Assembly: GCA_014193395.1 (NCBI GenBank)
Contig: BJHT01000004.1
Location: forward strand, 1-64,000
From: Verrucomicrobiota bacterium
Lineage (GTDB): Bacteria > Verrucomicrobiota > Verrucomicrobiia > Limisphaerales > BJHT01
Direction of reading: 5' to 3'
Length of the DNA: 64,000 bases
A program made the translations under genes and the position numbers. The notes under the pieces are model-generated. The model did not search any database. It was not told the origin of the DNA and saw only the letters and a list, made by a program, of their open reading frames with translations. Shown here in pieces: positions 1-64,000 of the stretch. Within the stretch, counting starts at the first letter, position 1. The number at the start of each line of letters is the position of its first letter.

Positions 1-81
1 GTAGCGCTTGCGTGGTGCTAGTTTCATGATTTTTTGATTCTGTAGGTTCTTGGTCCAGAAAGATAGAGCACCTCAAGCCGG
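1..81. other. non-homologous junction sequence before the truncated epimerase gene
   Basis: This stretch is AT-richer than everything after it and does not encode the expected upstream part of the epimerase: the frame is closed by a TAG at 64-66. On the minus strand an ATG at 27-25 opens a frame (MKLAPRKRY) that runs off the window edge, so a leftward gene could begin here. It could be the edge of an insertion, a deletion scar or an assembly join. Nothing in it identifies a known element. Confidence 0.4.
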
Positions 82-801
82 GACAATCTCCTCGCCGAAC
101 GCATCCCCGCCGAGAGCGTGTTCGTCACGGGCAACACGGTGATTGATGCGCTGCTCTATGTGCGCGACAAGACCCGTGCCGAAAAAAGCCGCGCCGAACT
201 GGTGGCCGAGTGCGGCATCGACAGCGCCTTCGCCGCCCAGTTCATCCCGGGCAATCTGGATGCGGCCGGGCGTCCCGTGGGCAAGCAGCGGCTGGTCCTC
301 GTGACCGGCCATCGGCGCGAGTCCTTCGGCAGCGGCTTCGAGTCGATCTGCCAGTCGATCCGGCAGTTGGTGGACCGCTATCCGGAGGTCGGCGTCGTGT
401 ATCCGGTGCATCTGAATCCCAACGTGCAGGAGCCGGTGAACCGCCTGCTCGGCAATCACCCGCGCATCCAGTTGATCAAGCCGCAGAGCTACGAGCCGTT
501 CGTGTGGCTGATGGGACAGGCCTATTTCATTCTCAGCGATTCCGGTGGCGTGCAGGAGGAAGCCCCGAGCCTCGGCAAGCCCGTGCTCGTGATGCGCGAA
601 ACGACCGAGCGCCCCGAAGGCGTCGAGGCCGGCACCTGCCGGTTGGTGGGCACCGACCCGGAGCGCATCCTCCGCGAAGCCGCGCTGCTGCTCGAAGACG
701 AGGCCGCGTATTCGCAGCGCTCGCAACTCAAGAATCCCTACGGCGACGGACAGGCGTCCGAGCGCATTCTCCAAGTGCTGGCTGAATCTTTGAACCACTG
801 A
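82..801 (+). CDS. wecB: UDP-N-acetylglucosamine 2-epimerase, C-terminal part (5'-truncated)
   Basis: The encoded protein matches the C-terminal part of non-hydrolysing UDP-GlcNAc 2-epimerases, which interconvert UDP-GlcNAc and UDP-ManNAc in the cytoplasm for surface polysaccharide synthesis. Visible family signatures are [11 protein letters not shown], the GHRRES(F) motif near 306-323, and the [19 protein letters not shown] nucleotide-binding segment. Homology starts at about 82 (DNLLAERIP); the first possible start is GTG 118. Full-length enzymes are about 370 residues, so some 140 N-terminal residues with the catalytic acidic residues of that half are absent, and a TAG at 64 closes the frame. 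The next gene is wecC, 16 nt downstream, which uses the epimerase product. The gene is probably broken unless the join is an assembly artefact. Confidence 0.85.
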
Positions 802-816
802 ACTCAACTGAATTTT

Positions 817-2097
817 ATGAAATACGATTTGTGCGTCATCGGGCTGGGTTACATCGGGCTGCCGACAGCCTCCATTTTTGCAACCCGCGGCAAGAAAGTC
901 TTCGGCGTGGATGTCCAGAAGAACGTCGTGGACACCATCAACAAGGGAAAAATCCACATCGTCGAACCGGACCTCGATGTCCTGGTGCGGGCGGCCGTGC
1001 AGAGCGGCAACCTCGTCGCGGGCCTTGATCCGGTTCCCGCGGACACCTTCATCATCGCGGTCCCGACGCCGTTCAAGGTGACGGCGGAAAATCCGCGCAC
1101 GCCCGACCTCGCCTACGTCGAAACCGCGGCCCGCAAAATTGCGCCGCATGTGCGCGCCGGCAACCTCGTCGTCCTCGAATCCACCAGCCCCGTCGGCACG
1201 ACCGAGAAAGTACGCGAGTGGATTCTTGATGAATGGAAATCCCTCGCGTCCGGCTCCGCATCGGCGACCAATTCCGCGCGGCTCTCCGAAGATTGGATCG
1301 CCAAGGTGCAGTTCGCCTATTGCCCCGAGCGCGTGCTGCCCGGCCAGATTTTGCACGAACTGGTGTCCAACGACCGCATTGCCGGCGGCCTCACCCCCGA
1401 GGCGGCCACGGCGGCGTCCGATCTCTACAAGTGTTTTTGCAACAGCGAAATCTTCCTGACCAACGCCGCGACCGCAGAGATGGCCAAGCTCACCGAGAAC
1501 TCCTTCCGCGACGTGAACATCGCGTTCGCCAACGAACTCTCGATCATCTGCGACCGGCTCAAGATCAACGTCTGGGAACTCATCCGCCTGGCCAACCGCC
1601 ATCCGCGCGTGAAAATCCTCCAGCCCGGCCCCGGCGTCGGCGGGCACTGCATCGCGGTCGATCCGTGGTTCATCGTCGATTCCGCGCCGAAGGAAGCGCG
1701 CCTCATCCGCACCGCCCGCGAGGTCAACGACAGCAAGCCCCATTACGTCGTCCACAAAATCCAGGACCGCGCCGAGCGCTTCAAATCGCCCGTCATCGCG
1801 TGCCTCGGCCTTGCGTTCAAGGCGGACATCGACGACCTGCGCGAAAGCCCGTCCGTCGAGATCGTTCACGACCTCGCGACGAAAAAAATCGGCAAGCTCC
1901 TCGTGGTCGAGCCGTACGTGAAGAAACTCCCGGCCGCGCTCGCATCATTCGAGAATCTCCAGCTCACCGACCTCCCGGGCGCGCTCGCCGCGGCGGACAT
2001 CGTCGTCGTGCTCGTGAATCACCGCGAGTTCAGCCGCGTTGACCGCAAATTGCTCAGCGAAAAAATCGTCATCGACACGCGGGGGATTTGGTCTTGA
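817..2097 (+). CDS. wecC: UDP-N-acetyl-D-mannosamine dehydrogenase
   Basis: This cytoplasmic UDP-sugar 6-dehydrogenase oxidises UDP-ManNAc to UDP-ManNAcA with NAD+, giving an acidic precursor for O-antigen or capsule. The 426-residue length is normal for the family. The N-terminal Rossmann motif GLGYIGLPTA is at residues 9-18, and the active-site segment GVGGHCIAVDPW has its catalytic cysteine at about residue 278. The C-terminal UDP-binding domain follows with GLAFKADIDDLRESPS. The ATG follows the epimerase stop by 16 nt and the stop overlaps the start of the next gene, so it lies in a polysaccharide operon. A UDP-glucose or UDP-GalNAc dehydrogenase is possible but less likely given the epimerase neighbour. 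Confidence 0.93.
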   Translation: MKYDLCVIGLGYIGLPTASIFATRGKKVFGVDVQKNVVDTINKGKIHIVEPDLDVLVRAAVQSGNLVAGLDPVPADTFIIAVPTPFKVTAENPRTPDLAYVETAARKIAPHVRAGNLVVLESTSPVGTTEKVREWILDEWKSLASGSASATNSARLSEDWIAKVQFAYCPERVLPGQILHELVSNDRIAGGLTPEAATAASDLYKCFCNSEIFLTNAATAEMAKLTENSFRDVNIAFANELSIICDRLKINVWELIRLANRHPRVKILQPGPGVGGHCIAVDPWFIVDSAPKEARLIRTAREVNDSKPHYVVHKIQDRAERFKSPVIACLGLAFKADIDDLRESPSVEIVHDLATKKIGKLLVVEPYVKKLPAALASFENLQLTDLPGALAAADIVVVLVNHREFSRVDRKLLSEKIVIDTRGIWS

Positions 2098-4241
2098 AGC
2101 AGGTCCTCATCAAGAAAGGCCAGGTCTTGGTGGATGACATCGCGGCGCCCGTCACCGAGCCGGGCACGGTGCTGGTGCGGGTGGATCACTCTTGCATCTC
2201 GATCGGCACCGAGATGAGCGGCATCAAGGCCAGCAGCCTGCCGCTGTGGAAACGCGCGCTCCAGCAGCCCGAGAAGGTGAAGAAGGCGCTGAAGATGATT
2301 TCCACGCAGGGACTCAGCGCCACGAAAACCCTCGTCGAAGGCAAGCTCGACGAAGCCCAGCCCACGGGCTACTCGGCGGCGGGAACGGTCCTCGAAGTCG
2401 GCGACGGCATCACGGACCTCGCGGTCGGCGATCGCGTCGCGTGCGCCGGGGCGCAATGCGCGCATCACGCCGAGGTCATCCGCGTGCCGCGCAACCTGAC
2501 CGTGTTGTTGCCCGACGAACTCGGTTTCGCCGAAGCCTCTACGGTGACACTCGGCGCGATTGCGATGCAGGGCGTGCGCCGCGCGCAGCCGACGCTCGGT
2601 GAGACCTTCGTCGTGATTGGCCTCGGCATTCTCGGCCAGCTCGCCTCCCAACTGCTCCGCGCCAACGGCTGCCGCGTCATCGGCACCGACTTGGACCGCG
2701 GCCGCATTCGCATCGCGCAGGAACTCGGCCAGCACATTGGCATCCACCCGGACGACGGCAGCGATGTCGAACAGGTCGCGCGCCTGACCGACGGCGCGGG
2801 CGCGGACGGGGTCATCATCACGGCGGCCACGCCGTCCGATGCGGTGATCTCGACGGCCTTCAAGATGTGCCGGAAAAAAGGGCGTGTCGTGCTGGTCGGC
2901 GACGTCGGGTTGAATCTGAACCGCGCGGATTTTTACGCCAAGGAACTCGACTTCTTCATCTCCTGCTCCTACGGCCCCGGTCGCTACGACGCGAACTACG
3001 AGGAACGCGGACTCGATTATCCGCTCTCCTACGTGCGCTGGACCGAGAACCGCAACATGGGCGAATACCTGCGGCTCGTGGCGGAAGGCCGCATCAATCT
3101 CAAGCCGCTGATCGGCGCGGTGTTCCCCGTCGCGCAGACCACCGAGGCCTACGCCGCCGTGCGCCAGGGTTCGGTGAAAGCGCCGCTGGTGCTGCTCTCC
3201 TATCCGCCGCCCGCGGTCGCGGGACCGGAAGTGCGGGCGGTGCGCAACGTGCAGGCGCGCCCCGCGGGCAAGGGGCTGGTGCGCATCGCGCTGGTCGGCG
3301 CGGGCAATTTCGCGAAAGCGATGCACCTGCCGAACCTGCGCAATCTCCCCGAGCATTTTCATTTGCAGGCGGTGATGAGCCGCACCGGCCACAGCGCGGC
3401 GAATCTGGCGAAACAGTTTGGCGCGAACTACTCGACCACCGAATTCTCCGAAGTGCTGCGCGATCCCGAGGTCGATGCCGTGTTGATTTCCACGCGCCAC
3501 AATCTGCACGCGTCGATGTGCCTCCAGGCGTTGCAGGCCGGCAAGCATGTGCTCGTGGAAAAGCCGCTGGCGCTCACGCAGGCGGACCTGCTGGCGGTCG
3601 AGGGCTTTTATCATTCCGTCGGCGTGGGCGTGAAAGCGCCGGTGCTGCTCACGGGTTTCAACCGCCGCTTTTCGCCGGCCGCGCAGCGCCTCAAACAGAT
3701 CGTCGCGGGCCGGACAAACCCGATGATCCTCAACTACCGGATGAACGCGGGCTACATCCCGCTCGACAGTTGGGTCCACACGGCCGAGGGCGGCGGGCGG
3801 AACATGGGCGAGGCCTGTCACATCTACGATTTGTTCACCTTCCTGACCGGGGCCAAGGTGGTCGAAGTGACCGCGCAGGCGATCAAACCCGCCGGCGCAT
3901 ATTATACGCACACGGACAATTTTGTGACGAACCTGCGCTTCGACGACGGCTCCGTCGGCTCGCTCACCTACACCGCGCTGGGGAGCAAAGAGTATCCGAA
4001 AGAGAAGCTCGACGTGTACGTGGACGGCAAGGTGCTGGTGCTGGACGACTATCTCGAACTGACCGTGACCGGTGCGCGGCAGAAGGGCGTGAGCAGCCGC
4101 CTCCAGCAAAAGGGCCACAGCGAGGAATTGAAGGCGTTCGCGCAGTGCATCCGGCAGGGTGGCGACTGGCCGATCCCGTTGTGGGAACAGATTCAGGCGA
4201 CGGACATTTCGTTTCAGGTGGAGAAATTTTTGCGCCGCTAA
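2094..4241 (+). CDS. bi-domain oxidoreductase (zinc-type alcohol dehydrogenase fused to Gfo/Idh/MocA)
   Basis: Two NAD(P)-dependent modules lie in one 715-residue chain. Residues 1 to about 370 form a medium-chain dehydrogenase with GYSAAGTVLEVG and the nucleotide motif GLGILGQLASQLL. From about 395 a Gfo/Idh/MocA oxidoreductase begins with IALVGAGNFAKAMHLPNL and carries the VEKPLALT catalytic-lysine motif. Such fusions are typical of exopolysaccharide loci and are thought to act on nucleotide or lipid-linked sugars; the substrate here cannot be read. TTG 2094 is preferred because it gives MKQVLIKKG, follows a G-rich stretch at 2081-2085, and overlaps the wecC stop by 3 nt. TTG 2088 is the alternative. 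Confidence 0.88.
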   Translation: MKQVLIKKGQVLVDDIAAPVTEPGTVLVRVDHSCISIGTEMSGIKASSLPLWKRALQQPEKVKKALKMISTQGLSATKTLVEGKLDEAQPTGYSAAGTVLEVGDGITDLAVGDRVACAGAQCAHHAEVIRVPRNLTVLLPDELGFAEASTVTLGAIAMQGVRRAQPTLGETFVVIGLGILGQLASQLLRANGCRVIGTDLDRGRIRIAQELGQHIGIHPDDGSDVEQVARLTDGAGADGVIITAATPSDAVISTAFKMCRKKGRVVLVGDVGLNLNRADFYAKELDFFISCSYGPGRYDANYEERGLDYPLSYVRWTENRNMGEYLRLVAEGRINLKPLIGAVFPVAQTTEAYAAVRQGSVKAPLVLLSYPPPAVAGPEVRAVRNVQARPAGKGLVRIALVGAGNFAKAMHLPNLRNLPEHFHLQAVMSRTGHSAANLAKQFGANYSTTEFSEVLRDPEVDAVLISTRHNLHASMCLQALQAGKHVLVEKPLALTQADLLAVEGFYHSVGVGVKAPVLLTGFNRRFSPAAQRLKQIVAGRTNPMILNYRMNAGYIPLDSWVHTAEGGGRNMGEACHIYDLFTFLTGAKVVEVTAQAIKPAGAYYTHTDNFVTNLRFDDGSVGSLTYTALGSKEYPKEKLDVYVDGKVLVLDDYLELTVTGARQKGVSSRLQQKGHSEELKAFAQCIRQGGDWPIPLWEQIQATDISFQVEKFLRR

Positions 4242-4244
4242 ACC

Positions 4245-5639
4245 ATGGCCCTGGACAACTTCATCAAGCGGCTGTCGTCGGGGCAGAAGGCCCGCATCAA
4301 GCGGGCTGTTTCCATCATCCCGCAGAGCCTGCGGCAGACGCCCACCTACAACAAATGGCGGCGTTTTCTTCGCGACGCCCAGCACTGGCCGGCGGACAAG
4401 ATTGCGGCGTGGCAGGGCGAGAAGCTGCGCGCGTTGGTCCGGCACGCGTGCGACCACACCGAGGGCTATCGCGAGTTGTATAAGAAAGCGGGTGTGAAGC
4501 CCGACGACATCCGCACGGCGGCCGACGTGAAGCATCTGCCGTTCACGACCAAGGAGACCTTTCGCGACAATCTCGCGGCCTTCACAATTCGCGGCGGCGG
4601 CGGGCGCTACGTGACGACGGGCGGCTCGACGGGCATTCCGTTCGGGTTTCAGGAGACGATCGAGACCTTCGAGATCGAGCGCGCGTTCATGCAGAGCGGT
4701 TGGAGTTGGACGGGCTGGCGGCTGGGGCAGCGTAGCGCGGTGTTGCGCGGCGGATTCATCGGCACGGAAAACCATCTTTTCGAGTACGAGCCGTTCAACC
4801 GCGAGCTGTGCTTGTCCTCGTATTTTCTCGGGTCCAAGACGGTGGGGACGTATCTGGACCTGATGAAGAAATACGGCATCCGCGTGCTGCAGGCGTATCC
4901 GTCTTCGCTGAACCTGCTGTGCGATTTGATCAAGGAGCAGGGCCTGCAGGACCGCGTGCTGCTCGACGTGATCTTCATGGGCTCGGAAAATGTCTATGAA
5001 TGGCAGCTCGCGAAATTCCGCGAGACCTTCCCGAGCGCGATGATTTTCTCCTGGTATGGGCACTGCGAAAAAGCGGTGCTCGCGCCGTGGTGCGAAAAGA
5101 CGATGAGCTTTCACGCGTGGCCGTTTTACGGGGTGACGGAGGTGGTGGGCGAGGCGGGGAACGCGGTGGCGCAGGGGGCCGAGGGCGAGATTGTCGGCAC
5201 CAGTTTTCATCAGCAGATCACGCCGTTCATCCGCTACCGGACGATGGATCGCGCGGTGCGCGGGCCGGAGCGGTGCGTGGATTGCGGCCGGAATTTCCCG
5301 CTGCTCGACCGGATCGTCGGCCGCAGCCACGAGGTGATTGTCACGCGCAAAGGCCGCTTCATCTCGATGACGGCGATCAACATGCACGACGACATTTTTG
5401 ATCCGCTGCGGCAGTTTCAGTTTTTGCAGGAGAAACAGGGCGAGGTGACGTTCCGCTACGTGACCAAGGCGGGCGCGCTGACCGAGCAGCAGATCATGCG
5501 GATTCGCAAGGGGCTGGTGCTGAAGCTGGGCGCGGACGTGGATTTGCGTTTGAACGGCGTGCCGGAGATCCCGCGGACCAAGTCCGGCAAATATCGCTTC
5601 CTCGACCAGCGGCTGCCGATCCAGTACGGAGACCGATGA
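4245..5639 (+). CDS. CapK/PaaK-family adenylate-forming enzyme (phenylacetate-CoA ligase-like)
   Basis: This 464-residue protein resembles the CapK branch of the phenylacetate-CoA ligase family, found in capsule and O-antigen loci and thought to activate an acyl or amino acid for attachment to a sugar. The ATP-binding motif TTGGSTGIPFGF is near residues 124-135. A CxxC pair (RCVDCGRNF) resembles the zinc-type site of this family, and IPRTKSGKYR near the C terminus carries the terminal catalytic lysine. It starts 3 nt after the oxidoreductase and its stop overlaps the next ATG. The true acyl substrate cannot be inferred. Confidence 0.85.
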   Translation: MALDNFIKRLSSGQKARIKRAVSIIPQSLRQTPTYNKWRRFLRDAQHWPADKIAAWQGEKLRALVRHACDHTEGYRELYKKAGVKPDDIRTAADVKHLPFTTKETFRDNLAAFTIRGGGGRYVTTGGSTGIPFGFQETIETFEIERAFMQSGWSWTGWRLGQRSAVLRGGFIGTENHLFEYEPFNRELCLSSYFLGSKTVGTYLDLMKKYGIRVLQAYPSSLNLLCDLIKEQGLQDRVLLDVIFMGSENVYEWQLAKFRETFPSAMIFSWYGHCEKAVLAPWCEKTMSFHAWPFYGVTEVVGEAGNAVAQGAEGEIVGTSFHQQITPFIRYRTMDRAVRGPERCVDCGRNFPLLDRIVGRSHEVIVTRKGRFISMTAINMHDDIFDPLRQFQFLQEKQGEVTFRYVTKAGALTEQQIMRIRKGLVLKLGADVDLRLNGVPEIPRTKSGKYRFLDQRLPIQYGDR

Positions 5640-7120
5640 ACATGCACCCCGTCGCGTTTGGCGTCACCGTCCCGGCTTACAACACCACGCCGCCGTTTCA
5701 TCCGGCGACGCGGTTTCCCGAGCTGCCGTTCTCGGAGATTTCCGTCGCGCCGAACTGGCCGTACGAACTGCTGCGGCAGTTGTTCCTCAATCTGGGCATG
5801 GATCGCGAGCGGTTCGGCACCAAGGACTGGAACCCGCTGGGCGGCGTAATCCAGCCGGGGCAGACCGTGGTGCTGAAGCCGAACTACGTGCTGAGTTTCA
5901 ACGACAGCGGGCAGGATTTGTTCGCCGTCATCACGCATCCCTCGATCCTGCGGGCGCTCGTGGATTACGCCTACATCGCGTTGAAGGGCCAGGGCCGCAT
6001 CGTGATCGCCGACGTGCCGCAGATGGATTGCGACTGGGACGAACTGATGCGCGCGCAGCGGCTGGACGCGATCCAGGATTTTTACTGGTCGAAGTTCCGG
6101 TTCAAAATCGAGGCGTATGATCTGCGGAATTTCGCAGTCATCGACCATCGCAAGGCGCCGCTGACCGAGAACCGCAAGAAGCTCCCGGGCGATCCCGCCG
6201 GCAGCGTGATCATCAATCTCGGCAAGCAGAGCCACTTCTACGGACTGCCGAACCAGAACTACTACGGCGCGGATTTCAACCGGCAGGAAACGATCGCGCA
6301 CCACAACGGCGAGACGCACGAATACTGCGTGTCCAAGACCATCCTCTCGGCGGATGTCTTTCTCTCGGTGCCGAAGATGAAAACCCACAAGAAGGTCGGC
6401 GTGACGCTGAACCTCAAAGGGCTGGTGGGCATCAACACGAACAAGAACTACCTGATCCACTACCGTCTCGGCACGCCCAAGAACGGCGGGGATCAACTGC
6501 CCGACGCGCAGCCCGGCGCGGACCGCGCGCTGGTGAAGGTGCAACGCTGGGCCTACGACCGCTTCCTCGCGCAGCAATCGAAGACGGCCGACGCGGTGTA
6601 TCAAACGGGCGTGAAAATTTATCGCCGGACGGTGAAGCCGTTTCTGCGGATCTCGAAGGACACCCAGACGGTGGATGCGGGGAACTGGCACGGCAACGAC
6701 TCGGCGTGGCGGATGACAGCGGACCTTGCGAAGATTTTATTTTTCGGCGACGCCACCGGAAAAATGCACGCGACTCCGCGACGCCGGATGTTCTGCGTGG
6801 TGGACGGCATCGTCGCCGGGGACAAGCTGGGACCGCTGGAGCCGGACCCGCGCCGATGCGGGTGCCTGGTGGCCGGGGCGCATCCGTTTGCGGTGGATCA
6901 GGTGACGACGCGGCTGATGGGTTTTGACCCGCGGAAGCTGCACCAGTTCGATCCGCTCGGCGAAGGCGCATGGGATTTCGGCCTGAAAACATTGGGCGAA
7001 ATCGAGGTGCGCACCGGCGACCGGCGCTTCAGCGGCGACGACTTTTTCTCGGCGACGCAACGCGATCCGTATTTTGGTTTCACGCCCCATCCTGGTTGGA
7101 AGGGGCAGGTCGAGGTCTAG
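5636..7120 (+). CDS. DUF362 domain protein without ferredoxin tail
   Basis: The protein (494 residues) carries the DUF362 core: KPNYV, THPSILRALVDYAY, a central SVPKMKTHKKVGVTLNLKG block and the C-terminal DGIVAGDKLGPLEP and HPFAVDQVTTRLMGFDP blocks. Many DUF362 proteins end in a 4Fe-4S ferredoxin domain; here no CxxCxxC cluster is present. The ATG overlaps the preceding stop (ATGA), which implies translational coupling within the polysaccharide operon. DUF362 function is not established, so a role in polymer modification is only an inference from position. Confidence 0.8.
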   Translation: MNMHPVAFGVTVPAYNTTPPFHPATRFPELPFSEISVAPNWPYELLRQLFLNLGMDRERFGTKDWNPLGGVIQPGQTVVLKPNYVLSFNDSGQDLFAVITHPSILRALVDYAYIALKGQGRIVIADVPQMDCDWDELMRAQRLDAIQDFYWSKFRFKIEAYDLRNFAVIDHRKAPLTENRKKLPGDPAGSVIINLGKQSHFYGLPNQNYYGADFNRQETIAHHNGETHEYCVSKTILSADVFLSVPKMKTHKKVGVTLNLKGLVGINTNKNYLIHYRLGTPKNGGDQLPDAQPGADRALVKVQRWAYDRFLAQQSKTADAVYQTGVKIYRRTVKPFLRISKDTQTVDAGNWHGNDSAWRMTADLAKILFFGDATGKMHATPRRRMFCVVDGIVAGDKLGPLEPDPRRCGCLVAGAHPFAVDQVTTRLMGFDPRKLHQFDPLGEGAWDFGLKTLGEIEVRTGDRRFSGDDFFSATQRDPYFGFTPHPGWKGQVEV

Positions 7121-7183
7121 GCGCGGGGGCGCGACGGACCACCCAACAATCCTCCCGGCAGGTGGCCTGCGGGAGGGCAGAGC

Positions 7184-8731
7184 ATGAAAGGTTTCCCCAG
7201 TTTCAGGCGCGACTCGCTGGTGTGGAACAGCGGGTTGATCGCGCTCGTACAGGGGTTGAGCGGGCTGCTCAATCTGCTGACGCAGATCATTCTGGCGCGG
7301 CACATCGGGATGGGCGGCGTGTCGGACGGCTTCTTCGTCGCCTACGTGGTGCCCGACACGGTGGCGGGAATTTTCCTCTCGCTGGCGCTGCTCGTGTTGC
7401 TGCCGCGCGTCGTGGACGATCACGGGATCACGACGCAGGGCCGCGCGCTGTGCTGGACGTTTGCGGGCTTGGCGGCGGGAATTTTGCTCGTTTTGTCACT
7501 GCTCGTGCTGGCTTTCAGCGCGCCGGTGATCGCGCTGCTGGGGCCGGGGCTTTCGGAAAAAGGGGCGGAGGTCGCGGTGCGGACGCTGCACATCATGGCG
7601 TTCGTGATGTTGTTCCAAGGCGTGGCGGGCGTGGCGGTGGCGACGTTGCAGGCGGCCGGGCGGTTTGCCGCGGCGGCCGGGGGCCGCGTGATTTTTGCGC
7701 TCGCGCCGTTTGTCGCAGCGATTTTCTGGTTGGAAGAATTTGGGATCGCCGCGGTGGCGTGGTCAGCGTTGGGCGGCTCGATGCTGGCGTGCCTGTATCT
7801 GCTGCTGGTGATGGTTTCCGTGGTCGGCATGGCCAAGCCGGCGGAGTTGGTGGCGGCTTGGCCGCAGGCGATGCAGGTGACGCGCGGGCTGGTGCCGGTG
7901 CTGCTGGCGCGGGCGATGGCGGAGGGGTGGGGCTTTCTCGTCCGCGCGGTGGCGACGGGCACGCTGGCGGGCGGGGCGACGCTGCTGGTGCTGTCGCAAC
8001 GGTTCGGGAACATCCTGCTGATGATCGGCAACAGCTTCGGCACGGTGGCGTATCCCGAGCTGGCGCGGAAATCCAAGAGCGACCTCGAGGCGTTCATCAC
8101 GCTGGTGCGGCTGCGCTGCGAGCAGTGTTTTCTTTTCTTGAGCGTGCTGGCGTGGCCGATGGCTGGCATCGCGGATGACCTGCTGTTGTTCACGGCCAAG
8201 GGCGAGCACGCGCTGGAAAATCCGGCCCTGCTGCGCACGGGCACTGCGGCGCTGGCGTTGTTCTGTTTGATGGCGCCGCTGGCGTCGGTGAACTCGATGA
8301 TCGGGAATATTTCGTGGGCGTGTGGCCGGGTGTGGAACCGCCTCGGCGTGGAAGGCGCGACGCTGGCGTGCCTGACGCCGGTGTTGTGGTTCAGTGCAAA
8401 ACAGTGGGGGTTGCTGGCGATTCCCGAGGTGATTTTTGCGGCGTGGATTTTGTTGCTGGTGAGCGGGGAATTCATGCTGCGGTCGTTTTTCAACCGCCCG
8501 ATTTTTCAGTGGGCAACCCTCGGGCGGTGGCTGTTGATCGCAGTGTTGTCGGCGACGGGCGGGCTGATGTCGGGATGGATCAGCGCCTTGCTTGCGCCCG
8601 GGACGAAAGGCCAGCCGGTGCTGGTGCAATTGCTGGGCATCGGGGTGTCCTACGCCGCGGGACTCGCGGTGGCGGCGGGGCTGGTGTACTGGTTCGTCGG
8701 CCTGCCGGCGCGCAAGGAGGCGGCGGTTTGA
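7184..8731 (+). CDS. MurJ/MviN-type or polysaccharide flippase
   Basis: This 515-residue hydrophobic protein has about 12-14 predicted membrane segments and the look of the MOP-superfamily lipid II/oligosaccharide flippases. A typical family opening is seen in LLNLLTQIILARHIGMGGVSDGFFVAYVVPD near residues 28-58, read here in two adjacent helices. Placed between sugar-modifying enzymes and glycosyltransferases, it most likely flips the lipid-linked repeat unit across the inner membrane (Wzx role). GGGAGG at 7171-7176 gives a good ribosome binding site for ATG 7184. Whether it is the housekeeping MurJ or a locus-specific flippase cannot be told from sequence alone; context favours the latter. 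Confidence 0.8.
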   Translation: MKGFPSFRRDSLVWNSGLIALVQGLSGLLNLLTQIILARHIGMGGVSDGFFVAYVVPDTVAGIFLSLALLVLLPRVVDDHGITTQGRALCWTFAGLAAGILLVLSLLVLAFSAPVIALLGPGLSEKGAEVAVRTLHIMAFVMLFQGVAGVAVATLQAAGRFAAAAGGRVIFALAPFVAAIFWLEEFGIAAVAWSALGGSMLACLYLLLVMVSVVGMAKPAELVAAWPQAMQVTRGLVPVLLARAMAEGWGFLVRAVATGTLAGGATLLVLSQRFGNILLMIGNSFGTVAYPELARKSKSDLEAFITLVRLRCEQCFLFLSVLAWPMAGIADDLLLFTAKGEHALENPALLRTGTAALALFCLMAPLASVNSMIGNISWACGRVWNRLGVEGATLACLTPVLWFSAKQWGLLAIPEVIFAAWILLLVSGEFMLRSFFNRPIFQWATLGRWLLIAVLSATGGLMSGWISALLAPGTKGQPVLVQLLGIGVSYAAGLAVAAGLVYWFVGLPARKEAAV

Positions 8732-11052
8732 ACGCGGATGCCGGGGTGCCCGTGCCGTCGACGGCCATTCCCGGGCGCAAGACGCGGGCGGCCCGCGCGT
8801 TGCGGCTGGCGGGCAAGGTCCGGCAGAAACTCACGCACAAACTGGTCGCGCGCTGGGCGGCGGCCGGGGATGCCCGCGCATCCACGTACGCGAACGCGAG
8901 CCGAATTCCGGGCGGGGGATTGCTCCGTTTTTTTTCGCCGTGCGCCGGGGAATTACTGCGCCCGTCGGCGGCGCTGATCCGCGGGCTGGCGGAGAATTTT
9001 CTCGAGCACCGGTTTGATCTGCTCGGCTCGGGCTGGGTGCGCGTGGAGCACGGGATGACGTGTGCCGGGGTCGAGGGGCACCGGTTTCCGCCGGCCGCAC
9101 GGGTGCCGTCGGATCAATCCGGCGACTGGCTGCGTGGGCGGGTGACGGCGGCCAATTTTCCTGAAGCGCATCGCGTGTGGACGCTGGTGGACCGCGCGTA
9201 TCGGCCGATCGACTGGCACTTGGATTTCAAGTCCGGCTATCGCTGGCCGGAGACGACGTGGTTCGGCCACATCGGCTACGGGCAGGCACCGGGCGTGGAC
9301 ATCAAGGTGCCGTGGGAGCTGGCGCGGATGCAGCATCTGGCGGTGCTGGCGCACGCGTTTGCGCTGGCGCGCGCGGGCGAACCGGGTGGGCGGCCGGCGG
9401 CGGTTTATCAGCGCGAGTTTCGCAACGAGGTGCTGGATTTCGTGGCGACGAATCCGCCGCGCTTCGGCGTGAACTGGCAGTGCGCGATGGATGTGGCGAT
9501 CCGCGCGGCGAATTGGCTGGTGGCGTTCGATTTGTTCCGGGCGGCGGGCGCGGAGTTTGATCGTGAGTTCGAGGAGGTGTTCGTGCGGAGCATTTACGAG
9601 CACGGCGCGCATGTGCGGCAGCATCTCGAATGGTCGGAGCATTTTCGCGGGAATCACTATCTGGCCGATGTCGCGGGGCTGTTGTTCGTCGCGGCGTTTT
9701 TGCCGCGCAGCGCGGAGACGGACGAGTGGCTGGCCTTCGCGGTGGCGGAGTTGATCCGCGAGTTCGGGACGCAGTTTTGCGAAGACGGCGGGAACTTCGA
9801 GGCCTCGACGAATTATCACCGGCTGTCGGCGGAGATGGTCGTGTACGGCACGGCGCTGGTGCTGGGGTTGCCCGAGGGGAAAAAGCAGGCGCTGCGGGAA
9901 TGCGCTCCGACGCGGCCGGGGCCGAAGCGATCGCGCGCGAGTGCGCCGCTGGAACATTTTCCCCGGCCGGATGGCGCGGGCGTGTCGCCGTTTCCCGCGT
10001 GGTATTGGGAGCGGCTGGGGCGGGTCTTTGCGTTCAGTTCCGCGCTGGCCGATGCGCACGGACGCGTGCCGCAGTTTGGCGACAATGACAGCGGGCGGTT
10101 TCTGAAATTGCTGCCGGCGGTACAGGCGAAGTCAGCCAGTGCCGCGACAACGGCGGAAACCACCTGGACCGAGGATGTGCTGAATCACGACCATTTGCTG
10201 GCCGCGCTGGCGGGCCTGTTCGAGCCGCCCCCGGGCGCGCGTCGGCTGGCCGACGCCTGGCGGTTGGAAACGGCGGTGGTACGTGGCTTGGCGCGCTGGA
10301 CCGGGAGCGGAGGAAGGTCCGCAGTCGCGCGGGTGCCGACGCCGGTGGTGCGCGACCCCGCCAAGCCCGTGTTCCAGGTGTTCCCGCAGTTCGGCGCGGT
10401 CGTGGCCGAGTGTGGCTTGTTGCGCGCGGTGATTCGCTGCGGTCCGGTGGGCCAGTGCGGCATTGGCGGGCACGCGCACAACGACCCGCTGTCCTTCGAG
10501 CTGTCGGTCGCCGGGCAGCCGCTGGTGGTGGACCCGGGCAGCTATTTGTACACGCCGTTGCCGACGGAGCGGAATCGTTTCCGCGCCGCCGCCGCGCACA
10601 GCACGCTCGCGGTGGAGGGGCGGGAGCCGAACCCATGGGGCCCCGGCAAGCGCGGTTTATTTCTGCTCCGGGAGCACGCCCACGCGCGGATCGTGGAACT
10701 CACCGATCACGCCATTGTCATGGAGCACAACGGGTTTGGGGTTGTGCATCGGCGGACGCTCTGGTTCTCTCCGGGCATTCTGGCTGGGCGCGACGAATGC
10801 GTGGTGGCCGGAAACAAGTCGGTGGGCTTCCCCTTGGCACCTGGATGCTGGAACGCGATGGTTGCGGGCGGCGACGTGGTGCTCACCGGGGCGGCCGGGG
10901 CGAGGGTACGTTTCGGAAGCGGAAATTTGACCTGGATGGTGGTAGATTCTTTTTATTCTGGCGGATATGGCTGGAAACAGTCGAGCCAGACGCTGCGGCT
11001 GGGGATGGCAGGAGCCGGGATCGAATGGCGAATTCAGGTTGAGCGGGAATAA
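8728..11052 (+). CDS. heparinase II/III family protein
   Basis: This is a polysaccharide lyase-like protein of about 774 residues. An alpha-helical toroid-like N-terminal half (HFRGNHYLADVAGLLFVAAF in the middle) is followed by the heparinase II/III C-terminal beta domain with GIGGHAHNDPLSFEL, then VDPGSYLYTPL and AHSTLAVEG. TTG 8728 is chosen because AAGGAGG ends at 8720 with 7 nt spacing and it overlaps the flippase stop; the frame is open further upstream but there overlaps the flippase. Family members cleave uronic-acid polymers, consistent with a locus making ManNAcA-type acidic sugar. No convincing signal peptide is visible, so its location is uncertain. Confidence 0.85.
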   Translation: MNADAGVPVPSTAIPGRKTRAARALRLAGKVRQKLTHKLVARWAAAGDARASTYANASRIPGGGLLRFFSPCAGELLRPSAALIRGLAENFLEHRFDLLGSGWVRVEHGMTCAGVEGHRFPPAARVPSDQSGDWLRGRVTAANFPEAHRVWTLVDRAYRPIDWHLDFKSGYRWPETTWFGHIGYGQAPGVDIKVPWELARMQHLAVLAHAFALARAGEPGGRPAAVYQREFRNEVLDFVATNPPRFGVNWQCAMDVAIRAANWLVAFDLFRAAGAEFDREFEEVFVRSIYEHGAHVRQHLEWSEHFRGNHYLADVAGLLFVAAFLPRSAETDEWLAFAVAELIREFGTQFCEDGGNFEASTNYHRLSAEMVVYGTALVLGLPEGKKQALRECAPTRPGPKRSRASAPLEHFPRPDGAGVSPFPAWYWERLGRVFAFSSALADAHGRVPQFGDNDSGRFLKLLPAVQAKSASAATTAETTWTEDVLNHDHLLAALAGLFEPPPGARRLADAWRLETAVVRGLARWTGSGGRSAVARVPTPVVRDPAKPVFQVFPQFGAVVAECGLLRAVIRCGPVGQCGIGGHAHNDPLSFELSVAGQPLVVDPGSYLYTPLPTERNRFRAAAAHSTLAVEGREPNPWGPGKRGLFLLREHAHARIVELTDHAIVMEHNGFGVVHRRTLWFSPGILAGRDECVVAGNKSVGFPLAPGCWNAMVAGGDVVLTGAAGARVRFGSGNLTWMVVDSFYSGGYGWKQSSQTLRLGMAGAGIEWRIQVERE

Positions 11053-11054
11053 CT

Positions 11055-12212
11055 ATGTCGAAAAAGGTCATCATGGCGTGTTCGAATTACTGGACCTCTC
11101 CGCTCCAGGTCGGCAGCCATCAGATCGCCAAGGTCTTCGTCAAGAAGGGCTGGGAAGTGGCTTTTTTGACCGACCCCATTTCGGCGTTGCATCCGCTCAA
11201 AGGGATCAGCCAGGACTTGAAGGATCGGTACGAACTTTATCGCGCGGGCGGCCGGCGGTTTTGCGACGGGCGGCTGTGGGCCTACGTCCCCGGAGCGCTG
11301 GTGACGCCGGCCAACCAACCCGGTCTGCGCGGTGACTGGCTGCATCAAAACTGGCACCGGCTGACCGTGCCGGGCGCGGTCGAGAAAGTGCGCGCCAACG
11401 GTTTCTATGGGGCGGATTTGCTCTACATCGACAGCATCTACCAACCGCACTGGCTCACGACCTTGAACTGCCGCCAGACCTTTCTGCGGGTGCCGGACAA
11501 TCATTCCGGCTTCAGCAAATTCACCGCCGCCGCCTGTGCCGCGGAAAAGAAAATCGCGCAACAGGTGGACTTGGTCGGCTATACCGCGCCGAGTTTGAAG
11601 GAATACGTGGCGGGCTTCGGACCGAAGCGGACGGCGCTAATTCCGAACGGGGTGAATTTCCAGCACTTCGCCGGGCTGGCGCGCGCGCGTCCGGCGGACT
11701 TGGCCAACATTCCCAAGCCCATCGCGGTGTATGTGGGGGCCATTGAGGCGTGGTTTGATTTCGACCTGCTTCGCACTCTCAGCCAGCGGATGCCCGATGT
11801 TTCCTTTGTACTAATCGGACCGGAGAAGCTGGCGGCGGAGCGTTTGCAGGGCCTCCCGAATGTCCACCTCCTCGGCCGACGCAAGTATGATGACCTGCCC
11901 GCCTATCTCCAGCATTCGGACGTGGGGATCATCCCCTTTGATGTGAAAGGGCACGCCACGCTGATCACTTATGTGAATCCCCTCAAACTCTACGAGTATA
12001 TGGCCTGCGGACTACCGTGCGTGTCCGTCCGCTGGCGGGCTTTGGAAGAGTTGAACAGTCCCGCGATCCTCTGTGACACCGCCGAAGAGTTCGAGCGCGG
12101 GCTGCGGACGGCGTTGGCGCCTCCGGTGGCGCGGGCGAGCAACGTCGAGTATGCGCGTGCCTTCGACTGGGAGAGCCAGGTGGACAAATTGCTGGCGGCG
12201 CTGGCGAACTAG
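11055..12212 (+). CDS. glycosyltransferase, GT-B fold (GumK/GT4-like)
   Basis: A 385-residue GT-B glycosyltransferase. The N-terminal acceptor half starts MSKKVIMACSNYW and contains GSHQIAKVFVKKGWEVAFLTDP, read as two short blocks. The C-terminal nucleotide-sugar half contains AVYVGAIEAWFDFDLL, LGRRKYDDLPAYLQHSDVG and the donor-binding NPLKLYEYMACGLPCVS. The N-terminal pattern recalls glucuronosyltransferase GumK, but donor and acceptor cannot be fixed. It begins 2 nt after the heparinase stop, so it belongs to the same operon, and would act at the cytoplasmic membrane face to extend the lipid-linked oligosaccharide. Confidence 0.85.
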   Translation: MSKKVIMACSNYWTSPLQVGSHQIAKVFVKKGWEVAFLTDPISALHPLKGISQDLKDRYELYRAGGRRFCDGRLWAYVPGALVTPANQPGLRGDWLHQNWHRLTVPGAVEKVRANGFYGADLLYIDSIYQPHWLTTLNCRQTFLRVPDNHSGFSKFTAAACAAEKKIAQQVDLVGYTAPSLKEYVAGFGPKRTALIPNGVNFQHFAGLARARPADLANIPKPIAVYVGAIEAWFDFDLLRTLSQRMPDVSFVLIGPEKLAAERLQGLPNVHLLGRRKYDDLPAYLQHSDVGIIPFDVKGHATLITYVNPLKLYEYMACGLPCVSVRWRALEELNSPAILCDTAEEFERGLRTALAPPVARASNVEYARAFDWESQVDKLLAALAN

Positions 12213-12224
12213 GAAAACTGGAAA

Positions 12225-13616
12225 ATGATCAAGGCCATTTTCGACGGTTTTCTGATCGATCCGCGCAAATTGCTGGTGGGAGGTTTTCTCCTCTGTCTGG
12301 TCACCATGGCGGCCCATGTCATGGACTGTGAGTTTCGCACTGCGGACTACTTTTTCGTGTTGCTGTGTCTGGGCTTCCTGCTGCCCCTCTTCACCCTCGG
12401 CAAGATCGACCCGCTGATCAAAATTGAAATTCCCGCCAAAGTCGCCATGTGGTTCCTCGCGGTGTCGGTGGTTTTGGTGGTTTACAACATCTACCTGATC
12501 GGCGCGCCGTTGCTGTTCCTCAAGCTCATACGGGGAGAGAGTTTGGAGAAACAGTACGGGTTCTATTATCACCATCAGTTCAAACTTAGCTTCCTGGTCT
12601 GGTCGCTGCTCACCGTGCTGATTCCGATGGCCTTCTACGTGCAATCGAAAGCCCTGAAATACACAATGCTCACCTGGAGCATCGTCATGAGCACGTTGAT
12701 TCAAATCAAGATGCCCTTCCTCTTTGGCTTTCTCTATGTCGCCATCTTGTTCCGGATCACGGGAAAAAAGATCAAGATGCTGCCACTGGTGATTATCGGG
12801 GCTTTGTTGACGACCCTCTTCCTCTTTGTCCAGATGACCCGGACGGCGGAAACCCTGACCGATCTGGGCTATGTCGTCGGGCTGTCGGAGTCTTGGTCGG
12901 AGTTGGATCCGGTGATCTGGGGTCCGGCGTCCTATCTGGCGGCACCGATTGCCAACGCATTGTTGACCATGCAGTTCGAGGCATTTCGCTTCGATGCTGA
13001 TGGGATCCTGAAAATGCTGCCGGCGTTTGTAATTGAACCATTCGGCATCTATTACGAATACACCGAGAAATTTGAGAAACTCAAGTATGTCCGCTGGTAT
13101 GATGCCTCCAACATTATCTCCGGCTGGGGCCATCTGGCGAATAACTTCGGCGTGATCGGCATGTTGTTCTTCAATGTGCTGTTCGGCGCGGCGATGGTGA
13201 TTTCCGCCCGGAAAAATTTCTTCGCCGTTTCCGCCGTCCTGGCCGCTTTCATCGTCGGGTGTCGGAACGCCGCGCTCTATTCGGTGGAAGACTACTTTTT
13301 CGAACCCTCGGGACTGGCCGAGTTCCTCTTGTTAACCCTGTGTTTCCATCTGTCGAAAATCGACTATGCCGTCGATGCTACGCTGGATGAGAACGCATCG
13401 GCTGAGACAGCGGTGATTGAGGAAGGGGTGACTGAAACAGCGGTGCCGGTGACTGCGGGGCCAGTGACCAGGGTGCCAAAGATTGCGGTGCCTGGGTCCA
13501 GGACGCCCGGTCCCATGGTTCCGGGAGCCGCAGTGGAGAGGAGAGCAGGCGCTGGGGTGGTGGCACCGGTGCCGGTGTCGCAGCCGGGTGACGTGGAGCG
13601 GCGTGACCGGGTCTGA
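12225..13616 (+). CDS. Wzy-like polysaccharide polymerase / polytopic membrane protein
   Basis: A 463-residue protein with about 10 hydrophobic helices, for example LLVGGFLLCLVTMAAHV, VAMWFLAVSVVLVVYNIYL and MLPLVIIGALLTTLFLFV. Large loops and low conservation are typical of O-antigen polymerases, and its position between two glycosyltransferases supports polymerisation of repeat units in the periplasm. This is an inference because Wzy proteins are poorly conserved. The last ~70 residues (from about 390) are a low-complexity Val/Thr/Pro/Gly-rich tail that does not look membrane-embedded. The ATG follows the glycosyltransferase stop by 12 nt. Confidence 0.65.
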   Translation: MIKAIFDGFLIDPRKLLVGGFLLCLVTMAAHVMDCEFRTADYFFVLLCLGFLLPLFTLGKIDPLIKIEIPAKVAMWFLAVSVVLVVYNIYLIGAPLLFLKLIRGESLEKQYGFYYHHQFKLSFLVWSLLTVLIPMAFYVQSKALKYTMLTWSIVMSTLIQIKMPFLFGFLYVAILFRITGKKIKMLPLVIIGALLTTLFLFVQMTRTAETLTDLGYVVGLSESWSELDPVIWGPASYLAAPIANALLTMQFEAFRFDADGILKMLPAFVIEPFGIYYEYTEKFEKLKYVRWYDASNIISGWGHLANNFGVIGMLFFNVLFGAAMVISARKNFFAVSAVLAAFIVGCRNAALYSVEDYFFEPSGLAEFLLLTLCFHLSKIDYAVDATLDENASAETAVIEEGVTETAVPVTAGPVTRVPKIAVPGSRTPGPMVPGAAVERRAGAGVVAPVPVSQPGDVERRDRV

Positions 13617-13796
13617 GCTTCTTGGAACGGCGATGACTGGCGGGCGATCACTTCGACTCTCGGTTGTTTCCCCCCGACGGCTGGCGCAAATCATCGCCGC
13701 CACTCTCGATCGAATTGTAGCAATTGCCGATGGAGGGTAATGCCGATAGAGAGATAGTGTCCTGATGGAATGGCTGGATGAGCGCGGGAATTTTGT

Positions 13797-15002
13797 ATGC
13801 GAAGAATTCTTTTGGTAGTTGAGCCAGGCTTGGACGGAGTATTCCGCCATGTCGAGGCCCTGAGTCATTTTCTATGGGCGAAAGGTTTCGGGGTGGACCT
13901 GGCCTACTCCGACGTGCGGAAATCCGACCGACTCTTCACCTTGGTGGAGCAGGTGGTCGCAAACGGCGGCCAGGTGCTCAACCTGAGGGTCGGCAATTCC
14001 CCGGGACCGGGTGATGTGCGCGCGTTTATTAGCTTGGTAAGGTTTGTCCGGCAGCGACGGCCTGACGTGATACATGCCCATAGCTCGAAGGCCGGTGGGC
14101 TGGCCCGCGGCATGGCCTTGGTGGGTGTTCCCGGAGTCTATTTCTACACGCCCCACGCCTATTACGGCATGAGTGGCAAAAGCGGGGCCAAGACCTGGTT
14201 CTTCAATCAAGTCGAGCGCTTCCTGAGCCGCTTCGGCACGAGCATCAATCTCTCCGATGGCGAAGTGGCCTTCGCCCGCGAACAACTCGGCATCGCCGCC
14301 ACGCGCCAGGTGCTGATCCCCAATCCCGTCGATACGAATATTTTCCGCCCCGTCGATGCCGCCGCACGCGCGCGCTTGAAGTCCGAACTCGGCCTTCCCG
14401 GCGACGCCATCATTCTCGGGTCCGTCGGACGGCTGGCGTTTCAAAAGGATCCGCTGACCCTCTATCGCGCCGTGGCACCGGTGCTCCAGCGGGACCCGCG
14501 GTTGCACCTCTATCATCTGGGCCAGGGTGAATTGAGCGACGCCTGCCGCGCGCTGGCCGCGGAGCTGGGCATCGGCCATCGCATCATTCGCAAGGACTAT
14601 CTCAGCAATCCCTCCTGCTTCTATCAGACCATCGACGCGATGATTCTCACCTCGCGTTACGAAGGTCTCTCCTTCGCCGTCCTCGAAGCCCTCGCGTGCA
14701 ATCTGCCCGTGCTCCTGAGCGACGTGCCGGGCAACCGCGACTTCTTCAAACTCGGTCTCTCGCACTGCTGGTCCGCGCCCATGGAGCAACCGCTCCCGTT
14801 CACCAAAGCCATCGAAACGTGGCTCGCCGACCGCAAGGCAGCGCGTCCGTGCAATCACCGCGCCGTCGCCGAAACCAAGTTCAGCCAGGAAGCCTGCTTC
14901 GGCGCGATCATCCATGAGTTCTCCGCCGCCCTCGCGGTCCGTGGCAATCCCTTCGGCGCGGTGACCGCGGCCCCCGTCGCGGGCGCGGTGTCCCGACCGT
15001 GA
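13797..15002 (+). CDS. family 4 glycosyltransferase
   Basis: A 401-residue GT-B enzyme of family GT4. The N-terminal half has DGVFRHVEALSHFLW and PDVIHAHSSKAGGLARG. The C-terminal half has LIPNPVDTNIFRP, LGSVGRLAFQKDPLTLYRA and the E-x7-E donor motif region SRYEGLSFAVLEALACNLP. It is separated from the polymerase-like gene by 180 nt with no recognisable feature, so it may have its own promoter, but the shared strand puts it in the polysaccharide locus. It probably transfers the first or an early sugar of the repeat unit. Sugar identity cannot be inferred. Confidence 0.9.
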   Translation: MRRILLVVEPGLDGVFRHVEALSHFLWAKGFGVDLAYSDVRKSDRLFTLVEQVVANGGQVLNLRVGNSPGPGDVRAFISLVRFVRQRRPDVIHAHSSKAGGLARGMALVGVPGVYFYTPHAYYGMSGKSGAKTWFFNQVERFLSRFGTSINLSDGEVAFAREQLGIAATRQVLIPNPVDTNIFRPVDAAARARLKSELGLPGDAIILGSVGRLAFQKDPLTLYRAVAPVLQRDPRLHLYHLGQGELSDACRALAAELGIGHRIIRKDYLSNPSCFYQTIDAMILTSRYEGLSFAVLEALACNLPVLLSDVPGNRDFFKLGLSHCWSAPMEQPLPFTKAIETWLADRKAARPCNHRAVAETKFSQEACFGAIIHEFSAALAVRGNPFGAVTAAPVAGAVSRP

Positions 15003-15096
15003 CGACCCGGCGGGTTCTTTCGTTCCAGGCTTCGGTCGGCCGGTCGCCCGGCGTTCGCGCGTAACCCCGAGCCCCGGCGCGGCGTCACTCCGCCAG

Positions 15097-15744
15097 ATGC
15101 AACCGCCCGTCACTGCTCCTCGGAAAATCGCTGAGCGCCCAGCCGCGCGCACGCCCTTGCGCACGGCCGTGCGCCGGGCGCTGCCCGCGCTGCTGGTGCT
15201 CGCCTTCGCCGTGCTGACGGCCCCGGCGACCGCGCTGGAGTTTCGCGACATCTTCGGAAACGAACAGCGACCGCTCGAAAAATCCTCCGCCCGCGCGGAC
15301 GTGATCATCTTCATCCTCCACGACTGCCCGATTGCCAACGCCTTCGCGCCGGAGATCAACCGCCTCGCCGCCGAGTTTCAGCCTCGCGGCATCCGCTTCT
15401 TCCTCGTACACACCGATCCGGATTTCTCGGCGGCGGCTGCGCAACAGCATGCGAAAGACTTCGGCTACCGCTGGCCCGTGCTGCTCGATCCCGCGCAGCG
15501 CCTCGTCGCGCGCCTCAAGGCCACCGTCACGCCCGAGGCCTTCGTCGTCACGCGCGACGGCACCACCGCCTATCGCGGCCGCATCGACGACCGTTTCGTC
15601 GAACTCGGGAAACGCCGCCAAGAACCGACCCGCCGCGACCTCCGCCTTGCCTTGGAATCCCTCCTCGCCGGCCAGCCCGTCGCGGAACCCGTGACCAAAC
15701 CGGTCGGCTGTTTCATCCCCGCTCCAAAACGTTCGACTCCATGA
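15097..15744 (+). CDS. exported redoxin-domain protein, one-Cys type
   Basis: A 215-residue protein. A Sec-type signal peptide is likely at the N terminus (hydrophobic core LPALLVLAFAVLTAPATA at about residues 29-46). A thioredoxin/AhpC-fold domain follows, with the active-site segment FILHDCPIANAFAPEI. Only one cysteine lies there, instead of the CxxC of thioredoxins. This HDCPI-type redoxin is common in planctomycetes and verrucomicrobia beside cytochrome/copper-oxidase-like proteins. The stop overlaps the ATG of the next gene (ATGA), so the two are translationally coupled; a reductant or metallochaperone role for the partner is an inference. Confidence 0.82.
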   Translation: MQPPVTAPRKIAERPAARTPLRTAVRRALPALLVLAFAVLTAPATALEFRDIFGNEQRPLEKSSARADVIIFILHDCPIANAFAPEINRLAAEFQPRGIRFFLVHTDPDFSAAAAQQHAKDFGYRWPVLLDPAQRLVARLKATVTPEAFVVTRDGTTAYRGRIDDRFVELGKRRQEPTRRDLRLALESLLAGQPVAEPVTKPVGCFIPAPKRSTP

Positions 15745-17252
15745 ACCCACTCGTTCTCCACGTCGCCTCCCGCCCGCGATTCGCACTGCGCGTCCTCCTC
15801 CTCGCGGCGATTGCCGCAGTTGTCATCACGCCCGTCGCGCCCGCCGCACCCAGCACTCCCGGTGCGACAAGCGCGACAAGCGCCAACCCCGCGGCCCATG
15901 AGCCCATCAGCTTCAACCGCGACATCGCGCCCATCATTTTTCAAAACTGCTCCTCCTGCCATCGCCCCGGCGAGGTTGCGCCTTTTTCCCTCCTCACCTA
16001 CGAGGACGTCCGCAAACGCGCCCAGACCATCGCGCAAGTCGTCGGCGACCGCCTCATGCCGCCGTGGAAAGCCGATCCCGCCGTCGGAAAATTTCACGAC
16101 GTCCGCCGCCTCAGCGACGACCAGATTCGCCGCGTCCGGACCTGGGTGAGCGCCGGCACGCCCGAAGGCCGCGCCGCGGATTTGCCCGCCGCGCCCCGCT
16201 TTACCAGCGAATGGGCGCTCGGCGAACCCGACCTCATCATCCAGCCGTCCGAGGCCTTTCTCGTCGAAGCCGAGGGCCGCGATGTGTACCGCGCCTTCGT
16301 CATTCCGACCGGCTTCAAGCAGGACCGCCACGTCTCCGCCGTTGACTTCCGCCCCGGCAATCGCGCCGTCGTGCATCATGTCATCGCCTACCTCGACTCG
16401 ACCGGTCAGGCCCGCAAACTCGCGGCGGGGTCCGCCAGCTCCAGCTACGCCACTGGCGGAGGCATCGGCTTCTTCGGCGCGGAGTGGCTCGAAGGCTGGG
16501 CGCCCGGCAAGACGCCGCGCCATCTTCCCGCGCGCCACGGCAAACTCATCCCCGCCGGTGCCGATTTCGTCCTCCAAGTCCACTATCACAAAACCGGCAA
16601 GCCCGAGCGCGACCAGACCCGCGTCGGCCTCTACTTCGCCAAGGAACCCATTGACCACCGCGTCCTCGTCTCGCGCGTCAACTCGCGCGGCCTGCAAATC
16701 CCCGCCGGCGAAACCAACCACATCGCGCGCGGCACGCTCCCCGTTCCCGGCAACGCCACCGTCCTCGAAATCTTCCCACACATGCACCTCCTCGGCCGCT
16801 CGATGACCGTCACCGCGACCCTGCCCGACGGCCGCGAAGTCGGCATGGTCCGCATTCCCGACTGGGACTACAACTGGCAGCTCGGCTACGCCTACGAGCA
16901 ACCCCTCCAGCTCCCGCGTGGCTCGCGCATCGACCTCGTCGCCAGCTTCGACAACTCCGCGCAAAACCCGCGCAACCCCAACCATCCGCCCAAGCTCGTC
17001 CGCTGGGGCGAACAGACCACCGACGAGATGTGCATCGCCTTCCTCAGCTACACCACCGACACGCCCCCAACCCGCGGCGGCCTCGGCGCAGGCGCAAGCG
17101 CGGCGGCGAAAATCTGGCAGAACCTCTCCCCGGCCCTGCGCGCCGAACTCCTCCGTCGCTTCGACAAAAACGGCAACGGCACGCTCGACGGCGACGAGCG
17201 CGCCGAAGCCCTCCGCTACTGGCAATCCCTCCGGCGCGACGCGGGCAAATGA
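15741..17252 (+). CDS. exported copper type II ascorbate-dependent monooxygenase-like protein with cytochrome and EF-hand motifs
   Basis: A 503-residue secreted protein with an N-terminal signal (VLLLAAIAAVVITPVAPA). Residues ~55-140 form a planctomycete-type cytochrome c region with NCSSCHRPGEVAPFSLLTYE (a CxxCH heme site). Then come the two copper-monooxygenase domains, with VVHHVIAYLD, LQVHYHKTG and FPHMHLLGRSM supplying candidate copper-binding histidines. Near the C terminus is a single EF-hand, DKNGNGTLDGDE. It probably performs an oxygen-dependent hydroxylation in the periplasm, with the heme region feeding electrons. The substrate is unknown. It is coupled to the upstream redoxin. Confidence 0.85.
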   Translation: MNPLVLHVASRPRFALRVLLLAAIAAVVITPVAPAAPSTPGATSATSANPAAHEPISFNRDIAPIIFQNCSSCHRPGEVAPFSLLTYEDVRKRAQTIAQVVGDRLMPPWKADPAVGKFHDVRRLSDDQIRRVRTWVSAGTPEGRAADLPAAPRFTSEWALGEPDLIIQPSEAFLVEAEGRDVYRAFVIPTGFKQDRHVSAVDFRPGNRAVVHHVIAYLDSTGQARKLAAGSASSSYATGGGIGFFGAEWLEGWAPGKTPRHLPARHGKLIPAGADFVLQVHYHKTGKPERDQTRVGLYFAKEPIDHRVLVSRVNSRGLQIPAGETNHIARGTLPVPGNATVLEIFPHMHLLGRSMTVTATLPDGREVGMVRIPDWDYNWQLGYAYEQPLQLPRGSRIDLVASFDNSAQNPRNPNHPPKLVRWGEQTTDEMCIAFLSYTTDTPPTRGGLGAGASAAAKIWQNLSPALRAELLRRFDKNGNGTLDGDERAEALRYWQSLRRDAGK

Positions 17253-17333
17253 GCCGCGCCAAATTTCTCATCCGTCTCCGCGCCGCCCGACCCGACCACC
17301 CAATCCAGCGCAGGCCCGAGCGCTGCGAGCACT

Positions 17334-17523
17334 ATGGAGTGCGGTGACTTGTCACCGCTTTTGCGCAGGCGACTTGTCGCCGTCGAAGTTCCGTGCGGCT
17401 TCGAGCACGCGGGCGCGTCGGCGCTGGCGCGAGCCATGAACACCCCATCTCAATTTCACGCCTCCTGTAGTTTGACGGCGACAAGTCGCCTTGAGAAAGC
17501 GGTGACAAGTCACCGTACTCCAC
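17334..17523. repeat. 190-bp inverted-end repeat, family A, copy 1
   Basis: The left arm (17334-17390) begins ggagtgcggtgacttgtcac and continues with gcgacttgtcgccgtc. The right arm (17472-17523) is its approximate reverse complement. About 80 nt of unrelated sequence lies between. A second copy of the same length lies at 43743-43932, with similar arms and a different middle. Each arm also contains short palindromes (ggtgacttgtcacc and ggcgacttgtcgcc). It contains no gene and resembles a MITE or large REP-type element. Confidence 0.85.
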
Positions 17524-17874
17524 AAGTTGGTGCGAAACTCATGCGCTCGTCCTACCCAAAACCCGTGGCGACGAGCCGTCGCCACCCCGATTTCACGAGG
17601 CCTTCCCTTTTCGTGTCTTTCGCGTCTTTCGTGGTTTCCACTCCTTTTTTCATTTTGGGAAATCGCAGCCCCGCCTTCCCCAATTCAAAAAACAGTTGGA
17701 ACTGAGAAACCTCCTTAAAACCCCGATAAACACAGGCGAAAACCCGCTTTTGTAATTTTCGTCCCCGGGTAAACACCGAACTCTCAGACCGCCCGTCCCC
17801 ATCCGTGTCCATCCGTGTCGATCCGTGGTTGAACAGAGTTTTTCCGGTTCGCAGGCCGTCGACACTGCGCTCCC
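17524..17874. repeat. gene-free spacer with decamer repeats (atccgtgtcc type)
   Basis: No coding region is supported here. At 17799-17832 a degenerate 10-nt tandem repeat reads ccatccgtgtccatccgtgt then cgatccgtgg. The same wording recurs at 30928-30960 and 57483-57525, and in inverted form near 57215. The rest is unremarkable spacer between the convergent copper-monooxygenase and pseudopilin genes. Confidence 0.6.
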
Positions 17875-18657
17875 TCACTGCCGGTCCCACAACGCCCGCG
17901 AGTCACCAACCGGATATTGCAGGCCAATCGCGCTGACGCGCATCGTCTTCGTGTGCCCGTCCACGAAACCGGCGACGGTCCGCACGTTGTGGCGCGGCAC
18001 GATGCGCACCGGCAACGTGTCGTAGGAAGCGTCGCCGGGGACACGGAAGTACACGGCCGAGGTGTTGGGGGCCTCCTTCCATTTGTCCGGGTCCGGCTCC
18101 AGTGGGACCGTCACCGTCCCGGTGTCGGCGAAAATCACCGTCGCGCTCGGCTGGGCAATGTCCGACTCGACGGAACGGGTGAGGCCGGCGAAGGCGATGC
18201 CATTGGGACCGCGAAAACTCATGCCAATGCCCAGCGGCTGGGGACTGGCACCGGGAGTGGTCGTGCTGCCGACCGTAGTCGAGACCGTCTTGAGCGCGGG
18301 GCAATCGAAGATCTTCGGGTCGGTGATCTGCTTGTGAATCTGGTAAATCTCGTCGATCCACCAGATGTCCGCCGGCGCGGGCACCAGGCACTGCGCCACC
18401 GCCGGATCACTGGCGATCCGGGGCCGATGGAGGTTGAGAAACACGCCGTTCTGGTCATCGAGATAGAGGCGATTGGCCAGCGCGATCTGCTTGTTGTTGT
18501 TCAGACATTTCGCGCCGAACGCCTTCTGCTTCGCGCTGCCCAACGCGGGCAGGAGCAGGCTCGCCAAGATGCCGATGATGGCGATGACCACCAACAGTTC
18601 GATGAGAGTGAAACCCGCGACCGCGGTCCGAAAATCCGTATTTTCACCAAGCTTCAT
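17875..18657 (-). CDS. type II secretion/type IV pilus pseudopilin with H-X9-DG motif
   Basis: This 260-residue protein starts at ATG 18657 (MKLGENTDF). The prepilin leader and cleavage/methylation motif is [19 protein letters not shown] at about residues 15-33, followed by the long hydrophobic helix. Near the C terminus is the H-X9-DG signature ([12 protein letters not shown]) of the large paralogous pseudopilin families of Verrucomicrobiota, Planctomycetota and Lentisphaerota. The protein would be processed by a prepilin peptidase at the inner membrane. No secretion-system genes are nearby, so it is an orphan; its specific role is unknown. The longer frame upstream of ATG 18657 lacks family features. 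Confidence 0.9.
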
Positions 18658-18870
18658 AACATGTGGAACCAGCGTGAAAAACCCGTGTAGGCGCTTCGTG
18701 CTGCATTTTTGTGACGCGCCGAAGTTGGCATTCCACCGTGACGAACGCAACCGTTTCGCCGGATGCACTTCCACCGCGCCTCAGCGCAACCATCCAGTCG
18801 AACCAATTCAAATCGACCACCGCGACCCGATGAACACAGGGCGGCGGAGCGCCAACCCGCAGCGCGCGGC
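18658..18870. other. gene-free spacer upstream of the pseudopilin
   Basis: About 210 nt between the start of the pseudopilin gene and the 439-bp repeat. No gene is supported. It should hold the promoter of the pseudopilin gene, but I see no convincing -35/-10 pair. Confidence 0.4.
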
Positions 18871-19309
18871 GCGCGAGGATTTTACGGTCGCACCGACGGC
18901 CAGTTCAGCTCGCCACCATTCCGTCCCTTCCCATTCCCTTGCCCCAAATTCCCCTGTCCAACTCGGCCGCACTCACAAACTGCTGCGTCCGGCCCTCCAC
19001 GCTGGGCCTCTGCCGTGCGAGCATGGGGCACTTCCCACGGCTCCTTCCCTCTCTGCGTTCCTTCCGATCTCTGCGGTGTTCCACTCCGCGCCACCACGAT
19101 CGGAACTTTTCCGGAAAACACCGCAGAGATCGGAAGGAACGCAGAGAGGGAAAGGGCGGAAGCGCGTACCGCGTTCCCACTGCGGAGGCTGTCAGAGTTT
19201 TTGGATCCACCCTTGCCGCCCCCCGCGCCCCGCGTTGGTTGCGGCCCGGCCGCCCTGTGTTCATCGTATTTCTGTGGTCTTTTTTTCCGTTTCAACTCGA
19301 TCGAAACGG
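18871..19309. repeat. 439-bp dispersed repeat, family C, copy 1, with long internal hairpin
   Basis: This sequence, beginning gcgcgaggattttacggtcg and ending near gaaacgg, recurs at 40711-41149 with the same length and few indels. An internal inverted repeat has arms at about 19045-19082 and 19113-19153. About 34 nt (starting ccctctctgcgttccttccg) pair perfectly with the second arm. The part at 18937-18970 is a heptamer-like run (attcccttgccccaaattcc), also found near 27375, 40768 and inverted near 47700. No credible gene lies within it; open frames through it differ between copies. Confidence 0.85.
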
Positions 19310-19367
19310 CCTGCTGGCATGGACCGCGCCGAACGGGAGTTCGGCGCTCCGCCCCGCTCACGGCCCG

Positions 19368-20177
19368 TCACCGCGCCTTCGCCTGCAAGTCCGCCTCCTC
19401 GTCGCCGAGCAGCAGTTCCAGCATCCGCTCCGGGCGGTTCAGAAAATCCTTGGTGATGCGAAAATGCTCGGTGTCGGCGTAGGCGATTTCGCGGATGCCT
19501 TGTTCGCCGAACTCGAGTATGCGCGCGTGCGGATACGCCAGCAGGATCGGCGAATGCGTGGCGATGACCAACTGGCTCCGGTGATACACCAACCGGTGCA
19601 GCAACGGCAGCACGCTCAACTGCCGCTGCGGCGAGAGCGCCGCCTCCGGCTCATCGAAGAGATAGATGCCGCCGCCTTGCAGCCGGTTCGTGAGCAGCGC
19701 GAGAAATGATTCGCCGTGCGACTGCGCGTGCAGGGACTGACCGCCGTAGCTGTGGGCCGCGCCGAGTTCATCAATCTGCGAGGCCACATTGTAAAAGCTC
19801 TCCGCGCGCAGAAACCACCCGTCGGTGAAATGGTGGCTGCGTTCGAGCTGGAGAAACTCGTGGAGGTCCGAGTGGGTTTCCCGCGTCGCGAACTCAAAGT
19901 TCCGGCTGCCGCCCTCGGCGTTGAAGCGCAGTTTGATCGCAAGCGCTTCGAGCAGCGTGGATTTGCCGCTGCCATTTTCCCCTACGAAAAACGTGACCGC
20001 CGGATGCAACTCGATCCGGTCCAGCGTGCGAATGGCCGGCATGTTGAAAGGATAACGACCGAAGTCCGGCACCGCCTCGCGCTTCAGCCGGAAGGCGGGC
20101 AGGAACCCGCCGCCCGTGAACGGGAGTTTGTCGTTCAACCCCAGCGTGCGCTGGGTAGGACGCGACGGCTTCATCAT
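19368..20177 (-). CDS. AAA-family ATPase (ABC/SMC-type nucleotide-binding fold)
   Basis: This 269-residue ATPase has Walker A GENGSGKST at about residues 66-74, an ABC-like signature SHGESFL at about 153-159, Walker B IYLFDEPEAALS at about 171-182, and the switch histidine in VIATHSPILL. It belongs to the predicted AAA_15/AAA_21-like soluble ATPases, resembling the ATPase part of OLD or RecF-type proteins, but has no nuclease or membrane partner nearby. A role in nucleic acid metabolism is only a family-level guess. It stands alone between two repeat-rich gaps. Confidence 0.85.
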   Translation of the reverse strand: MMKPSRPTQRTLGLNDKLPFTGGGFLPAFRLKREAVPDFGRYPFNMPAIRTLDRIELHPAVTFFVGENGSGKSTLLEALAIKLRFNAEGGSRNFEFATRETHSDLHEFLQLERSHHFTDGWFLRAESFYNVASQIDELGAAHSYGGQSLHAQSHGESFLALLTNRLQGGGIYLFDEPEAALSPQRQLSVLPLLHRLVYHRSQLVIATHSPILLAYPHARILEFGEQGIREIAYADTEHFRITKDFLNRPERMLELLLGDEEADLQAKAR

Positions 20178-20996
20178 TCTCCACCCTCGCCGCCCGCGTC
20201 GCCGCCGGAGCTTTCCGCGCCGCCATGATGGCCCAGCGTCTCTTCATTCATGTTCTCGGCTGTTCCGTGCCGCGACCCGGTGCGTGAACCAACCTCGTGC
20301 AAACCAGCGACCGTCTCCTGATCTTCCTTCGAGAGTTCCGGCCGAATGCCCCGCCGCTGGTTTCCTTTTGGCGGTGCGTGGCCAGCCGGTTCCCGTCCCG
20401 GAGGGACGCCGGAGGAGATTAGCCGGGGGCAAGTCCGCGCCCGCGGACGCCGCCCCCGGAAACGGTGCTGAGTGGTTCCGTGCCCCAGCGGGGCATCGAA
20501 GAAATGGCGCGGGATGCTGGACCATCGCCGGCGGCCCGGACTGCCCAAGGCGACGTGCGGTGGTTGCGACGCACGGAAACGCCCGGCCTGAAAAACTTCT
20601 CCGATGCCCCGCTGGGGCATGGCCCGTTCGGCGCGGCAACCGGGGGCCGCACCCGCTTGCGCTGGCTTGCCCCCGGCTAATTTCCTGCGGTGTCCCTCCG
20701 GGACCAGGAGCCACACCGCTGCAATTCTTGGAGCGGCGATTGACTGTCGGCGCAACGGCCAAATCCTCGCCACGCACGCGGATTTTTCCTGGGGCGCGGC
20801 TGAGTGCGCAGAGCACCAACCGCGGCAGGCTGGCCCCGATGGGAAGCCTCTGATTCCAACGGGCGCCTGCGCGGTTTCGGGGCTGCTGCGGCTGGTCCTC
20901 GGCGGCCACAGCCGCGCTCCGCGGGTTGCCGCTCCGCCGCTCTGTGTCCATCGTGTCTCTGTGGTCATCTCGGTGGTTCCACCGGCATGGCTGCGA
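20178..20996. repeat. gene-free region of nested inverted repeats (families E and F)
   Basis: No gene is supported in these ~820 nt. Family E: an arm at about 20389-20499 (with tcccggagggacgccggagg and gccccagcggggcatcg) is reverse-complemented at about 20602-20711 (gatgccccgctggggcat, then ttgcccccggctaattt), around a ~100-nt middle. Family F: an arm near 20795-20840 (ggcgcggctgagtgcgcag) is inverted near 20872-20922 (ctgctgcggctggtcctcgg); the same motif recurs at 45497-45535. Near 20938-20980 is a ctctgtgtccatcgtgtctc-type sequence shared with the ends of family C. Confidence 0.75.
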
Positions 20997-22412
20997 TCAA
21001 ATCTGCTCGAAATACCGCTGCTTCTCCCAGTCCGTCACCGCGTCGCCAAACGCCCGCTCCTCCAGCCGCGCGTGATGCGTGTAAAAATCCACCACGCCAT
21101 CCCCAAACGCCGCGCGCGCCAGCTTCGATTTCTCAAACAAATCCGTCGCGTCCCGCAGCGAACTCGGCAGCCGCGTGAGCCGTGGGTCCACATACGCGTT
21201 GCCCTGATATTCGGCCCCGCAATCCAGCCCCTCGCGCACGCCCGCGAGTCCCGCCGCCAGCATCGCGGCGAACGCCAGATACGGATTCGCATCCGCGCCC
21301 GGCATCCGGTTCTCGATGCGGAACGACCCGCCCTCGCCGACCACGCGGAACCCCGTCGTGCGATTGTCCACCGCCCACGCCATGCGCGTCGGCGCCCAGC
21401 TCCCCGGCTGATAGCGCTTGTAACTGTTGATCGTCGGCCCAAAGCACAAACACAGCTCCGGCGAATATTTCATCAGCCCGCCGAGAAACTGCCGGAAAAG
21501 TTGGGAGCCAATAACCGCCGTTCCCTCCTTCTCAGAACGTTGGCCGTTGGCCGTTGAACGTTGCGCGTTGACCGCTGCACGCCGCCCCTTGTCCGCAGCG
21601 AACAGATTCCTCCCGCCCTGCCACAGACTGATATGAATGTGACACGAACTCCCCGCCTCGCCCGCCGCCGGCTTCGCCATGAACGTCACCGCCTTGCCAT
21701 GCTGCTCGGCGATTTCGCGCACGCCCTGCTTGAAGAGCACGTGCATGTCCGCCATCGGCAGCGGCGCGCCGCAGGTGAAATTGATCTCGTGCTGGCCGCG
21801 CCCCCATTCGCCCTTGCTGCTCTCGACCGGCACGCGCGCGGCGCACATGCCATTGCGGATGGCGCGCATCAGCGGCTCATCACGCGTCGGCTGCATCAGG
21901 TGATAATCAATCCGATAATCGCTCGACGGTTGCAGGTCGCGATGCCCGGCCACCTGCGCCGCGTGATAGCTCTGATTGAACAAATAAAACTCCAGCTCAC
22001 TCGCGCACACGCAGCTCAGGCCTTGCTCCGCGAGCGCGTCCAGTTGCCGCCGCAACACCGAGCGCGGCGCTTCCGCCACCAGTTCTCCATTCGCCCGCAC
22101 AAAGTCACACAACACCAGCGCCGCGCCCGGTTGCCACGGCAGCACGCGCAACGTCTCGAGGTCCGGCCGAAACCCAAAATCGCCGAAGCCCGTGTCCCAG
22201 TTCGCGACCTTGAAGCCGTCGAGCGGGTCCATCGGCAAATTCACCGTGAGCAGATAATTGCACCCGTGCGTGCCATGCTTCACCACCGAATCGAGGAAGA
22301 AATCCGCGCAAAACCGTTTGCCCACCAGCCGCCCAAACGGGTCGGGAAAAGCGACGAGCACGGTGTCGATGGCACGGGAGCGGATGAGTGATTTTAGTTT
22401 CGCGAGGTTCAT
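20997..22412 (-). CDS. glutamine synthetase-like protein (GlnA/gamma-glutamylamide ligase family)
   Basis: A roughly 471-residue member of the glutamine synthetase fold. Recognisable blocks are ASELEFYLF (metal-binding glutamates), GRGQHEINF, GSSCHIHISLW (ammonia/ATP site), NSYKRYQPGSWAP and RIENRMPGADANPYL. The divergence and lack of nearby nitrogen genes suggest a gamma-glutamyl-amine ligase of the PuuA type or an unassigned subfamily rather than GlnA. Between LFAADKG and IGSQLFRQF about 20 residues are inserted, encoded by a 7-nt repeat tract. ATG 22412 is chosen; TTG 22424 is an alternative. The small gene downstream of 22663 ends at 22421, so the three genes may form one operon. Confidence 0.85.
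   Translation of the reverse strand: MNLAKLKSLIRSRAIDTVLVAFPDPFGRLVGKRFCADFFLDSVVKHGTHGCNYLLTVNLPMDPLDGFKVANWDTGFGDFGFRPDLETLRVLPWQPGAALVLCDFVRANGELVAEAPRSVLRRQLDALAEQGLSCVCASELEFYLFNQSYHAAQVAGHRDLQPSSDYRIDYHLMQPTRDEPLMRAIRNGMCAARVPVESSKGEWGRGQHEINFTCGAPLPMADMHVLFKQGVREIAEQHGKAVTFMAKPAAGEAGSSCHIHISLWQGGRNLFAADKGRRAAVNAQRSTANGQRSEKEGTAVIGSQLFRQFLGGLMKYSPELCLCFGPTINSYKRYQPGSWAPTRMAWAVDNRTTGFRVVGEGGSFRIENRMPGADANPYLAFAAMLAAGLAGVREGLDCGAEYQGNAYVDPRLTRLPSSLRDATDLFEKSKLARAAFGDGVVDFYTHHARLEERAFGDAVTDWEKQRYFEQI
21536..21582. repeat. 7-nt tandem repeat tract inside the glutamine synthetase-like gene
   Basis: On the plus strand the tract reads cgttggc cgttggc cgttgaa cgttgcg cgttgac cgctgca, which is a clear period of 7. 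It lies in frame in the gene and produces a low-complexity insertion (NAQRSTANGQRSEK region). Similar heptamer tracts with other cores lie in intergenic DNA of this window. Confidence 0.85.
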
Positions 22413-22420
22413 GGGAAGGC

Positions 22421-22663
22421 TCAACGGAGCCGGGCTGGTTTGGCACGCTGTTCCTGAAGTTTGGCGCGCTTAAATTCGCGGTAGGGATCCAGCAGCGAAC
22501 GCTCAATCGTCTCCCGCGTCATGCCGGGAATCGCGGCCCGCGCGATGATGCCGTCGAGGCGGGCGAAGTAATTGCGCTCACCGGCGGTCTTGTGTTCCTC
22601 GTCCGCCGTGTCCAGGTCGAACTTCGCCTGAAGCAGCGCCTCCAGTTCAGGATTTCTTGCCAT
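22421..22663 (-). CDS. small conserved-looking protein of unknown function (80 aa)
   Basis: I do not recognise this 80-residue protein. It is charged and predicted helical (MARNPELEALLQAKFDLDT at the start, RETIERSLLDPYREFKRAK near the end). Its ATG overlaps the end of the upstream gene by 17 nt, and its stop is just before the start of the glutamine synthetase-like gene, so the two small genes look co-expressed. No membrane segment or signal peptide is visible. A helical adaptor or DNA-associated protein is possible but unsupported. Confidence 0.6.
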   Translation of the reverse strand: MARNPELEALLQAKFDLDTADEEHKTAGERNYFARLDGIIARAAIPGMTRETIERSLLDPYREFKRAKLQEQRAKPARLR

Positions 22664-23063
22664 CGAAGACAGCGGCCAGAATTTCCGCCCTGCTTTCCGG
22701 AGTGAGACCGCTGTGCCACATGCGCTGGTCCGTGCGGAGCAGTTCCACCGTGGCTTTCACGTCGTCCAGTTTGAACTTCACGCGGCCCGGTGGGAGTCCG
22801 CCTTGAGATTCGGCCTCGGTCACCAGTTGCTCGCCCTCGGTGATGAGACTGGCGACCCACGTCCGGTGCTGGCGCAGATCCGCGGGAGTCGGGTCTTCCA
22901 GAATCATCCGTTCATCAACCGTGGCTTGGAACAAGCTCACCGATTTGAGCCACGCGACGATCTCCGAAAGCAGGTCGAACTCACCCGCGAGCAGATCGCG
23001 CTGATTCTGATCAATCACCAAACCAACAGCCTGCCAGCGGGGGGACTCGAGGACTTCGCTCAT
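22647..23063 (-). CDS. unknown 138-residue helical protein
   Basis: Not recognised. The sequence (MSEVLESPRWQAVGLVIDQN at the start) is acidic and helix-rich, with no membrane segment, no cysteines and no obvious catalytic motif. It overlaps the downstream 80-residue gene by 17 nt, an arrangement typical of a co-translated pair, such as toxin-antitoxin or chaperone-partner pairs, though nothing in the sequence proves that. Codon use and base composition match the neighbourhood. Confidence 0.6.
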   Translation of the reverse strand: MSEVLESPRWQAVGLVIDQNQRDLLAGEFDLLSEIVAWLKSVSLFQATVDERMILEDPTPADLRQHRTWVASLITEGEQLVTEAESQGGLPPGRVKFKLDDVKATVELLRTDQRMWHSGLTPESRAEILAAVFDGKKS

Positions 23064-23397
23064 GCCCCGACCATGCCGCGCAGCCGCCCCCGCGTCAACG
23101 CAGCCGCACCTCCCGGCCGAGCGCGCCTATCTCGCAGAGCCGCCACACCGGCCCCGGAGTGCGGACGTCCTCGGCCGCAGCGACGTCCGCACGCCCCGCA
23201 ATGCCGGAATCACTCAGCGCCAATCCGCGCTCCACCTCCCTCCACGCATAACCGGGCACACTCAACCCCAACACCCCCCGTCCTCATCCTTTCCCATTTT
23301 TCTGTCCCCATTTTTCTGCCTTCGCCCCCGGCCCCGCGTTTGCCCTTTACCTCCCCCCGCAGACCGTTTACCGAAATCCGAAACCACCACCGCTCCC
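23064..23397. other. gene-free divergent spacer
   Basis: About 330 nt between divergently transcribed genes. No coding region or clear repeat family is supported. It should contain promoters for both directions, but none is recognisable by eye. The sequence just before 23398 is C-rich and pyrimidine-rich on the plus strand. Confidence 0.4.
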
Positions 23398-25296
23398 ATG
23401 CCCACCACGACGCCCTCACGTCCCCTCACCGTTCTCCTCGCACTCTGTCTCTGCGCGACTCCCGCTCTCGCCGCCGATCTCACGCTGCCCCTCAACACCT
23501 GGGTCAAACTCAGCCCCCTCACCAACACGCCCCCGTCCCCGCGCCTCGGCTATGAAGGCGCGTGCGCATGGGATTCCGCCCGCCAGGTCCTCCTCCGCTA
23601 CGGCGGCCACAACCAGGGCGGCGGCGGCGAACAACACTCCGAGACCTGGACCTTCGATCCCCGCACCGCCCGCTGGAATCTCAAGGAACCCAACACCCTC
23701 CCGCCCGGCATCTGCTGCGGACAACAAAACGTCTTCGACCCCGTGCAAAACCGCTACCTCCGCTTCCCCTCCTTCAGCGGCAGCCACGGCTGGCAATGGT
23801 GGCGCGAGATTTACCTCAACGACTCCTCCGTCTGGAGCTACGACCTCGCCGAAAACAAATGGCGCAACCTCCGCCCCGTCCCCACCGCCCAGCCCCGCCC
23901 CCTGCGCTGCGCCGCGTGGGATTCCGACCACGCCGTCGTCGTCCTCTTCGGCGGCGAAACCAGCAGCGAAGGCACCCTCGTCTATGACCCTTGGGAAAAC
24001 ACCTGGACCCGAAAAAAACCCGCGCGCCAGCCCGAGTTCCGCAGTGGCGGAAACATGGCCTACGATTCCCTCCGCCAACTGCACATCCTCTTCGGCTCCC
24101 AGTTCAGCAACGACCCGCACACCTGGGCCTACAGCCTCCGCAGCAACGCCTGGTTCGATCTCCAGCCGCCCACCCTGCCACCCACCGACAAAAACGACGC
24201 CGTCCTCGCCTTCGATCCCTTCGCCGGTCAGACCCTCGCCCTCGTCCGCGTGAGCGAAGGCAAAGAAGAAAACGCCAAATCCCACCTCGAAACCTGGGCG
24301 CTCGACGCCGGCAAAAACACCTGGACCAAAATGAATCCCACGCCCGAACCGCCGACCTCCGGCAGCCGCGCGCGCAACCTCGTCTTCGCGCCCGAACTCA
24401 ACGCCTTCCTCCTCGAAAACCGCACCCATCCGCCCAGCGGCCCCGCCGAGCAACAGATCTGGGCCTACCGCCTCAGCGAGCGAAAACCCACGCCCGCCGC
24501 CACTTCACCGCTCCCCCCACCGCGCCCGCAACCCCGCATCATCGAAGACATCGTCGTCTCCGTCCTCACCCCGAAACAAATCGAACTCACCTGGAAAAAG
24601 TCCCCGGCCCCCGACCTCGCCGGCTACCACGTCGAGCGCGCCCGGGTCGAAGTCGCCACCGAGGACCAACTCAAGCGCCTCAAGAAACAAACCCCGCCCC
24701 TCGCCGAGCCATCCGTCGGCGCAATCACCCGCATCGGCCCCTTCACCCGCCTCACCACCACGCCGCTGCCGGACGCGACCTTCACCGACACCACCGTCGA
24801 TCTCAGCCAACCCCAACCCTTCACCGAAACCCCGCTCTACGAACGCAAGCTCCACCCCGATCAATTCGATCCCGCCGGACGCACCTATCGCTTCGCCGTC
24901 TTCGCCTACCGCGTTCGCGCCGTGAACACCCGCGGCGAACTCAGCGGCCCCTCTGCGGCGGAACTGACCATCCCCTCCGCGCCCCAATCCCTCTTCGCGC
25001 GCGAAGCCGGCACCACCTGCCAGCTAAAGTGGACCGCCAATCCCGAGCGTGCCCTCCGCGGCTACCGCGTCTATCGCATGGATGGCCGCTACGATAAAGA
25101 CGCCATCCCCCGGCTAACTCCCGAACCCCTCCGCGAAACCACCTACACCGATCCCGCCGCCGGCAAACCCACCCGCCGCTTCCACCTCGTCGCCGTGGAC
25201 GCCCTCGGCCAAGAAGGCTTCCCCTCCGCCCCGGTCTGGTACCAACGCGACTGGCAATCCTTCTACCAGCCCTTCGCCAGTGAGTGGCATCAGTAA
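23398..25296 (+). CDS. exported Kelch-repeat protein with fibronectin type III domains
   Basis: A 632-residue secreted protein starting at ATG 23398. It has a signal peptide (PLTVLLALCLCATPALA) and then a Kelch-type beta-propeller of about five repeats, with blocks such as LLRYGGHNQGGGGEQHSETW, VVLFGGETSSEGTLVYDPW and LHILFGSQFSNDPHTWAY. From about residue 380 two FnIII-like domains follow (IELTWKKSPAPDLAGYHVER and QLKWTANPERALRGYRVYR). Proteins of this kind bind glycans or other proteins outside the cell; no catalytic residues are visible. The longer frame upstream of 23398 is not supported. Confidence 0.85.
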   Translation: MPTTTPSRPLTVLLALCLCATPALAADLTLPLNTWVKLSPLTNTPPSPRLGYEGACAWDSARQVLLRYGGHNQGGGGEQHSETWTFDPRTARWNLKEPNTLPPGICCGQQNVFDPVQNRYLRFPSFSGSHGWQWWREIYLNDSSVWSYDLAENKWRNLRPVPTAQPRPLRCAAWDSDHAVVVLFGGETSSEGTLVYDPWENTWTRKKPARQPEFRSGGNMAYDSLRQLHILFGSQFSNDPHTWAYSLRSNAWFDLQPPTLPPTDKNDAVLAFDPFAGQTLALVRVSEGKEENAKSHLETWALDAGKNTWTKMNPTPEPPTSGSRARNLVFAPELNAFLLENRTHPPSGPAEQQIWAYRLSERKPTPAATSPLPPPRPQPRIIEDIVVSVLTPKQIELTWKKSPAPDLAGYHVERARVEVATEDQLKRLKKQTPPLAEPSVGAITRIGPFTRLTTTPLPDATFTDTTVDLSQPQPFTETPLYERKLHPDQFDPAGRTYRFAVFAYRVRAVNTRGELSGPSAAELTIPSAPQSLFAREAGTTCQLKWTANPERALRGYRVYRMDGRYDKDAIPRLTPEPLRETTYTDPAAGKPTRRFHLVAVDALGQEGFPSAPVWYQRDWQSFYQPFASEWHQ

Positions 25297-25463
25297 CTCC
25301 GCCCCTGGCAGCCCGTCCGGGAAATCCCTCGAGCCGCGAGTAGCTGAGTTTGGAGACTAAGTTTGGAGTTCCGCGTTTACGCGGCCCGCCGCACGCACGA
25401 CGCCCAAACCGCGTAAAACCGGAACCACGAAGAGCGGAGGGAACATAGATCGCCGGCCAGCTC
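25297..25463. other. gene-free spacer
   Basis: No gene is supported. The sequence around 25354-25420 contains ttggagttccgcgtttacgc, similar in wording to the ggagttccg-type repeats of the 138-bp tandem array, then leads into a family B repeat. Confidence 0.4.
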
Positions 25464-25655
25464 CTCCTTTGTAGGAGTCGAGGTAACGAGACTTTAACCC
25501 TTTCCCCGCGAAACACGGCCTGAGTCTCGCGGCCCTTACTGGCTCACGGCGCGCGGAATCGGAGCGCCATTTCACGACCCAGAGTACGGCGGTTGGATCG
25601 GTCCTCTCGCAGCAGGAGGCTAGAGTCTCGTGATCTCGACTCCTTCAAGGGCGGG
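25464..25655. repeat. ~190-bp inverted-end repeat, family B, copy 1
   Basis: The left arm (25468-25500) contains tttgtaggagtcgaggtaac followed by gagactttaacc. The right arm (25614-25651) is roughly its reverse complement, ending tctcgactccttcaagg. The middle (cgaaacacggcctgagtctc onward) is clearly related to the copy at 56006-56200. A third copy lies at 34022-34207. No gene is contained. Confidence 0.85.
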
Positions 25656-25929
25656 AGCGCGAGCGTCCCGCCGTCGCCGACTTGCGGAAGCGGAGTTGGC
25701 GGTCTCCGAATGTTTGTGTTTGGGTCGGTTTTAGTTCCCTACCGTTTCTCCGTCGCCACGGGCGGGGAGGTGAACCGTTCGCCAAACTTCAGCGCGAACC
25801 GCTGTGCCGCCGCAACCCAATCCAAGCCGGCCAATGACCGCCCGCCTCTGGAGCCTGGCCCGTGGAACTTCCCTTGAGCTTTAAGCTTTGAGCTTGGAAC
25901 TTTTTCCCACCCGCCGGCGCAGGCTTCAC
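25656..25929. other. gene-free spacer with a heptamer tract
   Basis: No gene is supported. At 25873-25907 a degenerate 7-nt repeat reads ttgagct ttaagct ttgagct tggaact, the same style as other heptamer tracts in this window. It lies immediately after the stop of the leftward hemQ gene. Confidence 0.55.
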
Positions 25930-26745
25930 TCAGAGCTTCAGGTACTCCCACAGCGCCTCGGGCGCGAGGCGGATGTTGGTGTAGAACTCGCCGAAATCGC
26001 CGTAACGCGCGCTGACTTCATCAAAGCGCATTTCGTACACGATCTCCTTGAGCGCATCGAGTTGGTGCGCCACCAGCGTGACGCCCCATTCCCAGTCGTC
26101 GATGCCGACCGAGCCGGTGATGAGCTGGCTGACGCGGCCGCCGTATTTGCGACCGACGCGGGCATGGCCGCCCATGAGTTTTTTACGGGTCGCGAGGTCG
26201 AGCAGGTACCAGTTGTCCGCGCCGCTGCGGCGCTTGTTCATCGGATAGAAGGACATGACTTCCCAGTCGGGCAATTCGGGGTAGAGCCGGTAATGCGCGT
26301 ATTCCTTGAGCTTGGCGCATTCGGCGGCGAGGCGAGCCGCGAACTCGGGGCTGTCGGGCGCGAGTTTCTCCGCGTGTTGCAGGCGCTGCTTCACGTCCTC
26401 CTCGCTCGACTGATATTCCGACAGTTCGGTGACGCTGAGATAGGAGTAAACCGGGAGCAACGTGCCGGGCGGGAAACATGTCTCGAGTTCGCGCTGCAGC
26501 CGGCCGATCTCGACCAGGTCGGCGGCGAAAATCATGAACGCGAAATCCGCTTTGCCGCCGATGTTGGCGTAGGTCGTGATGCGCGGATGGGAGGGATTGG
26601 AATTGGCGGCGACGAGGTCGGCCAGGCGCTGCCGGGCGTCGGCGGATTCCCCAGTTCCCAGTTCCGCCCAACTGACGCGGTCCACTTGGAAGAACAGGTG
26701 CATGACGTGAATTCCTTGATCCAGTTTGATGACGGGGAGGGGCAT
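25930..26745 (-). CDS. hemQ: heme-dependent peroxidase / coproheme decarboxylase, chlorite dismutase family
   Basis: A 271-residue member of the chlorite dismutase superfamily, in the HemQ-type clade that decarboxylates coproheme III to heme b. ATG 26745 (MPLPVIKLDQGIHVMHLFF) is chosen because upstream residues are repeat-derived. Family blocks seen are YSYLSVTELSEY, SFYPMNKRR near the active site, LMGGHARVGRKYGGRVSQL with the expected proximal-histidine region, and DDWEWGVTL. A cytoplasmic location is expected. It lies 61 nt downstream of a degenerate receiver-domain gene on the same strand. Confidence 0.88.
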   Translation of the reverse strand: MPLPVIKLDQGIHVMHLFFQVDRVSWAELGTGESADARQRLADLVAANSNPSHPRITTYANIGGKADFAFMIFAADLVEIGRLQRELETCFPPGTLLPVYSYLSVTELSEYQSSEEDVKQRLQHAEKLAPDSPEFAARLAAECAKLKEYAHYRLYPELPDWEVMSFYPMNKRRSGADNWYLLDLATRKKLMGGHARVGRKYGGRVSQLITGSVGIDDWEWGVTLVAHQLDALKEIVYEMRFDEVSARYGDFGEFYTNIRLAPEALWEYLKL

Positions 26746-26758
26746 AGGGAGTGGGTTC

Positions 26759-26830
26759 GAGATGGAGGAGTTGGTGGACACGGAAGGGTGATTGGGCACC
26801 GACGAGTTATTCGACACGGAGAGTTTGTTC
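26759..26830. repeat. 18-nt imperfect tandem repeat between receiver gene and hemQ
   Basis: Four imperfect 18-nt units on the plus strand: gagatggaggagttggtg, gacacggaagggtgattg, ggcaccgacgagttattc, gacacggagagtttgttc. The last unit runs into the 3' end of the receiver gene. If translated upstream of hemQ they give SVxNNS-like hexapeptides. Confidence 0.6.
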
Positions 26831-27181
26831 GAGCAGCACGGGCAACTGGGCGAGCATGGCATCCTCGCTGGTCACCAGCGTCGCGCCGGCGGCGGAGGCG
26901 GCTTGACGGAGGGGTTCGTTGTTTTTGCCGGCGAAGGCCAGGACCGGCACATGACCCGCCTCGGGACTGCGGCGCAGATCGCGCAGCAGGGCGCAGGTGT
27001 CCACCGAACTGGACTCGAGATCGAGCAAGACGACCAGCGGCAGGAGCGACTCGGCGACCTCCACGAGCCGCTTGGTTTCGAGCACGGTCTCGACACGATA
27101 ACCCAAGTCGCGCAGCCGGTTGCCGACCTGGCTACCGGGCAGCAACTTCTCGTAGATGAGCAGGGCTACCGGTTGTTTCAT
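26807..27181 (-). CDS. CheY-like receiver domain protein, degenerate
   Basis: A 124-residue protein with the alternating beta/alpha pattern of response-regulator receivers: LVVLLDLESS carries the candidate phosphoacceptor aspartate, and PVLAFAGKN the region of the conserved lysine. The usual N-terminal acidic pair is missing (VALLIYEKLLPGS is found instead), so phosphorylation may be lost. There is no output domain. ATG 27181 (MKQPVALLIYE) is chosen; the longer frame is GC-rich noise. It probably shares a transcript with hemQ downstream. Confidence 0.75.
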   Translation of the reverse strand: MKQPVALLIYEKLLPGSQVGNRLRDLGYRVETVLETKRLVEVAESLLPLVVLLDLESSSVDTCALLRDLRRSPEAGHVPVLAFAGKNNEPLRQAASAAGATLVTSEDAMLAQLPVLLEQTLRVE

Positions 27182-27582
27182 TCGCGGTTCACGGTGGGGC
27201 GCGTTACTGGAAAATGCAAAAATTTTCGAGGTGCGCGCGTCGCCACGCGGTCCCGGCGCGCGGGCGGTCCCCGCCCGCAGCGGCGACGAAGGGGGGAGGA
27301 TGCGTGAAGTTTCCAGCGCCCTCTTGCCTGTGAACGCGCTGCAGCCGGGGACCGGTCGCGCGCCAGTGCGTCGCGTTCCATTCCCATGCCCCAAATTCCC
27401 CTGCCAAATTCGGCTGTTGTCGCGAGCGGTTACGGCTCGCGCCCGCCGCGCGCTTCAAAACCGCCAGCAATTCCCGTCGCTCCCTGCAATCTTCCCGCGC
27501 TGTGACCGGTCTCCCGCGCCTCGAAAGCTTGCGCAAAAACGATCCGGCTTGCTGCCACGGGGTCGCTTTCTATAGTGCGCCG
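27182..27582. other. gene-free divergent spacer upstream of serS
   Basis: About 400 nt between divergent genes. At 27373-27417 lies part of the family C sequence (cccatgccccaaattcccct then gccaaattcggc). No further gene is supported, and I cannot point to a clear promoter. Confidence 0.45.
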
Positions 27583-28884
27583 ATGTTGGACATAAAATTG
27601 ATTCGCGAGCAGCCGGATTTGGTTCGTCAGCGTCTGGCTTCGCGCGGCGGCGGCGACGAAACCCGCGTGACCGAGGTGCTCGCGCTCGACGAAGCCCGTC
27701 GCAAAGCGCTGGTCGAGGTGGAAAAAATCAAGGCCGACCGCAACCGCATCTCCAAGGAAATCGGCGTGTTGATGGCGCAGAAAAAACCCGCCGAAGCCGA
27801 AGCCCGCAAACAGGACACGCGCAACCTCGGCGACCGCATCGCCGAACTCGACCAGCAGGCCGCGACCGCTGAAGCCGCCCGCGACCAACTCATGCTCCGG
27901 CTGCCCAGTCTTCCCCACGCCACCGTGCCCGTCGGCCGCACTGCCGAGGACAATCCCGTTGTGCGCATCCACGGCGAAAAACCCACGCTGGCCTTCAAGC
28001 CCCGCACGCACATCGAGCTGTGTGAGCAACTCAAGCTCGTCGATTTCGCGCGCGGCACGAAGCTCTCCGGCAGCGGCTTTCTGCTCTACACGAACTGGGG
28101 CGCAAAGCTGGAGCGCGCCCTGACCCAGTTCCTCCTCGAGCTGCACTCGACGCAGCACGGCTACACCGAAGTCTCGCCGCCCTACATTGTCAGTCGCGAC
28201 TGCATGATCGGCGTCGGGCAGTTCCCGAAATTTGAAGACCAGGCCTACGCCGTGCGCGAAGGCAACGACGCCGCGTCGCTCGGCACGCTCTACCTCGTGC
28301 CGACCGCCGAAGCGCCGGTCGCCAACATTCATCGCGAGGAAATTCTCAAGGAAGCCCAGCTTCCCATCCGCTACTGCGCCTACAGCCCGTGCTTCCGCGC
28401 CGAGGCGGGCGCGGCGGGCGTCGGCACGCGCGGGATGATCCGCGTGCATCAGTTCGACAAGGTCGAGCTCATCAAAATCGTGAAGCCGCAGCACGGCTTC
28501 GACGAGCTCGAGGCGATGGTGGCCAACGCCGAGAAGGTGCTCCAGTTGCTCGGCCTGCATTATCGCGTCGTGCTGCTCTGCACCGGCGACATGGGCTTTG
28601 CCAGCGCCAAGACCTACGACATCGAGGTCTGGGCACCGGGGCAGGGGACCTATCTCGAAGTTTCCAGTTGCTCGAACTGCGAGGACTACCAGTCGCGCCG
28701 GATGAACCTGCGTTTCAAGGCCGAGACCGGGGAGAATATTTTCCCCCACCTCCTCAACGGCAGCGGCACCGCGCTGGCGCGCCTCTTCGTCGCGCTCCTC
28801 GAAACCCACCAGCAAGCCGACGGCAGCGTGCTGATCCCCGAGCCGCTCCGCCCTTATCTCAAAACCGACCGCCTCGTCCCCTAA
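27583..28884 (+). CDS. serS: seryl-tRNA synthetase
   Basis: Charges tRNA-Ser with serine in the cytoplasm. The 433-residue length is typical. ATG 27583 gives MLDIKLIREQPDLV, the standard N terminus. Residues ~30-110 form the two-helix coiled-coil tRNA-binding arm. Class II motif 2 is CFRAEAGAAGVGTRGMIRVH and motif 3 contains YLEVSSCSNCEDYQSRRM followed by NGSGTALARLFVALLET. All expected catalytic blocks are present. glgA follows on the same strand after 71 nt that contain a heptamer repeat. Confidence 0.96.
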   Translation: MLDIKLIREQPDLVRQRLASRGGGDETRVTEVLALDEARRKALVEVEKIKADRNRISKEIGVLMAQKKPAEAEARKQDTRNLGDRIAELDQQAATAEAARDQLMLRLPSLPHATVPVGRTAEDNPVVRIHGEKPTLAFKPRTHIELCEQLKLVDFARGTKLSGSGFLLYTNWGAKLERALTQFLLELHSTQHGYTEVSPPYIVSRDCMIGVGQFPKFEDQAYAVREGNDAASLGTLYLVPTAEAPVANIHREEILKEAQLPIRYCAYSPCFRAEAGAAGVGTRGMIRVHQFDKVELIKIVKPQHGFDELEAMVANAEKVLQLLGLHYRVVLLCTGDMGFASAKTYDIEVWAPGQGTYLEVSSCSNCEDYQSRRMNLRFKAETGENIFPHLLNGSGTALARLFVALLETHQQADGSVLIPEPLRPYLKTDRLVP

Positions 28885-28895
28885 GACCGCCGGTC

Positions 28896-28946
28896 GCCAC
28901 CCGTCACTCGTCACTCGTCACGCATCACGGATCACGCATCATTTTG
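28896..28946. repeat. 7-nt tandem repeat tract between serS and glgA
   Basis: The tract reads cgtcact cgtcact cgtcacg catcacg gatcacg catcatt, a degenerate period of 7. A sister tract with the same core (ggatcac ggttcac ggatcat ggatcac) lies at 42294-42329. Confidence 0.8.
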
Positions 28947-28955
28947 CCTAACCGC

Positions 28956-30422
28956 ATGAGAATCCTCCTGGGTGCCAGCGAACTCTTCCCCTACTCGAAG
29001 ACCGGTGGCCTCTCCGACATGGTCGGCGCGCTGGCCAAATGGCTCGCCAAAGCCGGGCATGACGTCGGTGTCGTGACGCCCCTCTACCGCGGCATCGCCA
29101 AGCAGTATCCCGCGCTCGAACCCCTCGACTACCGCCTTGATCTCCCGCTCGGCGCACGCACCGTCAGCGCCCAGGTCCATACGCTCGCCGCGGCCCCGCG
29201 GCTCACGATCTACTTCATCGACGTGCCCGAGTTCTACGACCGCTCGGCTCCGTATCAGGACAACGGCGTGGACTATCCGGACAACGCCGAGCGCTTCATC
29301 TATTTCGCCAAGTGCGTCGCGCATCTCGGCCGCTATCTGCCGTGGCGGCCGGAGCTGGTTCACGTCCACGACTGGCAGGCCGCGCTCGTGCCGACTTTCC
29401 TGCTGGATTACCGGCTGCGCGCGGGCGGCGGGAACCAGCCGCGCACCTGCTTCACCATCCACAACCTTGCGTTCCAAGGCACCTTCCCGCGCGCGAAATA
29501 TCCGCTCACGAATCTGCCGTGGGATTATTTTCAGCCCGCCGGCCTCGAGTTCTACGGCAGTCTGAACTGCCTGAAAGCCGGCATCCTCCACGCCGACCAG
29601 ATCACCACCGTTAGCGCCCGCTACGCCCGCGAGATCACCACCGAGGAGTTCGGCTGCGGCCTCGACGGCGCGTTGCGTGCGCGCGCTGGTTCGATCATCG
29701 GCATCTTGAACGGGGTCGATTACGAAGAGTGGAACACCGAGGAAAATCCCCACCTCAAGCATCCCTACTCCGTGCGCGATCTCTCCGGCAAGGCCGCGGA
29801 AAAAGCCGCGCTCCAGCACGAAATGGGGCTGCCCGTCCGCGCCGACGTGCCGCTATTCGGCGGCGTGACGCGGCTCACGGATCAAAAGGGCGTGGACCTC
29901 GTGTTGAGCGCGCTCGAGGAAATGCTCGCGACCAATCTCCAGTTCGTCCTGCTCGGCAGCGGGGCGCGGCCGTTCGAGGCAGCGTTCCGCGATTTGCAAA
30001 AACGCTTCCCGCAGCAGGTCGCCGTGCGCATCGGCTTCGACCAGGGCCTGTCGCATCGCATCGAGGCGGGCTGTGATTTTTTCCTCATGCCCTCACGCTT
30101 CGAGCCGTGCGGCCTGAACCAGATGTACAGCCTGCGCTACGGCACCATCCCGATCGTGCGCCGCACCGGTGTCCTCGACGATTCGGTCGTGGACGCCGCC
30201 GACGCCGCCGATGCCACCGAGGCCGCCGCCCGCGCCAACGGCATCAAGTTTTCCGACTGCTCGTCCGCCGCGCTGGTCCGGGCGATCCGCAAGGCGCTCG
30301 CCATCTACGAGGATGCGGCGGTGCTGCGCCAGTTTCGGGTCAACGGGATGACCGCCGACTTTTCGTGGGCGGGCACGGCGAAACGTTACGCGGAGGTTTA
30401 CAGGCAGATTCTGGCTCGCTAG
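28956..30422 (+). CDS. glgA: glycogen synthase (ADP-glucose type)
   Basis: A GT5 glycogen/starch synthase of 488 residues, elongating alpha-1,4-glucan from ADP-glucose. ATG 28956 gives MRILLGASELFPYSKTGGLS with the ADP-glucose-binding KTGGLSDMVGAL motif at about residues 15-26. Further blocks are HVHDWQAALVPTFLL, FTIHNLAFQGTFPRAKYPL in two pieces, the GVTRLTDQKGVDLV donor domain opening and MPSRFEPCGLNQMYSLRYG with the E-x7-E-type region. No other glycogen genes are adjacent. Confidence 0.94.
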   Translation: MRILLGASELFPYSKTGGLSDMVGALAKWLAKAGHDVGVVTPLYRGIAKQYPALEPLDYRLDLPLGARTVSAQVHTLAAAPRLTIYFIDVPEFYDRSAPYQDNGVDYPDNAERFIYFAKCVAHLGRYLPWRPELVHVHDWQAALVPTFLLDYRLRAGGGNQPRTCFTIHNLAFQGTFPRAKYPLTNLPWDYFQPAGLEFYGSLNCLKAGILHADQITTVSARYAREITTEEFGCGLDGALRARAGSIIGILNGVDYEEWNTEENPHLKHPYSVRDLSGKAAEKAALQHEMGLPVRADVPLFGGVTRLTDQKGVDLVLSALEEMLATNLQFVLLGSGARPFEAAFRDLQKRFPQQVAVRIGFDQGLSHRIEAGCDFFLMPSRFEPCGLNQMYSLRYGTIPIVRRTGVLDDSVVDAADAADATEAAARANGIKFSDCSSAALVRAIRKALAIYEDAAVLRQFRVNGMTADFSWAGTAKRYAEVYRQILAR

Positions 30423-30439
30423 GGTCCGCAGCGTGACCC

Positions 30440-30793
30440 ATGGAAAAACTCCAACCGAGGAGCGTTGTGGAAAAAGCCGCGGCTGAAGACACGGTGAAAT
30501 GCGCCAAGTGCGGCCACCGCAATCCGCGCGGAGCGGTCGAGTGCTCCCATTGCTCGGCGCACCTCTACATCGAGTGTCCGCACTGCACCCACCGCAATCC
30601 GCGCTCGCGGCGCTCCTGCTCCGAATGTGGCAAACGCCTCCGCCACGGGCTGCTCAAGAAAATGAAGCGCTGGGTGTTCGGCCGCGGCCGCAAGCACACC
30701 ATCATCCTTACGGGCATCACGATCGTGCTCGTCTTCTTCCTCTGCTGGGCCGCTTTCGCCATCGCCGAGTTTCGTTTCTTCGATCATCGCTGA
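30440..30793 (+). CDS. double zinc-ribbon protein with one membrane helix
   Basis: A 117-residue protein with four CxxC pairs: CAKCGHRNPRG, CSHC, CPHCTHRNPRS and CSECGKR (residues ~21-65), making two DZANK-type zinc ribbons. A basic linker (LKKMKRWVFGRGRKH) leads to one strong transmembrane helix (IILTGITIVLVFFLCWAAFA) near the C terminus. It is therefore likely a tail-anchored inner-membrane protein with a cytoplasmic zinc domain. The function is unknown. It starts 17 nt after glgA and may be co-transcribed. Confidence 0.75.
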   Translation: MEKLQPRSVVEKAAAEDTVKCAKCGHRNPRGAVECSHCSAHLYIECPHCTHRNPRSRRSCSECGKRLRHGLLKKMKRWVFGRGRKHTIILTGITIVLVFFLCWAAFAIAEFRFFDHR

Positions 30794-31013
30794 GGTCGAT
30801 TTCCACAGCGCCTGCCAGCTTGAAACTGGAACGTGCCGGGGTCTGGGAAGCACGGAGAAACCCTTGCAAACACGGATGAAACCGGCCCACGCCGTTCACC
30901 CTCCCGACGCACATCCTCATTACAAATCCCCCCCCATCCGTTTCCATCCGTGGTTGAAAATCGGTTTTTGCTTTGAATCCCCCCGTCCCCAATCCGATGC
31001 TGCGCCCAATCCT
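30794..31013. other. short spacer with decamer repeat
   Basis: At 30926-30962 lies catccgtttccatccgtggt, another member of the 10-nt repeat class seen at 17799 and 57483. No gene is supported. Confidence 0.5.
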
Positions 31014-32498
31014 ATGAAAACATTCCTGCTCCCCCGGTCCCTTTGCGTCCTGCTCCTGCTCGGCAGTTTCGCGAGTCTCGCATCCGCGGCAGCCCCGGAC
31101 CTGCGCTACCAGTTCAAGGCCGGCAGCAACCACGTCTATTCGCTCAAGCTCGAGGCGAACGAACCCAAGTTCATCTCCACCCTCGAGGGCACCGTCACTT
31201 ACAACGTGAAATCGGCCACCGCCGACAGCATGACCCTCGTTGCCCGTGGCGCGCTCCGCACCGCGCGCAAGGGCAAGGAGGGTGCCGCCGCGCCACGTCC
31301 GCCGATGGGGCCGGGCTTGGGGGACATGCTGCGCGTGGGCGGCTTTCGGTTCGGCATGCCACACATGGGCGGGCCGTTCGGAGCGCCGCCTGATGAGGTG
31401 GAGATCAATGCCAAGGGACAGGTCGTGCGCGAGACCGGTGACACCACGCTGCCGCAGGCGCTCGGGGCATTGAGCCGACTGGTGGTCGAGCCGCTCGCGG
31501 CGGCCGGCGAGTCCCCGTTCGAGTTGGCGGGCAATTGCACGTTGATCCTCGAGGAAAAAGTCTTTCGCACGCCCATGACCTACACGCTCAAGGAAGTGCG
31601 GCTGCCGGCGAAGGAAAAGACCGTTTACACCTATGCGAAGGCCACGGGTGACACCGTGACGGTGACGAAGACCTACGAGATGAAGACGCTGGCCACCGTG
31701 GGCGGCGTGCCGCGCTTCGAGCTGAAGGGCGCGGGGACGAACGTCTTCGATGCGAAGCTCGGGCTGTTTCGCACCATCGAGTTCAACGGCACCATCGTGG
31801 AGTCCACGGAGAACGTCACCGTCCGCACGCCGCTCACGTTGATCGCCAAGCTGCTCGAGGGGGCCGAGATCGCCGCGGCGCAGAAAGCCGCCGCCCTCCC
31901 GCCCAAGGCCGAAACCAAGCCCCTCTCCGCCGACGACCGCACGTCGCTCCTCGCCGATCTGCGCTCTCCCGACAAGGCGCGGCGCAGCGTCGCCATCAGC
32001 CGTTTCGGCACCGCGAAGCCCGAAGGCAACAAGGCCGAAATCGCCGCCGTGCTGTTGCCGCTGATGAAAGACACCGATCACTTCACCCGCCAGAACGTCG
32101 CCAAAGCCCTCGGCATCTGGGGCGATGCCGACGCCGTCGAGCCGCTGCTGGCGCTGTTGACCGACCCGCAGTTCAACGTGCGCTGGGCGGCCATCGAAGC
32201 GCTCGGCGCCCTGCAAGACCCGCGCGCGGCCGCCACGCTCGCCCGCATGATTGCGGATAAAAAAGAAACGTTCCAATGCAGCCAGGCGCTGAAGGTGCTC
32301 GGTCGCGTCGCCGAACCCGAGGTCTTGAAACTCCTCGCCGACACCCGCCCTGAGACGCGCCGCGAAGCCTGCCAAATTCTCAAAACCATCGGCTCATCCG
32401 CGAGCCTGCCCGCCCTCGAAAAAGCCGCCAGCGACGGCGACCAATTGACAGCCATGTTCGCCAAGCAAGCCCTCAAGGACGTGAAAGAACGCAAGTAG
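31014..32498 (+). CDS. exported HEAT-repeat protein
   Basis: A 494-residue secreted or periplasmic protein. The start is ATG 31014, with a signal peptide (LCVLLLLGSFASLASA). Residues ~25-320 form a beta-rich domain of unknown type that begins APDLRYQFKAGSNHVYSLKL. The C-terminal ~170 residues are HEAT-like helical repeats (TRQNVAKALGIWGDADAVEP and RWAAIEALGALQDPRAAATL). Similar architectures are common in verrucomicrobial secretomes and probably serve as scaffolds. No catalytic residues are recognised. Confidence 0.78.
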   Translation: MKTFLLPRSLCVLLLLGSFASLASAAAPDLRYQFKAGSNHVYSLKLEANEPKFISTLEGTVTYNVKSATADSMTLVARGALRTARKGKEGAAAPRPPMGPGLGDMLRVGGFRFGMPHMGGPFGAPPDEVEINAKGQVVRETGDTTLPQALGALSRLVVEPLAAAGESPFELAGNCTLILEEKVFRTPMTYTLKEVRLPAKEKTVYTYAKATGDTVTVTKTYEMKTLATVGGVPRFELKGAGTNVFDAKLGLFRTIEFNGTIVESTENVTVRTPLTLIAKLLEGAEIAAAQKAAALPPKAETKPLSADDRTSLLADLRSPDKARRSVAISRFGTAKPEGNKAEIAAVLLPLMKDTDHFTRQNVAKALGIWGDADAVEPLLALLTDPQFNVRWAAIEALGALQDPRAAATLARMIADKKETFQCSQALKVLGRVAEPEVLKLLADTRPETRREACQILKTIGSSASLPALEKAASDGDQLTAMFAKQALKDVKERK

Positions 32499-32601
32499 TT
32501 GCCCGGCGCGTGCGGTCACTTCGGCCACGCGCTTGGCGAAAAGGGTTCGCTCGAGTGCCCTACGCTTGACTAGTTGTGGTTGTCTGAAAAGTCTGCGGCA
32601 G

Positions 32602-32690
32602 GCCGGCAGCCGCTGACGTGAGGAGGCGGATTTCCCCGCAGTTCGCGTGGGTTCCCTCCGCCTCCTCACGTGGACGGCTACGTTTTTACA
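32602..32690. repeat. palindromic repeat gtgaggaggcgg / ccgcctcctcac
   Basis: Arms gccgctgacgtgaggaggcg (around 32608) and tccgcctcctcacgtggacg (around 32656) form a long inverted repeat with a ~25-nt loop. Related sequence brackets the family B copy at 55965-56310 (gccgacgtgaggaggcg on the left, gcctccgcctcgtcacctcg on the right). It lies between convergent genes, so a transcription-termination role is possible. Confidence 0.7.
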
Positions 32691-32735
32691 CAGTCTGTTG
32701 AGTGCGAAACACGGACCGCATGAGTCGCACCGTGC

Positions 32736-33809
32736 TCAACGCCGCGGGGCGTTCCCCAGTTGCCCGGTGAGGTTCGCGAGCGCGTCTTGGGCGGCGGGCA
32801 GCTTGTCCACCTGCCGCACCGGGATGCCGATGGCGGCGCAGGCCGGTTGCAGCACGGCGACGAGTTCCGCCCGGTCCACGTGAATCGCCTGCGGCCGCGC
32901 GGCCGCCGCCACCAATCCCTGCTTCAGCACCGTGCCGGCCAGCTCGGCCAGCGGTCGATTGCCCCCCAGGACTTCGCCGTTGAAAATGAGATGACTGGCG
33001 CGATCCGACATCAACGCCAGGCGCCCGATGACGGGCCGCCCCGCCTTGGGGTCCGTAAATGACATCTCCGGCACCAGCGGCGCGGTGAATTCAAAGACTG
33101 CATTTTCGCGCACTGGCAACGCGCCCAATTGCGCCACCTCGGCGGCGGAAAACCGCACTGGTTCCAGCACCGGAGTCGGCGGCGGCACCATCGGGAGCCA
33201 TTCGATTTCGTCGCTGCGCAACGGCCCCGTGCCGGCGGGGACCACGGCGATTTCGCCCGGTTTGCATGCGGCGAAAAGATCGGGCGTGCGCGCGAAGAGT
33301 TCCGCGACCCGCGCAATCTTCGCCAGATCCGCGGCGAGCTGCCGCGCGTCCAGCTCGGTCACGAACCACGGCAAAAAGCCCGGGGAACTGCTCTGAAACT
33401 TGGGCCACACGCAGCCGCGTCCCGTGGGCTTAAAAGCGGCCGTCGCCAGCAGCGCGAGGTCGGGCGCTTCCATTTCCGGCTTCCTGACCCACTCGGCTTT
33501 CAGCGCGTCGAGCGACTCCAAATACGCGGCCGTATCCTCCGGATCATCCTGGCGGGTGGCGAGCTTGTGAATCCAGCCCAGGCCCGACGGTCCCCGGTTT
33601 ATCGCCACGCCAAACACCTCGCCGAGCGAACCCATGACCGAGGCCACGCGCAACTCGCCGGTGACGTCATCGCGCAGGCCGACCAGATGCCGGTCGTCCA
33701 TGAATTTCCACGGCGTCAGTTGGAACACCTGATGAGCGGCAGCCACCAGCGCCTGGGCGGTTTCCGCGGACACACGGGGCGGGTTTGGAATCCGATTTTT
33801 TGCAGACAT
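32736..33809 (-). CDS. unknown protein, about 357 aa (possible DUF6930-like)
   Basis: I do not recognise this gene with confidence. It begins MSAKNRIPNPPRVSAETAQA (ATG 33809), then TPWKFMDDRHLVGLRDDVTG and GELRVASVMGSLGEVFGVAI, suggesting a cytoplasmic alpha/beta protein. The later part repeats a FTDPKAGRPVIGRLALMSD-like strand-rich module. Some proteins of this look are annotated DUF6930/DUF7309, but I cannot confirm membership. No signal peptide or membrane segment. It stands alone between repeats, convergent with the HEAT-repeat gene. Confidence 0.65.
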   Translation of the reverse strand: MSAKNRIPNPPRVSAETAQALVAAAHQVFQLTPWKFMDDRHLVGLRDDVTGELRVASVMGSLGEVFGVAINRGPSGLGWIHKLATRQDDPEDTAAYLESLDALKAEWVRKPEMEAPDLALLATAAFKPTGRGCVWPKFQSSSPGFLPWFVTELDARQLAADLAKIARVAELFARTPDLFAACKPGEIAVVPAGTGPLRSDEIEWLPMVPPPTPVLEPVRFSAAEVAQLGALPVRENAVFEFTAPLVPEMSFTDPKAGRPVIGRLALMSDRASHLIFNGEVLGGNRPLAELAGTVLKQGLVAAAARPQAIHVDRAELVAVLQPACAAIGIPVRQVDKLPAAQDALANLTGQLGNAPRR

Positions 33810-33918
33810 GAAAAAAGCCTGCACGGTGCGCTACCGATCACAAGCTTGTCTTCGCACCGCGCGCGCTGGAGCCGCAGACGGGCTGGCCGAGGGCGCATCA
33901 GCAGCGGGCCGCACCGCG

Positions 33919-33990
33919 GAAATCCCGCAGATTCAAGGCGGCCACCGATGGGGATTTGAATCTGTGGTCGCCTTGAATCAGCGGGATTCC
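33919..33990. repeat. long hairpin (25-bp arms)
   Basis: The arm at 33921-33945 (aatcccgcagattcaaggcg and gccac) pairs with 33964-33988 (gtggtcgccttgaatcagcg and ggatt) with two mismatches, enclosing an 18-nt loop. It is intergenic and lies just before a family B repeat. Confidence 0.8.
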
Positions 33991-34021
33991 CTGGGCAGGC
34001 GACGCACCTTGGGTGCGGCGC

Positions 34022-34207
34022 GCCTTTGTAGGAGTCGAGGTAACGAGACTCTAACCTTCTTCCACGCGACGCGCATTCGAACCTCCGAAACGCGCCACCC
34101 GCGACGCAGGCAGCCTCCAACCCGCCCTTCACAAATCAGCGCATGAGACTCCGCCCTTTGCTCTCGGGGAGGAGGTTAGAGTCTCCTCACGTCGTCTCCT
34201 ACAAAGG
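34022..34207. repeat. ~186-bp inverted-end repeat, family B, copy 2
   Basis: The left arm contains tttgtaggagtcgaggtaac then gagactctaacc; the right arm near 34170-34207 is the approximate reverse complement (gaggttagagtctcctcacg then tctcctacaaag). The middle has diverged more than in the other two copies. It is gene-free and lies 169 nt upstream of the transglutaminase start, so it could supply the 5' leader. Confidence 0.8.
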
Positions 34208-34375
34208 TTGGAACTCGCGCGTGGTCGGGGAAAATATCCAGCGGTTGACTGGCCTTCCGGCGGAGCACAGCGTCGCCGCATGACCACCGACCAACCGCCA
34301 GTCGCATCTGTTTGCCACCCACCAAAATGCTTCGGTAGCTGGCGGTTCCTCGGTCGCGACCAGCAGGTGTGCTTC

Positions 34376-35347
34376 ATGCAAATACCCCGATGGTTATTGG
34401 TTGGAATCACGCTGTCGTACTGCCTGTCCGCGGCCGTCGCGGCGGCTCCGAGTGCGTCGTCGTCGAACCCGCTACCGTCCGTGGTCGATCTCACCGGCCC
34501 TGATTTTAATCCGCCTGACTGCCCGGCTTGGGCGAAGGAAACGCTGCCCGCCTGGCTCGCGCCGCATGTCGGCAGAAATGGGCTGCCGGTTCAGTGGCGT
34601 CCGCGCGGCATGCTCGGCGCGAGCGTGCGGGGAATTGATCGCTACCAGGCCAATCAGTTTGTTTATTTCCGCGCCGAGACCGCCGCGTATCTCGACAAGG
34701 AGTACACGCCGCTGACGGTGAAGTACCAAACCGGAACGCTCCCGAGTTATGAGAAGCTCGCGGCGCAATTCACGACCGGTGTGAAAACCGACACGGCCAA
34801 GGCGGTCGCGCTGCTGCTGGCGATGCCGAAGTTCTTCCGGCATCCGGTCATGCCGCCGCTCGGCGCGCCCGCCCGCCCGGATCGCAACTTGGAAGATGAG
34901 CCGTTGCTGGCGAGCGGCACCGGTTGGTGCAACGAGCAGGCGCGCGTCTTCATCCGCCTGTGCCAGGTCACCGGCATTCCCGCGCGGATGGTGCATCTCT
35001 TCGGACAGAATCACACGGTCGCCGAGTTTTTCGCCGCGGGCCGCTGGGCCTTGGCGGACACGAGCAATTTCTTCGTCGTTCCCGATCTGGCGGCGGGCAC
35101 CAACAGCGCCGAACTGCGCCTGCTCTCGGCCGCGCAATGCCACGACCGCGGCCCCGGTCAGCGCGCTTACGCCGAAGCCCGCCAGCGCCGTGGGAAAGAG
35201 ATGCTGGCAATGTCCGACGCCGAACTCGGTTTCAAAACCCCCGCCCAAGTCGCGAAGTGGCGAGCGGCGGAAGCCAAACTTTCCGTGGATGAATTGGCGC
35301 AGCGCGACATCGGCTTCGGCGTGATCAATTGTCCCTTGCCGCGGTGA
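34376..35347 (+). CDS. exported transglutaminase-like cysteine protein
   Basis: A 323-residue protein. ATG 34376 gives MQIPRWLLVGITLSYCLSAA, a plausible signal peptide; the longer frame upstream lies in the repeat leader. The transglutaminase core has the catalytic cysteine in GTGWCNEQARVFIRLCQVTG, followed by IPARMVHLFGQNHTVAEFF with the catalytic histidine and WALADTSNFF with the aspartate. It probably acts on peptides or peptidoglycan stems in the periplasm as a hydrolase or transferase. The substrate is unknown. Confidence 0.8.
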   Translation: MQIPRWLLVGITLSYCLSAAVAAAPSASSSNPLPSVVDLTGPDFNPPDCPAWAKETLPAWLAPHVGRNGLPVQWRPRGMLGASVRGIDRYQANQFVYFRAETAAYLDKEYTPLTVKYQTGTLPSYEKLAAQFTTGVKTDTAKAVALLLAMPKFFRHPVMPPLGAPARPDRNLEDEPLLASGTGWCNEQARVFIRLCQVTGIPARMVHLFGQNHTVAEFFAAGRWALADTSNFFVVPDLAAGTNSAELRLLSAAQCHDRGPGQRAYAEARQRRGKEMLAMSDAELGFKTPAQVAKWRAAEAKLSVDELAQRDIGFGVINCPLPR

Positions 35348-35494
35348 GGTGGTCGCAGGGTGCCGGACGGGCAAAGTGAAATTGAGCGCCGCGGTACAAT
35401 GGCGAGCCCCCGCCGCCCGCGGCGGCCGGATTCCAAACTCCGGCGACTTTGCGGAGATGAAAAAAACGTGGCGAAGCCGCCGCCGCGGCGGGGG

Positions 35495-36703
35495 TCAGGC
35501 CAGGGCGGCGGCCACCCGGGCGGCGATGTCGTCGCCGATGGCCAGCGACGCGGTGGCGGCGGGACTCGGGGCGTTGAGCACGTGGAGGGCGCGGGGGCGC
35601 TGGACGAAGTTGAAGTCTTGGACGAGTTCGCCGGCGGGTGTCATGGCTTGGGCGCGCACGCCGGCTCCGCCGGGGGCGAGGTCGTCCGGGCGGATGTCCG
35701 GGACAAGTTTTTGCAGCGACTGGCAAAAGAGGCGGCGGCTGAAGGAGCGCTGCAATTCCTCGCGGGTCATGCGCGGGTGTTTGCCCATGAAGCGCCACAG
35801 GCCCGCGAAGGTGAGGGCGTCCCAGAGATCCGCGGCGTTGAAGTCCGTCTTGCGATAGCCTTCGCGCGCGAAGGCGAGGACGGCGTTGGGTCCGGCTTCG
35901 ATGCCGCCGTGGATCAGGCGGGTGAAATGCACGCCCAAAAACGGAAACTGCGGATCGGGCACGGGATAAATGAGATGCCGGACGAGGTGCTGGCGCGCGG
36001 GTTTGATCTGATAATACTCGCCGCGGAACGGGACGATCCGCACCTGGCGCTGCTCGCCGGCGAGCTGGCTGACGCGATCGCAGTGCAGGCCGGCGCAATT
36101 GATGACGTAGTCGGCCGCGAGATCGCCGGCCGGGGTCTCCAGGTGCCAGCCGGTGCCGTCAACGTGCATCGCCGTCACTTCGGCATTCGTGCAGACGCGA
36201 CCGCCGCCGGCGTGGATTTTCCGCACCATCATTTCCACGACGCGCGGGTAATCGACGATGCCTTCCTGCGGCACGCGCAGCGCGGCAAGGCCGCCGACGT
36301 GGGGTTCGATCTCGCGCATGGCGGCGGCTTCCAGCCATTGCAGGCCCTCGAGGCCGTTTTGCATGCCGCGCTGTTGCAAGTCGCGGAGGCGCGCGACTTC
36401 GGCCGCATCGGTGGCGACCACCAGTTTGCCGCAGATTTCATGCGGCACCCCGTGCTCCTGGCAGAAGGCGACCATTGCGCGGATGCCTTGCACGGCCAGG
36501 CGGGCCTTGGCGGAACCGGGCTTGTAATAGAGGCCGCAATGCAGGACGCCGCTGTTGTGGCTGGTCTGGTGGCGGCCGGCGTCGCGCTCTTTTTCCAGCA
36601 CGCTGATGCGCGCGCCGGGAATGCGGAGAGCCACTTTGAGCGCGGTGGCCAGCCCGACAATGCCGCCGCCGATGATTGCGATGCGAGGTGTCTTTGAAGA
36701 CAT
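35495..36703 (-). CDS. lhgO: L-2-hydroxyglutarate oxidase
   Basis: A 402-residue FAD-dependent oxidoreductase of the DAO/LhgO type. The FAD motif IAIIGGGIVGLATALKVAL is at residues ~8-26. LEKERDAGRHQTSHNSGVLH holds the FAD-binding histidine region, GLYYKPGSAKARLAVQG and the C-terminal VQDFNFVQRPRALHVLNAPS match the family. It oxidises L-2-hydroxyglutarate to 2-oxoglutarate at the inner membrane, passing electrons to quinone. ATG 36703 is chosen. It is divergent from the YfhO-like gene, sharing a 212-nt intergenic region. Confidence 0.9.
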   Translation of the reverse strand: MSSKTPRIAIIGGGIVGLATALKVALRIPGARISVLEKERDAGRHQTSHNSGVLHCGLYYKPGSAKARLAVQGIRAMVAFCQEHGVPHEICGKLVVATDAAEVARLRDLQQRGMQNGLEGLQWLEAAAMREIEPHVGGLAALRVPQEGIVDYPRVVEMMVRKIHAGGGRVCTNAEVTAMHVDGTGWHLETPAGDLAADYVINCAGLHCDRVSQLAGEQRQVRIVPFRGEYYQIKPARQHLVRHLIYPVPDPQFPFLGVHFTRLIHGGIEAGPNAVLAFAREGYRKTDFNAADLWDALTFAGLWRFMGKHPRMTREELQRSFSRRLFCQSLQKLVPDIRPDDLAPGGAGVRAQAMTPAGELVQDFNFVQRPRALHVLNAPSPAATASLAIGDDIAARVAAALA

Positions 36704-36915
36704 TGGCGCAGTGTTGGTGGGCGGCGATGCAGGGGTCAAGCGCGGCGAAAATTTCCGGTGCGACCAATCGCGACGTGCAAGCGACCGCGCCGGTCGCGCT
36801 GGGCTGCTTGGGGGCGAACGAACTGAACCCACGATGGAAGGCCCCGAAAATCCGCTCCCGGCCGAGTTCTCCGTTGGCGCGCTGGCGGGGTTCCGCTAGC
36901 GTCCGCGCCAATTCG

Positions 36916-39738
36916 ATGAGCAAAATAATATCTGACCGACCGGCCGGAGCCGCTGCTGCCACGTCTGCCGCGGCCGTCGCGCCCGTCCCCGTGAAAGGCA
37001 ATCTGCTGCCTTTTCTCCTCACTCTGCTCGGAGTGTTGGGGGTGATGTTTTTCCGCTCGCTGGATACGAAACAGGTCCTGTTCTCGAACGATGCGCCGCT
37101 GGGTGCGCTCACGGCGGCGGCGAACAATCTGGTGGACGGTCTGTTCGGCGGCTGGGGCGATCAGAACTGGGTGGGGGTCGAGTCGTTGAGCCTCTCGCCG
37201 AGCCTGACCATCGGGGTTTTCTGGCTCGGGCACCCGGTGGGTTTCTCGAAATTTTACGTGCCGATCTGCCTGACGTTGCTCGGGACCAGCGTGTGGGTGC
37301 TGTTCCGGGAGCTGCGGTTCTCGCCGGTGGTGTGCGCGCTCGGGGGACTGGCGGCGGCGCTGAACATGAACACCTTTTCGCATTCGTGCTGGGGCCTGGC
37401 GTCGCGGGCGATTGTGCTGGCGATGGCGTTTTTTGCGTTGGCGGCGTTGCAGAGCATGGGCCGCGGGCGGGCGTGGCTCAAAGCCGTGGTGGCCGGGCTG
37501 GCGGTCGGCATGGGGGTGATCGAGGGCTACGACATGGGGGCGATCTTCAGTCTTTATGTCGCCGCGTTTGCGGTGTTTGTGACGCTGAATGGCGCGGGTG
37601 GCGCGGGGCCGGCGGTGGTGGGAAAAGCCGTGGCGCGCGTGCTGGTGGTGGCGGTGTGCGCCGGCGTGCTCGCGGTGCATACGGTGTCGTCGCTGGTCGG
37701 CACGCAGATCAAGGGCGTGGCGGGCACGCAGCAGGATGAGAAGAGCAAGGCGGAGCGCTGGGATTTCGCGACGCAGTGGAGTCTGCCGAAGAAGGAGTTG
37801 TTGCGGGTGCTGATTCCGGGGCTGTTTGGTTACCGCATGGACACGCCGCACGGCGGCAATTACTGGGGCGCCGTGGGGCAGGACCCGAGCGTGCCGGCGC
37901 TGCTGCGGGCGACGCAGGATGCCAATGAAACCGTGCGCAACCAGGCGAACGACGCGCTCCAGTCACGTTTCATGCGCCACTCGGGGGCGGGCGAATACGC
38001 GGGCGTGCTCGTGGTGCTGCTGGCGCTGTGGGCCGTGGGGCAGTCGCTGCGCGGCGCGCACAGCCCGTTCACGATTATCGAGCGGCGCATGATCTGGTTC
38101 TGGACCGGGCTGGCGGGGATTTCGGTGCTGTTCGCCTTCGGACGGCACGCGCCGTTTTATCAGCTGGTGTATGCGCTGCCGTATTTCTCGACCATCCGCA
38201 ATCCGATCAAGTTCATGCACCTGTTCCAGATGGCGCTGCTGATTCTGTTCGGCTACGGCCTGCAGGTGTTCTGGCTGCGTTACGTGACGACGGTGCGGGA
38301 GAGCGCTCTCTCGGCGGAGGTGCAAGTCAAGAATTGGTGGACGGTGTGCCGCGGCTTCGAGCGCCGCTGGGTGTGGGGAATGGTGGCGGCGCTCGGCGGT
38401 TCGGCAGTGGCGTGGCTGATCTACGCGGCGGGACGGCAGGACGTGGAGGCTTACCTCAAGAAGACGGGCTTCGGTCCCGAGCAGGCGCCGGGCATCGTGA
38501 GCTTCAGCCTGCACGAGGTGGGCTGGTTCCTTTTTTTCTTCGCGCTGACGGCGGCGTTGGTGGCGCTGACGATGAGCGGCTATTTCGGGGGACGCCGCGC
38601 GAAGCTCGGGGCCGTTTTGTTCGGCCTGTTGCTGGTGGTGGACCTCGGCCGGGCGAATGCGCCGTGGATCATCTATTACGATTATCAGGAGAAATACGCG
38701 AGCAACCCGGTCATCGATTTCCTGCGCGCCAAGCCGTATGAGGGGCGCGTCGTCACGCCGCGCTTCCGCCTGCCGGACCAGTTCCAGACGCTGCCCGCGC
38801 TCGCCAACGAATGGCTTCAGCATCACTACCAGTATTACAACATCCAGTCGCTGGATGTGATCCAGATGCCGCGCGTGCCCGAGGACATGCGGGCGTATCA
38901 GACGGCGCTCGGCGGCTCGATGCTGCGGCTGTGGCAGTTGACCAACACGCGGTATCTGCTGACCGCGGCGGGCGCGGTGGATTCGCTGAATCAGCAACTG
39001 GACCCGGTGCAGCGGCGCTTCCGCGTGCATGCGTCGTTCGAGTTGGGGGCCAAGCCCGGCGTGACGAAGGTGACGCGGATCGAGGATCTCTCGGTGGTGG
39101 TGAAGCCCAACGCGCCGTACGGCCTGATCGAGTTCACCGGCGCGCTGCCACGCGTCAAGCTGTACGCGAACTGGCTCTCGGTGACGAATGACGAGTCCGC
39201 CTTGCGCCAGCTCGCGGACCCGGCGTTTGATCCCGCGCGCCAGGTGCTCGTGGCCGCGGACTTGCCCGCGCCAAAGCCGGAGTTTGCGACCAACACCAAC
39301 GCCGGCACGGTGGAGTTCAAGAGCTACCAGCCCAAGCGCATTCAGTTCACGGCGAAGGCCGAGGTGCCCGCGGTTTTCCTGCTGAACGACAAGCATCATC
39401 CGGCCTGGAAAGTTTTCGTGGACGGCAAGGCGGCGCCCCTGCTGCGGTGCAATTACCTGATGCGCGGCGTGCAACTGGAGCCGGGCGCGCACGAGATCGA
39501 GTTCCGCTACGAGCCGCCGATCCGCACGCTCTACGTGAGCTTTGCGGCACTGGCGGCAGGCCTCGGGTTGCTTGGGTTTCTGGCCCTGGTCCCGCCGCGC
39601 ACAGCGCCCGCAGCGGACGGTCCGGCACCCGTGTCTTCGCCGCCTGCTTCCGTTCCGACGGCACCCACCGTTCCGACGGCTTCGCCTTCTGCGCCCGCCG
39701 GCCCGAAGCCCGCGTCGTCGAAACGCAAGCGCGCATGA
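36916..39738 (+). CDS. YfhO-like polytopic membrane protein
   Basis: A 940-residue membrane protein starting at ATG 36916. The first ~600 residues hold about 12 hydrophobic helices (GNLLPFLLTLLGVLGVMFF, VVCALGGLAAALNMNTF and others), with a PYFSTIRNPIKFMHLFQMAL segment typical of YfhO. A large C-terminal extracytoplasmic beta domain includes AVFLLNDKHHPAWKVFVDGK and GVQLEPGAHEIEFRYEPPI. The YfhO family is linked to glycosylation of cell-wall polymers with lipid-linked sugars. The last ~40 residues are Ala/Pro/Ser-rich. Its stop overlaps the next ATG, coupling it to a methyltransferase. Confidence 0.82.
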   Translation: MSKIISDRPAGAAAATSAAAVAPVPVKGNLLPFLLTLLGVLGVMFFRSLDTKQVLFSNDAPLGALTAAANNLVDGLFGGWGDQNWVGVESLSLSPSLTIGVFWLGHPVGFSKFYVPICLTLLGTSVWVLFRELRFSPVVCALGGLAAALNMNTFSHSCWGLASRAIVLAMAFFALAALQSMGRGRAWLKAVVAGLAVGMGVIEGYDMGAIFSLYVAAFAVFVTLNGAGGAGPAVVGKAVARVLVVAVCAGVLAVHTVSSLVGTQIKGVAGTQQDEKSKAERWDFATQWSLPKKELLRVLIPGLFGYRMDTPHGGNYWGAVGQDPSVPALLRATQDANETVRNQANDALQSRFMRHSGAGEYAGVLVVLLALWAVGQSLRGAHSPFTIIERRMIWFWTGLAGISVLFAFGRHAPFYQLVYALPYFSTIRNPIKFMHLFQMALLILFGYGLQVFWLRYVTTVRESALSAEVQVKNWWTVCRGFERRWVWGMVAALGGSAVAWLIYAAGRQDVEAYLKKTGFGPEQAPGIVSFSLHEVGWFLFFFALTAALVALTMSGYFGGRRAKLGAVLFGLLLVVDLGRANAPWIIYYDYQEKYASNPVIDFLRAKPYEGRVVTPRFRLPDQFQTLPALANEWLQHHYQYYNIQSLDVIQMPRVPEDMRAYQTALGGSMLRLWQLTNTRYLLTAAGAVDSLNQQLDPVQRRFRVHASFELGAKPGVTKVTRIEDLSVVVKPNAPYGLIEFTGALPRVKLYANWLSVTNDESALRQLADPAFDPARQVLVAADLPAPKPEFATNTNAGTVEFKSYQPKRIQFTAKAEVPAVFLLNDKHHPAWKVFVDGKAAPLLRCNYLMRGVQLEPGAHEIEFRYEPPIRTLYVSFAALAAGLGLLGFLALVPPRTAPAADGPAPVSSPPASVPTAPTVPTASPSAPAGPKPASSKRKRA

Positions 39739-40496
39739 GCCATCAGGACTCGTACTACCGGAACAACGAGGCGTACGCGGAGTTTCTCGCCGGCTGGGAT
39801 CCCAACTTCTACGGCAAATACGCCGACGCGCTGCGCCCCGAGCGCGCTGGCGGGCGGGCGCTTGATGTGGGCTGTGGCGTCGGTCAGGTGGTGGGGCGTT
39901 TGACCCAGGCGGGAGTGGAGGCGTACGGCGTGGATGTCTCGATTCCCAACCTCGAGCGCGCGCGGAAATTCAGCGAGCGATGTCTCTTTTACGATGGTCG
40001 CCGGCTGCCGTTTCCCGACGGGCATTTCGCCGCGGTGGGCGCGTTGAACGTGCTTGAGCATGTCGATGAACCCGAGGCCTTCATCGCCGAACTCGTGCGC
40101 GTGACGGAACCCGGTGGCCGGGTTGTGCTCTCGAGTCCGAATTTTTTCCGCGCGCTCGGGCCGGGGTATCATCCGCGGATGCGCGGGCTGGGAAACAAGT
40201 GGCGGAACTGGCGGCGCGTGCGGGAAAAATGCCGGCAGTTCCAGTCCACGCCGGACGCCGTGCGCTTCGACCGCATGACGCCGATCGTGAAGACGCCGTT
40301 CGAGCCCGACGACGACGCGATCATCGCGACGAATCCGCTGGAGATGGCGTTCTTCCTGCGCCGCGCCGGCTGCGCCATCGAGCAGGTGGTCTGCACCGAC
40401 CGCTACGTGCCGAAGCCGGTGGAACTGCTGCTCAACGCCACGCCGCTGCGGCATTTCATGTTCAACGCCTTCGTGGTCGCCCGGCGGCAGCGGTGA
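39735..40496 (+). CDS. class I SAM-dependent methyltransferase
   Basis: A 253-residue protein of the Methyltransf_11 type. Motif I ALDVGCGVGQVVGRL is at about residues 42-56 and motif post-I is YGVDVS. The LPFPDGHFAAVGALNVLEHV block and VTEPGGRVVLSSPNFFR follow. Its ATG overlaps the stop of the YfhO-like gene (ATGA). It probably methylates a lipid- or sugar-type substrate handled with its coupled partner; the true substrate is unknown. Confidence 0.87.
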   Translation: MSHQDSYYRNNEAYAEFLAGWDPNFYGKYADALRPERAGGRALDVGCGVGQVVGRLTQAGVEAYGVDVSIPNLERARKFSERCLFYDGRRLPFPDGHFAAVGALNVLEHVDEPEAFIAELVRVTEPGGRVVLSSPNFFRALGPGYHPRMRGLGNKWRNWRRVREKCRQFQSTPDAVRFDRMTPIVKTPFEPDDDAIIATNPLEMAFFLRRAGCAIEQVVCTDRYVPKPVELLLNATPLRHFMFNAFVVARRQR

Positions 40497-40710
40497 AGCG
40501 GAAGCGGCGCCCGGTGCGCGGCGGCTGAAAATATTTCGTCTCCGCTGTAACTGTTCAGTCGGGGCGGCTCATTTGCACCACAGAGACACGATGAACACAG
40601 AGAAAACCGAGGACACGCTGGTCGCTCGTTTTTAACTCATTGGTGACTTCGTCAAGCCGGCGGCGTCCCTCGTTTTTCTCTGTGCTACAACTCTGCAAAA
40701 TCGTCGCGTG
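40497..40710. other. gene-free spacer with cacagagacacgatgaacac sequence
   Basis: No gene is supported. It contains cacagagacacgatgaacac near 40577, in the same wording as sequence near the ends of the 439-bp family C repeat (inverted there), so the element may extend outward here. Confidence 0.5.
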
Positions 40711-41149
40711 GCGCGAGGATTTTACGGTCGCACAAGCGGCCAGTTCAGCCCGCCACCAATTCGTCCCTTTCCATTCCCTTGCCCCAAATTCCCCTGCCCA
40801 ACTCGGCCGCACTCACGAATCGCTGCGTCCCGCCCTCCACGCTGGGCGTCTGCCGGGCGCGTGGGGGAGACTCCCATCGGCTCTTTCCCGCTCTGCGTTC
40901 CTTCCGATCTCTGCGGTGTTCCATTCCGCGCCCCCACTATCGGAGCGTTTCCTGAAAACACCGCAGAGATTGGAAGGAACGCAGAGCGGGAAAGGGAGGA
41001 AGGGCGCACCGCGTACTCACTTCGGAGGCTGTCAGAGTTTTGCCTCCACCCTTGCCGCCCCACGCGCTCCGGGTTGGTTGCAGCCTCGCCGCCCGGTGTT
41101 CATCGTGTCTCTGTGGTCCTTAGTCCCGTTCCAACTGAATCGAAACGGC
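40711..41149. repeat. 439-bp dispersed repeat, family C, copy 2
   Basis: Aligns end to end with 18871-19309. The internal stem is conserved: its first arm near 40888 reads cccgctctgcgttccttccg, where copy 1 has ccctctctgcg, and the second arm near 40960-40999 carries gcagagcggg where copy 1 has gcagagaggg. A T-A pair has thus become a G-C pair with pairing kept. It ends about 40 nt before the next ATG. Confidence 0.87.
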
Positions 41150-41188
41150 ACCGAAGTTTTTGAATCAATCTTGGCCAAAACAAACTTT

Positions 41189-41656
41189 ATGAACCTCACC
41201 CCTCCCAGCGGCATTCGTTACGCGCACACCAACCTCATCGCCGATGACTGGCGGCGGCTGGCGGATTTTTACACGCAGGTGTTCGCGTGCGAACCGGTCA
41301 GCTCCGAGCGCGATCATCACGGTCCCAACACCGACAAATTGACGGGGATGCCGGGCGCGCGCATCCGCGGCCGGCACCTGCGGCTCCCCGGACACGGCGA
41401 GAACGGACCGACGCTCGAGGTTTTCCAATACGAACGAAACGCGCCGAACCCGGGGACGTGCCTGAACCGCCCGGGCTTTGCGCATCTGGCCTTCGAGGTG
41501 CCGGACGTGGAGCAAAAGCGCGCGGAGATTTTGCGCTGGGGCGGGCGGGACGTGGGCGGACTGGTCACGCTCGACATTCCCGGCGCGGGCCGGCTGACGC
41601 TGATCTACATGGCCGATCCCGAGGGGAACATCATCGAGCTGCAGCGCTGGCATTGA
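41189..41656 (+). CDS. VOC-family (glyoxalase/bleomycin-resistance fold) protein
   Basis: A 155-residue single-module VOC protein. ATG 41189 (MNLTPPSGIRYAHTNLIADD) is chosen because the longer frame lies in the family C repeat. HTNL supplies the first metal-type histidine, FAHLAFEVPDVEQKRAEIL the second, and the terminal DPEGNIIELQR the glutamate. It is probably a metal-dependent lyase, isomerase or dioxygenase-like enzyme, of unknown substrate. The start lies 40 nt after the repeat, which may supply its leader. Confidence 0.8.
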   Translation: MNLTPPSGIRYAHTNLIADDWRRLADFYTQVFACEPVSSERDHHGPNTDKLTGMPGARIRGRHLRLPGHGENGPTLEVFQYERNAPNPGTCLNRPGFAHLAFEVPDVEQKRAEILRWGGRDVGGLVTLDIPGAGRLTLIYMADPEGNIIELQRWH

Positions 41657-41710
41657 ACGGAACTCGGGAGTCGAAACCCCCGGTACCGGCCTGGCCGCGC
41701 GGCTCGGCGT

Positions 41711-42178
41711 TCACGAAACGGCGCGGACGCCGCGTTGCACCAGCGCCTCGAGCGCGGCGGCGCTCTGCGCGCCCGCGGTGCGCGTCGCCTCCGCACCTTC
41801 ATGAAACACGATCAGGGTGGGGATCGACGCGATCTGGTAAAGCTGCGCGAGCAGTGGGACTTCGTCGGTGTTCACTTTCAGCACCACGAAGCGTCCGGCG
41901 GCGCGGGCCGCAACCACATCCAATTCCGGCGCCATCATTTTGCAGGGACCGCACCAGGCCGCCCAGAAATCCACGAGCACGGGCAGCGGCGAGGCGAGGA
42001 CGAGGGCGGAGAAATGCTTCGCGGACTGCACGGCGACGGGCGTCGGCGGCAGTGCCAGCGGCTCCTTGCACCCGCCGCAGCGGGTGGGTTTGCCCAATGT
42101 CGCATAGGCGAGGCGGTTCTTCTGGCCGCACTTGGCGCAGCCAACGATGATGCCGGTGGCATCGAGTTCGGGTGTCAT
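41711..42178 (-). CDS. trxC: thioredoxin with N-terminal zinc ribbon (thioredoxin 2 type)
   Basis: A 155-residue protein. Residues ~13-40 form a zinc ribbon with CAKCGQKNRLAYATL and RCGGCKEP, as in E. coli TrxC. The thioredoxin domain follows with FWAAWCGPCKMMAPELD, giving the WCGPC active site, and ASIPTLIVFHEG with the cis-proline. It is a cytoplasmic dithiol-disulphide reductant. ATG 42178 is preferred; GTG 42181 is possible. It is convergent with the VOC gene. Confidence 0.88.
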   Translation of the reverse strand: MTPELDATGIIVGCAKCGQKNRLAYATLGKPTRCGGCKEPLALPPTPVAVQSAKHFSALVLASPLPVLVDFWAAWCGPCKMMAPELDVVAARAAGRFVVLKVNTDEVPLLAQLYQIASIPTLIVFHEGAEATRTAGAQSAAALEALVQRGVRAVS

Positions 42179-42289
42179 CACCGGCCGAGTTTAGAATGGG
42201 ACGCCCGCAAGACAAGACGCGGCGCGGACGTGCTTCGGCGTCGCTGCTTCGGCGTCGCCGGTAATCAATTTCGCGAGGCCATTCTTTCG

Positions 42290-42335
42290 GCAGTCACGGA
42301 TCACGGTTCACGGATCATGGATCACGCCCCCGCCC
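42290..42335. repeat. 7-nt tandem repeat tract upstream of the glutamate dehydrogenase gene
   Basis: Reads cagtcac ggatcac ggttcac ggatcat ggatcac, a degenerate period of 7 with the same core as the tract at 28896-28946. It lies in the 5' region of the dehydrogenase gene. Confidence 0.75.
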
Positions 42336-42383
42336 AAATCCCCGCGTGACTTCAACGCCTCCGCGCCTTTTACTCGCCGCCGC

Positions 42384-43640
42384 ATGCAGGTTTACGATCA
42401 CGCGACCTTCCGCATGGCCTGCCAGCAGTTCGATCTGGTGGCCGATTTTTTGCAGATCCCCGCCGATTACCGCGACCGGCTGAAATATCCGAAGCGTTCG
42501 CTCACTGTGGCGTTGCCGATTCGGCGCGATGACGGCTCGACCCAGGTGTTCGCGGGCTATCGCGTGCAGCATCACGCCACGCTCGGGCCGACCAAGGGCG
42601 GGCTGCGTTATCATCCCGACGTCGCGCTGGGCGAGGTCGCGGCGCTGGCGATGTGGATGAGTTGGAAATGTTCGCTCGCCGGTCTGCCCTACGGCGGCGC
42701 GAAGGGCGGCATCGCGTGCGATCCGCACCGGATGTCGCCGGGGGAATTGGAGCGTCTCACGCGTCGCTACACGCAGGAGATGATCCCGTTCATGAGTCCG
42801 CAGATGGACATTCCCGCGCCGGATGTCGGGACGAACGAGCAGACAATGGCGTGGATCATGGACACTTATTCCGTCCACATGGGCGCGACGACGCCGGGCA
42901 TCGTCACGGGCAAACCGGTGGCCATCGGCGGCTCGCTCGGGCGGCGCGAGGCAACGGGGCGCGGCGTCGGCTATCTCGTCGGTCGTGCGATGGATACGCT
43001 GGAATTGCAGGCGTCCGGCGCTACGGCGGTGGTGCAGGGCTTTGGGAATGTCGGCTCGGTCGCGGCGTTCTCGCTCGCGAAATACGGCCTCAAAGTGATC
43101 GCCGTGAGCGATGCGCATGGCGGCGTGTTCAATGCGGCGGGCCTTGATCTTTGGAAGCTGGAGGAGCACGCGCAGCGGCAGGGTACGGTCGTGGGTTTTC
43201 CGGGCGGCGAGGCGATCACGAACGAGCAGTTGCTCGTCACGCCCTGCACCGTGCTCGTGCCTGCGGCGTTGGAGCGGCAGATCACGGCGGCCAATGCGGG
43301 CAAAATCCAGTGCCGCATCATCGCCGAGGGCGCGAACGGCCCGACCACGCCCGAGGCCGACGCCATCCTCGCGCGGCGGCCGGAGATACTCGTGATCCCG
43401 GATATTCTCTGCAATTCGGGGGGCGTGATCGTTTCCTATTTCGAGTGGGTGCAGGATTTGCAGAGCTTTTTCTGGACGGAGACGGAGGTGATGGATCGGC
43501 TGTTCCGGTTGCTCGAGAGCGCCTTCATGCACACGCTGCAATTCAGCCGGAAGGAGAAGGTCTCGCTGCGTACGGCGGCCCTGGCGCTGGGGGTGAAACG
43601 AATCTACGAGGCGAAGAAACTGCGCGGGCTGTTCCCGTGA
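42384..43640 (+). CDS. gdhA: glutamate dehydrogenase (Glu/Leu/Phe/Val dehydrogenase family)
   Basis: A 418-residue amino-acid dehydrogenase, converting glutamate to 2-oxoglutarate and ammonia with NAD(P). Family blocks are GGLRYHPDV, MSWKCSLAGLPYGGAKGGIA with the catalytic lysines, the aspartate region DIPAPDVGTNEQTMAWI, and the Rossmann motif VVQGFGNVGSVAAFSLAK. The length and ILVIPDILCNSGGVIVSYFE suit the bacterial GDH group. It sits alone on the plus strand, with no assimilation operon nearby. Confidence 0.92.
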   Translation: MQVYDHATFRMACQQFDLVADFLQIPADYRDRLKYPKRSLTVALPIRRDDGSTQVFAGYRVQHHATLGPTKGGLRYHPDVALGEVAALAMWMSWKCSLAGLPYGGAKGGIACDPHRMSPGELERLTRRYTQEMIPFMSPQMDIPAPDVGTNEQTMAWIMDTYSVHMGATTPGIVTGKPVAIGGSLGRREATGRGVGYLVGRAMDTLELQASGATAVVQGFGNVGSVAAFSLAKYGLKVIAVSDAHGGVFNAAGLDLWKLEEHAQRQGTVVGFPGGEAITNEQLLVTPCTVLVPAALERQITAANAGKIQCRIIAEGANGPTTPEADAILARRPEILVIPDILCNSGGVIVSYFEWVQDLQSFFWTETEVMDRLFRLLESAFMHTLQFSRKEKVSLRTAALALGVKRIYEAKKLRGLFP

Positions 43641-43668
43641 GCGCGTGGAAAACGGAGTGGGAAAATCA

Positions 43669-44030
43669 AAACCACTAACTGGCACTAATGAAGACCGAGC
43701 AAAGCAGCGCGGCTGCGGCCGCAGTCGAATGGGCGTCGGCTTTGGAGTGCGGTGACTTGTCACCGCTTTCCCGAGGCGACTTGTCGCCGTCGGACTGCGG
43801 GAGTCGTTCGTGTGTGACGGGGGCTTTCGCGGCTCGCGCCAGCGGGAGCACGCACGCGCGACCGGGCGCGCCTCGAAATTTGACGGCGACAAGTCGCCTG
43901 CGCAAAAGCGGTGACGAGTCACCGCACTCCAAACTGACACCAGTGAAAACCAACCCATGTCGTGCCACGGAGCGTCCCATTCCGTCTCCCCGTCTTATTG
44001 GTGCCAGTTAGTGCCGGTTAGTGGTTTTAT
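43669..44030. repeat. gene-free interval with outer inverted repeat around family A copy 2
   Basis: Left: aaccactaactggcactaat. Right: ttggtgccagttagtgccgg then ttagtggtttt, about 10-nt periodic. The pair brackets family A copy 2. No gene is supported between the glutamate dehydrogenase and pseudouridine synthase genes. Confidence 0.6.
43743..43932. repeat. 190-bp inverted-end repeat, family A, copy 2
   Basis: The left arm (43743-43791) starts tggagtgcggtgacttgtca, and the right arm (43880-43932) is its reverse complement, ending gtgacgagtcaccgcactcc. The length equals copy 1 at 17334-17523 and the middle differs. It is bracketed by an outer inverted pair, aaccactaactggcactaat at about 43670-43689 and its complement at about 43998-44029. 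Confidence 0.85.
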
Positions 44031-44078
44031 CCGTTTCCCGTTTCAGCATCCGCCGTCCGAATTTTAGTTTTTATTTTT

Positions 44079-44918
44079 GTGGCCAAACCAAAACACATCG
44101 AACTCCCCAACGGCATCACGATTCCCATCATTTACGAGGACGGCGCCGTCATGGCCATCGACAAGCCCGAGGGCTGGCTGCTCGCGCCCGATGACTGGGA
44201 CCGCACTGCGCGCAATCTCCAGCTCGCCATCGAGTCCTCGATGAACGCGCCGGACTTCTGGGCGCGCTCGCGCAACCTCCGCTTCCTCCGCTACGTCCAT
44301 CGCCTCGACGCCGACACCACGGGCCTCTTGTTGATGGCGAAAAGCCCCGGCGCGGTGCGCGCTTTTGGCGAGCTGTTCGAGAATCAGCAGATCAAAAAGG
44401 CCTATCTCGCCGTCGTGCGCGGCGTGCCCAAACAGCAGGAATGGACCTGCCGTCTGCCGCTCGGCGAGCATCCGTATCGGCCCGGCCTGATGGTGGTGGA
44501 TCGGCTCGCGGGCAAGGAGGCGGAGACACATTTCCGCGTGATCCAGGCGGGCGCGAAATCCGCGCTGATCCTCGTCGAGCCGCGCACGGGCCGCACACAT
44601 CAGATCCGCGTTCACCTCGCCGAGTCCGAGCATCCGGTGCTCAACGATCCGCTCTACGCCGGCGAAGGCACGCCCGAGCGGCGTGACCAGCGCGAGCCGC
44701 TGGCCCTGCGGGCGTTTCGCTTGAGCTACATCGATCCGTTTCGCAAACGACCCATCCACATTCAGGCACCGGTGACGCAGTTTTTGCAGCGCTTTGGTTT
44801 TCCTGATGCGGATGCGCTGTTGCGTCCCGTGCGCGCGGTGGTGAAGGAAACGGGGGAGCCGCGGGCGGGTGAGAAAGCCGCGGTGAAGCCGGGGCACAAG
44901 CCGAAGCCGGGGCCGTAG
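44079..44918 (+). CDS. RluA-family pseudouridine synthase
   Basis: A 279-residue enzyme that isomerises uridine to pseudouridine in rRNA or tRNA. The catalytic aspartate block is YVHRLDADTTGLLLMAKSP, and later RTGRTHQIRVHLAESEHPVL is the RNA-binding/catalytic-core signature. GTG 44079 (encoding MAKPKHIELPNG) is the apparent start, and no S4 domain precedes it. The last ~30 residues are basic and Pro-rich. The specific rRNA site cannot be assigned, so no rlu symbol is given. Confidence 0.88.
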   Translation: MAKPKHIELPNGITIPIIYEDGAVMAIDKPEGWLLAPDDWDRTARNLQLAIESSMNAPDFWARSRNLRFLRYVHRLDADTTGLLLMAKSPGAVRAFGELFENQQIKKAYLAVVRGVPKQQEWTCRLPLGEHPYRPGLMVVDRLAGKEAETHFRVIQAGAKSALILVEPRTGRTHQIRVHLAESEHPVLNDPLYAGEGTPERRDQREPLALRAFRLSYIDPFRKRPIHIQAPVTQFLQRFGFPDADALLRPVRAVVKETGEPRAGEKAAVKPGHKPKPGP

Positions 44919-45181
44919 TCGCCGACGAAGCCGAAGGGGGAGGGATGGCCGCAAAGAACGCAAGGAGACGCAAAGAGGGTGGGGTAGGAAGCCGCGCGGC
45001 AGGTTTTTCGGGAGATGGGAAATGATCGCGCTGACCGGGTTGGATCGCGCGTTTGGGAACCGTGAGCCGTCGGAATTGGACTGACGAATGGGGACTGGCG
45101 AATCCTGATTCCGATTCGTCAGCCCCCATTCGTCGGTCAAAATTCCGGGCTGTCTGGGGAGCGCACGCCGCGGGCGCGCGG
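44919..45181. other. gene-free spacer with inverted gacgaat-type tract
   Basis: At 45081-45140 the sequence ggactgacgaatggggactg is followed by its approximate reverse complement (ttcgtcagcccccattcgtc), again with a rough period of 7. No gene is supported. Confidence 0.5.
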
Positions 45182-45416
45182 TTTTCGGCGGCCCGCCGAA
45201 AATTCGTGCCACCCCCTTTTTCCGCGGCGGCGAGGGCAGAGCGGGGAACGAGGGTTTGGGCAGACCGCCCAAACCGGCACGCGGGACCCGTGCGCTCACC
45301 GGGTTTTCCGGGAGGGCGCGAAAACCGGCACCCGAGGGCGGGTGCGGTCCCGGGCGGGATGGTGGGCGCACCGGCACCACTGCGGCGTCAAGCAGGAGGC
45401 GACAAGCTGTCGCCTC
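45182..45416. repeat. chain of about five consecutive short hairpins
   Basis: Perfect or near-perfect inverted repeats follow one another: ttttcggcgg/ccgccgaaaa (45182-45202), ggtttgggc/gcccaaacc (45253-45275), ggttttc/gaaaacc (45302-45326), gcaccc/gggtgc (45328-45345) and gaggcgaca/tgtcgcctc (45396-45416), with another weak one (gcacg/cgtgc) near 45277-45292. No gene is present. It precedes the antitoxin gene. Confidence 0.7.
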
Positions 45417-45437
45417 CCCGCAGCGGAGCACCGGCCG
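45396..45437. repeat. ~41-bp direct repeat flanking the toxin-antitoxin pair, left copy
   Basis: gaggcgacaagctgtcgcct then ccccgcagcggagcaccggc. The right copy at 46294-46335 matches at about 36 of 41 positions. The first 21 nt are near-palindromic. Confidence 0.75.
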
Positions 45438-45601
45438 CAGCAGGCCGAACATGACGGGCAGGCTCAGAGTGGTTTCAGCGGTCCACCAACTCGGGCGTGC
45501 TGCGGCTGGTCTGCGACACAGCCGCGCTCCAGGTGCGAGCGTGCGAGTGCGACGGGGGCGCTGAGATTGACGATGTCCGGCCCCGGTGGGAATATCCCAC
45601 C

Positions 45602-45829
45602 ATGATTATCACGCTTGATGCCAAACGCCGGGTCAGCATTCCGGCGACGCTTGCGCCCGCCAGTCCGGGCGATCAATTCGATGCGACCTTCGACGCCGAT
45701 GATGACGTGGTGACCCTTCGCCGGGTGAAGCGAAAAGCCAACTGGTTGGAGGTCTGGAAGACGTGCCCGGTGCCAATGGACGACCTGCCCCCGCGCAGCC
45801 GCGAAATGCCAAAGAAGGTGAAGCTATGA
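45602..45829 (+). CDS. AbrB/SpoVT-type antitoxin
   Basis: A 75-residue protein starting at ATG 45602, with the swapped-hairpin fold MIITLDAKRRVSIPATLAPA and a second strand pair DQFDATFDADDDVVTLRRV. Antitoxins of this type bind operator DNA with the N-terminal domain and neutralise the toxin with the C-terminal tail (VPMDDLPPRSREMPKKVK). Its stop overlaps the toxin ATG by 4 nt, a typical toxin-antitoxin layout. It likely autoregulates the pair. Confidence 0.82.
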   Translation: MIITLDAKRRVSIPATLAPASPGDQFDATFDADDDVVTLRRVKRKANWLEVWKTCPVPMDDLPPRSREMPKKVKL

Positions 45830-46251
45830 GCTGGCTGGTGGATACGGACGTGCTCTGCCAGCCGGTCAAGACCAACGGGAATCGCGCCGTCATCGCGTGG
45901 CTGGATCGCGAGCAGGAGAGTTGTTACACGAGCACCATCGTCATCGCCCAGGTCGCCTATTGGATTCGCACGAAAGAGGGCCGGGCGCGGACGCGCCTGC
46001 AAACCTGGCTGACGCAAAGCCTCGAAGCGATGGAGGGCAGAATCCTGTCCTTCAACGTAACTACGGCCCACGTCTGGGCCGATCAGAAGTTCCTGTTGGA
46101 GGAGGCCGGGCAGCGGATGCCCGCGGAGGACAGTTTCATCGCCGCGACGGCGCGTCGTCACGGGTTGACCATTGTGACGGGCAACGACCGGGATTTCCGG
46201 CGACCGGGCTTGCAGGTGTTCAACCCGTTCAAGGAGCTGCCGGAAGCGTAG
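45826..46251 (+). CDS. PIN-domain toxin (VapC-like ribonuclease)
   Basis: A 141-residue PIN-domain protein starting at ATG 45826. Acidic metal-binding positions are visible in MSWLVDTDVLCQPVK, the MPAEDSFIAATARRHG block and the C-terminal VTGNDRDFRRPGLQVFNPF motif. As a metal-dependent RNase it would cut tRNA or rRNA when the antitoxin is lost. It is translationally coupled to the antitoxin gene and flanked by palindromic direct repeats, suggesting the pair moves as a unit. Confidence 0.83.
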   Translation: MSWLVDTDVLCQPVKTNGNRAVIAWLDREQESCYTSTIVIAQVAYWIRTKEGRARTRLQTWLTQSLEAMEGRILSFNVTTAHVWADQKFLLEEAGQRMPAEDSFIAATARRHGLTIVTGNDRDFRRPGLQVFNPFKELPEA

Positions 46252-46293
46252 GTGCGGGCCGGCCCCCTCGTGTTTTCACGCCTCGGAATGTTT

Positions 46294-46335
46294 GAGGCGA
46301 CAAGCTGTCGCCTCCCCGGGGCGGAGCATCGACCG
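46294..46335. repeat. ~41-bp direct repeat flanking the toxin-antitoxin pair, right copy
   Basis: gaggcgacaagctgtcgcct then ccccggggcggagcatcgac. See the left copy at 45396-45437. It begins 43 nt after the toxin stop. Confidence 0.75.
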
Positions 46336-46435
46336 ATTTGGTCCGACGCCCCGGGCAATCTCGGAAGGCAATTCGGTCGGTGGAATCGCTGCTTCGTGCG
46401 TGCATTTCTGCGTGGGCGGCGGCAGCGTCGCCCCC

Positions 46436-47602
46436 ATGAAATACCTGCTCGCAGTTCTCCTTATGGTCGTGGCGCGCCCGGCACTCGCCGCGGATGAAGA
46501 TGGTTTTGTGCCGCTGTTCAATGGCCGCGATCTGACCGGATGGGTGAACGCAAACTGCGCGCCCGAGACCTGGAGCGTGCGCGACGGCAAGATCTTCTGC
46601 ACCGGCCATCCCGTCGGCGCGCTGCGCACCACGCGGCAGTACGAGAATTTCATCCTCGAAGTCGAGTGGCGGCATCTCCAGAGCGCGGGCAACTCGGGTG
46701 TGTTCATCTGGGGCACGCCGATCTCGGCACCGGGGGTGCCGTTTCTGCGCGGCATCGAGGTGCAGGTGCTCGACCACGGGTACGCCACGAATTACGAGAA
46801 GCAGAACGGGAAGAAATCCGACTGGTTCACCACGCACGGCGATGTCTTCCCGATTCATGGCGCGACGATGGTGCCGCTCGGCAAGCACAAGGGCAGCCGC
46901 AGCTTTCCCTCCGAAGAGCGCAGCAAGGGCGTGGGCGAGTGGAATCATTATCGCATCGTGTGCAACAACGGCTCGTTGCGGTTGCACGTAAACGGCAAGG
47001 AGGTCTCGGGCGGCGATGACTGCAATTATCGCAAGGGCTATCTCGCGCTGGAATCCGAGGGCGCGCCGATCGAGTTCCGCAATCTGCGGATCAAGGAAAC
47101 GCCGTCGGGCAATCCCGCGCCCGAGCTGGTCGCGCCGGTCGATCCGGGCTGGCAGAATCTTTTCACCGGGCTGGATCTGCGCGGCTGGCGCACGAACGCG
47201 GCCACGGCCACGCGTTGGGTCGCGGGCGGGCGCATCGGCTTGAAGGAGGGAGCCGCCAGCCCCGACGCGACGCTCTGGACGGAGAAGGAATATGGCGACG
47301 CTGAGTTGCTCTTTGATTGTCGTCCGGCCAAGCCGGCTGCGGGCAAGGAGGGAGTGTCGCCGGCCGTGTTCGTGCGCGGTCGCGATGGCAAGGGCGTCGA
47401 GGTGAAGCTCTCCGGCCTTGTCGCGGGCCGGCATCAGCGTGTGACGATCAATCTCAAGGGCCGCGAGCTGGTGGTGAAGGTCAATGACAAGGAAACGCAG
47501 AAGGAAATGCTGCCCGCCGACGCGGCCGCCCGCGGAGCGTTCGGCCTGCGCGACACGGGCGCGGCGATGGATTTGATGAACCTGCATGTGCGGGAGTTGT
47601 GA
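46436..47602 (+). CDS. exported DUF1080 protein (3-keto-disaccharide hydrolase-type), two domains
   Basis: A 388-residue secreted protein. ATG 46436 is chosen; the signal peptide is MKYLLAVLLMVVARPALA. Two tandem DUF1080 (concanavalin-like) modules follow: FVPLFNGRDLTGWVNANC near residue 22, with EVEWRHLQSAGNSGVFIWG, and a second opening WQNLFTGLDLRGWRTNAATA near residue 237. DUF1080 proteins include 3-keto-glycoside hydrolases and carbohydrate-binding roles. The second copy is shorter. They are abundant in planctomycetes and verrucomicrobia. The gene is convergent with the PQQ-propeller gene. Confidence 0.87.
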   Translation: MKYLLAVLLMVVARPALAADEDGFVPLFNGRDLTGWVNANCAPETWSVRDGKIFCTGHPVGALRTTRQYENFILEVEWRHLQSAGNSGVFIWGTPISAPGVPFLRGIEVQVLDHGYATNYEKQNGKKSDWFTTHGDVFPIHGATMVPLGKHKGSRSFPSEERSKGVGEWNHYRIVCNNGSLRLHVNGKEVSGGDDCNYRKGYLALESEGAPIEFRNLRIKETPSGNPAPELVAPVDPGWQNLFTGLDLRGWRTNAATATRWVAGGRIGLKEGAASPDATLWTEKEYGDAELLFDCRPAKPAAGKEGVSPAVFVRGRDGKGVEVKLSGLVAGRHQRVTINLKGRELVVKVNDKETQKEMLPADAAARGAFGLRDTGAAMDLMNLHVREL

Positions 47603-47864
47603 GCAGGCGGAGTGGCAGGGGGGCGAAGGCAAGCTGGGTGGAGACGTGCTTGATCTGGTGGCGCGGCGATGAAGTCGGACGCTCGGGGCGGCGCAGGTGA
47701 GTTGGCAGGGGGATTTGGGGCAGGGGAATGGGGAGGCGACGAATAGCGAGTAAGTGAGCGAGGTGCCCTCCGAACGACGGGCCGTCGCCACCCCGGTTTG
47801 GGCCAACGTTTCCAAAGTGAAATCTCAGCGGGCGGTTCCGCGCACGCTACGCTCGTCTCGTTCG
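47603..47864. other. short gene-free convergent spacer with heptamer-like run
   Basis: At 47698-47732 gttggcagggggatttgggg and caggggaatggggag form a degenerate ~14/7-nt repeat, the inverted equivalent of the family C run near 18937. No gene is supported. Confidence 0.5.
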
Positions 47865-50800
47865 TCAGTTTCCCGCCGTCCGCCGCTCGGCGATGAGTTC
47901 GAGGCCGCAGAGGATCGGACCGGACTTCGTGCCAGGGGCGCGGGTGAGGGTGAGCTTCAAGTCTTTCTGGATGATGATGCCGTTGAATTCTTTCACCACG
48001 CCGCGGTGATGACCGCCGGCGGCGAGGGCGATGTCGAATTTCTCCAGCACCGGCCGGCCTTGCAGCGCGATGCTGAAGATGCGCTGGCCGGGTTTCAGGT
48101 CCTCGGGTTCGGCGAAATACAGGCGCACGGTGTAGGGCGCGGCCGGGTGAGGGGGCCGCAGGGTCAACGGCTTGAGCGGCGGCAGCTCGGGCTTGGGAGT
48201 CGCGCCGGTCGCATCTGCCAAAGTCGGCGGCAACGGTGGACCGATGAAGCTGCCGCTGATCTTGGCGCGCTCGACGGCTTCGTCTTCTTCGTCGTCCTTG
48301 GAGCGCGGGGGCTTGCTCACGTTCGGGCGCACCAGTTCGGGCGTGACGGTGATGGTTTCAACCTCGCGCACGCCCGAGGCCATGACCCACGGCAGGCCCG
48401 CGCCGGTCACTTGCGACGCGTGGCGGCGAAAATAGGCGACGCCCTTGCCCGACACGTTGACGGGCACGCCGGGCGAATCGCCGCCGACCGACGGATACTC
48501 GAGCCACAGCGTGCCGTCCGCCGCGCGGCGGTCGCCGGGCGCGCCGAAGTTGATGCCGACGCGCTCGATGCGTTCGCCGGATTCGCCATCGAGGCCGAAC
48601 TGGCTGTAGGTCCACAGTTCGAGGTCGGGCATGTGGATGAGCGCGAGCGAGGTCTGATTTTGATAGGCGCAGGTACAGGTGCGCGTGTAGTCGGGCGCGT
48701 TGAGCACGCCGTTGGCGACGACGAGGTTGGCGGTGCAGCCGGATTTGAAGCCGCCCAGATTCCCGGTACCGCTCTTGGAAATCAGATCGTAAAAGCCCGC
48801 CGCGCCCGAGCGGAAGGTGAGCAGGTGTTCGCTGGCGACGATGTTGTTGCAACCGTAGGCGCGCGAGATGCGCCACGGCTCGGATTTTCCCGTCAATGGA
48901 TTGCGCACGAGATGCGGCGTGCCGTCGTGCAAATTGAACGCGCCGCTTGACGACTGATAGGAGTTCGCGCTCGTGAGGATGAGGTCGTTGTGGAGCATCA
49001 CCGGCCCGACGTATTTGCGTTTCAAGTCCTGCCAGCGCACCTCGCCATCGAGTCCGCGATAGGCGGTGAGACCTTCGCCGACCTCGTCCTTGAGGCGGTC
49101 GGTGGCCTTCGCGCCGGCGAGCAGGAGCGCGTCGTGCAGTTTGGAATAGCCGAGCCAGGTGCCGAAAATATTCTGTCCCGTTTCCCAGAGTGGCGCGCCG
49201 GTCTGCGCATCGAACGCGGCGAGCCGGTAGTTCTGCGGAATGGGGACGCCGCGCCGCTTGAGTTTGTCCTCGGCGCTCAGCGGCAGCTTGTCGAGGCAAT
49301 AGACACGGCCATTTCCTGCGACAATCCCGTTGTGCAGGAAACTGTGCCGCGCCGCGACGCGCCAGAGCACCGCGCCCGAGTGGCGGTCGAACGCGACCAG
49401 TCCGTCGCTCGCGGAAAAATCCTCGATGCCGCTCGGCTTGCTCGCGCCACCGAGCTTCACGCTGTGCCGCGCGAAGCCGTCGCCGGCGAGCAGGACGTTT
49501 TCGTAAATGCCGATGTAGGCCCAGTCATTCGGGGCGTTGGTGCCCGGTCGCGGCGGCAGGGTGAGCGTGCGGGTCAGCGCGCCGGTGCGCGCGTCGAGGA
49601 CCTGGCAGGTGTTGGTGATGACGAGATAAACCGCATCCTCGGTGGCGACGTAATTGGCGCCGCGGCCGTTGGCGCCGGGGATGTGTTTTTGGTTGTACTC
49701 GGTGCTCAACGGCTTGTTGGTGTAGGACGAATCGTAGTAGATGCCGAAGGTGCCGAGGCTCGGGAACTCGCTCTTCCACAGCAGCCGTCCCGTGTACACA
49801 TCGCGGGCGCTGAGGCTGTTCATGCCCTGGATGAACATGCGTCCGCCGATGACCTGCTCGGGCGGGCCGTGGCCGTGCCGCGGGAGCACGTCGAGATTCG
49901 AGGTGCCGCCGAACCACAGCAGGCCGAGCGGGGCCTTCACGCGGGCGTCGTCGGATTTCAGCGTGTTGCCGATGTCGCCGTATTGATGGGTCCAATTGGC
50001 CGACTCGGGCAGCGCGCCGACGCGCCGCACGAGCAGGTGGCCCTCGGCCTCGTTCACCTGCGCCTGTTCGAGGCGTGCGTCGTGAAGGAAACGCGCCAGC
50101 TCCGTCTGCGCCGTGCCCGCCACCGGGAGCCAGAGCGCGCCGCCGAAGGGCCGGAGCGAATCATAGACCGTCTTGAGCACCGCGCCTGTGCGCAGATGCG
50201 CGAGCCGCGCTTCGCCCACGACGATGAGATTCGCCAGATACGGCGGCGCTTTGAAACTCACCGGGTCGCCCGCGTGCAACGTTACCCGCGCGCCATACCA
50301 GCCCGCCGCGTCCCAGCGCCGCCGCAGTTGCTCCACCTTCTCCGCGTCGGGGTCCACGGCCACGATGCGCAGCTTGGAATTCAGCAGCACCGCTTCGAGC
50401 AACTGGCCGTCCTCGACGCCGAACCACAGCGCGTAGCCCTCGCCTGCGTCGGCCTCGGCGATCATCGCTTTCGCCTGCGCCACCAGCGCCGCCGTGGGCC
50501 GCACGGGGCGCGGCTTCGAGGGCAGCGTGACGGCTTTGAGCTTCTCCTCGCCGAAGGTCACGATGCGACCGTCGAGGGTGGTGGCGATCAATTTGCCGTT
50601 GGCGGCCAGCAGGCGCTGCACGTCGCGGACCGGGGCGTTCCACGCGACGCGGGCGCGGCGCAGGCCGGCGGGCAGTTCGATGGCTGCGACGGAATTCGAG
50701 CCGGCCGCGTAGAGCCGTTTCCCCGCTTTGATCAAATCAACCGTGGCATCGGCTTTCACCTCCCACTGCACTTTTTTGTCGGTGCCGATGGCTTGAATGA

Positions 50801-51824
50801 TACGCCCGGTTTTATTGGTCGCGGCGGAGTACCAGACCTTGCCGTCCAGCACCGGCTCGCTGTTCGTGAGCTTGATCATGTTGCCGGTTTTCAACTCGAA
50901 GGCCCGCGTGCCATGGACCCGCGTGTGGAGAAAATACTCGTTGTCCGTCGCCGCCACGAACGAGCCGCCATTCCCCTTGCCCACGTTGCTGTGTTGAAAA
51001 TGGATGAACTCGCCGGTCTTGCGGTCAAACGCCGCGGGCACCGAGCGTCCGCCCGGGACGAGCAAAATATCCTGCGTCGCCACCAGCGCCCCCTGCGGCG
51101 CGACGCCGCCGAACGAAGGCGCGCTGTGCGGCTGGCGGATGAACTGCGCGCCCGTGCCGTCGTTCACCCAGATCACCTTCCCGCTCGCCGCGTCGAGCGC
51201 GTAGATGAAGGTCCCCATGAACGGCCAGATGCTCGCCGCGAAATACACGCGGGCGTCGCGCACCACCGGCCCGCCGCGCGCCGGCCATGCCGAGATCACG
51301 CGCTGATTGCCGAGCACCTTGCGATCGGAAGGCCCGCCGCGGAATTTCCAGAGCAGCTTTCCGTCGGCCACGCTCACGCAATAGAGATAGCCGTCGTCGC
51401 TCGTGAAATAAAGTTTGTCCTGCCACGCCACCGGCGCGAACCGCACCGGGCCGTCGGTGTAAAACGCCCACAACTCCGCACCGCTGCGCAGGTCGAGCGC
51501 CACCACCTTGTCCGTGTCGTTGAAGCCGATGAACATGCGCCCACCCAGCACCACCGGCTCGAACACTTTGTCGTACGGCATCAAGTCGTGATTGAGCGGG
51601 TCATCCCACACCTGCACGCGCGGCGCGTATTGGCGGGTCCACTGGCGGAACAACTGCGGGGCCAGCACCTCCGGCGACGCCGCCGAGCGATACGCATCGT
51701 AGCGCCACATCGGCCAGTCTGCGGCGTGTACTGGCGTCACCGCCGTCAGCGCCAGCGCCGCGACGGCGGCAAAAAAAAGCGCCGCCCATCCGGCGAGCGG
51801 GAAAATGCGGCGGCGGAGATTCAT
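47865..51824 (-). CDS. exported PQQ-type beta-propeller protein with embedded methyltransferase-like domain
   Basis: A 1319-residue secreted protein. ATG 51824 gives MNLRRRIFPLAGWAAL and a signal peptide ending near VTPVHAADWP. Propeller repeats (GAELWAFYTD, DGKLLWKFRGG, ASGKVIWVNDG) come first. Residues ~440-600 look like a SAM-methyltransferase Rossmann fold (LRIVAVDPDAEKVEQLRRRW). A second propeller follows with VYTGRLLWKSEF, HSGAVLWRVAAR and AQTGAPLWETGQN. The C-terminal part is beta-rich with Pro-rich linkers and a terminal malectin/CBM-like AAPYTVRLYFAEPEDLKPGQ. It probably works outside the cell. Whether the Rossmann region binds SAM is doubtful in an exported protein. Confidence 0.85.
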   Translation of the reverse strand: MNLRRRIFPLAGWAALFFAAVAALALTAVTPVHAADWPMWRYDAYRSAASPEVLAPQLFRQWTRQYAPRVQVWDDPLNHDLMPYDKVFEPVVLGGRMFIGFNDTDKVVALDLRSGAELWAFYTDGPVRFAPVAWQDKLYFTSDDGYLYCVSVADGKLLWKFRGGPSDRKVLGNQRVISAWPARGGPVVRDARVYFAASIWPFMGTFIYALDAASGKVIWVNDGTGAQFIRQPHSAPSFGGVAPQGALVATQDILLVPGGRSVPAAFDRKTGEFIHFQHSNVGKGNGGSFVAATDNEYFLHTRVHGTRAFELKTGNMIKLTNSEPVLDGKVWYSAATNKTGRIIQAIGTDKKVQWEVKADATVDLIKAGKRLYAAGSNSVAAIELPAGLRRARVAWNAPVRDVQRLLAANGKLIATTLDGRIVTFGEEKLKAVTLPSKPRPVRPTAALVAQAKAMIAEADAGEGYALWFGVEDGQLLEAVLLNSKLRIVAVDPDAEKVEQLRRRWDAAGWYGARVTLHAGDPVSFKAPPYLANLIVVGEARLAHLRTGAVLKTVYDSLRPFGGALWLPVAGTAQTELARFLHDARLEQAQVNEAEGHLLVRRVGALPESANWTHQYGDIGNTLKSDDARVKAPLGLLWFGGTSNLDVLPRHGHGPPEQVIGGRMFIQGMNSLSARDVYTGRLLWKSEFPSLGTFGIYYDSSYTNKPLSTEYNQKHIPGANGRGANYVATEDAVYLVITNTCQVLDARTGALTRTLTLPPRPGTNAPNDWAYIGIYENVLLAGDGFARHSVKLGGASKPSGIEDFSASDGLVAFDRHSGAVLWRVAARHSFLHNGIVAGNGRVYCLDKLPLSAEDKLKRRGVPIPQNYRLAAFDAQTGAPLWETGQNIFGTWLGYSKLHDALLLAGAKATDRLKDEVGEGLTAYRGLDGEVRWQDLKRKYVGPVMLHNDLILTSANSYQSSSGAFNLHDGTPHLVRNPLTGKSEPWRISRAYGCNNIVASEHLLTFRSGAAGFYDLISKSGTGNLGGFKSGCTANLVVANGVLNAPDYTRTCTCAYQNQTSLALIHMPDLELWTYSQFGLDGESGERIERVGINFGAPGDRRAADGTLWLEYPSVGGDSPGVPVNVSGKGVAYFRRHASQVTGAGLPWVMASGVREVETITVTPELVRPNVSKPPRSKDDEEDEAVERAKISGSFIGPPLPPTLADATGATPKPELPPLKPLTLRPPHPAAPYTVRLYFAEPEDLKPGQRIFSIALQGRPVLEKFDIALAAGGHHRGVVKEFNGIIIQKDLKLTLTRAPGTKSGPILCGLELIAERRTAGN

Positions 51825-51944
51825 CAAGATTTTGGTGCCCACCAAACGGGGGCGGCGTGAAATTTGCGCCAGCCCGCCCCGGTTTGGGCGCGCTTCGACG
51901 CCGTGTGTAGCGGCCGAATTGAAGGAAGCCAAGGCTGCTGGTTT

Positions 51945-52634
51945 GGAGTTCCGGCTTCAGCCGGCGGGGGCGACGGCGACGCGAGCTCTGGGATGATTTT
52001 CCGCGGCCTCGACCATGCGCACGCCGCGCCGCCTAAAGGCGGAACTCCGAACAGGGGCGCGGGCGGCGTGCGCGGTAGGTACGGAGTTCCGGCTTTAGCC
52101 GGCTGGGGCGACGGCAAGACGAGCGCCGGAATAATTCTCCACAGCCTCGGCCAGTCGCACGCCGCGCCGCCTGAAGGCGGAACTCCGAACAGGGGCGCGG
52201 GCGGCGTGCGCGGTAGGTACGGAGTCCCGGCTTTAGCCGGCTGGGGCGACGGCAACACGAGCGGGGGGATAATTTTCCGCGGCCTCGACCATGCGCACGC
52301 TGCGCCGCCTGAAGGCGGAACTCCGAACAGGGGCGCGGGCGGCGTGCGCGGTAGGTACGGAGTTCCGGCTTTAGCCGGCGAGGGCGACGGCAAGACGAGC
52401 GCCGGAATAATTCTCCACAGCCTCGGCCAGTCGCACGCTGCGCCGCCTGAAGGCGGAACTCCGAACAGGGGCGCGGGCGGCGTGCGCGGTAGGTACGGAG
52501 TTCCGGCTTTGGCCGGCTGGGGCGACGGCAACACGAGCGGGGGGATAATTTTCCACAGCCTCGGCCAGTCGCACGCCGCGCCGCCTGAAGGCGGAACTCC
52601 GTACAGCGGCGCGCCGACCGCGTGGCCACGCCTC
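51945..52634. repeat. tandem repeat, five units of 138 bp
   Basis: Units start at ggag positions 51945, 52083, 52221, 52359 and 52497, exactly 138 nt apart. Each contains ggagttccggctttagccgg on one side and ccgcctgaaggcggaactcc on the other, so each unit is itself palindromic in its ends. Units 1 and 3 share a ggcctcgaccatgcgc segment, units 2, 4 and 5 an agcctcggccagtcgc segment, and units 2 and 4 are nearly identical. Because 138 is divisible by 3, long open frames run through it, but they are artefacts. It is gene-free. Confidence 0.92.
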
Positions 52635-52938
52635 ACCGTTGCAGTTCGAATCCAAACAGCCGCGCGTTTCGCAGCGCGAACTCGAGGCGCACGGTCTGGC
52701 CGCGCAGGGCCGACAGCGGTTGTTTCCAGCGCAGCGATGCGGCGACGGCGTCGGTGTTGACGGGCGCGGCATCCGCGTACGAGAAACCCGGCAGCGCCTT
52801 GCCATCGTCACCGAGCACCTGTACGCGCACGGCTCCGGCGCGGGCGTCCACATTCAGCGTCAGGGTCAGCGGTTCGCCGGTGAGCTTCACCGGCGGCGTG
52901 CGCCAGTCCGCTTCGTCAGGCAGATCTCGGCGCTTCAT
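52633..52938 (-). pseudogene. remnant of a larger exported glycoside-related protein (101 aa)
   Basis: The predicted 101-residue chain (MKRRDLPDEADWRTPPVKLT onward) resembles only the C-terminal beta domain of larger verrucomicrobial glycosidase- or sialidase-like proteins (typical end LRFALRNARLFGFELQ). No signal peptide or N-terminal catalytic part lies upstream, and the tandem repeat array begins at its 3' end. It could be a small independent gene, but a truncated remnant is more likely. Confidence 0.5.
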
Positions 52939-53308
52939 GGGCTTGGTGTGCGTTCGGAATTGAATTTAAATATCCGCAGACTGCGGGGGTGTGATTCCCG
53001 GGTTCCAGAGTGATCAAATTCAAGAGCTGGCCCGTTTGTGGCTCGAGTTCGCCGGGAACCGATTCCGCGGCCTTGAATTTCGGGCGATGAACTTAACCTG
53101 CCCCGACAAGTTTATGTTGCGTGGGTCACATAAACTTGTTGTGGCGGGCCGCTGTTTTCTGGCGCGGAGGACTATCCGATCTCAAGAACCGCCCTCTTCG
53201 GACTTTCGGGACGTCGGAAAATCGGACGTTGCGACCCGGTGCGGGCCTGTGAAACTTCCTTCGTAACCACCACCGAAACGCGCCGTTGCCCACGCCCACC
53301 AACCCGCC
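52939..53308. other. gene-free spacer
   Basis: About 370 nt. It contains an AT-rich stretch (gaattgaatttaaatatccg around 52956), which is the sort of place a promoter could lie, and a cacataaacttgttgtggcg stretch near 53126. No gene is supported. Confidence 0.4.
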
Positions 53309-55939
53309 ATGTCACCCGTTCAACGCTCCCTCCCCACCGCCGCCCGCGCCCTGCTGGCGTTGCTGGTGCTCCTGTTTCATCCCGCCGAGTCCGCCCAATC
53401 CGCCCAACCCGCCAGCAAACGTCCCGTCGCGCCGTTGCCGCCGGGCGTGACGCTGCTGGACGCGCAGGGGCGTGACAACGGCGTGCGCTTCGCGGACCTC
53501 AACGGTGATGGTTTCGAGGATTTGATTTTTTCCAATGCCGAGCGCTACGGCATTTACTTGTTCAACGACGTTGAGCGAAAGGGACTGGGCTGGACCTATG
53601 GCTGGCCGCACCTCATTCGTGAGGGGAAGGCCGGCGATGCGAATGCGCTGCCGCCGTTTGTCACCGCCGATGGGCGCGACGCGGGCGTGACGTTCAAGGA
53701 CGGCGCGCTCTGGGTGCAGGGCGTGCGCCGTTTCTCCTACGCCGAACTTTGTCGTCCGCCGCTGCCGCCGTCACGCACGCCGCAGGAGTCGCTGCGCGCG
53801 CTGCGCTTGAAGCCCGGGTTCAAGGCGGACCTCGTCGCCAGCGAACCCCTCGTGCAGGACCCGATCTTCGTGGACTGGGACGCGCGCGGGCGCATGTGGG
53901 TCGTGGAGATGGCCGACTATCCGTTTCACGAGCGCAACGGACAGACCCACCACGGCCGCGTGAAAGTGCTCGAGGACACCGACGGCGACGGCATCTACGA
54001 CAAGGCGACGGTGTTCCTCGACGACCTGCTTTATCCCACCGGCCTGGCGTGTTGGAAAAACGGGGTCTTCGTCGCGAGCGTGCCGGACGTGTTTTTCGCC
54101 GAAGACACGGATGGCGACGGCCGGGCCGACAAGCGCACGCCCATTTTGCAGGGCTTCACGAAGGGCAATCCGCAGCATCTCGTGAACGGTTTTGCGTGGG
54201 GTCTCGACGGCTGGCTCTACGGCGGCAATGGCGACAGCGGCGGGCGCATCACCGCGGTGAAGAGTGGGAAGACGCACGTCCTCAGCGGCCGCGACTTCCG
54301 TTTCCATCCGGGCACCGGCGAGTTCCAACTGCAACCCGGTCAGGCGCAGTACGGCCGCTGGCGCGATGACTTCGGCAACTGGTTTGCCAACAACAACAGC
54401 AACCTTGGCTGGCATTACCTCTTCGATGACCGCTACCTCGCGCGCAATCCGCAACTCGCAGTGCCCACGATGAAGCGCGACCTCAATCGCGGTGGCAACC
54501 GACTCTTCCCCGTCAGCGCGCCCATCCACCGCCTGAACCAGCCCGATTCGGTGAACCTGCTCACGTCCGGGTGCAGCCTCATTCCGTATCGCGACACGCT
54601 CTTCGGCGCGGACTACGCGAGCAGCGTGTTCATCTGCGAACCGGCGAACAATCTCGTGCATCGCGAAGTGCTCGAGGCCGACGGCATCACCTTCCGCAGT
54701 CGTCGCGCCGACGACGAGCGGGAGCGGGAATTTCTCGCCAGCGAGGACAACTGGAGCCGCTTCACGCAGGCACGTACGGGACCAGACGGCTGTCTCTACG
54801 TGGTGGATTTTTACCGGCTCATTCTCGAACACCCGGAATGGATTGCGCGGCAGATGATCGAGCAACTCGACCTCCGCGCCGGCAGCGACAAGGGCCGCAT
54901 CTATCGCATCAGTCCGGTGAACACGCCGCGCCGCGCAGTGCCAAAACTGGCCGCCATGTCCGATGCCGAACTCGGCCACCAACTCACGTCATCCAACGGC
55001 TGGGTGCGCGACACGGCGCAACGGCTCCTCGTCGAACGCGGTGCCAAATGGAGCGCCGCCGCGCTCGCGGGCAGCGCCGCCGCGCAGGTACAGCAGCTCT
55101 GGACGATGCACACGCTGGGGACGCTGACGTCCGCCCATCTCCAGCCCGCGCTCCGCAGCCCGGAGGCGCGACTGCGCGAACACGCCGTGCGCATTGCTGA
55201 AAATTATCTTCGCGACGACTCCGTGCTCGCCGCGGTCTGCGAGCTGGTTCACGACGACGATGTGCGCGTGCGCGTGCAGGTGGCCTTCTCGCTCGGCGAA
55301 AGCCGCGACGCGCGTGTGCCCGCCGTGCTCCACGAGCTCGCGCAGCGCGACGCCGCGACGCCGGGAATGCTCGTCGCCCTGCTCAGCGCCGCGCCGCAAC
55401 ACGCCGACGCGCCGCAGTGGCAGGCGATGCTCAAAGGGGCCGTGCGCCCGACCAACGTGGTGCCGCCGAAGATCATCACGAACGCCGACCCTGATCGTGA
55501 GAAAATCGTCAAAGCCTATGCGGGCGTGGACAAACTCGTCGGCGACCCCGCGCGCGGACATCCGCTTTACACCGCGTTGTGCGCCGCGTGTCATCGCCTG
55601 AAGAACGAGGGAGTCGAGATTGGCCCCGACCTCGGCACTGTCGCCGGCAAACCCACCGAGCAGCTCCTCGAGGCCATTCTCGATCCGAGTCGCGCGGTGG
55701 AGCAGCGCTATCTCGCGCAGACGCTCACGTTGAAAAACGGGGAGGAACTGACCGGGATGGTCGCCGAGGAAACCGCGAACAGTCTCACGCTCAAACAGGT
55801 CACCGGCACTGTCGTCGTGCTGCGAACCAACCTTGCCAAACGCGTCACCAGCACCAAGTCGCTCATGCCCGACGGCCTTGAGAGTGCGCTCACACCGCAG
55901 CAACTCGCGGACGTGCTCGCGTGGATGCGCGCACGGTGA
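53309..55939 (+). CDS. PVC-type heme-binding CxxCH protein with propeller and HEAT repeats
   Basis: An 876-residue exported protein with a signal peptide (ARALLALLVLLFHPAESA). Residues ~50-75 look like one FG-GAP/VCBS element (RFADLNGDGFEDLIFSN). Then comes the PVC dehydrogenase-like propeller (FVDWDARGRMWVVEMADYPF, EDTDGDGIYDKATVFLDDL, SGRDFRFHPGTGEFQLQPG). A HEAT region follows (DSVLAAVCELVHDDDVRVRV), then the cytochrome c site ALCAACHRLKNEGVEIGPDL and a C-terminal GTVVVLRTNLAKRVTSTKS module. It probably oxidises sugars at the cell surface. It is abundant in the phylum. Confidence 0.9.
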   Translation: MSPVQRSLPTAARALLALLVLLFHPAESAQSAQPASKRPVAPLPPGVTLLDAQGRDNGVRFADLNGDGFEDLIFSNAERYGIYLFNDVERKGLGWTYGWPHLIREGKAGDANALPPFVTADGRDAGVTFKDGALWVQGVRRFSYAELCRPPLPPSRTPQESLRALRLKPGFKADLVASEPLVQDPIFVDWDARGRMWVVEMADYPFHERNGQTHHGRVKVLEDTDGDGIYDKATVFLDDLLYPTGLACWKNGVFVASVPDVFFAEDTDGDGRADKRTPILQGFTKGNPQHLVNGFAWGLDGWLYGGNGDSGGRITAVKSGKTHVLSGRDFRFHPGTGEFQLQPGQAQYGRWRDDFGNWFANNNSNLGWHYLFDDRYLARNPQLAVPTMKRDLNRGGNRLFPVSAPIHRLNQPDSVNLLTSGCSLIPYRDTLFGADYASSVFICEPANNLVHREVLEADGITFRSRRADDEREREFLASEDNWSRFTQARTGPDGCLYVVDFYRLILEHPEWIARQMIEQLDLRAGSDKGRIYRISPVNTPRRAVPKLAAMSDAELGHQLTSSNGWVRDTAQRLLVERGAKWSAAALAGSAAAQVQQLWTMHTLGTLTSAHLQPALRSPEARLREHAVRIAENYLRDDSVLAAVCELVHDDDVRVRVQVAFSLGESRDARVPAVLHELAQRDAATPGMLVALLSAAPQHADAPQWQAMLKGAVRPTNVVPPKIITNADPDREKIVKAYAGVDKLVGDPARGHPLYTALCAACHRLKNEGVEIGPDLGTVAGKPTEQLLEAILDPSRAVEQRYLAQTLTLKNGEELTGMVAEETANSLTLKQVTGTVVVLRTNLAKRVTSTKSLMPDGLESALTPQQLADVLAWMRAR

Positions 55940-56453
55940 GTCGCGGGCGCGTGGGGGGGACGTAGCCGCCGACGTGAGGAGGCGTTGACAGGCGGACAGC
56001 TCCGCCCTTGTAGGAGTCGAGGTTACGAGACTCTAACCTTTTTCACGCGACACGCGGCCTGAGTCTCGGGGACGTGACTTGGGCAAGGCGTTGTGGAACC
56101 GGAGCGTGGTTTCACGACGTGGGTTGCGGTGGTCTGGGACGGTCTTCTCGCGGAAGAAGGTCAGAGCCTCGTTACCTCGACTCCTACAAGGTCGGGAGCG
56201 CGAGCGGCTTGGAGGAAACGGCGGGAGGAAAGGCGGTGGACGTTGGCTGGCGGATTTCCGCGCCAGGTGTGTGAGTTGCCTCCGCCTCGTCACCTCGGCT
56301 GCTGCTTTTCACACAAGCTTTGAAGGCCGCGCTCCGACGATCGGCGCTCACGCGCGGCGTATCCACTTGCCTCGAATGCGCGGTCGGACGAAGAATGTTG
56401 GCGATGAAACGACGCGGGACCGGGGCTTCGCAGTTGTTTGATCGGCCACGGTT
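55940..56453. repeat. gene-free interval with family B copy 3 and outer palindrome
   Basis: Family B copy 3 occupies about 56006-56200 (left arm cttgtaggagtcgaggttac, right arm gcctcgttacctcgactcct then acaag), with its middle related to the copy at 25464. Outside it, gccgacgtgaggaggcg (55968) and gcctccgcctcgtcacctcg (56279) form an outer inverted pair, related to 32602-32690. No gene is supported here. The tRNA follows. Confidence 0.8.
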
Positions 56454-56530
56454 GCGCTCGTAGCTCAGTTGGATAGAGCAGCGGATTTCTAATCCGCCGG
56501 TCGCGCGTTCGAATCGCGCCGAGCGCACCA
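56454..56530 (+). tRNA. tRNA-Arg (anticodon UCU), CCA encoded
   Basis: The cloverleaf is complete: acceptor gcgctcg (56454-56460) pairs with cgagcgc (56520-56526). The D arm includes agctcagttggatagagc. The anticodon stem-loop gcggatttctaatccgc gives anticodon TCT at 56488-56490. The T arm contains gcgcgttcgaatcgcgc. Discriminator A and CCA are encoded at 56527-56530. It reads AGA codons as arginine. Confidence 0.97.
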
Positions 56531-56622
56531 CTTCTTCATTTCCCCCCGATTTTCCAAGCCCGGATGGAGGGATCGTGCGCCAGTCCGGCGGCGGGTGGAG
56601 AACGGAAGTCACGCGCGCGGCT

Positions 56623-57102
56623 TCAGGGGGAAACGGCCAGCCGTTCGCCGTTCTGCTCGCGGGTCATGAGGACGCCCTGTTCCTTGTAGGGCTTGAGCAT
56701 GAAATGGGTCGCGGTGGAGAGGACGCCCTGCAGGGTCGCGAGTTTCTCGGCGACGAAGCGGGCGACTTCGCGGAGGGAATCGCCCTCGACGATGACGAGG
56801 AGGTCGTAGCCGCCGGACATGAGGTAGCAGGATTTGACCTCGTCGTACTTGGCGATGCGTCCGGCGAGCCGGTCGAAGCCACCCTCACGTTCGGGCGTGA
56901 TTTTCACCTCGATGACGGCGCGGACGAGTTCCATGCCGAGCTTCTCTTCATTGATGATCGTGCGGTAGCCGAGGATGACGTGGTCGCGTTCGTACTCGCT
57001 GATGCGGGCCGCCACCGTGGCCTCGGGCAGGTTCAGCATGGCGGCGAGCTGCGCGGGTTGGAGGGACGCGTTTTCGAGCAGGAGTTTCAGCAAAGGATCC
57101 AT
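56623..57102 (-). CDS. Lrp/AsnC-family transcription regulator
   Basis: A 159-residue regulator. An N-terminal winged helix-turn-helix (LQPAQLAAMLNLPEATVAAR) is followed by a linker and an AsnC ligand-binding ferredoxin-like domain (VKSCYLMSGGYDLLVIVEGD). Lrp-type proteins form octamers and sense amino acids. No amino-acid operon lies nearby. It is convergent with the tRNA-Arg gene. Confidence 0.88.
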   Translation of the reverse strand: MDPLLKLLLENASLQPAQLAAMLNLPEATVAARISEYERDHVILGYRTIINEEKLGMELVRAVIEVKITPEREGGFDRLAGRIAKYDEVKSCYLMSGGYDLLVIVEGDSLREVARFVAEKLATLQGVLSTATHFMLKPYKEQGVLMTREQNGERLAVSP

Positions 57103-57552
57103 GCGAGGAGGTTAAGCGGGAAGCGCGGCGGCGGGCACGAACTTTTTCGATCCGGGGCGCGGTGGTGCGGTCGCGCTCACGGCAGCGTCGGGATTGGCAG
57201 GGAAGAATTTGTCTTAACCACGGATGGACATGATCGGAAAGGCGCGGCAGAGCCGCGGGGGGAATGGAGGGCGACCGGTCCCCGGTCGCAGCGGCAACGT
57301 CGGAGCCAAGGTGTCAGGAATTCTTTTACGTCTTCGCGAGCAAGCAGCCGCTGCGGGCGGGGACCGCCCGCGCTCCAAATTCATCGCGGCGCGCGACGAT
57401 TCAACGACCTCGTAAAACTGATTGGAAAGGCGGGTTTGCGGCGGCTGAATTTACTCTGGGGATGACGCGACGGCCTCCCTGCTTCATCCGTGTCCATCCG
57501 TGTCCATTCGTGTTAATCCGTGGTTTCTAGACTCCCCCTGCGGTTCCCGATC
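57103..57552. other. gene-free spacer with decamer repeats
   Basis: No gene is supported. It holds ttaaccacggatggacatga (57214) and, at 57483-57525, catccgtgtccatccgtgtc then cattcgtgttaatccgtgg, a period-10 repeat also present at 17799 and 30928. The promoter of the Lrp gene should lie here. Confidence 0.5.
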
Positions 57553-58422
57553 TCACAGTGGCACGAGCGCGGTCCAGTGCGAGAGGCCGAAGTGAGTTTG
57601 GAATTTCGCGTGCAGGGCTTCGGCTTCGGCGCGGCCGCGGATCAGGGCGAAGGTGGTCGAGCCGCTGCCGGACATGAGCGCGGCGGCGGCGCCGTTGGCT
57701 TTGAGAAATTCCTGGAAGAGCGCGAGCAGCGGATATTTATGCAGGGCGGGGGCTTCGAGGGAGTTGTAGAACGCAGCGCCCGCAGCGGCGAGATCACCCG
57801 CGCGGAGCAGCGAGATGAGCTGCTGGGCGCGGCCGGGCCGGCCATTCAGCGCGGCGGGGAAATGGGCCAGTTGTTGGTAAGCCCAGGCGGTGGCGATGCC
57901 GAAGCCGGGATGGATGAGGAGGAGAAAGACGTCCTGAAAAACGGGGAAGAAATCGAGGGGCTGTATTCGTTCGCCGCGCCCGGTGGCCAGCGCGGGCTGC
58001 GGTTGCAGGAAGAACGGGATGTCGGACCCGAGGGCCGCGGCGAGTTCGTGCAGTCGCGCGGCGGAGAGCGGGGAATCGAAGAGTTCGTTCAATCCGAGCA
58101 GCGTGGTGGCGGCGTCCCCGCTGCCGCCGCCGAGGCCCGCGGCCATGGGAATGCGTTTTTCCAAATGGATGCGGACGCCCTGTGAAATGCGGGCGGCCGC
58201 GAGGAATGAGGTCGCGGCGCGATGGACGAGGTTGGTGGCATCCACGGCGAGCGCGGGGTCGCTGCAGGTGAGCGTCACGCCGGCGGTGGCGGATTCAAAC
58301 GTCAGCTCATCGCACAGCCGGACCGGGTGCATGACGGTTTCGAGTTCGTGGAAACCGTCGGCGCGACGGCCGAGAATGTTGAGGAGGAGGTTGATTTTAC
58401 AGGGCGAGGAGCGGGCCGGCAT
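57553..58422 (-). CDS. ispE: 4-diphosphocytidyl-2-C-methyl-D-erythritol kinase
   Basis: A GHMP-family kinase of 289 residues, the fourth step of the MEP isoprenoid pathway (phosphorylates CDP-ME). The N terminus MPARSSPCKINLLLNILGRR carries the substrate-lysine region. The ATP-binding glycine-rich loop is PMAAGLGGGSGDAATTLLGL, and AALMSGSGSTTFALIRG is the third motif. The start ATG 58422 lies just 4 nt beyond the U-tract of a terminator, so ispE may need its own promoter or read-through. Confidence 0.93.
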   Translation of the reverse strand: MPARSSPCKINLLLNILGRRADGFHELETVMHPVRLCDELTFESATAGVTLTCSDPALAVDATNLVHRAATSFLAAARISQGVRIHLEKRIPMAAGLGGGSGDAATTLLGLNELFDSPLSAARLHELAAALGSDIPFFLQPQPALATGRGERIQPLDFFPVFQDVFLLLIHPGFGIATAWAYQQLAHFPAALNGRPGRAQQLISLLRAGDLAAAGAAFYNSLEAPALHKYPLLALFQEFLKANGAAAALMSGSGSTTFALIRGRAEAEALHAKFQTHFGLSHWTALVPL

Positions 58423-58425
58423 AAA

Positions 58426-58459
58426 ATGAAAAAGGCGCCAACACGCAAATGTCGGCGCC
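58426..58459 (-). terminator. rho-independent terminator after the lipoprotein gene
   Basis: On the minus strand ggcgccgaca pairs with tgttggcgcc (one G-U/mismatch position) around a 6-nt loop, followed by tttttcatttt. It lies between the lipoprotein stop (58477) and the ispE start (58422), 18 nt after the former. Confidence 0.85.
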
Positions 58460-58476
58460 CGGGGGAAATGGGCGGA

Positions 58477-58965
58477 TCAGTGATCGAACACGCGGAAGCG
58501 GCTGCCGGGAATGAGCGGCATCACGTCGCCACCGCTGAAACCGATGTTGGTGTCGGTCGAAAGCATGGAATCGGCGAAGAGGCCGGGGCGATAGTTGTCG
58601 GGATACGGTGGGCGGACGGAGAAAGGCTCGGCTTTGACGCGGGTGCTGGGGTCCATGAAGAACTTGTTCGGCCACTCGTAGTTCTCGTACACCACCGTCG
58701 GGAATGGAGAGGAAACGATCTCGCCCACGCCGATGAGGGTGCGGGCGAGGGTGCGGTGAACGCCGCGGATGGTGCCCACGGTCATGCCGGTCTCGGACCC
58801 TTCCCAGACGGAGGTTTGCTCGACCGAACGGCGGAACTCACCGAGTCGCCCGATCTCCATGACGTTGTTGATTCCGCGGCCCAGCTTGGCCTCCATGCCG
58901 CCGCATCCGGTGAACAGGGCGGCGAACGGAACGAGTGACAACAGGAGTATCAATTGCTTTTGCAT
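58477..58965 (-). CDS. small lipoprotein, exosortase-associated TIGR04073-like
   Basis: A 162-residue lipoprotein. The signal MQKQLILLLSLVPFAALFTG ends in a lipobox with cysteine at about residue 21 (FTGCGG). Then come KLGRGINNVMEIGRLGEFRR and a conserved PTVVYENYEWPNKFFM region. This pattern matches the TIGR04073 exosortase-associated family as I remember it, common in Verrucomicrobiota and Lentisphaerota. Function unknown. It follows tatC by 67 nt and ends at a strong terminator. Confidence 0.75.
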   Translation of the reverse strand: MQKQLILLLSLVPFAALFTGCGGMEAKLGRGINNVMEIGRLGEFRRSVEQTSVWEGSETGMTVGTIRGVHRTLARTLIGVGEIVSSPFPTVVYENYEWPNKFFMDPSTRVKAEPFSVRPPYPDNYRPGLFADSMLSTDTNIGFSGGDVMPLIPGSRFRVFDH

Positions 58966-59032
58966 GGCGGTTGGCTGTGCTTGGGCCGGACGCTAATGAG
59001 GCCCCCCGGCTTGTAAAGATAGTTTTGCGAAC

Positions 59033-60496
59033 TCACCGGGCTGCGGTTGGCTTCGCTGCTGCCGCCGCCGCGCGCTCCTCGCGTTTGCGATCGCGCCGCT
59101 CCCAATACCACGCGATCCACACGGTGATTTCGTACAGGATCTGGAGCGGGATGGCCATCATGACCTGGGTCAGCACTTCGGGCGTCGTGAGCACCGCGCC
59201 GAGGACGAGGTTGATGACGATCATGTAGCGGCGGAAGCCGGCGAGCATCCGGTAGTTCAACACGCCGAGTTTCACGAGCACGAGAATCACGACGGGCATC
59301 TCGAAGCCCAGCCCCATGCCGAGCATGAATTTGCAGACAAACGAGATGTAGTCCTCCGCGGTCCACTGATCGGCGGAGATACCCAGCCACTGCGAGTACT
59401 TGGCGGACGCATCGAGCGCGAGCGGCATGAGTTTGAAATAGCAAAAGGAGACGCCGCCGAGGAACAGCACGACCCCGGCCACGAATCCGCGCATGAGATA
59501 GTGCTTTTCATTCAGCTTCAGTGCGGGGAGCAGAAACTGACCGATGAAAAAAATCAGGAACGGAGACGCCAGCACGATCCCCCCGTAGATCGCGAGCTGG
59601 AAGGCGACAATGAACCCACCGGCTGGCCGCAGATTGAGCAGCTCGCGCATGTCTGATTTTGCGGCCGCCGGAGGGTTGGTGGTGGGCACGAACGCCAGAA
59701 AGGTGTTCGACCCAAACGTGATCGGCCGCAATTCCACTGCGACGCGAGGATTGGTCCCGAAGTTTAAGGTCGATTCCGGAGGGGCGGAGAATTTGGCCAG
59801 CACATTGGTTCCGGCCATCACGACCAGCACTTGATTGGTGTTCAGGCTCTCGTTCCGGTCGGCAGATTTTTTCAGCGGCCATTTGATCACTTCCATCAGG
59901 TGATCGCCCGCCGCGAGACAGATCACCATGCCCACAATCGTTGCCACCACACACTTGATGAGCACCCAGCGGAAGTCCTCCAGATGCTCCAGGAATGGCT
60001 TGACCGGCCCGCCGCCTTCGTCCTCCTCCTCGGTCACGGGTTCGTTTGGCAACGACGGCGGGGGCGTGTAGGCGGTCTGGTGGAAATCGTCGTGATGGTG
60101 CGGCGGATTCAGCTCCTGATGGTGCTGGGGATCGTAGTCGTGATAGTGATCGTGGTAATGCTCGTTGTAGGGATCTTGCTCGATATGATGCGCCGGGTCG
60201 ATCACCGGCTCGACCGTGGAAGGAGTGGTCGGTGCAACGACCGGCGTCAGGGAGTGCTGATCCGTTGGCGGCGAACTTGCTTCCACACCCGCTGAGACAG
60301 GTGCTGCGGCTGGATTGGCACCAATAGGTTCTGTAGCCGCGGACAGAGAAACCGGCGCGACCCCGCCGGGGGGAGAGGTCACCGCGCCACCCGGAGGAAC
60401 TGCCGGAAGCGGGGTGGGAGAAGAAGCTGCCGAACTAACCGTAGAGTTGCCGGAAGCGGGACGTTCTAGCTTCGCCTCCTCGGGCTCATTGGCCAT
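59033..60496 (-). CDS. tatC: TatC with long Pro/His-rich N-terminal extension
   Basis: A 487-residue Sec-independent translocase subunit TatC, about 230 residues longer than usual. Residues 1-160 are Pro/Ala/Ser-rich with a His-rich stretch at about 103-139 (12 His in 37 residues). The TatC core starts at KPFLEHLEDFRWVLIKCVVA with its conserved glutamate, and the first periplasmic loop is also enlarged. Later blocks include FIGQFLLPALKLNEKHYLMR, a conserved FEMPVVILVLVKLGVLN and a C-terminal basic tail (WERRDRKREERAAAAAAKP). With TatA it exports folded proteins. It lies downstream of the two tatA genes. Confidence 0.9.
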   Translation of the reverse strand: MANEPEEAKLERPASGNSTVSSAASSPTPLPAVPPGGAVTSPPGGVAPVSLSAATEPIGANPAAAPVSAGVEASSPPTDQHSLTPVVAPTTPSTVEPVIDPAHHIEQDPYNEHYHDHYHDYDPQHHQELNPPHHHDDFHQTAYTPPPSLPNEPVTEEEDEGGGPVKPFLEHLEDFRWVLIKCVVATIVGMVICLAAGDHLMEVIKWPLKKSADRNESLNTNQVLVVMAGTNVLAKFSAPPESTLNFGTNPRVAVELRPITFGSNTFLAFVPTTNPPAAAKSDMRELLNLRPAGGFIVAFQLAIYGGIVLASPFLIFFIGQFLLPALKLNEKHYLMRGFVAGVVLFLGGVSFCYFKLMPLALDASAKYSQWLGISADQWTAEDYISFVCKFMLGMGLGFEMPVVILVLVKLGVLNYRMLAGFRRYMIVINLVLGAVLTTPEVLTQVMMAIPLQILYEITVWIAWYWERRDRKREERAAAAAAKPTAAR

Positions 60497-60517
60497 GACA
60501 AGAAACTAGGCAACCGC

Positions 60518-60805
60518 TCAAGCCTTGGGGGCGGAATCCGTCTTGTGTGGCTCGGTCGTGGCGTTGGCCACCGCCTCCGGCCGCTGGACCGGCCGTTGCG
60601 GCGGCGGGGGGGGTGATACCGGTTCTTCCAACGACCGATGCAACTCGCTGGTGATGTCAGTCGAAGCTTTCTTGAACTCTTTGATGCCCTGTCCCAGACC
60701 GCGGGCCAATTCGGGCAGCTTCTTGGCGCCAAACAAGATCAAAACCACGGCGAGAATCAGCACCAATTCCCAGCCCCCGATGAAACCTGCGAAAATCGTT
60801 GTCAT
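60518..60805 (-). CDS. TatA/TatE-type protein, longer paralogue
   Basis: A 95-residue Tat pore component. The N-terminal helix [20 protein letters not shown] and the hinge [20 protein letters not shown] match TatA/E. The C-terminal half is Pro-rich ([20 protein letters not shown]), unlike its shorter neighbour. Located between the 59-residue tatA and tatC, so a paralogous pair feeds one TatC. Confidence 0.9.
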
Positions 60806-60823
60806 AAGCTCTGTTTGTTGGTG

Positions 60824-61003
60824 TTAAACCTTCGGCCCCTGATCGTCAGTGGAGGCCTTCTTGAATTCCCGGATGCCCTGTCCCAAACCACGCGCCAGTT
60901 CGGGCAGCTTCTTGGCACCAAACAGGATCATGACAACCGCCAAGATGAGGACGAATTCCCACCCGCCGATAAACGCGGCGAGGACTTGAGGATTAATGTT
61001 CAT
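60824..61003 (-). CDS. short TatA/TatE-type protein (59 aa)
   Basis: The minus-strand frame encodes MNINPQVLAAFIGGWEFVLI, then [20 protein letters not shown], then [19 protein letters not shown]. It is nearly identical in its helix and hinge to the next gene but lacks the Pro-rich tail. It is intact, with an ATG 61003 and TAA at 60824, and lies 62 nt downstream of the pal stop. A recent duplication is likely. Confidence 0.9.
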   Translation of the reverse strand: MNINPQVLAAFIGGWEFVLILAVVMILFGAKKLPELARGLGQGIREFKKASTDDQGPKV

Positions 61004-61064
61004 GGTGGGTGAAGCTAGACCTCATCCATCGCCAAGTAAAGGGGCTATTCCAGTGCTGCACGTT

Positions 61065-61787
61065 TTACTGGCGGGGCATCAGGACGATGAACTCGCCGCG
61101 GCGGTTTTTGGACCACGCCGCTTCGTTGTGGCCGTTATCCACGGGGCGATCAAAGCCGTAGCTGATCGTGCGAATGCGGGAGGCTTGGATGCCCAGGCGC
61201 ACCAGATACTCGCGAACCGCCAAGGCCCGGCGTTCACCCAGCGCACGATTGTATTCTTCGGTCCCGCGCTCGTCGCAGTGGCCCTCGATGAGGAGCTTGT
61301 TGGGCAACGCGGTCTTCATGAAGGCGGCCACCGCTTCGATTTTGCTGCGCTGCTTGTCTTTGATGACGGCGCTGTCGAAGTCGAAGAGGATGGTGTTGTT
61401 TTTGAACAGCGAGGCATCCTTGAGCATCCCCTCGAAGTCCGCGCGTTCGGCGGTCGAAATCCCGGTACCAGTTCGACGGGTGTTATCAGTCCCGCCGGGG
61501 GTCACATCGACTGCTGAAGGAGGTGGGAATGGCGGAACCTTGGTGCCGTCCGTGTTCGTGTAGGTCGGCGGAGGCGGGCTGGGGCGAACGTTGGTCGGTG
61601 GCGTATAGTTCCCGGTACTCGGGGTATAGGTGGCCTTCGGGGGGGTATCGTCCACGATCCCGGTACCAGTCTTCCCGGCACCACCCGGAATGGGAGTCAA
61701 ACCTTTCGTGCGCGAGCGGCAGCCAGTGGTCGCCACGGTGAAAATCAAGCCCACCGCCAGCAGTTTCAGCAGATCAAAACGTTTCAT
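61065..61787 (-). CDS. pal: peptidoglycan-associated lipoprotein, OmpA-like
   Basis: A 240-residue lipoprotein starting at ATG 61787. The lipobox lies in FTVATTGCRSRT. A long Pro/Thr-rich linker precedes the OmpA-like peptidoglycan-binding domain (SLFKNNTILFDFDSAVIKDK and LIEGHCDERGTEEYNRALGE, with ERRALAVREYLVRLGI). It anchors the outer membrane to peptidoglycan and works with TolB. It follows tolB by 25 nt. Confidence 0.92.
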   Translation of the reverse strand: MKRFDLLKLLAVGLIFTVATTGCRSRTKGLTPIPGGAGKTGTGIVDDTPPKATYTPSTGNYTPPTNVRPSPPPPTYTNTDGTKVPPFPPPSAVDVTPGGTDNTRRTGTGISTAERADFEGMLKDASLFKNNTILFDFDSAVIKDKQRSKIEAVAAFMKTALPNKLLIEGHCDERGTEEYNRALGERRALAVREYLVRLGIQASRIRTISYGFDRPVDNGHNEAAWSKNRRGEFIVLMPRQ

Positions 61788-61812
61788 GTGAGAAAAAAGT
61801 ACCGGGATTATG

Positions 61813-62988
61813 CTATTTGGCCCAACTCGGCTGGGAACAGTTTCCCGAAAGTTGGGCGACATCCTTGACCTGTTTGGAAAACACGTCAAGTAAAGACAAG
61901 TACCGCCGTCCGTTTTTCCGGCGCGTGAAGACGACGTTGCGGGAATTGGGCGCCCAAGACGGATCTTCACCCGTGATGATGGTGGTCGCGACGCCGCCCT
62001 CGGCGGGAACCAGGCACAGCTCAAACTCCGCGCGCTGGCAGGTGAAAATAATGAACCTGCCGTCCGGCGACCAGTCCGGCTCCGTGGGGTTGATCGCGCC
62101 GTCGATCGCAATCCGGTGGGCGGAACCGCCGTTGACCGAGACCTTCATCAGCGAGCGGCGTTCATTCACTTTTGCGGCATAACAAATCCACTGGCCATCC
62201 GGCGACCAGCACGGGGACGATTCCTCCTCCGGGGTGAAGGTCAGTTGCTTGAGGTTGGCACCGTTCAGGTCAGCTATGTAAATATCCGGGCTGCCACCTT
62301 TGCTAAGTACCATGGCTAGTTTGCCCGTAGTAGAAATAGCCGGGCTGGTATTTAATCCCGAATAATTTGCAACGACCGCGCGCTTACCACTGGCCAGATC
62401 GTGATAGAAGATATCGGGGTTATCATGCTTATAGGACACATAATATAACAATCCCCGCCCCGGAGCCCAGGTAGGAGCAGCTATCAAGTTATTATCCTGA
62501 GTTACCTGGATGGCATTGTGACCATCATAGTCGGCGACATAGACCTCGCTGGTCCTATCTAGTTCGGCCTTGAAAGCTATCTTAGTCTGCGCGATGCCCT
62601 TCAGTCCGGTTAGTGTAAATAACACATCATCCGCCAGCGCGTGAGCCTGGCTGCGCACGTTGGCTCCTTTGTAGGCCCTGGCCAGCAGGGAGGTTTGGCT
62701 GCGGCTGCTCAGACGTCCTTCGAGACCGCCGGCGTTGAGCGTGCCAGTGAGAGTATAGAGTGCGGTGTCAGGCGCGGTGATCTTGAAGCCGGCTAGTTCC
62801 AGATCGAACCTGAGCACCGACGCGACCTCTGTAGGAAAGCCGGTCAAGGCGATAGGTGTCAGTCGGGACTGCCCGAACACCGTTACGTTCTGAACTGGCG
62901 CAGCAGCAACTCCCGGAATCACCACGAGATAGGGAGCCAGCAGCAATCCAGAGAGCGCCAAACTGCGCGCACACAAAGCGAAATTCAT
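61813..62988 (-). CDS. tolB: periplasmic beta-propeller protein TolB
   Basis: A 391-residue periplasmic protein. Signal peptide LALSGLLLAPYLVVIPGVAA, then the N-terminal TolB domain (FPTEVASVLRFDLELAGFKI), then the propeller (SPCWSPDGQWICYAAKVNER, EPDWSPDGRFIIFTCQRAEF, DPSWAPNSRNVVFTRRKNGR). It bridges the TolA complex and Pal during cell-envelope constriction. It overlaps the upstream TonB/TolA gene by 4 nt. Confidence 0.92.
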   Translation of the reverse strand: MNFALCARSLALSGLLLAPYLVVIPGVAAAPVQNVTVFGQSRLTPIALTGFPTEVASVLRFDLELAGFKITAPDTALYTLTGTLNAGGLEGRLSSRSQTSLLARAYKGANVRSQAHALADDVLFTLTGLKGIAQTKIAFKAELDRTSEVYVADYDGHNAIQVTQDNNLIAAPTWAPGRGLLYYVSYKHDNPDIFYHDLASGKRAVVANYSGLNTSPAISTTGKLAMVLSKGGSPDIYIADLNGANLKQLTFTPEEESSPCWSPDGQWICYAAKVNERRSLMKVSVNGGSAHRIAIDGAINPTEPDWSPDGRFIIFTCQRAEFELCLVPAEGGVATTIITGEDPSWAPNSRNVVFTRRKNGRRYLSLLDVFSKQVKDVAQLSGNCSQPSWAK

Positions 62989-63908
62989 CCGAGCAGTCTT
63001 TTCGCTTTGAGGTTGAAATCAATGATAAACGTCCGCTCCTTCTCTTTATCCGCGGGCGGAAACGGCGCGACCACTTTCACGCCGCGCAGCGCGCTCTGGA
63101 TGGACTTGTCGAGCGCGGCCTTGCCGGACGATTTGGTCAGCCGCGCGTCGGTCACGCGCCCGTCCCGCCCGATGGTGACGGTCGCCTGCGCGACGATGCC
63201 CGAGTCGGCCACGTCCTGCGGCACAATCCACGCAGCTTGGTAGAGTGCCACCACCAGCAATCCGTAATCCGCGGTGGCCTCATTGCTGGCACCGTCGCTG
63301 GTCCCGACTGCGGTCGAGTGCGCGAGGTTTCTTTGGAGATTGGCAAGCACGTCGGACACCCGACCAACTGCGGGGTGCTGAACTTGATGGGCTTGAGCCA
63401 GATGACCCGTGTCAAGCTTGGTGGCGGGTTTGGTAGCCGACTTCTCGCCGCCCCGGACTTTGAGGTTTTCAAGGGAGACCTTGACCGACGGTTTTGTCCC
63501 CGCCGAAGCGATCGGGATGGTCTCCGCCCCGGGGACCGGGCGGACCACCTCCGTGAGCTTTACCGGCACCGGCGAAATTTTCTTCGTGACCGGCGGCGAG
63601 TCTGGCGTTGGCGCAGGCTTGGGTGGCTTGACCTCGGCGAGCGGAGGTTTGGGTGTCGGTGGCGCGGGCAGCGGATCCACCACCGGTTTCACCTCGACCT
63701 GCGGCACCGGCGGACGAGGCAGCGGGGGCGTCCCCGTTTTGGTCCGGAGCAAGCTCTCAATGTTCGCCGCCGAGATAAACTCAGCCGGCCTCACGACCTC
63801 CACCTTGTCGCGCGACCGAAACGCGGCTCCAAACAAAACGCTGCACAGCAACAGACCGTGCAATCCACCCGAGGCCAGCAGGCATTTTTTTTGCAACGGA
63901 TTCATCAT
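62985..63908 (-). CDS. TonB/TolA-like energy transducer
   Basis: A 307-residue protein with an N-terminal membrane anchor (KKCLLASGGLHGLLLCSVLF), a Pro-rich spacer (residues ~55-120, PPLPRPPVPQVEVKPVVDP) and a C-terminal TonB domain (GIVAQATVTIGRDGRVTDAR and TKSSGKAALDKSIQSALRGV). It transmits proton-motive force from the ExbB/TolQ-ExbD/TolR motor to TolB/Pal. Its ATG overlaps the stop of the upstream exbD/tolR. Confidence 0.88.
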   Translation of the reverse strand: MMNPLQKKCLLASGGLHGLLLCSVLFGAAFRSRDKVEVVRPAEFISAANIESLLRTKTGTPPLPRPPVPQVEVKPVVDPLPAPPTPKPPLAEVKPPKPAPTPDSPPVTKKISPVPVKLTEVVRPVPGAETIPIASAGTKPSVKVSLENLKVRGGEKSATKPATKLDTGHLAQAHQVQHPAVGRVSDVLANLQRNLAHSTAVGTSDGASNEATADYGLLVVALYQAAWIVPQDVADSGIVAQATVTIGRDGRVTDARLTKSSGKAALDKSIQSALRGVKVVAPFPPADKEKERTFIIDFNLKAKRLLG

Positions 63909-64000
63909 CGGGTCGGTTTGGTTCGCAGGGAAAAACGCGTGATGCCATTGCGCTGGCAGCGGTCGATGATCGCGTAGGTGTCCTTGTTGAGCCCGTTCTC
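63905..64000 (-). CDS. ExbD/TolR biopolymer transport protein, C-terminal part (runs off window)
   Basis: Only the last 31 codons lie in the window; the start is beyond position 64000. The residues TYAIIDRCQRNGITRFSLRT resemble the C-terminal domain of ExbD/TolR, ending RTKPTR. The stop (63905-63907) overlaps the TonB-like start by 4 nt. It forms the proton channel partner with TolQ/ExbB, whose gene probably lies further right. Confidence 0.82.
   Translation of the reverse strand, partial: ENGLNKDTYAIIDRCQRNGITRFSLRTKPTR

Follow-up and report, generated by a model that had tools for sequence, protein, structure and literature searches.

The window, by which we mean the whole 64,000-nucleotide stretch of DNA that was analysed, carries on its minus strand a gene for TatC that directly follows two tatA-like genes. 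The features that we refer to throughout are the following.

59033–60496, minus strand: tatC, 487 amino acids, stop included (ORF translation; Pfam TatC; TIGR00945)
59036–60001, minus strand: TatC core with the transmembrane helices, residues 166–487, KPFLEHLEDFR first (profile, alignment, AlphaFold2)
59633–59842, minus strand: predicted beta-stranded insert in periplasmic loop 1, about residues 219–288, ~70 amino acids (AlphaFold2)
60002–60496, minus strand: N-terminal extension, residues 1–165, predicted to be disordered, opening with MANEPE as short-form TatC does
60071–60205, minus strand: His/Tyr/Asp/Pro cluster, residues 98–142, the conserved island of the extension, with low dN
60137–60175, minus strand: DPYNEHYHDHYHD, residues 108–120, the local version of DPYH[DE]xYH (motif statistics, genome scans)
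60518–60805, minus strand: tatA-like gene, 95 amino acids, 21 nt upstream of tatC (Pfam TatA_B_E, E-value 7.5e-21)
60824–61003, minus strand: second tatA-like gene, 59 amino acids (Pfam TatA_B_E, E-value 1.3e-18)

The Pfam TatC domain (PF00902), the only Pfam domain in the 487-residue protein (which has no ankyrin repeat), spans residues 170–450 with an E-value of 9e-54 and 182.8 bits against a cut-off of 25.1, and the NCBIfam model TIGR00945 scores 144.8 bits, above its cut-off of 132.7. The KPFLEHLEDFR block, which lies before TM1, is the signal-peptide site, and K166, F168, H171, E173, D174 and R176 within it are invariant in an alignment of 69 sequences from the order. AlphaFold2 modelled the core with pLDDT mostly above 90; the closest solved structures are all TatC (4b4a, 4hts and 9e02), with Foldseek TM-scores of 0.88 and 0.86 against 4b4a and 4hts, respectively, normalised by target length. 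The loop-1 insert is modelled as strands at residues 223–228, 231–237, 251–261, 264–272 and 285–287 (pLDDT 82–96), and its size is very variable in the phylum, the insert being absent in L184 and L188–L191 and clearly longer in family f64. Genes for Pal (OmpA-like), TolB-like and TonB-like proteins, recognised from their ORF translations, precede the tat genes on the same strand, and by those translations 60518–63908 (minus strand) is a tol-pal/tat neighbourhood. Downstream of tatC, 58477–58965 (minus strand) encodes a match to TIGR04073, an exosortase system-associated protein family.

A sequence-only reading of the window had singled out an extension of some 160 residues ahead of KPFLEHLEDFR, with 12 histidines in residues 103–139 or thereabouts. 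Both points held up: the extension is about 165 residues long, and residues 103–139 (HHIEQDPYNEHYHDHYHDYDPQHHQELNPPHHHDDFH) contain exactly 12 His, together with 4 Tyr and 6 Asp. At a background of 2–2.5% His, at least 12 His in 37 residues has a binomial probability of ~1e-11, or ~1e-8 over all positions of the protein; in the TatC core, His makes up 0.9% of residues. The pLDDT of residues 1–160 was 39–52 in the AlphaFold2 model, which points to disorder. On the opposite strand (59831–60295, plus strand), the frame antisense to the cluster would encode a hydrophobic peptide resembling a membrane helix (VEIVVMVRRIQLLMVLGIVVVIVIVVMLVVGILL), which we attribute to the CAY, TAY and GAY codons of the sense strand and do not regard as a gene.

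If translation began at a downstream start, the extension would be an untranslated leader behind a mis-called start codon, as the sequence-only reading had allowed. We ruled this out on four grounds. Short TatC proteins of the order begin with MADEPE... or MATEPE... and continue directly into EEEGGPVKSFLEHLEDLRW, whereas long ones begin with MANEPE followed by the extra residues; long and short forms thus have the same start, after which the extra residues look to have been inserted. The first methionine is almost invariant among 69 aligned homologues. Between the tatA stop and the tatC ATG lay a median of 23 nt in both long (n = 31) and short (n = 58) loci, whereas the core began 516 nt after that stop in long loci and 84 nt after it in short ones. 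Finally, comparison of the extension with that of the congener G001 gave a dN of 0.133 and a dS of 0.411 (dN/dS ~0.32), and the gaps were in frame. Taken together, these comparisons establish the extension as translated. A separate peculiarity of reading frame occurs in a subclade of family f2 (L142, L041 and L145), in which a Lys/Ala-coding repeat is inserted right after MSKEPEG of tatC. In L142 (1167–1420) the start frame stops at a TAA, with the His/Tyr cluster and core in a shifted frame and a GTG a few bases past the TAA, which suggests re-initiation or a frameshift; in the sister loci L039 and L149 tatC is uninterrupted.

Our survey covered Verrucomicrobiota, in particular the order of the window species (Limisphaerales-type Verrucomicrobiota, or Verrucomicrobia subdivision 3), and TatC was found in 91 of 97 genomes. 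Contrary to the prospect that relatives might lack it, the extension is present in the congener (G001/L002) and in 12 other families of the order; the long form thus occurs in 13 families, and most other families are without it. On a tree of 94 TatC cores, which was built by a quick search and leaves the direction of gain versus loss undecided, long and short forms switch 9–10 times, with at least 4–5 of these switches forced by well-supported branches. The largest number of histidines, up to 20, was in L035 (HHDPHHDPHHDP...). Two oddities emerged along the way. L191 (family f52) has a short N-terminal tail with a pure HSHSHSHSH run (MADEPEDQHYHSHSHSHSHPQVEEEDGEGGPV), the sole case resembling a classic metal-binding tail, and L072 (CAMAUZ010000012.1, titled Akkermansia muciniphila) carries the TatC of the congener at the same contig position as in G001 and is probably misnamed.

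Within the extension, conservation is concentrated in the cluster. Between the window species and its congener, dN was 0.036 for residues 108–145, compared with 0.157 for residues 1–97 and 0.060 for the core, although in most other pairs it is the core that is the more conserved. In 11 of 11 long-form pairs, which are not all mutually independent, the 40-residue window with the lowest dN of the extension was the His/Tyr window, below both flanks. For L038 and L042, identity was 0.82 in the cluster versus 0.32 and 0.61 in the flanks, and in L031 and L153, the sole Tyr-only pair available, it was 78% in the knot of tyrosines versus 55–57% in the flanks. This pattern of substitution demonstrates selective constraint on the extension. 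Synonymous changes were also distributed unevenly in the window species, affecting 3 of 41 unchanged residues in the cluster (60071–60205) versus 101 of 271 in the core, and a low cluster dS recurs in several other pairs, though not in all.

What the cluster conserves is foremost its tyrosines. Every long form, with His or without it, has Tyr in its cluster, and Tyr accounts for 158 of 1240 cluster positions versus 31 of 3780 flank positions. Clusters from four of the 13 long-form families (f12, f13, f46 and f5) have only 0–2 His (0–7 in the whole extension) and retain 4–7 Tyr. The constancy of Tyr amid Asp and Glu in all long forms would suit phosphorylation by a bacterial tyrosine kinase that regulates export, a reading that we consider highly improbable, given that the data contain no hint of a kinase and that the abundance of His would be left unexplained.

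The residues of the cluster, moreover, come in a preferred order, with the consensus DPYH[DE]xYH. DPY was present in 21 of 30 extensions compared with 2.3 expected from shuffling, and [DN]P[YWF] in 22 of 30 compared with 3.6; in C-terminal tails, [DN]P[YWF] was present in 16 of 37 (2.8 expected). YH was enriched (71 versus 37 in shuffled sequences) and HY depleted (17 versus 36), and Y-x3-Y inside the cluster was enriched as well (39 versus 16). TatA tails from the same loci, which served as a control, had no enrichment of [DN]P[YWF] (2 of 144). Shuffling ignores shared ancestry, but at the family level [DNS]P[YWF] was found in 13 of 17 representatives, in agreement with the other counts. By these statistics, the order of the motif is specific beyond composition.

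The same statistics bear on metal, which the sequence-only reading had the extension sensing or binding. A cytoplasmic tail that captures Ni, Zn, Cu or Fe through its His/Asp/Tyr cluster might buffer or sense the metal or hold metalloprotein precursors, and the His content (12 in 37 residues here, more in L035) invites this idea, as does the His-rich tail of mycobacterial GroEL1 (DHDHHHGHAH), which binds Cu(II) in vitro (PMC10170517). In clusters that have His, its conservation equals that of Tyr (0.76 versus 0.77), with each replacing the other, so a metal role is conceivable in those lineages. The remaining comparisons favour another reading, because the four nearly His-free families nonetheless keep the Tyr knot, HxH, the customary spacing of His-rich metal tails, is depleted in the clusters (43 observed versus 75 shuffled), and the cluster has no Cys. 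We therefore regard a metal-binding tail as an unlikely explanation of the arm as a whole; particular lineages may have added metal binding to it.

The motif appears to belong to TatC. Searching for DPYH[DEQH]xYH as a DNA pattern returned six matches in 384 genomes, of which five lay in TatC and the remaining one in a tiny frame. With the looser pattern YH[DE]xYH, every low-complexity, acidic, coding match in 146 genomes of the order was TatC; the other matches, which fell in structured proteins, in non-coding DNA or in a repeat in G071, were discarded. The segment itself, searched against the window's own genome at E-values up to 10, retrieved TatC alone, in a search whose first pass scores few candidates, and a search of the order with a 35-residue consensus missed known TatC cases and was set aside for the DNA patterns. 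Across the genomes searched, these scans show the motif to be essentially confined to TatC. We also considered a co-evolving TatA tail as its partner and rejected it: TatA tails did not differ systematically between long and short operons. Some TatA tails (e.g. L043 and L019) have DDPYHxPP or Y..PP right behind the amphipathic helix, and Y..PP occurred in 15 of 144 TatA tails compared with 3.6 expected, a weak lead.

Both the N and the C terminus of TatC are cytoplasmic, and similar segments occur at the C-terminal end. In f64, another family of the class, the N-terminal tail is ordinary (~20 residues before the core), and in several genera the C-terminal tail bears a segment of this kind, for example SYEDPYHDSYHDSYHDSWH (L168), DYHDAYHDHDHEHDEYHSH (L221), HDPYHDYHSQYH (L166) and DSYHDDEYHHEHDPYYHPDH (L229); the remaining members, of a family that includes a 387-residue group that we take to be Akkermansia-like, have plain acidic C-terminal tails. 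Family f81 has an acidic C-terminal tail with WDNxxYNPW, and that of f133 is acidic and Tyr-rich. L051 and L052 (family f33) have a short N terminus and acidic C-terminal tails of 170–280 residues with a common Tyr motif (AYHPYAEAIKNS and GYQPYLEALENS, respectively). A segment of this kind recurs on either end of TatC, and its presence at the other terminus in a separate branch of the phylum suggests a real, hitherto undescribed docking device and speaks against a stretch that became His-rich by chance.

Recurrence at the other terminus also bears on whether the cluster has any function. CAY, TAY and GAY codons are one base apart, such that slippage and drift could have grown functionless His/Tyr/Asp repeats; the low complexity of the region, its patchy phylogeny and the prevalence of His-to-Tyr replacement, the commonest change of His, are all as such neutral growth would have them. 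It would not, however, account for a cluster whose dN in the window species is lower than the core's and which lies conserved between fast-evolving flanks in every pair compared, or for the order of the motif, its near-restriction to TatC and its appearance on either end, and we judge it improbable.

We propose, with a confidence just short of even, that the extension is a disordered acidic–aromatic arm for docking, placed where the TatC trimer opens to the cytoplasm and serving to capture signal peptides or a targeting partner. We infer the cytoplasmic location of the arm from TatC topology, and its docking role and the identity of its partner by analogy. The trimer and the location of its cytoplasmic sites have been described (PMC13323110, PMC3712464, PMC13186574), and crosslinks in E. 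coli place the TatC N terminus in contact with precursors (PMC3712464), at a site that the end of the arm adjoins. Each trimer would present three arms, 25–60 residues ahead of the site at which twin-arginine signal peptides are read, each arm carrying repeats of a short linear motif (DPYH[DE]xYH) in which acidic residues combine with aromatic ones or His. Acidic and aromatic residues of the tethered arm would then most likely dock in a multivalent fashion with the RR and hydrophobic parts of a signal peptide, or else with a putative targeting partner, and the captured precursor or partner would be passed to the adjoining receptor site of TatC. His would be exchangeable within the motif, its presence varying by lineage, although its conservation on a par with Tyr is not predicted by a model of purely aromatic docking; where His abounds, metal or pH may also act on the arm. 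Since most families in the order have no arm, basic transport does not require it.

The trimer offers a further possibility, in which Tyr, His and Asp act as 'stickers' that cluster TatC trimers or form a membrane condensate, gathering TatA and substrates. Three copies per complex (PMC13323110), a multivalent low-complexity composition of aromatic and acidic residues, predicted disorder, and the use of condensates in chloroplast Tat sorting (PMC8740050) would all be in keeping with such self-association. Yet the order-specific DPYH[DE]xYH favours a defined binding site over clustering driven by composition, and the strong acidity of the cluster would drive its copies apart unless something bridged them, making self-association a distinctly unlikely role.

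Extending the docking reading beyond the window species, we raise as a doubtful but real possibility that Verrucomicrobiota repeatedly built an N- or C-terminal substrate antenna onto TatC, a disordered acidic–aromatic arm whose DPYH-type motif catches twin-arginine precursors or a dedicated partner and is gated by metal or pH in His-rich lineages. If so, no receptor arm of a bacterial Tat translocase would have been described before it. In line with the sequence-only reading, which knew of no such TatC, we found no description of an extended TatC in the open-access literature, and a 2013 survey of TatC diversity mentions neither extensions nor histidine. It is an open question how precursors reach the Tat receptor and by what means TatA is recruited, and nature supplies an experiment in which the role of the arm is directly testable: related species that have or lack it, or that carry it in a Tyr-only or a His-rich version.

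The window protein resembles known TatC (PF00902; 4b4a, 4hts, 9dzz, 9e02 and 9e03) in its core fold, its cytoplasmic N terminus, the LEHLxDxR that opens TM1 and its linkage with tatA-like genes. Periplasmic loop inserts, too, are found in the TatC of two species in the 2026 paper on the core complex, which describes the TatC trimer, those of N. salsuginis and M. xanthus (PMC13323110). It differs in its 165-residue arm with the Tyr/His/Asp motif: in chains from E. coli and N. salsuginis and in those of the Aquifex type, alignment to the core begins within about the first 8 residues, so these proteins have no long cytoplasmic arm.

HypB and SlyD have His-rich metal tails. That of mycobacterial GroEL1, whose peptides bind Cu(II) (PMC10170517), is likewise of this type; as with the TatC arm, a machine that handles proteins carries a stretch of low complexity built of His and Asp. 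In the TatC arm, by contrast, the constant is Tyr, in the order DPYH[DE]xYH; some lineages are without His, which is not kept in 4 of 13 families, and HxH is depleted rather than above what composition predicts.

A parallel to the proposed role is offered by STT1 and STT2, the targeting factors of the plant chloroplast Tat pathway, which combine disorder with acidic and hydrophobic or aromatic motifs (PMC8740050). Their disordered region engages twin-arginine signal peptides, with the acidic WEEPD motif of STT1 and the hydrophobic motif of STT2 binding the RR and the hydrophobic core (PMC8740050). STT1 and STT2 are separate ankyrin proteins found in seed plants only, whereas here the region is built into TatC and would bind signal peptides by analogy. 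As in the STT proteins, the TatC arm is, according to AlphaFold2, composition and motif statistics, a disordered acidic–aromatic segment.
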